From an uncultured beta proteobacterium (GTDB taxonomy: Bacteria > Pseudomonadota > Gammaproteobacteria > Burkholderiales > Burkholderiaceae_B), in assembly GCA_903894155.1 (NCBI GenBank), contig CAITPF010000388.1, positions 1-32,932 on the forward strand: a stretch of 32,932 bases of DNA, written 5' to 3'. Position 1 is the stretch's first letter, and each line of letters starts with the position of its first letter. Below the pieces are notes generated by a model. That model was not told where the DNA came from, did no database searches, and was given only the letters and a program-made list of their open reading frames with translations. Below are positions 1 to 32,932 of the stretch, piece after piece. A program made the position numbers and the translations under genes.

Positions 1-164
1 GCCTTGTTTCCCGGCGGTCCTGGCGCAATCCTCGGCGGCGCAATTCGCCCGGCAGGGGCATGCGGCACACGGCCCGCGCAGCGCAAGGCGAAATGAAGCG
101 ACGCTCGGTGAATCCGTGCTGGTATAGTTTTTCGCACACCACGAGGGATTCAGGAGACCAAAAA

Positions 165-1103
165 ATGAAAATTCTGTACTTCAATGATTTCAGGCTCGGC
201 ATTCTCAAGGGCGACCACGTAGTCGACGTGACGGACGTCGTGGCGGATATCCCGCATGCCGGGCCCCATGACCTGATCAGTGGCCTGATCGAACGCTTTG
301 ACGCGTACCGCCCACGGATCGAGGCTGCGGTGCAATCGCGCGCCGGCGTGCCGCTGGCGGGCGTGCGGATCCGGTCTCCGCTGCCGCGGCCGAACAACAT
401 CGACTGCATGGCGGTGAACTACATGGAGGATGGCACGCGGGCCGCGCCCGCTGCGATCAATGCCTTTCACAAGGCGTCGATCGGTGTGATCGGCGACGGC
501 GACACGATGGTGCTTCCCGATGTGGGGGCGACGATCTTCGAGGGCGAAGCCGAGTTGGCGCTGGTCATCGGCAAGCGTGCGACCAATGTTCCCGCCAGTG
601 ATGCGATGGGATACATCTTTGGCTACCTGAACTTCATCGACGGCTCGGCACGTGGGCTGGGCCCGGACGGCAACGTTTTCTTCCAGATGAAGTCGCGCGA
701 CACGTTCGCGCCGATGGGGCCGTTTATCGTCACCGCCGACGAAATCCCCGATCCGGATAACCTGCAGATCCGCCTGTGGAACAACGGCGTGCTGATGCAG
801 AATTTCAATACCAGCGACATGGCGCACAAGATCCCGCGCTGTATCGAGTGGGTGAGCTCCATCCATACGCTCGAGCCCGGCGACGTGATCGCGACAGGCA
901 CCAACCATCGCGGCCTGAATCCGTTCATGGACGGCGACCGGATCGAGCTCGAGGTCGAGGGAATGGGCCGTTTGCACATTGGCGTGCGCGACGACCTCAA
1001 ACGCACATGGGCACGCGAGACGCGCCTTGAGCGCCAGGAAAAGAAGCTCGAAGGCGTTCACACCCCGCAGCTGACAGGCAAGTACGCGAAGACCGCAGCC
1101 TGA
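165..1103 (+). CDS. Fumarylacetoacetate hydrolase (FAH) family protein
   Basis: The 312-residue product is a cytoplasmic FAH-fold enzyme, a family that cleaves or isomerises C-C bonds of beta-diketo or oxo-enol acids with a divalent metal. Family marks are the metal-binding acidic pair in FEGEAELALVIGK, the Asp in GYLNFIDGSARG, the block KSRDTFAPMGPFIVT, and the C-terminal TLEPGDVIATGT turn. The start at 165 is chosen because AGGAGA (152-157) sits 7 nt upstream; the frame is open further upstream to 60, but that extension looks non-coding. A possible -10 element (TATAGT, 123-128) precedes it, without a clear -35. It converges on the FAD dehydrogenase at 1314, so it is a separate transcript, but its chemistry could belong to the same acid-degradation pathway. 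Substrate unknown. The family call is firm. Confidence 0.9.
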   Translation: MKILYFNDFRLGILKGDHVVDVTDVVADIPHAGPHDLISGLIERFDAYRPRIEAAVQSRAGVPLAGVRIRSPLPRPNNIDCMAVNYMEDGTRAAPAAINAFHKASIGVIGDGDTMVLPDVGATIFEGEAELALVIGKRATNVPASDAMGYIFGYLNFIDGSARGLGPDGNVFFQMKSRDTFAPMGPFIVTADEIPDPDNLQIRLWNNGVLMQNFNTSDMAHKIPRCIEWVSSIHTLEPGDVIATGTNHRGLNPFMDGDRIELEVEGMGRLHIGVRDDLKRTWARETRLERQEKKLEGVHTPQLTGKYAKTAA

Positions 1104-1154
1104 GCCTGCTGGCGGGCCGATCGCAGGGTGATGCCACCCTGTCGTCGGATCTGC

Positions 1155-1188
1155 GGGGAAGGTTGGGGAAGGTTGGGGAAGGTCGGGG
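1155..1188 (+). other. Four-tract G-quadruplex-type motif
   Basis: Four GGGG runs (1155-1158, 1165-1168, 1175-1178, 1185-1188) are spaced exactly 10 bases apart by 6-nt loops (AAGGTT, AAGGTT, AAGGTC). This fits the standard intramolecular G-quadruplex pattern. It lies 52 bases after the stop of the FAH gene, between convergent genes, and leads straight into the polypurine repeat. A role in ending transcription or pausing replication is inference. Confidence 0.6.
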
Positions 1189-1278
1189 ATGGACAGGAAA
1201 GGAAAGGACAGGAAAGGAAAGGACAGGAAAGGACAGGAAAGGACAGGAAAGGACGGGAAAGGACGGGAAAGGACGGGG
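1189..1278 (+). repeat. Polypurine tandem repeat, 10-bp unit built from 5-bp subunits
   Basis: About eight units of GGACAGGAAA or close variants (GGAAAGGACA, GGACGGGAAA) run head to tail. The plus strand is almost pure purine with a few C, and the last three units drift from A to G. Frames through it encode only low-complexity peptides (RTGKERTGKD on plus, FPVLSCPFLS on minus), so it is not coding. A 7-bp stem (1281-1287 with 1294-1300) follows without a T-run. Together with the G-tract block it fills the convergent gap 1104-1313. Confidence 0.85.
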
Positions 1279-1313
1279 CCACGCCGCGTGCGAGCGGCGT
1301 CTTGCCCCCGCCC

Positions 1314-2792
1314 CTACCAGGGCGCCAGCGTCAATGCATGGCGCGCGGCGATGCGGCCGAAGGCGAAGCATTCGCCGATGTTTCCCGTGCCCTGGTACAT
1401 GTAGCTGTAGATGGATCCCAGCTCCCCCGCGCTGTAGAGGCGGGGGATCGGCGTGCCGTCGGGCCGCACGATCTGCGCTTGCGCGTTGCGGCGCGGGCCA
1501 CCCTGGGTGTTGAGCATCGTCGGCGAGATTTCGACGGCGTAGTAGGGCCCGGGGCCCACGGGAGCCAGCATTTTGGTGCGTCCGAAATCCTCGTCGATTC
1601 CCTGCGCGCACAGCCCGTTCCAGCGCGCAGCCGATTGACTAAGACTGCCTTCGGGCAGCTTGAGCGCGCGCGCCAGCGCGTCAAGCGTCGGTGCTGTTTT
1701 GATCCAGCCGCGTTGGATCTCGGCGCTGTTGTCCGCACTCCACGCATAGCGGGTCATCAACTGCGTCCAGCCGTGGGTGGGCTTGCCATCGTAGATCGGG
1801 CCGGCCGTGCGCAAGGTTTCGTCGAAAATCATGTACATCGGGCAGGGTGGGCGTAACCCCATCCACTTGCCCGATTGCCATATCTTGCCGTGGCGCAGCT
1901 TGTATTTTTCGTCGACAAACCGATTGCCATCGGGCCCGACAACGATCATCCCGCCGGCGGGTTCGTGCGAAAAGTGCAGGGGCACCATCGAGAAGGTCGC
2001 GGGGTACTCCGGCACCTTCAGCGCCATGGAGGGGCCGGCAAAGTTGTTCATGTGCCAGAGATCGGCGCCGACCTCCATCCCCATGCGGATCCCGTCTCCT
2101 TCGTTGTAGGGCGTCCCCGACGTGTAGCAATACGGTACGCCCGGAAGAAAGTTGCGGATCATTTCCTGGTTGTTTTCGAAGCCGCCGCAGGTCAGCACGA
2201 CAGCGTGCGCCGCCTTGATCCGCAGAGTCTTGCCTGCGTGCTCGGCCTGCACGCCGAGGATTTCCCCGGTCGCCGGATCCTGGATCAGCCGGCGTGCGGG
2301 GGTCGCGTAACGGATCGCGACCGGGCGTTCTCGCACGGCCTGCGCGATCATTTCCCAGGTCTTGGAGTACCCGAGGATGTCGCCGTGGTGGTATTTGTGC
2401 ACGCAATCCGATCCGGGAAGTTCCGGGAACTCGATGCCGGCCGGCTGGTGCTGATGCTCCTGCGGGTCTCCGCCGATGGACCGCAACCAGTCATTGTTCC
2501 TGCACATCTCGTCGGCCCAGACAGCGATCATGTCCTGGGGCACCGTATAGGGGCCGCAAAGGGCATTCATGTAGATGATCGCGCGCTCGGGTGATGACGG
2601 ATTCAGGTAACCCTGCGCCGCGACGCGCGTGTTGCCGCCTTCTTCGCCCTCGGGTGCCTTTTCGAGGATCAGTACGCTGGCGCCGGCGTCCGCCGCCGTG
2701 ATCGCGCACGCAGCGCCCGCCCCGCCGAAGCCGACGATGACCACGTCGGCCTGTGCGTCCCACGCGCCTTCGCGCGCCCCGGTTTGAATCAT
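1314..2792 (-). CDS. FAD-dependent oxidoreductase, fumarate reductase/tricarballylate dehydrogenase-like
   Basis: A 492-residue flavoprotein of the fumarate reductase/succinate dehydrogenase flavoprotein superfamily. The N-terminus carries the dinucleotide-binding VVIVGFGGAGAACA with a following acidic ILEKA strand end. The C-terminus has the second FAD contact (RLYSAGELGSIYSYMYQGTGN). Such stand-alone members oxidise or reduce alpha,beta positions of carboxylic acids or steroids. ATG 2792 is preferred because TAAGG lies 7 nt upstream; an in-frame GTG at 2798 is possible but would leave almost no ribosome-site spacing. It starts about 10 bases after the Bug gene stop and is the last gene of the tctBAC operon, so it probably acts on the imported carboxylate. 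TcuA-like activity (tricarballylate to aconitate) is one option, not demonstrated. Confidence 0.88.
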   Translation of the reverse strand: MIQTGAREGAWDAQADVVIVGFGGAGAACAITAADAGASVLILEKAPEGEEGGNTRVAAQGYLNPSSPERAIIYMNALCGPYTVPQDMIAVWADEMCRNNDWLRSIGGDPQEHQHQPAGIEFPELPGSDCVHKYHHGDILGYSKTWEMIAQAVRERPVAIRYATPARRLIQDPATGEILGVQAEHAGKTLRIKAAHAVVLTCGGFENNQEMIRNFLPGVPYCYTSGTPYNEGDGIRMGMEVGADLWHMNNFAGPSMALKVPEYPATFSMVPLHFSHEPAGGMIVVGPDGNRFVDEKYKLRHGKIWQSGKWMGLRPPCPMYMIFDETLRTAGPIYDGKPTHGWTQLMTRYAWSADNSAEIQRGWIKTAPTLDALARALKLPEGSLSQSAARWNGLCAQGIDEDFGRTKMLAPVGPGPYYAVEISPTMLNTQGGPRRNAQAQIVRPDGTPIPRLYSAGELGSIYSYMYQGTGNIGECFAFGRIAARHALTLAPW

Positions 2793-2801
2793 ATTCACGC
2801 C

Positions 2802-3791
2802 TTAGTTCTTGAGCAGGCCCATGTCGGTGAAGTACTTGCGGTACCACTCGATTTCGGCCGGGAATTGTTTCTGGATCTCCGGGCCTTCTTCATAGGCATA
2901 CGGGAGGTTGTACTTTTCGAGCAGTTGCCTGAACTCGGGTGACTGAGCTGTCTGCCGCAGCGCATCGTTGAGCTTTGCGGCGATGTCGTCGGGCAGGCCG
3001 GCGGGGGCCACCACGATCATGCCGTTGGCCGGGTTCGTGGGCGGACAGCCAATGTCCTTCATGATCGGGACGTCCGGGCTCTTGGGATCGCGCTCGTCGC
3101 GGTGAAAGATCAACAGCTCGCGAAACGCCCCTTGCTCCACGAGCGGCAGGTGCGATCCGGAGCCCGCGACGAAGTCGACGTGCCCGCCAAGCAGCGCCGT
3201 ATTCGCGGTCGAGCCGCCCTTGGTCGGCACGTGCTTGAACTTCAGGTTCTTGCACATCGCGAACGACTCCACCGCGACTTGCTGCTGCGTGTGCGGCCCG
3301 CTCGAGGAATAGGTCAGCCCCGGGTTTTTCTGCGCATAGTCAATAAATTCATTGATGTTTTTCCAGGGCGCGTCGGTGCGTACCGTGAGCGAGCCGACGT
3401 AGAGCGTGTACTGCATCAGCACCCGGAAGCTCGTCGCGGTGTAAGCCAGCTTCACGAGCAGCGGGCGCACGGTGATCGAACCGGTCGAGGTCGCCAGGAG
3501 CGAATAGCCGTCGGGCTTCTTGCTCGCCAGCAGGCTGTTGGCGACCGTGGCGCCGCCCCCGCCCTTGTTCTCCACGGCGACAGGCACCCCGAGTCTCTTC
3601 TCGATACCCTGCGCCAGAGCGCGCGCGGTAATGTCGGTCGTGCCGCCGGCGGCGAACGCCACATACATCGTGATGGGCTTGTCGGGGAAGGCGGCTGCGC
3701 ACGCGCCAGGCACGGCCGCGATGGCCAGGCCGGCGAGCGCTGCGGTGCAGATCGCCGCGAATCGGGCGCGAGGGTTAACGGAAATTTTCAT
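2802..3791 (-). CDS. Bug-family (TctC-like) solute-binding protein of a tripartite tricarboxylate transporter
   Basis: A 329-residue periplasmic binding protein. It has a Sec signal peptide (hydrophobic residues about 11-32, cleavage near ACAAA-FP), then the Bug-family opening FPDKPITMYVAFAAGGTTDI, an ENKGGGG loop and KKPDGYSLL, all typical of TctC proteins that bind carboxylates through backbone loops. It sits 36 bases downstream of tctA, so it is the dedicated receptor of the TctAB permease here. The mature protein keeps two cysteines (in MCKNL and KDIGC) at the same places as the Bug protein at 9536-10522, and the two look like close paralogues distinct from the other four Bug proteins in the window. 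Ligand unknown. Confidence 0.92.
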   Translation of the reverse strand: MKISVNPRARFAAICTAALAGLAIAAVPGACAAAFPDKPITMYVAFAAGGTTDITARALAQGIEKRLGVPVAVENKGGGGATVANSLLASKKPDGYSLLATSTGSITVRPLLVKLAYTATSFRVLMQYTLYVGSLTVRTDAPWKNINEFIDYAQKNPGLTYSSSGPHTQQQVAVESFAMCKNLKFKHVPTKGGSTANTALLGGHVDFVAGSGSHLPLVEQGAFRELLIFHRDERDPKSPDVPIMKDIGCPPTNPANGMIVVAPAGLPDDIAAKLNDALRQTAQSPEFRQLLEKYNLPYAYEEGPEIQKQFPAEIEWYRKYFTDMGLLKN

Positions 3792-3827
3792 GTCGACGTT
3801 TGGTCAGGTTCGTGCGCAGCATCGCCA

Positions 3828-5342
3828 CTATGCGTTTTCGTCCGCCGTCGCCACCAGGATGTTGCGGCGTTTACGAATGCTCGGGATGACGGCGCTCAGC
3901 AACAGGATGGCCGAGACCGCGAGAAAGCCTGCGGCAATGGGGCGCGATACGAAGATGCCCATGCTGCCGCCCGAAATGATCAGCGACTGGCGCAGCGAAT
4001 CCTCCAGGATCGGGCTCAGCACGTACGCCAGGATCAGTGGGGCAGGCTCGTACTCGAACTTGCGCATCAGGTACCCGACGACACCGAAGAACAGCATCAG
4101 GTAGAGATCCATCTCGCTGCTGTTGATGACGTAGGCGCCGATGAGCGAAATGAAGAGAATCAGCGGGAACAGCACGGCGTAGCGCATGCGCAGCAGTTTT
4201 ACCCAGAGGCCGATGAGCGGCAGGTTCAGGACCAGCAGCATCGCGTTGCCCAGATACATGCTGGTGACCGTGCCCCAGAAGAGCTCCGGGTTCTTTTCGA
4301 TCATCATGGGGCCGGGCGTGATCCCGTGGATCATCAGCGCGCCGAGCAGGATGCCCATCACGGCGTTGGCCGGGATGCCGAGCGTCAGCAGCGGGATGAA
4401 GGCGGCCTGCGCCGCCGCGTTGTTGGCGGCTTCCGGCGCCGCCACGCCTGCGATCGCGCCGTGCCCGAACTGCTCGGGGGTCTTGGAAATGCGCTTTTCC
4501 ATACCGTACGCAATGAACGAGGCGAGCACCGCGCCGCCACCCGGCAGGATGCCGAGCAGGAAGCCCGAGAACGAGCCTCGCATGATGGGCATGAACGACT
4601 GGCGCCAGTCTTCGCGATTGGGGAGCAGGTTCTTGACTTGCGTGACGACCACACCTTGCTTGATCGTTCGTTCGACGTTCAGGAGGATTTCAGAGATGCC
4701 GAACAGGCCCATGGCCAGCGGCGCGATGCCGATGCCGTCGAGCAGGTCCGGGATCCCCATTGTGAAGCGCGGCAGCCCGGTCATGGTGTCGAGCCCGACC
4801 ACGCCCGCGATGATGCCGACCCCGGCCATCATCAGCGATTTCGCCATCGATTTCTGCGCGAGGTAGGTCAGGATGACGAGACCCATGATCATCAGCGCGA
4901 AGTATTCGGGCGGGCCAAACCGCAGCGCGAGCGACGCGAGCGGCGGCGCCAGCAGCATGAGCCCGATGATGCCCAGCGTGCCGGCGATGAACGAACCGAA
5001 CGCGGCGATACCGAGCGCGGGGCCGGCCCTGCCTTGCAGCGCCATCTGGTGGCCGTCGAGCGTGGTGACGACTGACGCGGCTTCGCCGGGGATCCCGACC
5101 AGGATCGAGGTGGTCGACCCGCCGTACTGGGCGCCGTAGTAAATGCCCGAGAGCATGATGATCGCCGTGACAGGCGAAATGCCGAACGTGACCGGCAGCA
5201 GGATCGACATTGCGCCGACGGGGCCGAGCCCCGGAAGCACGCCGATCAGGGTCCCCACGAGTACGCCGACGAAGCAAAAGAGCACGTTGTGCCACTGGAG
5301 CGCGACGGCCAGTCCGGTCAGTAGGTTGTCTGCCAAATCCAT
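3828..5342 (-). CDS. tctA: TctA-family large permease subunit
   Basis: The 504-residue polytopic inner-membrane protein is the large subunit of a tripartite tricarboxylate transporter, which imports a carboxylate delivered by the binding protein using an ion gradient. Signature stretches are GVLPGLGPVGAM, IYYGAQYGGSTTSIL, TLDGHQMALQGRAG and, in the second half, GILPGGGAVLASF and TLGIPANAVMGILLGALM, giving the repeated PG-containing halves of the family. The length matches the usual ~500 residues. The ATG at 5342 begins MDLADNL, 16 bases after the tctB stop; no strong ribosome site is visible, so translation may be coupled. The frame runs open upstream to 5477, but that part overlaps tctB and is rejected. 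Confidence 0.93.
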   Translation of the reverse strand: MDLADNLLTGLAVALQWHNVLFCFVGVLVGTLIGVLPGLGPVGAMSILLPVTFGISPVTAIIMLSGIYYGAQYGGSTTSILVGIPGEAASVVTTLDGHQMALQGRAGPALGIAAFGSFIAGTLGIIGLMLLAPPLASLALRFGPPEYFALMIMGLVILTYLAQKSMAKSLMMAGVGIIAGVVGLDTMTGLPRFTMGIPDLLDGIGIAPLAMGLFGISEILLNVERTIKQGVVVTQVKNLLPNREDWRQSFMPIMRGSFSGFLLGILPGGGAVLASFIAYGMEKRISKTPEQFGHGAIAGVAAPEAANNAAAQAAFIPLLTLGIPANAVMGILLGALMIHGITPGPMMIEKNPELFWGTVTSMYLGNAMLLVLNLPLIGLWVKLLRMRYAVLFPLILFISLIGAYVINSSEMDLYLMLFFGVVGYLMRKFEYEPAPLILAYVLSPILEDSLRQSLIISGGSMGIFVSRPIAAGFLAVSAILLLSAVIPSIRKRRNILVATADENA

Positions 5343-5358
5343 ATGTTTGTGTGTCGGA

Positions 5359-5817
5359 TCAGAAGCCCAGGATGCCCGCGGGGAGCGAGATCTTGAGAAT
5401 CGTCTGGAAAAGGAGGTGGGTGCCCGCGACCGTGATTGCCGGCACCCCGAGCGAAGTCTTCCAGTCCACGCCCTCAAGCCAGCGCATGATCACCACCAGC
5501 AAGGCGAAGCTGCAGACGAAGAACCCGATGGTTTCGAAAGAAAGGATGAAGACGATGGTCAGCACCACGATGGCGACGGCGCGGCCCCACTTGAGTCCGC
5601 GCCAGAGGTCGGCCACGCGCACCTGCGCTGCGGCGTCGTGCCGGTAGGACTGGATCAGGACCAGCACCGCCATCAGCGTGACGAAGGAGGCGGCAACGAA
5701 TGTCAGAAACCCCGATCCCGGGGTTTCCATCGTGCCCAGCCCGAGACCCAGGGCGCCATAGATGGCGGCCCCGCCGAAGACGATCCAGAAAAGAGCGCCA
5801 ATGCGTTCGGCGCTCAT
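5359..5817 (-). CDS. tctB: TctB-family small permease subunit
   Basis: A 152-residue membrane protein with four predicted hydrophobic segments (about residues 6-26, 36-54, 77-108, 120-145), the usual size and layout of TctB. It is the first gene of the order tctB-tctA-tctC-FAD dehydrogenase. The ATG at 5817 (MSAERIGALFW) puts the first membrane segment at the N-terminus as in homologues; a longer reading from 5874 adds 19 residues of low-complexity Gly/Pro sequence and is disfavoured. No clear ribosome site precedes it. A sigma70-like promoter is proposed about 155 nt upstream. Confidence 0.88.
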   Translation of the reverse strand: MSAERIGALFWIVFGGAAIYGALGLGLGTMETPGSGFLTFVAASFVTLMAVLVLIQSYRHDAAAQVRVADLWRGLKWGRAVAIVVLTIVFILSFETIGFFVCSFALLVVIMRWLEGVDWKTSLGVPAITVAGTHLLFQTILKISLPAGILGF

Positions 5818-5821
5818 GCTG

Positions 5822-5884
5822 GCGCAAGGCCCGATGGATCCGCCGGCGGGCGGGCCGGCCATCCGCTCGCGCAAGGCCCGATGG
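5822..5884. repeat. 16-bp direct repeat pair upstream of tctB
   Basis: GCGCAAGGCCCGATGG occurs at 5822-5837 and again, identically, at 5869-5884, with starts 47 bases apart. It lies in the leader of the tctB operon. It may be a duplication scar or a protein-binding repeat; nothing in the sequence decides. Confidence 0.6.
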
Positions 5885-5972
5885 CGTGCTGACCGGCGTG
5901 CGTCGTCATGTGTCCCCTGCTACCTGGCGGTGCGTATTGACACCGTGATTTTTGATTTGATTTTGGTCGCTC

Positions 5973-6001
5973 ATCCTAGGACTTAAGATTTTCGTTGTCA
6001 A
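5973..6001 (-). promoter_or_regulatory. Predicted sigma70 promoter for the tctBAC-FAD operon
   Basis: Reading the minus strand, a perfect -35 TTGACA (6001-5996) is followed after 17 nt by TAGGAT (5978-5973), four of six matches to TATAAT. It points towards tctB, leaving a leader of about 150 nt. It lies within the 447-bp gap 5818-6264, which has no gene and serves both divergent operons. By-eye prediction only. Confidence 0.5.
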
Positions 6002-6086
6002 CCTCGCGCCCTTTGCGTCGGCGCGCGCGACCGGCCCCGCCACGCACGCAGGTCTTTTCGTCGCGGCGCTGCCCCTTTGCACCGCG

Positions 6087-6115
6087 TTGACACCGCGTGC
6101 GCGCTGTCTTACTCT
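6087..6115 (+). promoter_or_regulatory. Possible promoter for the HMGL-like/MmgE operon
   Basis: A perfect TTGACA (6087-6092) stands 17 nt before TACTCT (6110-6115), a weak -10 with three of six matches. The tandem 23-bp repeat begins 15 bases after the -10, where a repressor would block early elongation. The weak -10 would suit an activated or tightly controlled promoter. Confidence 0.35.
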
Positions 6116-6129
6116 CGCCTTCAACAATT

Positions 6130-6175
6130 GATAACAATTCCCCGAGACAAGGGATAACAATTCCCCGAGGCAAGG
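6130..6175. repeat. Tandem 23-bp repeat, probable operator
   Basis: Two abutting 23-bp copies (6130-6152 and 6153-6175) share the core GATAACAATTCCCCGAG and differ at one position (A or G after CCCGAG). Just before and into the first copy is the inverted pair AATTG-ATAA-CAATT (6126-6139). The repeat lies between the proposed promoter and the start at 6265. A transcription-factor binding site is the simplest reading; the regulator is not in the window as far as I can see. Confidence 0.65.
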
Positions 6176-6264
6176 GTTTCGCAGCGTCGCTCCTCCACGA
6201 AGGGGCTGGTGCGATTCCGTTTGTCACCGTCATCGTTTGAAAATCCAACCATTCCGGAGCCGAA

Positions 6265-7242
6265 ATGTCAGATTTGCCCAAGCGCGTTCGCATTCTTGAA
6301 GAAGGTCCCCGTGAGGGATTCCAGATCGAAAAGGGCCCGATCCCGACTTCGCGCAAGATCGACCTGATCAATAGCCTCTCCGAGACCGGCCTGGAACAGA
6401 TCCAGGTCACTTCATTCGTCAGCCCGACTGCCGTGCCGCAGATGGCCGACGCCGAGGAGCTGGTCAAAGGCTTCATCCGCAAGCCGGGCGTGCGCTACAC
6501 CGGCCTGTGGCTCAACGACAAGGGCCTGGAGCGGGCAATCGCCACGGGCAAGCTCGACATTCGCGGGTCGCTTTCGCTGACGGCTTCCGAGAAATTCCTG
6601 TTGCGCAACCAGCGCCGCACGCACGCGCAGAACGTCGAAGCGGTTCGCGGCATGATCGCGATGTTCAAGCACTACAACGTGGAGGTCAACCGCGCCAGCA
6701 TCATGGCCGTGTTCGGCTGCAACTTCGAGGGCGATATCCCGACCGCCAAGGTGCTCGACATGGCCCAGCAACTGTTTGACCTGGCCGAGGAAGGCGGGTG
6801 CAAGATCAAGACGCTGTCGCTTGCCGACACAATGGCGTGGGCCACGCCGGGTTCCATCCGGCGCGTCGTGGGCGCTGTTCGCGAGAAGTTCCCGGAGGTC
6901 GAGCTTTCCCTGCACCTGCATGACACCCGTGGCATGGGCATTGCCAACGCGTACGCCGGGATGGAAATGGGCGTGGCGATTTTTGACGCTGCCGTGGCGG
7001 GCCTGGGCGGTTGCCCTTTCGCCTCCCACAAGGGCGCTTCTGGCAACGTCTGCACGGAAGATCTCGTGTTCATGTGCGACGAGATGGGTATCGAAACCGG
7101 CATCGATCTCGAGAAACTGATTGAATCGGCGCTGCTTGCCGAGGAAGTCGTCGGGCATCCGCTGCCGGGCTCCGTGAAGTTGGGCGGCTCGCTGGCCAGA
7201 CTGCGCAAGAAAGTCGCCGAAGAGACCGCCAAAGCTGCCTAA
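6265..7242 (+). CDS. HMG-CoA lyase-like (DRE-TIM metallolyase) protein
   Basis: A 325-residue TIM-barrel lyase related to hydroxymethylglutaryl-CoA lyase, which splits 3-hydroxy-3-methylacyl-CoA into acetyl-CoA and a ketoacid. It has the metal-binding HLHD (217-220), the catalytic-loop cysteine in GLGGCPFAS (Cys250) and GNVCTED with the Asn ligand (261). The usual first-strand GPRDG reads GPREG (15-18), so the Asp metal ligand is Glu here. GGAG (6256-6259) precedes the ATG. It overlaps nothing and is followed after 15 bases by the MmgE/PrpD gene, with which it forms an operon divergent from tctBAC. A substrate other than HMG-CoA, such as a citramalyl-type CoA ester, is plausible but inferred. 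Confidence 0.85.
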   Translation: MSDLPKRVRILEEGPREGFQIEKGPIPTSRKIDLINSLSETGLEQIQVTSFVSPTAVPQMADAEELVKGFIRKPGVRYTGLWLNDKGLERAIATGKLDIRGSLSLTASEKFLLRNQRRTHAQNVEAVRGMIAMFKHYNVEVNRASIMAVFGCNFEGDIPTAKVLDMAQQLFDLAEEGGCKIKTLSLADTMAWATPGSIRRVVGAVREKFPEVELSLHLHDTRGMGIANAYAGMEMGVAIFDAAVAGLGGCPFASHKGASGNVCTEDLVFMCDEMGIETGIDLEKLIESALLAEEVVGHPLPGSVKLGGSLARLRKKVAEETAKAA

Positions 7243-7257
7243 CCCAGGGGAACATCC

Positions 7258-8607
7258 ATGACCGACATTACCCGTGAGCTTGGCGCTTTCATCGCCAACC
7301 TGAAGTTCGAGCAAATCCCCCCGGCGGCGCTCGACGTGATCCACATGGGCTTCGCCGACTGCGTCGGCGTCATGCTCGCAGGACGCGACGAGCCGCCGAC
7401 CCGGATCCTCACGCAGGTGCTGGCGCCTGTCGCCGGCACGTCCAATCTGGTGTTCGGGGACCGCACGGCTCCCGCACCCGATGCCGCCTGGATCAACGGC
7501 ACCGCCGCCCACGCACTCGACTTCGACGACGTGGCGCTGCGGGGCCACCCGAGCACCGTCCTGGTTCCGGCGATCATTGCCGAGGCCCAGGCGCTGGGTT
7601 CGAGCGGGAAGGACATGGTGACTGCCTACGCGGCCGGGTACGAGGTCTGGGCTGACCTGACCCGTCGCGATCCCGAGCACTATCACACCAAGGGCTGGCA
7701 TCCCACGGGGATCCTCGGCGCCGTCGCCGCGGCGGCTGCCTGTGCGTCGCTCAATAAGCTCGACGCCGAGCAATGCGCGCTCGCCATTTCGCTCGGTGCG
7801 TCGCAGAGCGCGGGCATCATGGCCAATTTCGGGACCATGACCAAGCCGTTCCATGCGGGTCGCTCTGCGCAATCCGGCGTCATTGCCGCCAGGCTGGTCA
7901 AGGCCGGGTTCACCTCGTCGCCTGACGCGCTGGAGCATCCCCAGGGCTTTCTGTCAGCGGTGTCGCCCGGCGGCCGCGCGGATGTCACGTTGCCGGTCGA
8001 GACGGGCAAGGTCTGGAAACTGCTCACGGCCAAGCTCTCGGTCAAGAAGTATCCGCTGTGCTTCTGCACCCACCGGTGCCTGGACGGGATGCTGGATCTG
8101 CTGGCCGAGCATCCGCTCAAGGCCGATGAGATCGAAAGCATCGCGACCATGACGAGCCGGCGCAACACCAAGGTGCTGCGCAACCACCAGCCGCAAACCG
8201 GCCTGGAGGCGAAGTTCAGCATGGAGTTCGCCATGGCTTCGTGCGTTGTCGCCGGGCGGGCCGGCCTGTCGGAACTCGTCGATGACTTCGTGCAGCGCAA
8301 GGATATTCAGGAGCTGATGCGCAAGGTCGTGGTGATTGCAGATGATGAAGAGGATCCGAATGCGCCGGGCTACTCGCCCTTTGATCTCGTGACGGTCGTA
8401 CTCAAGGACGGCCGCAAGATCGAAAGCCGGAAAATCGACACCGTTCGTGGCGGCCCTGCGTATCCCCTGAGTCGCGACCAGCTTTGGGCGAAGTTCGAAG
8501 ATTGCGCGAACGTCGGCCATGCCAATGCGATTGCACGCCCGCTCTTCGATACGATGATGTCGCTTGAAAAGGTCGGCAAGGTAAGCGAGGTTCCCGGTCT
8601 GGGATAA
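7258..8607 (+). CDS. MmgE/PrpD family protein
   Basis: The 449-residue product belongs to the MmgE/PrpD family, which includes 2-methylcitrate dehydratase and cis-aconitate decarboxylase. The N-terminal helical domain has the family stretch INGTAAHALDFDDV (about residues 79-92) followed by GHPSTVLVPA, then KGWHPTGILGA and the KPFHAGRSAQSGV segment around residue 200, and a smaller C-terminal lid domain with KKYPLCFCTH. Length is normal (~450). CAGGGG lies 7 nt before the ATG. Co-transcription with an HMGL-like lyase and divergence from a tricarboxylate transporter suggest dehydration or decarboxylation of a branched di- or tricarboxylate; this is inference. Confidence 0.88.
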   Translation: MTDITRELGAFIANLKFEQIPPAALDVIHMGFADCVGVMLAGRDEPPTRILTQVLAPVAGTSNLVFGDRTAPAPDAAWINGTAAHALDFDDVALRGHPSTVLVPAIIAEAQALGSSGKDMVTAYAAGYEVWADLTRRDPEHYHTKGWHPTGILGAVAAAAACASLNKLDAEQCALAISLGASQSAGIMANFGTMTKPFHAGRSAQSGVIAARLVKAGFTSSPDALEHPQGFLSAVSPGGRADVTLPVETGKVWKLLTAKLSVKKYPLCFCTHRCLDGMLDLLAEHPLKADEIESIATMTSRRNTKVLRNHQPQTGLEAKFSMEFAMASCVVAGRAGLSELVDDFVQRKDIQELMRKVVVIADDEEDPNAPGYSPFDLVTVVLKDGRKIESRKIDTVRGGPAYPLSRDQLWAKFEDCANVGHANAIARPLFDTMMSLEKVGKVSEVPGLG

Positions 8608-8643
8608 GCGATCGACTGCGCGGCACATCGCCGCAGCAAAGAC

Positions 8644-8678
8644 AACGGCCGCGCCAGTCAGACTGGTGCGGCCGTTTT
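8644..8678 (+). terminator. Rho-independent terminator of the HMGL-MmgE operon
   Basis: A near-perfect 15-bp GC-rich stem (8644-8658 with 8662-8676, one G-T pair, loop CAG) runs directly into TTTT (8675-8678), 36 bases after the MmgE stop. The other strand lacks a T-run, so it works in the plus direction. Confidence 0.9.
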
Positions 8679-8698
8679 ACTTGCGGGTACTTTGTCAG

Positions 8699-8742
8699 GC
8701 GGCTAAAAAAGCCTCGCAGGGATTGCCCTGCGTTTTAGCCGC
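8699..8742. terminator. Bidirectional terminator between convergent operons
   Basis: An inner 7-bp stem (CGCAGGG 8715-8721 with CCCTGCG 8726-8732, loop ATTG) is flanked by GCGGCTAAAA (8699-8708) and TTTTAGCCGC (8733-8742). On the minus strand the stem is followed by AGGC and TTTTTT, ending the dienelactone hydrolase transcript 13 bases after its stop. On the plus strand it is followed by TTTT. Confidence 0.8.
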
Positions 8743-8755
8743 TTGGGAAAAACAA

Positions 8756-9424
8756 TCAACCCAGGTGCTTGGCGAAGAACTCCAGCGTGCGCTCACGCGC
8801 CAGCTTTGCCGATTCGCCATGGTAGGAGCCGCGCTCGTCGCAGTTGAAACCGTGTCCGCCCGGATAAAAGTGGTGGATGCACTCGGGGTGGGCTGCCTCG
8901 ACGGCCTTGGCCTTTTCGAGCGGAATCGAAGCGTCGACTTCGCCCCACTGGAACATGACCGGGCACTTGGGCTTTTCGTCGATCAGCGAGGGGACCGCGC
9001 CACCGTAGTAGGGCACCGAGCAGGTAATGCCGGGCAGGCGGCTCGCGGCCACCCAGGCGATCACGCCGCCCCAGCAGTAGCCGACGATGCCAGCCTTGCC
9101 GGCGGATTTGCCGTATTCGAGCGCTGCTGCGACTTCCTTGAGCGCGTCATCCAGATCGATCTTCTTCATGATCTCGACGCCGGCAGCGATATCGGGCTGG
9201 GTGTAGCCGGTTTCATACTTGCGCTCGACGCGGTCGAAGAACGCAGGTGCGATCGCCAGGTAGCCGTCGGCGGCAAAACCGTCGGCGACGCCGCGGATGT
9301 GCTGGTTCGCGCCGAAGATCTCCGGAGCCACGACGATCAGGCCGCGCGGCTTGCCGGCGGGCTCTGCGACGTATGCGTCGAACTCGTGTCCGTCCGATGC
9401 TTTCAATTGAATAGTCTTACCCAC
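8756..9424 (-). CDS. Dienelactone hydrolase family protein
   Basis: A 222-residue alpha/beta hydrolase of the dienelactone hydrolase family (carboxymethylenebutenolidase-like). The catalytic triad is visible: Cys117 in GYCWGG, Asp164 in GEVDASIP and His191 in GGHGFNCD; Glu35 in PEIFG matches the residue that activates the Cys in this family. The start is GTG at 9424, with a GGGG stretch about 10 nt upstream. It lies 111 bases downstream of the Bug gene on the same strand and ends at the bidirectional terminator. Homologues open dienelactones in chloroaromatic degradation or act on other esters; the substrate here is not shown. Confidence 0.92.
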   Translation of the reverse strand: MGKTIQLKASDGHEFDAYVAEPAGKPRGLIVVAPEIFGANQHIRGVADGFAADGYLAIAPAFFDRVERKYETGYTQPDIAAGVEIMKKIDLDDALKEVAAALEYGKSAGKAGIVGYCWGGVIAWVAASRLPGITCSVPYYGGAVPSLIDEKPKCPVMFQWGEVDASIPLEKAKAVEAAHPECIHHFYPGGHGFNCDERGSYHGESAKLARERTLEFFAKHLG

Positions 9425-9535
9425 GTTGATGGTCCCCGATAGAGTTTGTGTTGAGAATTGCCGTCCGGCTCGGAATACGCCGTCAGCGAACTGCTGATTA
9501 TATGCAGATCGCTTGTCAGATCAATGCAATGCGCA

Positions 9536-10522
9536 CTAATTCTTCAAGTCGCCCGTCTTGCGGAAATAAGCTGTAAACCAGTCCAGTTCGCCCTTGATAT
9601 CGGCCGCGAGCTGCTTGCTGTCCTTGAAATCGAAGGGCAGGTAGTTGCGCTTGAGCATCGCCTGGAAATCGTCGCTTTTCACAATGGCGGTAAACGTCTG
9701 CTCCAGCTTGCGACTGACGTCCGGCGGCAGGCCCTTGGGCGCAAAGATGGCCATGCCGCTGTCAGGCGGGTTATCCCAGTCGCAGCCGATGTCCTTGAGC
9801 GTCGGGGTATCGGGGAAGTTCGGATCCCGGGTCTTCTCGAACACCACCAGTTGCCGGAAAACACCCTCGACCACGAGCGGGTTGTGCGAGCCCGATCCGG
9901 AGGTGAAATCCACGTGATTTCCCATCAGCATCGTGTTGGCCTCGGTGCCGCCCTTTGTCGGCACGTGCTTGAACTGCAATCCCTTGCACTGCATGAGCGC
10001 CACGACGCCCTGCTGCTGGGATCCCGTCGGCACGCCGCCGGCGCCCGCTGTGGCGTAGGACATGCCCGGGTGCTGCTTCGCATAGGCGATGAATTCGTCG
10101 ATGGTCTTCCAGGGGCTGTTGGCGTTGACGACGACCGAGCCGTTGTGGAAGTGGCTGTACTCAATGATGCCGGTGATGTTCGCCGGGTTGTAGGACACCT
10201 TCAGGAGCAGGGGGCGGATGGTCAGCGGCCCGGTCGAACCGACCAGCAGCGTGTAGCCATCCGGCTTTTTCGAGGCCAGCAGCCCTGCAGCCAGGGTTCC
10301 GCCGCCGCCGCCCTTGTTCTCGATCGCGATCGGCACGCCGAGGACCGCCTCGGCGGCCTTGGCCAGCGCCCGCGCGGTGATGTCAGTGGTCGCGCCTGCG
10401 CCATAGGCCACGTACATGGTGATGGGTTTGCTGGGATAGCCCTGGGCACCCGCGACGGCGGGCAGCATTGCTGCGATCGCCAGGATGCGTGCGGCGCGGC
10501 GCGTCGCAACGGATAATTTCAT
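9536..10522 (-). CDS. Bug-family (TctC-like) solute-binding protein
   Basis: A 328-residue periplasmic receptor. It has a signal peptide (residues 1-26, cleavage near AGA-QG), the family opening YPSKPITMYVAYGAGATTDI, then ENKGGGGG and KKPDGYTLL. It is a close paralogue of the receptor at 2802-3791: both share FKHVPTKGG, a GNHVDF/GGHVDF turn, GSGSH, and two mature-protein cysteines (MQCKGL and KDIGC). AGGAG lies 7 nt before the ATG. No tctA/tctB genes adjoin it, so it may feed a permease encoded elsewhere, possibly the TctAB pair at 3828-5817. It lies upstream of the dienelactone hydrolase, which may act on its ligand. Confidence 0.92.
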   Translation of the reverse strand: MKLSVATRRAARILAIAAMLPAVAGAQGYPSKPITMYVAYGAGATTDITARALAKAAEAVLGVPIAIENKGGGGGTLAAGLLASKKPDGYTLLVGSTGPLTIRPLLLKVSYNPANITGIIEYSHFHNGSVVVNANSPWKTIDEFIAYAKQHPGMSYATAGAGGVPTGSQQQGVVALMQCKGLQFKHVPTKGGTEANTMLMGNHVDFTSGSGSHNPLVVEGVFRQLVVFEKTRDPNFPDTPTLKDIGCDWDNPPDSGMAIFAPKGLPPDVSRKLEQTFTAIVKSDDFQAMLKRNYLPFDFKDSKQLAADIKGELDWFTAYFRKTGDLKN

Positions 10523-10576
10523 TCTGGTCTCCTCGTGGCGGCTCTTTTTCGGGCCGCTCTTTGTTTCTGGCGGGCT

Positions 10577-10969
10577 TCAGTTGGCGACGCAGCCGTCACC
10601 CTGGAAGCTCGAACTCATCACGACGCCGTTTTGCAGTGCAAACATGGTCGAGCAAAGGATCGGGGTCGCATAGGTGTATCCGGGTGCTCCGTAGCCGTAC
10701 GGATACCCGTAGAACCCGTTATATCCATAGCCGTAGCCGTAGCCGTAGCCCGTGTAGGTGTAGCCCGAGAAGCGGGTGAACGTCAGGTAGCGGTAGGGGG
10801 GGGATTCGGAGACGGCGCTCGGCGCGCCCCATCCGGCCACGAGCGATTGCTCGTTCTGGCCGACCCAGGTTTGCAGCATGGTTTGATAGCCTGCCGTGGT
10901 TGCGCAGCCGCCCAGCAGTGCCAGGCTGACCACCGCGGCAAGGGCGCACAGCAATCGGAAAATTCTCAT
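10577..10969 (-). CDS. Small Tyr/Gly-rich lipoprotein, function unknown
   Basis: A 130-residue predicted lipoprotein: the signal ends in LLGGC with lipidation at Cys22. The region around residues 29-50 (LQTWVGQNEQSLVAGWGAP) resembles a short motif common in small envelope lipoproteins. It is followed by a low-complexity YGYGYGYG stretch encoded by four tandem hexamers (TAGCCG on the plus strand, 10727-10750). Two further cysteines lie near the C-terminus. It starts divergently from the M20 peptidase gene. I do not recognise a function; an outer-membrane-anchored structural or surface role is only a guess. Confidence 0.75.
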   Translation of the reverse strand: MRIFRLLCALAAVVSLALLGGCATTAGYQTMLQTWVGQNEQSLVAGWGAPSAVSESPPYRYLTFTRFSGYTYTGYGYGYGYGYNGFYGYPYGYGAPGYTYATPILCSTMFALQNGVVMSSSFQGDGCVAN

Positions 10970-11005
10970 GTTGGATGCCTGCAGAGTTGCATGACGATGT
11001 CGACT

Positions 11006-11032
11006 GATCAGATTCTAGGTTAAAACCTGATC
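11006..11032. promoter_or_regulatory. Nested inverted repeat between divergent genes
   Basis: AGGTT-AA-AACCT (11017-11028) is enclosed by GATCAG (11006-11011) and CTGATC (11027-11032). It lies in the 159-bp gap between the divergent lipoprotein and M20 peptidase genes, a usual place for an operator. No regulator is adjacent. Weak inference. Confidence 0.3.
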
Positions 11033-11128
11033 CATTGCGCGCGTCGTCGCGGTGCACGACACGCCTGGTTGATCGGGATCATCGCACGGCAACGGCAACG
11101 CCGAAACCTACTCACTGGAGAACCACCC

Positions 11129-12517
11129 ATGAGTCGCCAGCAAGCTATCGACAACGCTGCCGTCTATTTCGACAGCGGTGAATTCCAGCGCATCCTCGCG
11201 CGGCGCGTCGCCTGCGCGAGCGAGAGCCAGGAACCCGATTCGGCCGGGGCGCTCGTCGCCTACCTTGCCGATGAAATGATTCCTGCGCTCGAGGCGCTCG
11301 GCTTCAGTTGCAGGACGCTGGCCAATCCCGTCAGGGGCGGTCCCTTCCTGATCGCCCATCGCGCGGAGCCGGACCCGGCCTTTACGCTGCTCAGTTACGG
11401 CCATGGGGACGTCGTGCGCGGCTACGCGTCGCAGTGGCTTGAGGGGCTATCGCCATGGCAGCTTCAGGTGCGGGGGGATAAGTGGTATGGGCGCGGCTCG
11501 GCCGACAACAAGGGGCAGCACACGATCAACCTGGGAGCACTCGCGCAAACCATCGCGGCGCGCGGCGGCAGGCTGGGCTACGACGTGAAATTCCTGATCG
11601 AGATGGGCGAGGAGATGGGTTCCCCGGGCCTGCGGGAGGTCTGTGCAGAGGAGCGCACCGCGCTCGCGGCGGACGTGCTGGTTGCCTCTGACGGGCCTCG
11701 CCTGTCGGCGACGCGCCCGACGCTCTTCCTCGGCTCGCGGGGCGCCTTCAATTTCGAGTTGCGCATCACGGCGCGCCAGGGCGGCCACCACTCTGGCAAT
11801 TGGGGCGGCTTACTGAGCAATCCGGGGGTTCGGCTGGCCAATGCGATCGCCTCCATGGTGAGCCCAACCGGGCGCATCCTCTTGCCCGGACTGTTGCCGC
11901 GTTCGTTGCCGGAAAACGTGCGACGCGCACTGGCCGGGATCGAAGTCGGCGGCGGGCCGGATGATCCCGCGATCGACCCGCAGTGGGGCGAGCCGGGGCT
12001 CACGCCGGCGGAGAAAGTGTTCGGCTGGAATACGTTTGAAGTCCTGGCCTTCAAGACCGGCAATCCGGATGCTCCCGTCAACGCGATTCCAGGCCAGGGG
12101 GTCGCCTACTGCCAGTTGCGGTATGTGGTCGACAGCGATCACGAGAACTTCGTATCCCACATGCGCGCGCATCTGGACGCGCACGGGTTCGCCGACGTGC
12201 AGATCATCCCCTCGCGCGAGATCGCCCCGGCGACCCGACTGGATCCCGACAACATCTGGGTGCATCGGGCAATCGAGTCCATTACGCGGACCACCGGCAA
12301 GCCGGTCGACCTGCTCCCCAACCTGGGCGGCACGCTGCCCAACGATGCGTTTTCTGACATTCTGGGTTTGCCGACCGTCTGGGTGCCGCACTCCTACGCC
12401 GCCTGTTCGCAGCATGCGCCCAACGAGCACCTGCTGGGTTCGGTCGCACGCGAGTCGCTGCAACTGATGGCGGGATTGTTCTGGGATCTGGGCGAGGTTG
12501 CGACGCCTTCGGCCTGA
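11129..12517 (+). CDS. M20 family metallopeptidase/deacylase (cytoplasmic)
   Basis: A 462-residue zinc hydrolase of the M20 (ArgE/DapE/carboxypeptidase G2) family, which removes acyl or amino-acid groups from amides. The metal and catalytic set is present: His92 and Asp94 in GHGDVV, bridging Asp126 in GRGSADNKG, the Glu161-Glu162 pair in MGEEMGS, Asp188 in ASDGP, and a C-terminal His in the segment CSQHAPNEHLL. A dimerisation domain lies between. There is no signal peptide. The start at 11129 follows TGGAG at 9 nt; the longer frame from 11069 is disfavoured. It appears to be monocistronic and converges on the membrane-protein gene, 13 bases away. Substrate unknown. Confidence 0.9.
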   Translation: MSRQQAIDNAAVYFDSGEFQRILARRVACASESQEPDSAGALVAYLADEMIPALEALGFSCRTLANPVRGGPFLIAHRAEPDPAFTLLSYGHGDVVRGYASQWLEGLSPWQLQVRGDKWYGRGSADNKGQHTINLGALAQTIAARGGRLGYDVKFLIEMGEEMGSPGLREVCAEERTALAADVLVASDGPRLSATRPTLFLGSRGAFNFELRITARQGGHHSGNWGGLLSNPGVRLANAIASMVSPTGRILLPGLLPRSLPENVRRALAGIEVGGGPDDPAIDPQWGEPGLTPAEKVFGWNTFEVLAFKTGNPDAPVNAIPGQGVAYCQLRYVVDSDHENFVSHMRAHLDAHGFADVQIIPSREIAPATRLDPDNIWVHRAIESITRTTGKPVDLLPNLGGTLPNDAFSDILGLPTVWVPHSYAACSQHAPNEHLLGSVARESLQLMAGLFWDLGEVATPSA

Positions 12518-12530
12518 GCCCCCGGGGCGG

Positions 12531-13736
12531 TCAGTGAAGCACGAGGCCGCGCCCGCAACAATGTGGCACCCTGAAGTAGACGGCGAACATGATGATCGCC
12601 GCCACGAGCGCCAGCAGGCGCCACAGCGCGCGCCGCGACATGGGCGACGCTGTCGGGCGATAGGCCCCATTGGCCTGGATGCCGAAGTAAAAAACTGTCA
12701 GCAGTGTGGCGTTGGTGTAGAGCCAGCGCCCGGAATCGGTCGTGACCAGATAGAGGGGCACCTGGCAACACAGGGCTAGCACGACGGCCCGCGCATTCGA
12801 CATCAGGACGGCACGCAGCGGTCCGCTCCAGAGTGCGTACGCGATCGGCACCATGGACCAGGCGATCCCGATGAGCAGCGATAGCCCGCCCCAGTCGCGG
12901 GCGAATTCCCACATGGCGTTGTTGAAGCCTTCCGTGACCGAGGATGCCAGCGACGCGATCGAGCCGTCTTCCCAGCGCGCGGTGTCCGTCGCGCTGATCC
13001 GCTGGGCAATCACATGAATTGTCTGCGCCGTCGCCTTGGGCTGGAGCAGCGCAAACCATGCCATCAGCGCAGCGCTCGGCAACAGGATCCCTGCGATTTG
13101 TGCGAGACGATAGGCGGGCCTGCCATGCATCGCCGGCAGCAACACCAGCACCAGCGGAAAGAAGAAAAACAGGCCTTCGTGCAGCAACGTAATCACGAGC
13201 AACGCGGCGCTGACGGCGAGTGCGCCGGGCATGGCCTGGCCGCGGGCACGGCGCAACGCCCAAAATGTCATCAGCGCGAGCAGCGCGATTTCCTTGCGAC
13301 CGCCGCCGGGTTGGTCGAGGATCGGAAACAGGAAGGTGCAGGGCGAGAACAGCAGTACGAAGTCAATCGCGCGCGGCCGCTCGCAGCGCATGAACAGCCA
13401 TGCAGACCCGAGATAAATGATGCCCAGGGCGGCGGCCCTGACGATGAACGCGACGGTTTCCGGCCGCAGCGAGGCGCGGTCTGCCACATTGAGGATGACG
13501 AAACCCCCGAACCCGCGCCTGATAAAGCCGGGCGCGTAGTTGATGAGCCAGTCGCCGACGCCGTAGGTATCGAAGCGCCCGACTGCGCTGCGGTTCCAGG
13601 CGATGACCAGGACCATGATAAAGACGCCGGCCAGAAGCGCCATCATGATGCGCCGGGCGTGCAGCCCTGGCTCTTCCAGCAGAAAGTTCTGGACGGCCAG
13701 GCGAAGCGGATGGGTGCTCAGGGAGAGGCTCCGCAA
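12531..13736 (-). CDS. Polytopic inner-membrane protein, unknown function
   Basis: An approximately 401-residue protein with about ten hydrophobic segments and few soluble loops. The stretch INYAPGFIRRGFGG (about residues 64-77) resembles an early-loop motif seen in uncharacterised GT-C-like or polysaccharide-polymerase-like membrane proteins, but I cannot assign a family with confidence. The start is uncertain: TTG at 13736 gives the full frame, while an ATG at 13646 would remove 30 residues and still keep the first membrane segment. No good ribosome site marks either. It begins 3 bases after the GST stop and is the last gene of the selB-flavoprotein-GST run. Confidence 0.75.
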   Translation of the reverse strand: MRSLSLSTHPLRLAVQNFLLEEPGLHARRIMMALLAGVFIMVLVIAWNRSAVGRFDTYGVGDWLINYAPGFIRRGFGGFVILNVADRASLRPETVAFIVRAAALGIIYLGSAWLFMRCERPRAIDFVLLFSPCTFLFPILDQPGGGRKEIALLALMTFWALRRARGQAMPGALAVSAALLVITLLHEGLFFFFPLVLVLLPAMHGRPAYRLAQIAGILLPSAALMAWFALLQPKATAQTIHVIAQRISATDTARWEDGSIASLASSVTEGFNNAMWEFARDWGGLSLLIGIAWSMVPIAYALWSGPLRAVLMSNARAVVLALCCQVPLYLVTTDSGRWLYTNATLLTVFYFGIQANGAYRPTASPMSRRALWRLLALVAAIIMFAVYFRVPHCCGRGLVLH

Positions 13737-13739
13737 AGG

Positions 13740-14402
13740 CTACAGGTACATCCGGCTTACTGTCTCATAGTCGGGGATGGTTTCGGTTTCCTCGAGTGCG
13801 TCGCTGATCCAGCGCGATACGGCCGGGTTGCGCACGATCGTGTCCCGATAGGCTTCACAGAGTGCGTCCAGCGACACGCCATAAGACCGAAAGCGCATGA
13901 TGACGGGCGCATACATTGCATCCGCGATGCTGAACTGGCCAAACAGGTAGGGCCCACCCGACCTGGCGAGGCAGGTCGCAAAGATCTCCTTCACGCGGTC
14001 GACCTCCGATCTCAGGACTTCCGAGGCCATCGAGTGGACGACCGCCAGCCGGATGTTCATCGACATCTGCGCCCGAATCGTGGAGAAGCCGCTATGCATT
14101 TCCGCCGACACGCTGCGCGCAAGCGCGCGGGCCGCAGGATCCGCCGGGTACAGTCCGAGTGCGGGATGGCGCTCGTGCAGGGTTTCGGCAATTGCCAGGG
14201 AATCCCACACGGTGGTCGCATCGCAGATCAGGCACGGCACTTTGCCGGTCGGCGAGACCTTGCGGATTTGCGCCTGCCACGCCGGGGTATAGAGCGGGAT
14301 GCGGACTTCCTCGAACGGAATCCCGAAATGGGTCATCAGCACCCAGGGCCGCATGCTCCATGAAGAATAATTCTTGTTGCCGATGACAAGTTGGTAGGCC
14401 AT
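13740..14402 (-). CDS. Glutathione S-transferase family protein
   Basis: A 220-residue GST. The thioredoxin-like N-terminal domain begins with NKNYSSWSMRPW (9-20), holding the Ser candidates for thiol activation, and includes SPTGKVPCLI with the cis-Pro before the fourth strand. The helical C-terminal half contains FGQFSIADAMYAPV, the usual N-capping box region. The ATG at 14402 has AGAAGG about 8 nt upstream. It lies 82 bases after the flavoprotein gene, probably in the same transcript as selB. Likely a cytoplasmic detoxification or redox enzyme; substrate unknown. Confidence 0.92.
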   Translation of the reverse strand: MAYQLVIGNKNYSSWSMRPWVLMTHFGIPFEEVRIPLYTPAWQAQIRKVSPTGKVPCLICDATTVWDSLAIAETLHERHPALGLYPADPAARALARSVSAEMHSGFSTIRAQMSMNIRLAVVHSMASEVLRSEVDRVKEIFATCLARSGGPYLFGQFSIADAMYAPVIMRFRSYGVSLDALCEAYRDTIVRNPAVSRWISDALEETETIPDYETVSRMYL

Positions 14403-14484
14403 GGATGTGCGAGCCTTCTGGGTTGGATCACGGGGGCGCCCGCCGGGTCGGGGCGCTGGCTAAGTCCGTGGCAATCTTACCGCG

Positions 14485-15399
14485 TCACGCATTGGCGCGG
14501 GCTCTTGCGACCGCAGCCTGTGCCGCCGCCTCGCCGTCAGCGATGGCGTTTTCAAGCATGCCGCCGTAGCCTGCGCGAACGGCGCCCGCCGCGTAGAGAC
14601 CTGGGATGGCAGTTTGCAGCGACGCGTCGACGACGATCAGGCCGCTGGAGGCGTCCTTCACGGATTCCGGGGCAAAGCCGCTTGTCGGCTCAAGGCCGAT
14701 ATAGGCAAAGATGCCGGTGCATGCGATTTCCATGGTGGAGCGATCGTTGCAGTTGACGACATCGACGTGGTCCACGCCTTTGTCGCCCCGGATCGCGGTG
14801 ACTTCGTAGGGACTTAACTCGGTGATGTTCGGGCAGGCCCGAACCGCGTCGATGAGGTGCGCGCGCGCGGTCAGCTCCTTGCCGTGATGCAGCAGGTGGA
14901 CCTGGCGGCAGAACTGCGCAAGGACCAGCGCTTCCTGGAGGGCCGAGTCGCCTGCGCCCGCCACCACGACGTCGGCACCCTGGTACATCGGGCCGTCGCA
15001 GTCAGCGCAGCTCGCCACGCCCCGGTACTCGAATTCCGCTTCCCCCGGCACGCCGAGTTTCCGAAGTTTCGCGCCGGAGGCAATGATCACGGCCGCGGCA
15101 TTGTGGCTGCCCTGGTCGGTCGACACGATCAGGCGCCCGCCTGCGGCGTCGATGCCGGTCACGCATTCGGACAGCATCTCGACACCGGCCTCGCTGGCCT
15201 CGAGCATCAGGTTGGACGCGAGATCCGTTCCGGAGCCTTCGATGGCGCCGTCGAGTTCGTTGATGTTGATCACGAGCCCGCCAAACATTTGCTCCTCGAT
15301 GCAGGCGACGCTGGCGCCCAGTTGTCGGGCCTGTTTGGCTGCGGACAGGCCGGCGACGCCCTGGCCGATCACGATGACATCAAAGTGTTGTGCTGACAT
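14485..15399 (-). CDS. Thioredoxin-reductase-like FAD/NAD(P)H oxidoreductase
   Basis: A 304-residue class II pyridine-nucleotide disulfide reductase. It has the FAD-binding VIVIGQGVAGLSAA (8-21), the redox-active CADC (131-134; CATC in classical TrxB), the NAD(P)H-binding VVVAGAGDSALQEA (145-158) and the C-terminal FAD motif in LYAAGAV. It is slightly shorter than E. coli TrxB (~320). GGGA precedes the ATG, which lies 21 bases after the selB stop, so the two are probably co-transcribed. The pairing suggests a role in supplying reducing power to a selenium or selenoprotein pathway, but this is inference from position only. An electron partner (thioredoxin or peroxiredoxin) is not in the window. 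Confidence 0.9.
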   Translation of the reverse strand: MSAQHFDVIVIGQGVAGLSAAKQARQLGASVACIEEQMFGGLVININELDGAIEGSGTDLASNLMLEASEAGVEMLSECVTGIDAAGGRLIVSTDQGSHNAAAVIIASGAKLRKLGVPGEAEFEYRGVASCADCDGPMYQGADVVVAGAGDSALQEALVLAQFCRQVHLLHHGKELTARAHLIDAVRACPNITELSPYEVTAIRGDKGVDHVDVVNCNDRSTMEIACTGIFAYIGLEPTSGFAPESVKDASSGLIVVDASLQTAIPGLYAAGAVRAGYGGMLENAIADGEAAAQAAVARARANA

Positions 15400-15420
15400 A
15401 TCAATCCCGCTGGTTGTTCG

Positions 15421-17358
15421 TTATAGGCTGGGGGTGCCGGTTACCGGCCCCAGTATTGTCGCAAAATCCTTGCGAATCTTGCGTTTGTCCCCGATGCGCT
15501 GTGTGATGCCGAGCCGGTCGAGGCTCTCGAGGATTTCGATCGACAGCATGCGGTTGACGCCGACCTGGTCCCGGTACTGGGCCGCCGTGAACATCTGGTC
15601 CGCACTCGCCTGGGCAACCGACTGCGCGATGGCGGCCAGGCGCGCGAAGGTCTCGCGCGGGTAGAAACGATTGGAACTGACCCGGAACACCTCGCCGCTC
15701 TTGGCTTTGCGGTGGAGAAACTCCTCCACGATGGCCTTCTTGAGCCCGGCCGTGACGGCCAGTGTTTCGGCGGGTTCCGGTTTGAACTCCATCGCAACGA
15801 GCAAAGGCTTGAGCTTTTGCCACATCACGTCGTCGACGGAGTTTGCCGTTGCGTGGTGGCCGGCGCGCGTGGCGATCGATCCGTTGATCGACAGCTTCTT
15901 CGCTTCGGCCAGTACGCGCAGCAGGGCGAGAAAGGTCTTTTCGTCGAGCGCCGGCGCCGACTTGGCGCGCAGTTCACGCAGCCCCAGCCCTAAGCTGCGG
16001 GGCTGGTCCGTGTGGAAGCTTTGCAGGCAATGAAGAATCTGTTGGTGATGCTCATCGATGCCGGTCCGGAGGATGGCGATGTCGGGATCTTTCGATACGA
16101 CGATCGCGCCGACTGCAGCGAGGATTTCCTGAAGCCGGGCATCGGTGAGATTGAATGCGCAGCCGAATTTCGTGATCTCGACCCCGGCAGGCGAGCAGGC
16201 GAGCAAGTGCGCGAGCGCCGTCTGCGGCTCAGGTGTCGCCAGGGCTTCGAGGCGCTCGGCGCGCAGTGGATCCCGGCGCCGGGGGCGCGGCGCGAACGGG
16301 TCGATGACGGTACCCCCGCCGACTGTTCGGGTGGCGGATTGGTCCCGGATGATGAACCGGTCACCCTGGAGCGCCGCAATGGGGCGATCGAGGAGCAATT
16401 GAACGACTCTCGAACCGCCCGGCTCGATCGATTCGCCACGGCGAATCGATACCCGCGCGATCACCTCGGACGTGCCCAGGTGCAGGCGCACCGGGGTCCA
16501 GTGTCCGAGGGCGCGCTCTTCGGCCGCGAGCACGCTCACCCGGGCGTCAATGCGCTCGGTGGGTGCGTGCAGCGGGTTGGCGACGATCCAGTCGCCGCGC
16601 CCGACTTCTTCGAGCGAGGCGCCGGCGATGTTGATGGCGCAGCGTTCGCCGGCGCTGGCGCAATCGCTCGGCACGCCGTTTTTCTGGATTCCGCGCACGC
16701 GTACGCTCACGCCGCGCGGGGTCACGGTGACGCGGTCGCCGACGCGGATTTCGTGATTGAACACGGTGCCGGTGACGACGGTGCCGCTTCCGGTGATGGT
16801 GAAAGCCCGGTCAATCGCATAGCGCAGCTGCCGCCCTGCGGAGTCGCGGGCCTGAAGGTTGCGGGACGCGGTGGCAAGCACGTCGCGAAGCTTCGCGATG
16901 CCGTCGCCGGTATGGGCTGACGCGGCAATGACATCGATGGCAGCGAGGCTGGTCGGGGCGAGCAGGGCGCGGGTGGATTCAATGACTTCGGCGACGCGGT
17001 CAGCGCCAACGCGATCGGTCTTGGTGACGATGGCGATGCCTGCAGTCACGCCAAGCAGGTCGATGATGTTGAGGTGCTCGATGGTCTGGGGCATGACGCC
17101 GTCGTCTGCAGCGACGACGAGCATGACAAAATCGATGCCGCAAACGCCCGCGAGCATGTTGCGCACGAAGCGTTCGTGGCCGGGCACATCGACGAAGCCA
17201 ATTTGGGGGGCGTCGGGCGGGGTCCAGTAGGCAAAGCCGAGGTCAATGGAAATGCCGCGCGCCTTTTCCTCGGGAAGCCGGTCGGTGTCGATGCCTGACA
17301 GGGCCTTGACCAGGGTGCTCTTGCCGTGATCAATGTGGCCCGCGGTTGCGACAATCAT
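15421..17358 (-). CDS. selB: Selenocysteine-specific translation elongation factor SelB
   Basis: A 645-residue GTPase that carries Sec-tRNA(Sec) to the ribosome at UGA codons marked by a SECIS hairpin. The EF-Tu-like G domain has GHIDHGKST (7-15), DVPGH (57-61) and TKTD (112-115). Domains II and III follow, with GTVVTGTV and FIIRDQSATRTVGGG. The last ~250 residues form the winged-helix region that binds SECIS RNA, a part absent from EF-Tu, so the full-length product is clearly SelB (usual length 610-650). It heads the minus-strand run with the TrxR-like gene. selA, selD and tRNA(Sec) are not in the window. Its presence supports the UGA-containing selenoprotein gene at 22537-24261. Confidence 0.96.
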   Translation of the reverse strand: MIVATAGHIDHGKSTLVKALSGIDTDRLPEEKARGISIDLGFAYWTPPDAPQIGFVDVPGHERFVRNMLAGVCGIDFVMLVVAADDGVMPQTIEHLNIIDLLGVTAGIAIVTKTDRVGADRVAEVIESTRALLAPTSLAAIDVIAASAHTGDGIAKLRDVLATASRNLQARDSAGRQLRYAIDRAFTITGSGTVVTGTVFNHEIRVGDRVTVTPRGVSVRVRGIQKNGVPSDCASAGERCAINIAGASLEEVGRGDWIVANPLHAPTERIDARVSVLAAEERALGHWTPVRLHLGTSEVIARVSIRRGESIEPGGSRVVQLLLDRPIAALQGDRFIIRDQSATRTVGGGTVIDPFAPRPRRRDPLRAERLEALATPEPQTALAHLLACSPAGVEITKFGCAFNLTDARLQEILAAVGAIVVSKDPDIAILRTGIDEHHQQILHCLQSFHTDQPRSLGLGLRELRAKSAPALDEKTFLALLRVLAEAKKLSINGSIATRAGHHATANSVDDVMWQKLKPLLVAMEFKPEPAETLAVTAGLKKAIVEEFLHRKAKSGEVFRVSSNRFYPRETFARLAAIAQSVAQASADQMFTAAQYRDQVGVNRMLSIEILESLDRLGITQRIGDKRKIRKDFATILGPVTGTPSL

Positions 17359-17501
17359 GGCGACAAGGGCTCAGGATGCGGGGAACTACGAGTGTTCATC
17401 CGCCCATTATTTGAAAAATCGGGGTGCTTTGGCAAGTCGATTCGCTTTGGGGTGGAAAATCAGGGGGTTAGGGGGTGCTCAGCGAATCAAGCGCAACTTT
17501 C

Positions 17502-17529
17502 TTGACTTGGGTGCGGCCAGTGCTCTAAT
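17502..17529 (+). promoter_or_regulatory. Predicted sigma70 promoter for the Bug gene at 17597
   Basis: TTGACT (17502-17507, five of six) is followed after 16 nt by TCTAAT (17524-17529, five of six). It gives a leader of about 60 nt ending in a strong ribosome site (AAGGAGG, 17583-17589). It lies in the 238-bp gap between the divergent selB and Bug genes. Confidence 0.6.
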
Positions 17530-17596
17530 CGAGTAAGAAGAACAAAGGGTCGGGTGCTGCGTCGCGCGTCCGGTAGGCTGATAAGGAGGAGAAAGC

Positions 17597-18559
17597 ATGT
17601 TCAAGTGTGCAAAGGTTCTTTTTGCGAGTCTGCTGTGCGGGTTGTCGCTGCTGACGGCTGGGCAGGCGGGTGCGCAGTCGTTTCCGTCGCGTCCGATCAC
17701 GATCATTGTGCCGTACGGGCCCGGGAGCGGGAACGACGTGATCGCGCGGGAGCTGGCGCAGAAGCTGACCGACATCATGGGCACGTCGGTGGTGGTGGAG
17801 AACAAGGCGGGCGCGACGGGCAATATCGCGACCGACTACGTCGCGCAGGCCAAGCCCGATGGCTATACGGTGCTGCTGACGAGCACAAGCGGGATCATCA
17901 ACCAGATCACGAGCAATGTGCGCACGGATATGCCGAAGGATTTCGACCCGGTCGGGTTCGCGGGGATGCTGCCCTATGTGCTGGCGGTGCATCCGAGTTT
18001 CCCCGCCAACACGGTCGCAGAACTGGTGGCGCTGGCGAAGAAGGAACCTGGCAAGCTGAACTTCAACGGGCCGGTGGGGAGCATGTCGGATTTCCTGGGG
18101 TCGGTGCTGATGTCGACTGCGGGGGTGGATCTGGTAATGGTCCCTTACAAGAGCACGTCGGATGCGCAGGTTGACGTGTTGGCCGGGCGGATCGAGTTGT
18201 GGTTCACGACGGCGGCTTCGGCGCTTTCGCTTGCGAAGGCGGGGCGGGTGAAGGTGCTTGCGGTGACGGCGGAAAAGCGGCTACAGGTACTGCCGGATGT
18301 GCCGACCGTGCGCGAGGCGGGGTATCCGGCGCTCACCGCAGAGGTGGCGTTTTTTGTCCTGGCACCGGCGGGCACGCCCAAGGATGTGCTGACGAAGTTC
18401 AATGAGGCGGTGGGGGCTGCGCTGCGCACGAAGTCGGTCGAGGAGCGATTGGCCACGCAGGGGGTTCAGATGAAGATCGGGACCAGCGAGGAGGTGCGGG
18501 CCTATATCCGGGCCGAACTGGAAAAGTGGCGCGGGGTGATTAAGGGGGGGAAGTCCTGA
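17597..18559 (+). CDS. Bug-family (TctC-like) solute-binding protein
   Basis: A 320-residue periplasmic receptor with a signal peptide (residues 1-26, cleavage near AGA-QS), then FPSRPITIIVPYGPGSGNDV, ENKAGATGNI and AKPDGYTVL, the standard Bug sequence blocks. A near-perfect AAGGAGG stands 7 nt before the ATG, predicting high expression. It is not linked to tctA/tctB or to a catabolic gene: selB diverges upstream and the M20 peptidase gene converges with only 8 bases between stop codons. It lacks the two cysteines of the receptors at 2802 and 9536. Ligand unknown. Confidence 0.92.
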   Translation: MFKCAKVLFASLLCGLSLLTAGQAGAQSFPSRPITIIVPYGPGSGNDVIARELAQKLTDIMGTSVVVENKAGATGNIATDYVAQAKPDGYTVLLTSTSGIINQITSNVRTDMPKDFDPVGFAGMLPYVLAVHPSFPANTVAELVALAKKEPGKLNFNGPVGSMSDFLGSVLMSTAGVDLVMVPYKSTSDAQVDVLAGRIELWFTTAASALSLAKAGRVKVLAVTAEKRLQVLPDVPTVREAGYPALTAEVAFFVLAPAGTPKDVLTKFNEAVGAALRTKSVEERLATQGVQMKIGTSEEVRAYIRAELEKWRGVIKGGKS

Positions 18560-18567
18560 ACGCGGGT

Positions 18568-19989
18568 TTATTCTTTGCCGGAAACCGCAAGCTGTTTGAT
18601 GAGTTGATACAAAAATTCCCGGCCATCGTAAAGGCTTTTTTGGGGTACCCGCTCGTTAAGACCATGCATTCGCGCATCACTTGGCTCATAAAAGATGCCT
18701 GATACACCATACATATGCATTCCTGCGTTACGCATATAGCGACTGTCGGTTCCACCTGTGCTCATGAAAGGCACAACGGTGACACCCGGCCACATTTTTT
18801 CAGTGAGTGCATTGACCGCGTTCATGAGGTCTGGACGCAAGGGTGATGGCGGACTGGGCATTGGTTGAATCAGGTTAGTCATCTGGATTCGGTCGTTTCC
18901 CAGCAATTGCCTCAGCGTTGCGTCGACCGCATCGGGATCATCCTGCGGCAGAATTCGGCAGTTCACCGTTGCACTGGCGCTTTGGGGCAAGGCATTGTTG
19001 GCATGTCCCGCATTGAGTCGCGTGGCGACACAAGTGGTACGTAGCATCGCGTTATACAGCGGTACCGAAGACAGCCGATCGAGAGCGGCCGAGTCTGGAT
19101 CGCCCGAGGCAACAGCCAGCATGTCCTCTTTAAGCTGATCTGTTTCAAAGCTCGCGCTTTTCTCGAAATAAACTTTTGTCACTTCAGCAAGTTTGACTGG
19201 AAATCTGTATTCACCAATGCGGCCCAATGCGGCAGCCAAGGGGTAGATTGGATTGCCCCCGGTGGGCAAGGAGCTGTGACCACCGACATCAGTAATTTCA
19301 AGCTTATAACTGGTGTTCATCTTCTCGGCGATCTGGACGCGCTGAATGGTCGGCTTGCCATGTCTTAACTGGCTACTGCCGCCTTCATTAATCCCAAAGT
19401 CAGCCGTAATCAGTTCGGGATGAGTTCTCAGCAACCACCAGGCTCCGTTGCTTGGCACCGCGCTCATCTCTTCGTCCGCAGTCAACGCCAGAATCAGATC
19501 GCGCCTGGATTGGAACCCCTCACGTTTGAGCTGCCCAACAATTGAAACAAAAGCGGCAGCCATCGACTTATCGTCCACAGCGCCGCGCGCAGTAAAGAAA
19601 TCATCGTCTTCTTGCAGGACAAATGGATCCGTTTTCCAGTCTTCGCGCTTGGCCTCAACGACGTCGACATGGGCCAGTAACAGGATGGGTCGCTGAGTGC
19701 CATCGCCTTTCAGGCGCACGACGAGGTTTCCTTTTCGTGGAAATGGTTCGAAGATTTGCACCTCAGCTTCAGTAAAACCATCCGCAATCAAATATTTCTT
19801 CATTGCGATGACTGCAGTCGTGTTGTTGCCAACGGAATCGCTTGTATTGATGTTTACCAGTTCCTTGTAGATGTCATGGAAGCGACGCTGCTCTGAATCA
19901 AGTACTGGTGCGGTCTGAGCGAACGCCGTGCACGTGAAGACGCAAAGCGCAGTAGCGGCTGCATCTTTGCGGTTGAAGCGAAAATTCAT
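18568..19989 (-). CDS. Exported M20 family metallopeptidase
   Basis: A 473-residue zinc peptidase with an N-terminal signal peptide (residues 1-24, ending AFA-QT), so it probably acts in the periplasm, unlike the M20 enzyme at 11129. Metal and catalytic residues are His107 and Asp109 in AHVDVV, bridging Asp139 in GAVDDKS, Glu173-Glu174 in ADEEMS, a Glu in NEGG, and a C-terminal His in ARMHGLNERV. AAAGGA stands about 6 nt before the ATG. It lies 73 bases downstream of the amino-acid-binding protein gene, so the pair may release and capture an amino acid from a peptide or acylated precursor. The gene is visibly more AT-rich than its flanks. Confidence 0.92.
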   Translation of the reverse strand: MNFRFNRKDAAATALCVFTCTAFAQTAPVLDSEQRRFHDIYKELVNINTSDSVGNNTTAVIAMKKYLIADGFTEAEVQIFEPFPRKGNLVVRLKGDGTQRPILLLAHVDVVEAKREDWKTDPFVLQEDDDFFTARGAVDDKSMAAAFVSIVGQLKREGFQSRRDLILALTADEEMSAVPSNGAWWLLRTHPELITADFGINEGGSSQLRHGKPTIQRVQIAEKMNTSYKLEITDVGGHSSLPTGGNPIYPLAAALGRIGEYRFPVKLAEVTKVYFEKSASFETDQLKEDMLAVASGDPDSAALDRLSSVPLYNAMLRTTCVATRLNAGHANNALPQSASATVNCRILPQDDPDAVDATLRQLLGNDRIQMTNLIQPMPSPPSPLRPDLMNAVNALTEKMWPGVTVVPFMSTGGTDSRYMRNAGMHMYGVSGIFYEPSDARMHGLNERVPQKSLYDGREFLYQLIKQLAVSGKE

Positions 19990-20062
19990 GATTTCCTTTG
20001 CGGTTACTTAGCGTACCGAACCGTGGCTGTTGCTTGCGATTCGGCACACGGTTGAAAGCGCG

Positions 20063-20962
20063 CTACTCATAGTCTTTTGGGTCAGGCGAGTCCGTTGGAC
20101 TGGAAAGTGCCTTTTTCAAGTTCGCACTCATGGGCATCATCAGGTTGGCGCCCTTGGGTGCAATCGGCGACGTAAACCATTTGGCATAGAGCTTATCGAG
20201 TTCGCCACTCTTGGCTAACATGACCACGGTATCGTCCGCGATTTTCTTGAAACCCGGGTCGCCTTTCGGCAGCATGATCCCGTAGGGTTCAACCGAAAGC
20301 GCGAATTTTGACACCGCATAGTCCGAAGGAGATTTCGAATTCGCGATCATGTTGTAGATCAATACATCGTCGGTCGCCATGGCAACCGCTCGCCCTGTCT
20401 GCATCATCAGAAATGCTTCAGGCAGATCAGTGGCGCCCAGAATATTGATCCCTGCCTGATGCTGCGTGTTGTACTCGTTCACAACTTTGCTGTTTGAACT
20501 ACCGGAAGGCGAAACGATTGTCTTGCCTTTCAGGTCTGCCATGCTATCGACCTTTAAGGTCTTTAAGTAGACAAGGCGAGTGCCGGTCACAAAGGTGGTT
20601 GGCGTAAAAGCAACCAGCTTTTGCCTTTCAGCATTATTTGTGGAAACGCCGCACTCCAGATCAATCGTGCCATTCGCAATCAGCGGGATGCGCGTAGAGG
20701 GCCCGACGGGATTCAGGTTGATCTTGAGTTGCGGCAATTTGAGGGCCGTTTTGACTGCATCGGCGATCTTCAGGCAAATGTCCATCGAATAGCCGATGGG
20801 TTGCTGTTTGTCGTCAAGATAGGAGAATGGTCCGGCGGCGTCCCGATAGCCAAGTGTGATGGCACCGGTTTCCCTGATTTTGTCGAGCGTCTGGGCCTGC
20901 CCGTGAAGGCAGAAAAGGGACAAGGCGGCGGCACCGACGATCATTACAATTGGCGATTTCAT
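20063..20962 (-). CDS. Amino-acid ABC transporter substrate-binding protein (family 3)
   Basis: A 299-residue periplasmic receptor of the GltI/polar amino acid family. It has a signal peptide (residues 1-23, cleavage near GQA-QT), the opening LDKIRETGAITLGYRD, then PFSYLDDKQQPIGYSMDIC, and IANGTIDLECGVSTNNAERQ. The last resembles the glutamate/aspartate-binding receptors. AGAGGA lies 10 nt before the ATG at 20962; the frame is open further upstream, but that part runs antisense through the regulator gene. No permease or ATPase gene adjoins it, so the membrane part must be elsewhere. It heads an operon with the exported M20 peptidase and diverges from an XRE-cupin regulator that may control it. 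Confidence 0.92.
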   Translation of the reverse strand: MKSPIVMIVGAAALSLFCLHGQAQTLDKIRETGAITLGYRDAAGPFSYLDDKQQPIGYSMDICLKIADAVKTALKLPQLKINLNPVGPSTRIPLIANGTIDLECGVSTNNAERQKLVAFTPTTFVTGTRLVYLKTLKVDSMADLKGKTIVSPSGSSNSKVVNEYNTQHQAGINILGATDLPEAFLMMQTGRAVAMATDDVLIYNMIANSKSPSDYAVSKFALSVEPYGIMLPKGDPGFKKIADDTVVMLAKSGELDKLYAKWFTSPIAPKGANLMMPMSANLKKALSSPTDSPDPKDYE

Positions 20963-20984
20963 GTGAGATTTTCCTCTGGTTGGT

Positions 20985-21025
20985 GTATTCTTCCTTATTA
21001 AATAAGTTTCTTGACAGGAATACAA
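20985..21025. promoter_or_regulatory. Divergent promoter/operator with nested dyads
   Basis: On the minus strand, TTGTAT (21025-21020) and TTTAAT (21002-20997) are 17 nt apart and could drive the amino-acid-binding protein gene. The -10 lies inside a perfect dyad CTTATT-A-AATAAG (20994-21006), itself inside GTATTC (20985-20990) and GAATAC (21018-21023). In the 73-bp gap next to an XRE-family gene, these dyads are good candidates for its binding site. Confidence 0.45.
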
Positions 21026-21035
21026 GGGTGCGCCT

Positions 21036-21677
21036 TTGATTACCGAAAAAAAACCTGCAAATAGCCTAAATACGGTCAAAAATCCCAAGAACTCAGGCCT
21101 TTCTCTGGAAAAATGCATCGGGAACGCGGTCAAAGGACTGCGTTTGCGCCAGCAACTGACCATTAGCCAGGTCGCGGAATTGGCGGATCTCAGCGTTGGC
21201 ATGCTCTCGAAAATCGAGAACGGGCAAATCTCCCCTGGCCTGGATACGTTGAGCCGCCTGGCAAAAGCACTCGGTAGCACGATGGCCATGCTATTCCGCT
21301 CATACGATGTGCCAGCGGGGGGCGCGCACCTGGTCAAGCACGGCGAAGGCACGCCATTTTTGCGCCACGGCAAACGTCCGGGGCACTCCTTTGAGCAACT
21401 TTCCTACGACCAGGGGCCGACCAAGGCCTTTGATGCCTTTCTCGTCACGATTGACCAAGCGTCAGATGATCTCCCCGCCATTGAACATCCTGGCATCGAA
21501 CTGATTTATGTGCTTGAGGGCGTCATGGAGTACCGCTGCGGACAAGAGCTATACGTTCTGGAGCCTGGGGACACCCTGACCCTCAAGGGAGAGGTGATGC
21601 ACGGATTTGAGCGGTTGGTTCAGCTACCGATTCGGTTTCTGTGCACCATCATTTACCCGGGCGCCTCGGCTACATAG
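21036..21677 (+). CDS. XRE-family transcriptional regulator with C-terminal cupin domain
   Basis: A 213-residue regulator. A helix-turn-helix domain spans about residues 30-85 (LRLRQQLTISQVAELADLS, then MLSKIENGQISPGLDTLSRL). A cupin sensor domain follows at about 125-205, with EHPGIELIYVLEGVMEY and LEPGDTLTLKGEVMHGFE. This architecture (SutR/PuuR type) usually senses a small amino-acid or amine metabolite and represses a neighbouring catabolic or transport operon. The start is TTG at 21036 with AAGGG 8 nt upstream; no in-frame ATG precedes the HTH. It diverges from the amino-acid-binding protein gene and leads into the racemase and selenoprotein genes, so it is the likely local regulator of both sides. 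Confidence 0.9.
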   Translation: MITEKKPANSLNTVKNPKNSGLSLEKCIGNAVKGLRLRQQLTISQVAELADLSVGMLSKIENGQISPGLDTLSRLAKALGSTMAMLFRSYDVPAGGAHLVKHGEGTPFLRHGKRPGHSFEQLSYDQGPTKAFDAFLVTIDQASDDLPAIEHPGIELIYVLEGVMEYRCGQELYVLEPGDTLTLKGEVMHGFERLVQLPIRFLCTIIYPGASAT

Positions 21678-21705
21678 ATCAAACATTTGTTTGGCAACAC
21701 ATTGG

Positions 21706-22443
21706 ATGAACATGAACACGACTGCAATAAAATACCTCCCACGCATTGGTGTGTTGGGAGGCATGGGGCCATTGGCGTCTGCAACATTTGTTGTTCAACT
21801 CGTCGAAGCAACGCCTGCGGTCTTCGATAAAGACCATTTCCCCCACACTCTGGATTCTTCCCCTCAGATCCCGGATCGCCCGAGCGCGATCGCGGGACGC
21901 GGCCCGGACCCACTTGCGGAAATCATCCAGGCCTTGCGGCGTCTGGAGAGTGCGGGCTCCGCTTTGATCGTGATGCCCTGCAATACGGTTCACCACTGGT
22001 ACGAAGGTATTGTCGCAAGCACCCGACTGCCCGTCCTTCACATCGCAGACGCCGTGGCCGATTGCCTCAGGACAGCCAATCCAACGGCAAAAAGAGTGGG
22101 GATATTGGGTTCAACCGTCACTTCAAAGCTCTTGATCTACGAGAAGCGCCTGGGTACGGAATGGGATTGGGTGTTTGCAACGGACGAGGAACTCGCCGAG
22201 GATGTGATGCCTGGAATCGCCGCAGTGAAAGCGGGCAACCTGGAAGAAGGACGAAAGCATTTCTTGAATGCAACGACAAAGATGATTCAGCGCAAGATCG
22301 ACGTTTTGGTCTTTGCCTGTACAGAAATACCGATCGTCCTGAAGCAGGCCGACGTGGCCGTGCCCGTCATCGACTCCAGCGAAGCCCTGGCCCATCACAC
22401 TGTCGCGATCGCGCAGTCCATGCGTGAGCGGATCGGGAATTAG
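21706..22443 (+). CDS. Aspartate/glutamate racemase family protein
   Basis: A 245-residue PLP-independent racemase-fold enzyme. It begins IGVLGGMGPLAS (14-25), carries the first catalytic cysteine in MPCNTVHHWY (Cys92) and the second in FACTEIP (Cys205), so both acid/base cysteines are present. Length and motifs fit the aspartate/glutamate racemase (YgeA/RacX-like) group. Two ATGs are possible (21706 and 21712) and neither has a good ribosome site; the gene starts 28 bases after the regulator stop and may be translationally coupled. Position before the selenoprotein gene and opposite an amino-acid receptor suggests it interconverts enantiomers of the imported compound, but members of this fold also include maleate isomerases and decarboxylases. 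Confidence 0.9.
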   Translation: MNMNTTAIKYLPRIGVLGGMGPLASATFVVQLVEATPAVFDKDHFPHTLDSSPQIPDRPSAIAGRGPDPLAEIIQALRRLESAGSALIVMPCNTVHHWYEGIVASTRLPVLHIADAVADCLRTANPTAKRVGILGSTVTSKLLIYEKRLGTEWDWVFATDEELAEDVMPGIAAVKAGNLEEGRKHFLNATTKMIQRKIDVLVFACTEIPIVLKQADVAVPVIDSSEALAHHTVAIAQSMRERIGN

Positions 22444-22536
22444 CGCGAAAGGATATTTGTAGTCTCAGGCCCGCGCTGCTACGATCGGTCGAAGATTGAG
22501 TCCGCCCCCAGGGGTTTGCGTACTTAAGAGGTGGCT

Positions 22537-24261
22537 ATGGAGCAACTGCATATAGTCAGTCCCGCCGGTCTTCAGGCACTGAAGACCACAGCGACCGCGC
22601 CGCGGCTGGACGATCTGAACGGGAAAACGCTCGGCGAGGTTTGGAACGGGGTGTTCAAAGGGGACATGACCTTTCCGATCATTCGCCGGCTTCTGCAAGC
22701 CAGATATCCAGGCATCAGGGTCGTTCCCTATACCGACTTCCATCATCAGCCTGGCAGCGACGTCCCGGAACAACAGCGCGAGATCGAACGCGGTATCGTC
22801 GCCGCCGCAAGGGCAAAGGGCTGCGACGCGCTGATCATGGGCAACGGGGCCTGAGGCAATTGCGCACCGGCCGCGGCGCGGCCGGCGGCAGAAGCGGAAA
22901 AGGATGGGATCCCCAGCGTGGTCGTCACGACGACGGGCTTTTCCGCGCTCGCGCGGTTCACCGGCAAGGCGCGCGGGGTCGAGGCTTTGCGCATTGCCGA
23001 GTATCCGGGGCCGGTGGGCATCCACGATGCAGGCCAGATTGCACACAACGTTGAAACGACGCTTTTCGAGGCGATTGTCGATGGCCTGACGCGCGCCGAT
23101 GTGCCAGGCCTGTCCCAGGCAACGGAAAACGGCAGCGGTGCGACCGATATCGTTTTCACGGGCACGTACGATGAGGTCAATCGCTTTTTCGCATCGAAAG
23201 AATGGACCGATGGCTTGCCGATCACGCCGCCTACGCCCGAGCGGGTAGACGCCTTCATGAAATTCACGCGGCGGGCGCCTGACGAGACCATCGCCGTGCT
23301 GCCCTCGGCCAATCTGCGTGCAACACCCTGGAACGTGGCGGTCAATGCGGTCATGGCCGGCTGCCAACCCGAGCACATGCCGATTTTGGTCGCCGCCGTC
23401 GAGGCGCTGGGCGACGAGCGCGCCTGTCTGGGCAGCCTGGGCAGCACGTCGGGGATCTTTCCATTCATCCTGATCAACGGGCCGATCGTTGAACAACTGG
23501 GCATTGCGCACGGCGCGCAACTCATCTCCTGCGGGCCGAACCCGACGATCGGTCGCGCCATCGGCCTGATTGTGCGCAACATTGCCGGTTTTCGTCCCGG
23601 CGCAAGTTATATGGGCACCTTTGGCTACCCGCTGGCGTTCGCGTTGGGGGAGTCGACCGGCGCCACGCCCTGGCAGCCCTTCCACGTCGACCAGGGGTTT
23701 GATGCAGGTGCCAGTACGGTGACCGTTGGCGTCACGAACAACTGGGGGGCTGCGCCCGCCGCGTACGACACCCCGGATCAAAGCGGCGCCGAAACCGCGT
23801 TGCAACTGCTTGCGCGCGAGATCACTCATAAGACGCGCCTATTCCACTTTCCCGGCAGCGGCCCGGATTCCGAGACCGTGATGATCACTTTGATGATTTC
23901 ACCCTCGGTGGCCAAATCACTGGCCGATGCGGGATATTCGAAACGGGACGTGATCGAGCAGGTGTTCGAGAGAACGCGCATGCCATTGCGCGAGTACGAC
24001 TGGGTGCTCAAGTACACGGCCATTATGCGCACCACAGCGCGCGAGCGTGCGCTGGCGGGGGTGCTTCCAATAGAATTCATGGGTGAGCCCGACGATATCG
24101 TTCGTGTGCTGTCCAGTCCGGATATCCTGAGCCTTATTGTCTGCGGTGATCCGAATCGCAACCGCGTGATGGTGCTTGAGGGCGGTCATACCCAGCCGAC
24201 CACCAGGCAGATCGTATTTCCTCCGGATTGGGAAGCGCTGCTAAATCAATCCCGGCCCTGA
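22537..24261 (+). CDS. Predicted selenoprotein, UGSC family fused to a DGLPIxPPT domain; in-frame UGA read as Sec106
   Basis: A single frame of 574 codons runs from ATG 22537 (AAGAGG just upstream) to 24261, with one internal stop, TGA at 22852-22854. Before it, residues 1-105 match the UGSC-family N-terminus (LDDLNGKTLGEVWNG, then CDALIMGNGA). After it the frame continues GNCAPAA and then EKDGIPSVVVTT, the expected strand after the UGSC motif. The motif here is U-G-N-C, a UxxC selenothiol pair typical of redox or nucleophilic Sec. A second domain starts near residue 223 (WTDGLPITPPTPERV) and fills the C-terminus. A SECIS-like hairpin follows the UGA and selB is nearby. Annotated naively this becomes two hypothetical proteins (22537-22854 and one from GTG 22918), the second beginning inside a beta strand. 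The reaction is unknown. The alternative is a nonsense mutation or sequencing error. Confidence 0.85.
22855..22885 (+). promoter_or_regulatory. Bacterial SECIS-like hairpin
   Basis: Directly after the in-frame UGA, CCGGCCGC (22867-22874) and GCGGCCGG (22878-22885) form a perfect 8-bp stem with loop GGC (22875-22877). The loop begins 21 nt after the UGA, close to the spacing in E. coli fdhF, and starts with G, as bacterial SECIS loops do. The hairpin lies within coding sequence, as expected for bacterial SECIS. Confidence 0.7.
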
Positions 24262-24272
24262 TCACAAATCGA

Positions 24273-24290
24273 ATGCCAGGCGCCTGGCAT
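24273..24290. repeat. 18-bp perfect palindrome before the Bug gene
   Basis: ATGCCAGGCGCCTGGCAT is its own reverse complement. It lies 11 bases after the selenoprotein stop and 10 bases before the AGAGGAGG ribosome site of the next gene. No T-run follows, so it is not a standard terminator. A dimeric operator or a processing hairpin is possible. Confidence 0.6.
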
Positions 24291-24312
24291 ATCCTCACCA
24301 GAGGAGGCGAAC

Positions 24313-25296
24313 ATGCTGAGACTCCGAAAGATTTGTTTGTTCATTGCCCACCTGGGGATGCTGGCGTCTGTTTCGGCCGCATTGCCGGCGGCTGCGCAGT
24401 ATCCGGACAAGCCAATGCATGTGATCATCCCGATGGCGCCGGGCGGAGCCATTGATATTCTCGCGCGCCCACTGGCCCAGCAGATGTCGAAAATTCTCGG
24501 CGCACCCGTCGTCATCGATAACCACGGTGGCGCCGGAGGCAATATCGGTGGCGATATGGTCGCGCGGGCGGCGCCAGACGGCTACACCTTGCTGCTGACC
24601 ACCAGCGGGTTGATTGTGGCGAACAAGAGCCTGTATAAGCAGATGCCGTTTGATCCGCAAAGCGACCTGGTGCCCGTGAGTATCGTCGCATCCTTGCCCA
24701 ATGTGCTCGTGGTCAACACCCGGAGCCCTTATCAAAGCGTGCAGCATATCGTGACCGCGGCGAAGAAGGAGCCAGGAAAACTGAACTTCGCCTCTGGCGG
24801 CCCGGGCTCGTCGAATCACCTGGCGGGCGAGCTTTTCAAATCGCTGTCGGGCATCGATCTCGTCCATGTGCCTTACCGCGGCGGCGGGCCTGCAGTGGTG
24901 GCCGTCATGGCCGGGGATGTCACCATGTTGTTCGCGACCTTGCCCTCGGTGACCGCGCAGATCGAGAACGGCAGGCTGCGCGCGCTGGCGGTCACCACCG
25001 GCACGCGCGCGCCACAACTGCCGCAGGTGCCCACCATGATGCAGGCTGGCGTCGAGGGGTTTGAGACTTCGGTCTGGATCGGTGCGCTGGCACCCAGGGG
25101 TACGCCTGCCGGTATCGTCGATAAATTGCAGAAGGCGATCGTGCAGGCGCTGGCCACGCCAGAGTTCAGCAGGCTCCTGCAACACGAGGGTTATCAGGCG
25201 GTCGGCAGCACGCCGGCGCAAATGGCCGCCAAGATCCAGAGCGAGTCCGCCAAATGGGCGCGGGTCATCAAGGAGGCCGGTATCCAGCCGGATTAG
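24313..25296 (+). CDS. Bug-family (TctC-like) solute-binding protein
   Basis: A 327-residue periplasmic receptor. It has a signal peptide (about residues 1-28, cleavage near AAA-QY), then YPDKPMHVIIPMAPGGAIDI, DNHGGAGGNI and AAPDGYTLLLTTS, all Bug-family blocks. A strong AGAGGAGG (24300-24307) stands 5 nt before the ATG. It lies between the selenoprotein and the lyase-like gene on the same strand, so it is probably the uptake receptor for the substrate of this cluster. No tctA/tctB genes are near it. The ligand is unknown; cluster context points to an amino-acid-derived or dicarboxylic compound. Confidence 0.93.
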   Translation: MLRLRKICLFIAHLGMLASVSAALPAAAQYPDKPMHVIIPMAPGGAIDILARPLAQQMSKILGAPVVIDNHGGAGGNIGGDMVARAAPDGYTLLLTTSGLIVANKSLYKQMPFDPQSDLVPVSIVASLPNVLVVNTRSPYQSVQHIVTAAKKEPGKLNFASGGPGSSNHLAGELFKSLSGIDLVHVPYRGGGPAVVAVMAGDVTMLFATLPSVTAQIENGRLRALAVTTGTRAPQLPQVPTMMQAGVEGFETSVWIGALAPRGTPAGIVDKLQKAIVQALATPEFSRLLQHEGYQAVGSTPAQMAAKIQSESAKWARVIKEAGIQPD

Positions 25297-25418
25297 GCGG
25301 CGCGCACGGTGCGCAGCGGCATGAGCAACGGGATACTCGTTCTTCCCGATATCATGAGTCTGCGGCTACGATAACCCGGGCAACCGGTCACGCCGGGTCA
25401 ACAACAAAGGAGTGGGAG

Positions 25419-26903
25419 ATGAGCTTTTTCTGGGAGGGGAGACTGGGTGAAAAGCCAAGCGACTTACTCAAGTATTACTACGCGGAAGAATTGCGCGAGC
25501 CGCAGTTTCTCGAGGCGCTGCATCAATGGGACAAGGCCCAGGTCATCGTCCTGGGCGAGCAAGCCATCGCGCCGCCCGAGGCCGTGCGCGCCCTGGTGGA
25601 CGCCATCGCGCTGATGGAAGAGGAAGGCGTCGTCAAGGCGCGCACCGCGCTGTGGAATGTGATCCATGGCGGCGAAGAGTACATGCGCAAGCATTGCGAT
25701 GAAGAAAAATCGGGATGGCTGCACATGGGCCGCTCAAGCCCAAGTTTGCGCATGGTGGCCTCGCGCATTGCGTTTCGCAATTTGCAGGTGCAGATCATGG
25801 CATCGACGCTGGATCTGCGAAAAAAGCTCATCGACATCGCCGAGCAGCATGTCGAAACGCTGATGCCCGGATACAGCTATATCCAGCACATTGAGCCGAC
25901 CACGCTGGGGTTCTACCTGATGTCGTTTGTCGAGCCGCTGGAGCGCGATTATCAGCGCTTCATCGCAGCCTATGGCAATACGAATATCAGTTCTGTCGGA
26001 ACCGGTGCGGCCTACGGGATCGAATTCCCGCTGGATCTTGAGCGCTTCGACGAGTTGCTCGGCTTCGATGCGGCGCCCTGGAATGCGCGCGATTCGATTC
26101 GCAATTACGATTTCATGATCGAAACGTATATGGCGCTGGCCCTGATGCACAACACGATCGGGCGCATCGGCATGGATTTCCTGATCTGGTGCAGCGCCGA
26201 GTTCGATTTCATCGAGTTACCAAACCACGTGAGCACGACATCGAGCATCTCGCCGCAGATGCGCATCCCGTATGTCCTGGAATTCGTGCACGGCACGAGC
26301 GGCCTGCTGGCCGGGCGTTTGATGGGCGCGCTGGCGATGACGAAAACCGCGTCGGATCAGCTCGAAATGGCGACGATGCTACCCGCCGAGTTCTGGAAGA
26401 GCGCGGAAGAATCCAGGCGTGCGATGCAGTCGCTGATCGAAGCGCTGGACATGAAGGTCAATAAGGAGCGCATGGCGCAATGCGCCAACGAGTATTGGTC
26501 TCAGGCGAGTACGGTGGTGGGTTATCTGGTCAAGGAGCACGGCATGTCGTACCGTACCGGCCATCAGATTCTGGCGCTGATGATGCAGACGGTTAAAGAC
26601 AAAAGGATTCCGCCGTCGCAGGTGACGCCGGATGTGCTGGAGGATGCGGTCGAGAAATATACCGGTCGTCGCATTGGCGTTACGCAGGAATTGCTCAATC
26701 AGCTGTTCGACGCGATGTATTGCGTGCGTGAGCGGAAGTATCGCGGGGGAGGCGCGCCGGAGCGTGTTGTGGAGCATATTGCCGCTGCGCGGGAGCGGTT
26801 GGCGCAGGATCGAAAATTCGTTGTGGAGAAGGCAATGGCGATCGATGCGGCCGGTCAGCGGATGGATCAGGCCTTTGTGGATTTGCAGAAGAAGTACGTG
26901 TAA
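25419..26903 (+). CDS. Argininosuccinate lyase/fumarase superfamily protein with altered catalytic residues
   Basis: A 494-residue, mostly helical protein with the three conserved regions of the ASL/fumarase superfamily, each altered. Region 1 reads HMGRSSPSL (102-110) where ASL has HTGRSRNDQ. Region 2 reads MPGYSYIQ (149-156) where ASL has MPGYTHLQ, so the catalytic His is Tyr. Region 3 reads SSISPQMRIP (275-284) where ASL has GSSxMPQKKNP, so the loop Ser stays but the Lys and Asn that hold the fumarate carboxylate are lost. Length and fold signals are normal, so it is not decayed. AAGGAG precedes the ATG by 6 nt; the longer open frame upstream overlaps the Bug gene and is rejected. The last gene of the selenoprotein cluster. 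It probably performs a different elimination or none at all. Confidence 0.85.
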   Translation: MSFFWEGRLGEKPSDLLKYYYAEELREPQFLEALHQWDKAQVIVLGEQAIAPPEAVRALVDAIALMEEEGVVKARTALWNVIHGGEEYMRKHCDEEKSGWLHMGRSSPSLRMVASRIAFRNLQVQIMASTLDLRKKLIDIAEQHVETLMPGYSYIQHIEPTTLGFYLMSFVEPLERDYQRFIAAYGNTNISSVGTGAAYGIEFPLDLERFDELLGFDAAPWNARDSIRNYDFMIETYMALALMHNTIGRIGMDFLIWCSAEFDFIELPNHVSTTSSISPQMRIPYVLEFVHGTSGLLAGRLMGALAMTKTASDQLEMATMLPAEFWKSAEESRRAMQSLIEALDMKVNKERMAQCANEYWSQASTVVGYLVKEHGMSYRTGHQILALMMQTVKDKRIPPSQVTPDVLEDAVEKYTGRRIGVTQELLNQLFDAMYCVRERKYRGGGAPERVVEHIAAARERLAQDRKFVVEKAMAIDAAGQRMDQAFVDLQKKYV

Positions 26904-26961
26904 GCGCCATGGGGGAATTTGCACGTGGCCGAAACGGAAGCTAAAGCGGTGGATCAGCGGT

Positions 26962-27081
26962 GCCGCTTCAGCCCTTGTAAAAGGCAAAAAACTCCCCACT
27001 TCAGAGGAAGTCGCGGCAAAAGGTTACCGCGCGCTGCCGCGTGGCCAGCGGGTTAATATTCCTGGCTTCGCGAACTGGGCG
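26962..27081 (+). pseudogene. Remnant of a short-chain dehydrogenase C-terminus
   Basis: In the 283-bp gap after the lyase gene, one frame reads SALVKGKKLPTSEEVAAKGY followed by RALPRGQRVNIPGFAN. This is the C-terminal pattern of DltE-like short-chain dehydrogenases, where a helix with EVA..GY.AL..G..V..PG follows the substrate loop. There is no start codon of its own, no Rossmann domain and no YxxxK; the frame upstream is antisense-like noise over the lyase gene. It is a deletion remnant. The rest of the gap to 27186 shows nothing recognisable. Confidence 0.55.
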
Positions 27082-27186
27082 CCGGTTCAAGGTTCGCTTC
27101 ACATCCTGCAACGTGGTCACAGCGCAGGTGAGGCGGATATCCGCCCACCATTGCCGGTTGAGACACCCATTTAATCGAGACGACCT

Positions 27187-28385
27187 TTGGATTTCTCTAC
27201 GACTGCTGATTCCGACGCCACACCACGCAGTCGCCCGCGAGGAAAGCCCCGCCTGAAGCGTCTGGCAATTCCCCTCGCGCTGGTCGCTGCCTTGCACTAC
27301 GCACTGTGGGCGCTGCTGACCAACACTTCTGCGCCCGGCGCGTTATTTGCCATCGTGCTTGGCGCGTACCTTGTCCTGAGCACACTGGCCATTCCCGCAG
27401 GGTTGCTGTCCATGCGTACCCCCGACCCCCGCTGGAGTACCGCCTTGTCATGGACCGGCCTGCTTGCACTTGGCCTGTTTTCCAGCCTCCTGGTGCTGGC
27501 GCTTTTGCGCGCTGCGCTGTTGCTCGCGCTGGCTTGGCTGGGCGTGCCACTGCTGGGGTGGGGCGAAGCCAGCGCCTGGGCCGTCGTGGCGCTGTCACTT
27601 TCGGCCACAGTGATCGGCTTTGCGCTGGCCCGCATGACACCGGGCGTGGTGCATGTCGATATTCCAATTGACGGGTTGCCCAAAGGTCTGCACGGATTTC
27701 GCATCGTGCAGATTACGGACATTCACGTCGGCCCCACTATTCGCCGCGGTTATATGCAGCGCATCGTGGAGAAAGTCAACGCCTTGCAGGCTGACCTGGT
27801 GGCCATCACGGGTGATGTGGTCGATGGCGACGTTCCTACCTTGCGGGCGCATGTAGCCCCGTTGCAGCAACTGCAGGCCCGCGAAGGTGTTGCGCTGGTG
27901 CTGGGTAACCACGAGCTCTACAGCGGCGCACCGGCCTGGGTGCAGGAGTTTCGCCGCCTGGGCCTTCGGGTGTTGCTCAATGAGCATTTCGTCGTGCGCC
28001 GCGACAGGCCACGCTTGCTGTGGCCGGTGTCACTGACCACTCCACGGGGCGCTTTTTTGCCGAGATGGCCTGCGACCCGCACGCCGCCATTCGCGGCGAA
28101 GGCGAAACCTCCGACGTACGCCTGCTGCTGGCCCATCAACCCGTGACGGCAACCGCTGGCGCCGACGCCGGCTACCACCTGGCCCTGCATGGCCACACGC
28201 ACGGTGGTCAGTGGTGGCCCTGGAATCATTTCGTGCGGATGCAGCAGCCCGTGATCAAAGGCCTGCACCGCTTTGGGCGCATGTGGAGCTACACCTCCGT
28301 CGGCACTGGCTACTGGGGCCCGCCCAAGCGCCATTTTCGCAGCGAAATCACCTTGCTCACCTTGCGGCCAACTGCCGCTGCTTAA
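27187..28385 (+). pseudogene. Metallophosphoesterase, frameshifted
   Basis: Residues from TTG 27187 encode four hydrophobic segments (about 25-135) and then the first half of a calcineurin-like metallophosphoesterase: QITDIHVGP, ITGDVVDGD and LGNHELYSG. At about 28020 the frame fails. The +2 frame from 28020 continues directly with VAGVTDHSTGRFF and the last metal-binding block HGHTHGGQ, ending at 28385. Restoring one G (CTG-GTG-GCC instead of CTGTGGCC) joins the two into one ~399-residue YkuE/YaeI-like membrane-anchored enzyme. Either a recent inactivating deletion or a sequencing error. It converges on the Bug gene at 28402. Confidence 0.8.
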
Positions 28386-28401
28386 TCAATCGCTCGCGCA
28401 A

Positions 28402-29418
28402 TCATTCGACCTTGATCCCGTTTGACTTGATCACCTTGCCCCATTTCTCGATTTCCCCGAGCACGCGTGCGTCAAACTCTGCCTGGGTGCTTCCCACGGC
28501 CTGAAGGCCCTGACCGAGGAATAGTTCCTTGATCGCCTCGGTCTTCAGGATCGCAACGGTGTCCCGATTGAGTTTTGCAATCACACCGGGTGGTGTCTGG
28601 GCCGGCACAAAGAACCCGAACCATACGGTCGATTCGAAGCCCGGCAACCCGCGTTCGGCGATCGTCGGGATTTCAGGGGCGATGGGCGACCTCGTGGCGC
28701 TTGCGACGCCGAGCGCGCGCAGTTTGCCGGCCTTGATGTGCGGCAGGGACGTAAACAGGGCGTCAAACATCACGGGGACATGGCCCGCGATGACATCGTT
28801 GAGCGCCAGGCCCGAACTCTTGTAGGCCACGTTGGTCAGGTCGATTTTGGCAGTGGCCTTGAAGAGCTCCGACGACATGTGCGACGCGGTGCCAGCGCCT
28901 GCTGACGCATAGTTGATTTTCCCGGGATTGGCCCGCGCCATCTCGATGAGTTCGGACACGGACTTTGCGGGAAACGACTCGGATACGACCAGGACCATTG
29001 GGCTTGTGGCAACTTCCGTCACCCCCTTGAAATCGCGGCCGAGGCGATAGGGCAGGTTGGCGTAGAGATTTTCCGCCGCTGCATGGGCAACCGTCCCCAT
29101 GAGGATGGTGTAGCCGTCGGGCGCCGACTTTGAGACGTATTCGGTGCCGACCACTCCGCCTGCGCCGGGCTTGTTCTCGACGATGACGGGCTTGCCCCAG
29201 GCCTCGCCAAGACGCTGGGCAATGCTGCGCGCGGCGCTGTCGGTGGAGCCGCCCGGGGCAAACGGGACGACGATCCTGACGGCCTTCGTGGGGTAATCCT
29301 CCTCGGCGGCCATCGCGGGCGACGGCATGCCGTGGATCATGGCCACCGCAGCGATGATCAATGCCCGGCGGATTGCACGCTGCGGATCAGCGTTTGAACA
29401 GCGCAATGCATTCATCAT
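28402..29418 (-). CDS. Bug-family (TctC-like) solute-binding protein
   Basis: A 338-residue periplasmic receptor. A long N-terminal region precedes the signal peptide (hydrophobic part about residues 18-37, ending PAMA-AEE). Then come YPTKAVRIVVPFAPGGSTDS, ENKPGAGGVV and SAPDGYTILMG. ATG 29418 is chosen because GAGGA (29425-29429) lies 6 nt upstream; an in-frame ATG at 29442 would overlap that site. It starts 24 bases after the stop of another Bug gene, so the two receptors are tandem, co-transcribed and dissimilar enough to bind different ligands. Downstream genes are convergent. Permease genes are absent nearby. Confidence 0.92.
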   Translation of the reverse strand: MMNALRCSNADPQRAIRRALIIAAVAMIHGMPSPAMAAEEDYPTKAVRIVVPFAPGGSTDSAARSIAQRLGEAWGKPVIVENKPGAGGVVGTEYVSKSAPDGYTILMGTVAHAAAENLYANLPYRLGRDFKGVTEVATSPMVLVVSESFPAKSVSELIEMARANPGKINYASAGAGTASHMSSELFKATAKIDLTNVAYKSSGLALNDVIAGHVPVMFDALFTSLPHIKAGKLRALGVASATRSPIAPEIPTIAERGLPGFESTVWFGFFVPAQTPPGVIAKLNRDTVAILKTEAIKELFLGQGLQAVGSTQAEFDARVLGEIEKWGKVIKSNGIKVE

Positions 29419-29442
29419 GTTGATTCCTCGTGGCGCAACCAT

Positions 29443-30417
29443 TCATTGGTCTGAAATATTGTTGGAGCGGATCACCTCGCCCCACATCGCATAGTCGCGC
29501 GCGATGGTGGCGGCGAATTCCGCGGGCGTGGATGCCGTGGCGTCGAGCCCGAGTTCAGCAAAGCGCGCGATCATCGCCGGTGTCTTCAAAGCCTTGATCG
29601 AAGCGCCGTGGATCTGCGCGACGAGCGCAGGCGGCATTGCGCGTGGGCCAAGCACACCAAACCAGGTGCTTGTAGCGTATTGGCCAACGCCGGATTCGGC
29701 GACCGTCGGTAATTCCGGCGCAAGCGGGCTTCGTGCCTTTCCCGTGACCGCAAGCGCCCGTACATGTCCCGCCTTGACCTGTGGCATGGCCGACACGATG
29801 GAATCGAACAGGAAGTCAATTTGACCTTCCTTGAGGTCGGGGTACGACTGGGACGACCCTTTGTAGGGAATATGGGTCGCCTCGATGTGGGCCATGGCCG
29901 CGAAATACGCCGCCATCAGGTGCGGAATGGAGCCGATTCCCGACGAGCCGTACGTCAGCGGGCGCGGGCTGGATTTTGCAAGTGCGACGAATTCGGCGAC
30001 GTTCGCCACTTTGAGGGTGGGGGAAACCACCATCAGGCTGGTGCCGACTGCGAGCTCCACGATGGGGGTGAAATCCCGCTGCGCGTCGTACGGCAAGACG
30101 CGGCTTAAGTGCGGACCAATCGAGTGCGTGCTGCTGGTGCCGATGAGAAGGGTGTACCCATCCGGGGCGGCCTTGGCGACGATGTCTGAGCCGATCGCGC
30201 CGGCGGCTCCCGGCTTGTTCTCCACGACGACCGACTGCCCGGATTGCTCCGACAGCGCCTGCGCAAAGCCACGCACCAAAATGTCGGTGGCTCCTCCGGC
30301 GGGGAATGGAACGATGAGTCGCACGACCTTTGCGGGCCATGGCGCTTGCGCACAAGCGCTGCCAATGCCGGCGCCGAACGAAACCAGTCCGATGCAAAAC
30401 CACTTGAGCAACCACAT
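29443..30417 (-). CDS. Bug-family (TctC-like) solute-binding protein
   Basis: A 324-residue periplasmic receptor. It has a signal peptide (residues 1-24, cleavage near ACA-QA), then WPAKVVRLIVPFPAGGATDI, ENKPGAAGAI and AAPDGYTLLIG. ATG 30417 (MWLLKWF) has AGGAG about 10 nt upstream; the in-frame TTG at 30438 lies upstream of that site and is disfavoured. It lies 124 bases downstream of the crotonase gene and just before a second Bug gene, so uptake of a carboxylate and its CoA-linked breakdown are probably co-regulated. Confidence 0.92.
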   Translation of the reverse strand: MWLLKWFCIGLVSFGAGIGSACAQAPWPAKVVRLIVPFPAGGATDILVRGFAQALSEQSGQSVVVENKPGAAGAIGSDIVAKAAPDGYTLLIGTSSTHSIGPHLSRVLPYDAQRDFTPIVELAVGTSLMVVSPTLKVANVAEFVALAKSSPRPLTYGSSGIGSIPHLMAAYFAAMAHIEATHIPYKGSSQSYPDLKEGQIDFLFDSIVSAMPQVKAGHVRALAVTGKARSPLAPELPTVAESGVGQYATSTWFGVLGPRAMPPALVAQIHGASIKALKTPAMIARFAELGLDATASTPAEFAATIARDYAMWGEVIRSNNISDQ

Positions 30418-30541
30418 CTGCTGCGTCTCCTCAGGCAAGTGTCGCGGCGGCGACTGGAATCAATCTTGTGGGGTTTCGTCCTGGTGGATCAACGCGGGAT
30501 CCCGAACAACCTGGTCAGGCGAGCGATGACGCGCGGGGGTC

Positions 30542-31348
30542 TCATGGTTTGGCCGCCTTTGCTGCCGCGCGCTTCGCCAGATCTGATTTCAGCCTGTCCA
30601 GAGCGTCCTTGTGCTCGACCGTCGTGTGGCACATTGCCTGCATCGCCGCCGTCAGGTCAAGAAATCCTGAAAACTGGGCCTGGCCAGCTTCGCGCAGCAG
30701 GCGCTTCATCAGGCGCAGCGCGGGCCCCGGGCGATCGGCAATCTGCCGGGCCAGTCGCAAGGCTTCTGGCAGCACTTCGTCAAACGGAAGGACCTTGAGC
30801 ACGAGCCCCATTTCGAGCGCGCGCGAGGCCGAAATGGGCTCCCCTGTATAGAAGATTTCTGCGGCGTTCTGCGGGCCGACTGCGCGGGTCAGAAACAGGG
30901 CACCGCCGTCGCCCGGCAGAATGCCGAGTTTCGAAAAATTCATCGCGAACGTGGCCGTCTCCGATGCGATCCGCAAATCGCAGAGCAGCGCCATGCCGAA
31001 TCCAGAGCCATAGGCGGGGCCATTCACCGCCGCGACCGCGGGCACCTCAAGGTCATACAAGGCGCGTGTAAAACGCTGGATGCCGTGATGCCGGTAGTAA
31101 TGATTGACGTCGATCGTCGGCATCGTGTTGAAGCTTTCCATGAGCTTGAATTCGCCGCCCGCCGAGAATGTTTTGCCGGCGCCGGTGATGACGGCCGCAT
31201 GAAAGCCCGGGTCGCGATTGACCTGTTCAATAACATCGACCATGGCCTCAATCACATCCGGCGTGGAGTTGGCGTTGCGGATGTCTTCGCGATTGATGGT
31301 AATGACTGCCACGTGGCCGTCTCGCTCTAACAGCACCGAAGAAGTCAT
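30542..31348 (-). CDS. Enoyl-CoA hydratase/isomerase (crotonase) family protein
   Basis: A 268-residue crotonase-fold enzyme. The CoA-binding and oxyanion-hole elements are FSAGGEFKLM (61-70) and GPAYGSGFGMALLCDLRIAS (110-129). The two Glu residues of classical hydratases are not conserved: GGGCEL becomes GSGFGM and the QPE block becomes MNF (136-138). Instead there is an Asp in LPGDGG (Asp147). The protein is therefore unlikely to be a standard hydratase and could be an isomerase, hydrolase or lyase of the superfamily. It follows the CoA-transferase by 31 bases, so it probably acts on the CoA ester made by that enzyme. Confidence 0.9.
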   Translation of the reverse strand: MTSSVLLERDGHVAVITINREDIRNANSTPDVIEAMVDVIEQVNRDPGFHAAVITGAGKTFSAGGEFKLMESFNTMPTIDVNHYYRHHGIQRFTRALYDLEVPAVAAVNGPAYGSGFGMALLCDLRIASETATFAMNFSKLGILPGDGGALFLTRAVGPQNAAEIFYTGEPISASRALEMGLVLKVLPFDEVLPEALRLARQIADRPGPALRLMKRLLREAGQAQFSGFLDLTAAMQAMCHTTVEHKDALDRLKSDLAKRAAAKAAKP

Positions 31349-31379
31349 GTTTTACGCCCTATGAAAAATACGTGTGCGC

Positions 31380-32564
31380 CTAGCCGATGACGCCTGAATC
31401 CCGCAGCGAAGCAAGTTGCGCCGGTGTATATCCCAATAGCTCACTGAGCACCTCATCCGAATGCTGGCCGAGCATGGGCGGGGCGTAGCGAAGACTCGAG
31501 GGCGTTTCCGAGAGCTTGATCGGAGTGCCGACCAGTTTGAGCGGAACGCCGTCGGGGCTTTGGGTTTCGATGATCATGTCGTTGGCGCGCACCTGGGGAT
31601 CGTCGACCATGCTCATCAGTGTTCTCACAGGGGCGCAGGGTACGCGATGCTCCTCCAGCCGCGCGACCCAGTCCTCGACCCGGCCTGTTGCAAAGATTTC
31701 CTGCAGCAGGGGGATGAGCGATGGCTTGTTGCGCAGGCGGTCGTGCGTGGTCAGGAACCGCTCGTCCTTCGCCAGGTCGGGCGCGTCGATGGCCCGGCAA
31801 AAGGACTGCCAGGCTTCGTCGTTGGTCGCCCCGGCGAGGATGTAGCCATCCTGGCACAGGAACGACTGGTAGGGCACGATGTGTCCGACCCCGGAGCCCT
31901 CGCGCCGGGGCTTCTTGTCGCCGATCGTATAGTTGGTGATGTGATACGCAAGCAAGGCCATGCTTGTTTCCAGCAGCGAGACATTCACGTTCTGGCCGCG
32001 CGCTTTGCCACTCTTGCGGGCGAGCAACGCGAGCAGTATCCCGTTGACGGCCAGCATGCCGGTGCTCAGGTCGATGGTGGAGATGCCCGCACGCATGGGG
32101 GGGCCGTCCGGGTCGCCCGTCAAATCCATGATTCCGGCGTATGCCTGGACCATCAGGTCATACCCGGGCTTCTCGGTCATTTCGCCCTTGGCGCCAAAGC
32201 CTGAGACCTGGCAGCAAATGAGATCCGGGTTGATCGCCCGCATGCTCTCGTAGTCGACTTTCAGGCGTCGCGCGACAGAGGGCAGAAACGCGTGCAGCAG
32301 CACATCGCTGCATTTGACAAGGCCATGCAGGATCTTCTGGCCTTCGTCGGTCTTGAGGTTGAGCGCGATCCCGCGCTTATTGCGGTTGACGCTTTGATAG
32401 TTGGGGCTCTGGTTGTTCTTGACGGGAAACCAACGCCGCGTTTCGTCGCCCTGCAGGTCTTCAACGCGAATGACGTCGGCGCCGAAGTCGCCGAGCATCT
32501 GTGCACAGGATGGCCCGGCCATGACGCGTGCTAAATCGATGACTCTTACGCCGGTCAATGGCAT
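31380..32564 (-). CDS. Class III (CaiB/BaiF) CoA-transferase
   Basis: A 394-residue family III CoA-transferase, which moves CoA between carboxylic acids through an aspartyl-CoA thioester and works as an interlocked dimer. Seen are the opening GVRVIDLARVMAGP, the CoA-contact NRNKRG (60-65), VSGFGAKGE, and the probable catalytic Asp136 in PGYDLMVQAYAG. GGAGG stands 11 nt before the ATG. First gene of the minus-strand operon CoA-transferase, crotonase, Bug, Bug. It would activate the acid brought in by the receptors. The acid is unknown. Confidence 0.93.
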   Translation of the reverse strand: MPLTGVRVIDLARVMAGPSCAQMLGDFGADVIRVEDLQGDETRRWFPVKNNQSPNYQSVNRNKRGIALNLKTDEGQKILHGLVKCSDVLLHAFLPSVARRLKVDYESMRAINPDLICCQVSGFGAKGEMTEKPGYDLMVQAYAGIMDLTGDPDGPPMRAGISTIDLSTGMLAVNGILLALLARKSGKARGQNVNVSLLETSMALLAYHITNYTIGDKKPRREGSGVGHIVPYQSFLCQDGYILAGATNDEAWQSFCRAIDAPDLAKDERFLTTHDRLRNKPSLIPLLQEIFATGRVEDWVARLEEHRVPCAPVRTLMSMVDDPQVRANDMIIETQSPDGVPLKLVGTPIKLSETPSSLRYAPPMLGQHSDEVLSELLGYTPAQLASLRDSGVIG

Positions 32565-32667
32565 ATTTGAATGTTCCTCCCCGATGGTCCGCCGACGCTT
32601 GCTTTTATGGTTGGTCTGATTCTTGTGACGGTCGTTCGATGGTACTCACGGGGTATGGTGCAGTCAA

Positions 32668-32932
32668 GGCGGCGCCCCTTCGCGGGGCGGATGCGCAGCG
32701 GGCGGGCAGCCGTCAGTCCCGTGCCCGGCCGTATAGGCGGCCGAGGAAATCGCCAAAGGCGGCGCAGTGGTCTGCACAACCTGTTTGAGGCCCTTTAGGG
32801 CCGAGTTGTTGTGCAGACGCGCCGACTGGCGATTTCGGAGGGTAGTGGGCGAAGCCCACCCGCCGACCCGGCCGGGCACGGGACTGACGGCTGCCCGCCC
32901 GCTGCGCATCCGCCCCGCGAAGGGGCGCCGCC
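32668..32932. repeat. Long nested palindromic element with 64-bp inverted arms
   Basis: The arm 32668-32731 is the exact reverse complement of 32869-32932, the last base of the window, so it may extend further. Inside are more inverted pairs: GAAATCGCCA (32746-32755) with TGGCGATTTC (32827-32836), GTCTGCACAAC (32770-32780) with GTTGTGCAGAC (32808-32818), GGCCCT-TT-AGGGCC (32789-32802), and a hairpin GTGGGC-GAA-GCCCAC (32845-32859). Each outer arm also holds a small CCCC-TTCGC-GGGG hairpin. No protein is encoded. It could be a non-autonomous mobile repeat, a long intergenic hairpin, or an assembly inversion at a contig edge. The 103 bases between it and the CoA-transferase start (32565-32667) show nothing clear. 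Confidence 0.85.

Follow-up and report, generated by a model that had tools for sequence, protein, structure and literature searches.

Introduction

The UGSC proteins (PF24696, NF041046) are an already known family of selenoproteins, of which the gene described here is a new member. According to the available part of a study from 2008, selenoproteins of the UGSC type ranked among the most abundant ones in the marine survey of that year, a thioredoxin-like fold was suggested for them and a fusion with an uncharacterised domain was reported as UGSC/Unknown_1 (PMC2398784). In the accessible text of a review from 2026, the family is listed together with others of largely uncharacterised function (PMC13188914). 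Regarding the decoding, the available text of PMC5330540 describes UGSC proteins that are read from UAG in Geodermatophilaceae as well as two different complete Sec operons in Photobacterium profundum 3TCK, and in that of PMC4342817 one bacterial duplication is counted within the SelB family and two with CysN. A second group of relevance here are the Sec proteins GrdB and PrdB of the glycine/betaine/sarcosine/D-proline reductases (PF07355); for one strain eight grdB genes are given in the accessible part of PMC10838667.

The stretch of DNA analysed, referred to as the window, comprises 32,932 nucleotides and encodes a protein that resembles the described UGSC family in the Sec/Cys motif, the Pfam match and the fusion to an uncharacterised domain, as far as the available part of PMC2398784 describes these, and differs by a U-G-N-C motif and by a score below the NF041046 equivalog cut-off. 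With GrdB/PrdB it shares the profile of the Sec region, with Sec aligned on Sec and Cys on Cys, and, like GrdB, it occurs as several paralogues per genome (six UGSC genes here), whereas it has no Pfam GRDB match and a C-terminal domain unlike GrdE/PrdA. The window moreover encodes a SelB, referred to as SelB-U, which corresponds to the canonical SelB of the same genome (G000:C141, TIGR00475) in its full length, its GTPase and winged-helix domains and a score above the cut-off. However, it shares only 38% identity with this selA-selB-selC-linked protein, falls into a separate tree group and is linked to UGSC instead of selA. P. profundum 3TCK offers a parallel with its two decoding sets (compare genome G075 below), but here, unlike there as far as the accessible text of PMC5330540 goes, the second set is linked to a single family of selenoproteins. 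The linkage to SelB-U and to a thioredoxin-reductase (TrxR)-like gene does not appear in the available part of PMC2398784.

A UGSC gene with an in-frame UGA

The gene and its parts were assigned as follows:
22527..22534, + strand: AGAGGTGG, immediately 5' of the ATG, read from the sequence, a candidate ribosome-binding site by its motif
22537..24261, + strand: coding sequence of a UGSC/Unknown_1-type fusion selenoprotein of 574 aa with Sec as residue 106, assigned by UGSC match, homologues and frame conservation
22552..23091, + strand: UGSC (Sec) domain, predicted alpha/beta, a GrdB/PrdB Sec-domain relative by profile comparison
22852..22854, + strand: in-frame UGA, putatively selenocysteine, in a U-G-N-C motif with Cys109 as second motif residue; assigned by the codon counts in homologues
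22867..22885, + strand: putative bacterial SECIS hairpin with an 8-bp stem CCGGCCGC/GCGGCCGG and the loop GGC, 20 nt past the UGA, -16.1 kcal/mol
23128..24258, + strand: C-terminal domain with the near-invariant Cys276, encoded by a neighbouring gene of its own in other loci

Translation of 22537-24261 results in 575 codons with a terminal TGA and a single internal TGA, that at residue 106, in agreement with the sequence-only reading, which had regarded it as the only interruption of the frame. As foreseen there, mechanical ORF calling splits the gene into two ORFs, GTG 22531-22854 (107 aa) and GTG 22918-24261 (447 aa), and the downstream GTG, which had been suspected to lie in the middle of a strand, is residue 128 within the predicted strand 127-132. 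The profile search proposed by the same reading upheld the assignment to the UGSC family: the joined product scores 90.2 bits against Pfam UGSC (PF24696; residues 6-185; cut-off 25), far above its separate halves with 27.6 and 42.6 bits. The UGA indeed occupies the Sec position of the family motif, as had been claimed, but the context in the window protein is GNGA-U-GNC, hence U-G-N-C and not literally U-G-S-C. The equivalog cut-off of NCBIfam NF041046 (125) is not reached with 55.4 bits, suggesting that the window protein represents a divergent branch of the UGSC Pfam family.

The claim that the frame is preserved on both sides of the TGA was borne out by comparison with L050, L051, L052 and the C209 paralogue, all of them close homologues. 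For the segments on either side of the TGA, pN amounts to 0.19-0.33 and pS to 0.57-0.80, and in all four the TGA is aligned with a TGA. L053, the most similar homologue by identity, was excluded from this comparison because it contains additional stops. The genome of the window is a draft of 5.1 Mb in 502 contigs (99.45% complete, 5.57% contamination) and contains six UGSC genes above the Pfam cut-off. Each of the six carries exactly one TGA, placed at the motif, showing that the TGA is neither a chance event nor a sequencing slip.

The sequence-only reading had furthermore proposed to look for homologues with Sec or Cys at residue 106. Named genomes were scanned with patterns of the C-terminal domain and not of the Sec motif, which resulted in at least 589 stretches, 579 of them confirmed, and the best 80 of these 579 were retained. 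All 80 contain the U/C-G-x-C motif, and the codon at residue 106 is TGA in 63, TGC in 12 and TGT in 5, with none other; the 63 take in L053 with its additional stops and L077 with a second TGA. The 17 Cys-type fused loci among the best 80 of 579 (L087-L129) derive, judged by title, largely from rumen and gut bins, with titles such as Bacteroidia, Muribaculaceae, Rikenellaceae and Lentisphaerae. Among the loci of the scan, metagenome bins titled Bordetella parapertussis carry an odd-looking label.

The putative SECIS hairpin

The hairpin following the UGA has the properties described for bacterial SECIS elements in the legend to Figure 2, within the accessible part of PMC13188914, i.e., a stem of 8 bp, a loop of 3 nt starting with G and a spacing of 20 nt. 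Applied strictly, this rule is satisfied by 56 of 69 TGA genes (the 63 homologues among the best 80 of 579 plus the six genes of the own genome) and by none of the 17 Cys genes, whereas shuffles of synonymous codons predict 20.0 compliant TGA genes and 0.9 compliant Cys genes; the remaining 13 TGA genes fail it. When the window gene is considered singly, the rule is also satisfied by 161 of its 300 synonymous shuffles, and equal stability is reached by 19 of the 300, as hairpins arise easily in this gene due to its GC-rich codons. By itself the predicted hairpin of the window is therefore modest evidence, and the strength of the SECIS argument resides in the gene set.

The genome encodes a further Sec client, the formate dehydrogenase alpha subunit (G000:C311:4838-7882), with an in-frame TGA and a SECIS-like loop AGUCU. 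This element is alike in layout to the hairpins of the UGSC genes C174 and C217b, which show the loop AGUGU.

Relationship of the Sec domain to GrdB and PrdB

By eye, the motif region of the UGSC domain is GrdB-like. For a profile comparison, six proteins above the Pfam GRDB (PF07355) cut-off were collected from two genomes; we take these to be three GrdB and three PrdB. An hhalign comparison of an 18-sequence UGSC alignment with these six resulted in a probability of 96.6%, with Sec placed on Sec and Cys on Cys. Scored singly against the UGSC profile, five of the six reach 44.7-67.9, while the sixth stays under the null with 27.9. As null set served 683 proteins encoded beside UGSC genes, 16 of which score above 30 and are apparently pieces of UGSC proteins: nine match the UGSC domain of the window by BLAST, four were identified by reading, one corresponds to the initial half of the own-genome C217b gene, and two are C-terminal-domain proteins, the starts of which align to the latter half of the UGSC profile. 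Among the remaining null proteins the highest score is 29.8. Masking of the four motif columns still leaves an hhalign probability of 92.2% and scores of 32.3-48.0 for five of the six GrdB/PrdB proteins, the sixth again being under the null (20.3; best non-UGSC neighbour protein 29.7). The persistence of the match shows that the kinship does not derive from the motif alone. Pfam GRDB itself did not match the window protein up to an E-value of 10, as passed by the HMMER filters. These comparisons support a distant relationship, as judged from profiles, between the Sec domains of UGSC and of GrdB/PrdB. A similarity of the UGSC profile to FtsZ (E 0.005) was taken as a chance Rossmann-type likeness.

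The AlphaFold2 model calculated from a 49-sequence alignment (pLDDT 89.9, pTM 0.90) predicts a mostly alternating alpha/beta domain with Sec106 placed after strand 98-104 and before helix 109-122. A Foldseek search of the PDB with the Sec-domain model returned 1205 matches, none at E <= 0.001, and the top weak matches were MetH, azoreductase and hydantoin racemase. Sequence-based searches did not return a solved relative of the UGSC domain either.

The C-terminal domain

The part encoded by 23140-24258 has no Pfam family match up to an E-value of 10. As a standalone gene the domain recurs next to UGSC genes (27 of the 683 neighbouring proteins match it), and the own genome contains one UGSC-only ORF followed by a separate ORF for the C-terminal domain. 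Cys276 (NAVMAGC) is invariant in the 49-sequence alignment, and its conservation amounts to 90% or more in a set of 42 sequences. The predicted model of the domain has a pLDDT of 91.0 and finds no known fold in the PDB at E <= 0.001; the best match, a Leishmania fumarate hydratase (E 2.4e-3, TM 0.22), was regarded as unconvincing. An identity with GrdE/PrdA-like subunits was ruled out, as the probability against four GrdE/PrdA proteins is 0.2-0.5%. The domain probably corresponds to the Unknown_1 described in PMC2398784.

Neighbouring genes

The genes next to the selenoprotein gene and those around SelB-U are the following:
14485..15399, - strand: thioredoxin-reductase-like flavoprotein with a CADC motif, adjoining SelB-U (TIGR01292 222.9 bits, below the cut-off of 343.45)
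15421..17358, - strand: SelB-U, the second SelB of the genome, 645 aa (TIGR00475 405.6 bits, cut-off 242.25)
21607..22443, + strand: upstream Asp/Glu-racemase family protein, above the cut-off of the cysteate racemase model NF052483
24313..25296, + strand: TctC (Bug-type) solute-binding protein, directly downstream (PF03401 272.3 bits)
25254..26903, + strand: downstream argininosuccinate-lyase-like protein, under the equivalog cut-off

The racemase and the lyase were considered as conserved operon members and dismissed, as neighbour clustering of 84 UGSC loci revealed no relatives of either. In the same clustering the TctC cluster occurs in 34 of 84 loci as a raw count, but many TctC-type genes are present in Burkholderiales. 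The TctC protein of the window might have a role together with the selenoprotein. A TrxR-like gene lies near UGSC genes in 12 of the 84 loci, the window counted. Of 25 SelB loci examined, 12 have such a gene next to SelB, and none was seen in the stretch read for the other 13. The TrxR-like protein of the window is a candidate electron donor.

Of the 14 TGA-UGSC genomes that belong to one genus (see below), eight share the arrangement fused UGSC, UGSC, C-terminal domain, SelB-U and an opposite-strand TctC gene. Within the own genome, three UGSC genes are clustered in approximately 7 kb on G000:C217 (L018, 3966-11042) with TctC genes interspersed; the C-terminal domain is encoded three times there, once fused and twice as a separate gene. 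In bins of other Betaproteobacteria (L072, L075, L076, L078) a pair of SelB-U and TrxR-like genes is found within ~2-5 kb of a fused UGSC gene.

Sec machinery and the second SelB

The genome contains selA, selB, selC and selD, with the anticodon TCA in the tRNA-Sec, so that the machinery which the sequence-only reading had proposed to check for is complete. The same reading had pointed to a selB in the window; the gene is there, but it is the second of two full-length selB genes above the cut-off and belongs to a distinct lineage. The other one (C141:12764-14617) is located between selA and the tRNA-Sec gene. SelB-U carries the domains SelB-wing_2 and wing_3. A second tRNA-Sec in the own genome was searched for and rejected: Rfam RF01852 has nine matches, two above the cut-off, and the best three are one tRNA-Sec and two tRNA-Ser according to ARAGORN. 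Another genome, G075, encodes two different tRNA-Sec genes, L184 (3377-3472) and L199 (2726-2821), each beside one SelB; the two are identical in 69 of 96 columns, and the copy on the SelB-U side matches the tRNA-Sec of G203 in 84 of 96.

A survey of the bacterial family covered 268 genomes and detected a UGSC match in 46 of them (above the cut-off in 45); the matches contain an internal TGA in 18 genomes and are free of internal stops in 28. For all 18 of the former at least one gene was read, with the TGA at the motif. In the latter, 23 of 28 genomes were read, each with a Cys codon (22 TGC, 1 TGT); the codon reading left out G078, G190, G192 and G195, and in G197 no motif was present at the one UGSC locus looked at. 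With the window SelB as query, 19 genomes score 521-1406 bits, followed by a drop to at most 453 bits; SelB-U denotes this upper group, which is divided from the canonical type by score. These 19 comprise all 18 TGA-type UGSC genomes and, in addition, G263, a draft of 89% completeness with no UGSC match, meaning that SelB-U is present in 18 of 18 TGA-UGSC genomes versus 1 of 250 others. Altogether, 122 genomes have SelB matches at E 1e-90, 103 of them with the canonical type only, and in these 103 no TGA-type UGSC gene was found. Of the 23 genomes with a Cys-type reading of UGSC, 13 possess canonical SelB. SelB-U and UGSC share a contig in 15 of 18 genomes (exceptions G244, G248 and G213), and in the one-contig genome G105 the start of SelB-U lies ~0.2 kb from a fused UGSC gene. 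The 18 TGA-UGSC genomes are dominated by one genus (14), and four further genera agree; in the same genus, five canonical-only genomes (G238, G242, G255, G260, G262) have no UGSC match.

In a tree of 45 chosen SelB proteins, from which G158 and G184, the two just under the score gap, were omitted, 21 canonical proteins are placed on one side (support 100/99) and 23 SelB-U proteins on the opposite side (support 78/92, 76% of bootstrap trees), with 11 genomes contributing both types. The SelB of L093, encoded near a UGSC gene, forms a long branch clearly in neither group. Group-specific residues are found in the GTPase and in the C-terminal parts, for example Leu605 in 22 of 22 SelB-U versus Arg in 21 of 21 canonical proteins. 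No selenoprotein family tied to a SelB of its own was found in searches of open-licence papers.

Discussion

The evidence indicates that 22537-24261 is almost certainly one selenoprotein gene, the UGA of which would be decoded as selenocysteine with the aid of the hairpin, SelA, SelD, tRNA-Sec and SelB, as far as sequence comparison can tell. It is very improbable that the TGA is a real stop or a pseudogene mutation leaving two proteins or a dead gene. Such a stop would account for the two ORFs obtained by ORF calling, and UGSC and the C-terminal domain do occur as separate genes in other loci; however, the TGA sits within the UGSC domain rather than at the domain border, its site recurs in all six own-genome genes and in 63 of the best 80 homologues with Cys in the other 17, and purifying selection acts before as well as after it. 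With the gene read through as a selenoprotein, the nature of its Sec domain has to be judged. The U-x-x-C motif and the TrxR-like neighbour genes would suit thiol/selenol oxidoreductases of the thioredoxin fold, in which case the likeness to GrdB/PrdB would be convergent. This is improbable, since in the model strand 98-104 of a mostly alternating alpha/beta domain precedes the Sec, the 50 PDB matches listed among the 1205 (none at E <= 0.001) contain no thioredoxin and the GrdB/PrdB match stands with the motif masked; a thioredoxin-like fold is supported neither by the predicted model nor by the fold search.

Less clear-cut is which SelB serves the UGSC genes. SelB-U of the window, rather than the selABC-linked SelB, is a likely decoder of the UGSC UGA in our view, with the chances about evenly balanced; co-occurrence, linkage and phylogeny point to it, and the specificity of SelB would follow from these. 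It is the simplest reading of the co-occurrence, yet it rests on linkage and the pattern could reflect co-transfer. SelB-U might just as well travel with UGSC on an island and not be dedicated to it, with either SelB, or the canonical one alone, reading all SECIS elements, to which we assign a probability slightly short of even. The genome also has the canonical SelB and a formate dehydrogenase SECIS of like type, so that either SelB might serve: the loop AGUCU of the latter and the loop AGUGU of C174/C217b have a common layout. Moreover, seven of 19 SelB-U genomes show SelB-U alone at E 1e-90, and physical linkage by itself gives co-occurrence, with 14 of 18 genomes from one genus. Against this non-dedicated role, TGA-type UGSC genes occur in none of the 103 canonical-only genomes, 13 of 23 Cys-type genomes possess canonical SelB, SelB-U is also present in the three of 18 TGA-UGSC genomes with separate contigs, and the group-specific residues are partly C-terminal (Leu605 versus Arg).

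A mechanism can be outlined. The ribosome would read UGA 22852 as Sec, aided by the hairpin 22867-22885, SelA, SelD, tRNA-Sec and a SelB, with SelB-U as the favoured candidate over the selABC-linked one. The product may act in the manner of the glycine/proline reductase Sec subunit: Sec106, located past a strand of the alpha/beta domain, would attack or reduce a small, probably carboxylate-bearing substrate, which the C-terminal domain might help to hold, and Cys109 would resolve the selenium intermediate as Se-S. The selenol could then be restored by the TrxR-like flavoprotein (14485-15399), with or without thioredoxin. As a guess, the substrate might be a small carboxylate imported through Bug receptors. 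A GrdB/PrdB-like mechanism of this kind is put forward tentatively, more doubted than believed, with the domain kinship coming from profile comparison and the reaction, substrate and reductant extrapolated from there. The explanation as a whole, i.e., a SelB-U-decoded selenoprotein with GrdB/PrdB-like Sec chemistry and a TrxR-like donor, appears rather probable.

A broader reading is conceivable, although we would not quite lean towards it: these bacteria might run two parallel Sec-decoding systems, in which one SelB does the housekeeping for formate dehydrogenase and SelB-U is dedicated to the UGSC island, with a tRNA-Sec of its own in at least one genome that also has a canonical set. As part of this somewhat doubtful scenario, the island would be horizontally moving and encode GrdB/PrdB-like reductases for imported small carboxylates, composed of UGSC, the C-terminal domain and the TrxR-like donor.

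The findings go further than the known family in the GrdB/PrdB kinship, in the second, divergent SelB tied to TGA-type UGSC genes and in the adjacent TrxR-like gene. For annotation, the locus illustrates that UGSC genes are split by Sec-blind procedures, six such genes being present in this genome. The GrdB/PrdB kinship and the recurrent TrxR-like neighbour open up a testable chemistry for UGSC proteins. Finally, a SelB type almost exclusive to one selenoprotein family, as seen across the 268 genomes, would mean two natural Sec insertion systems per cell, which would be useful for understanding SECIS recognition.
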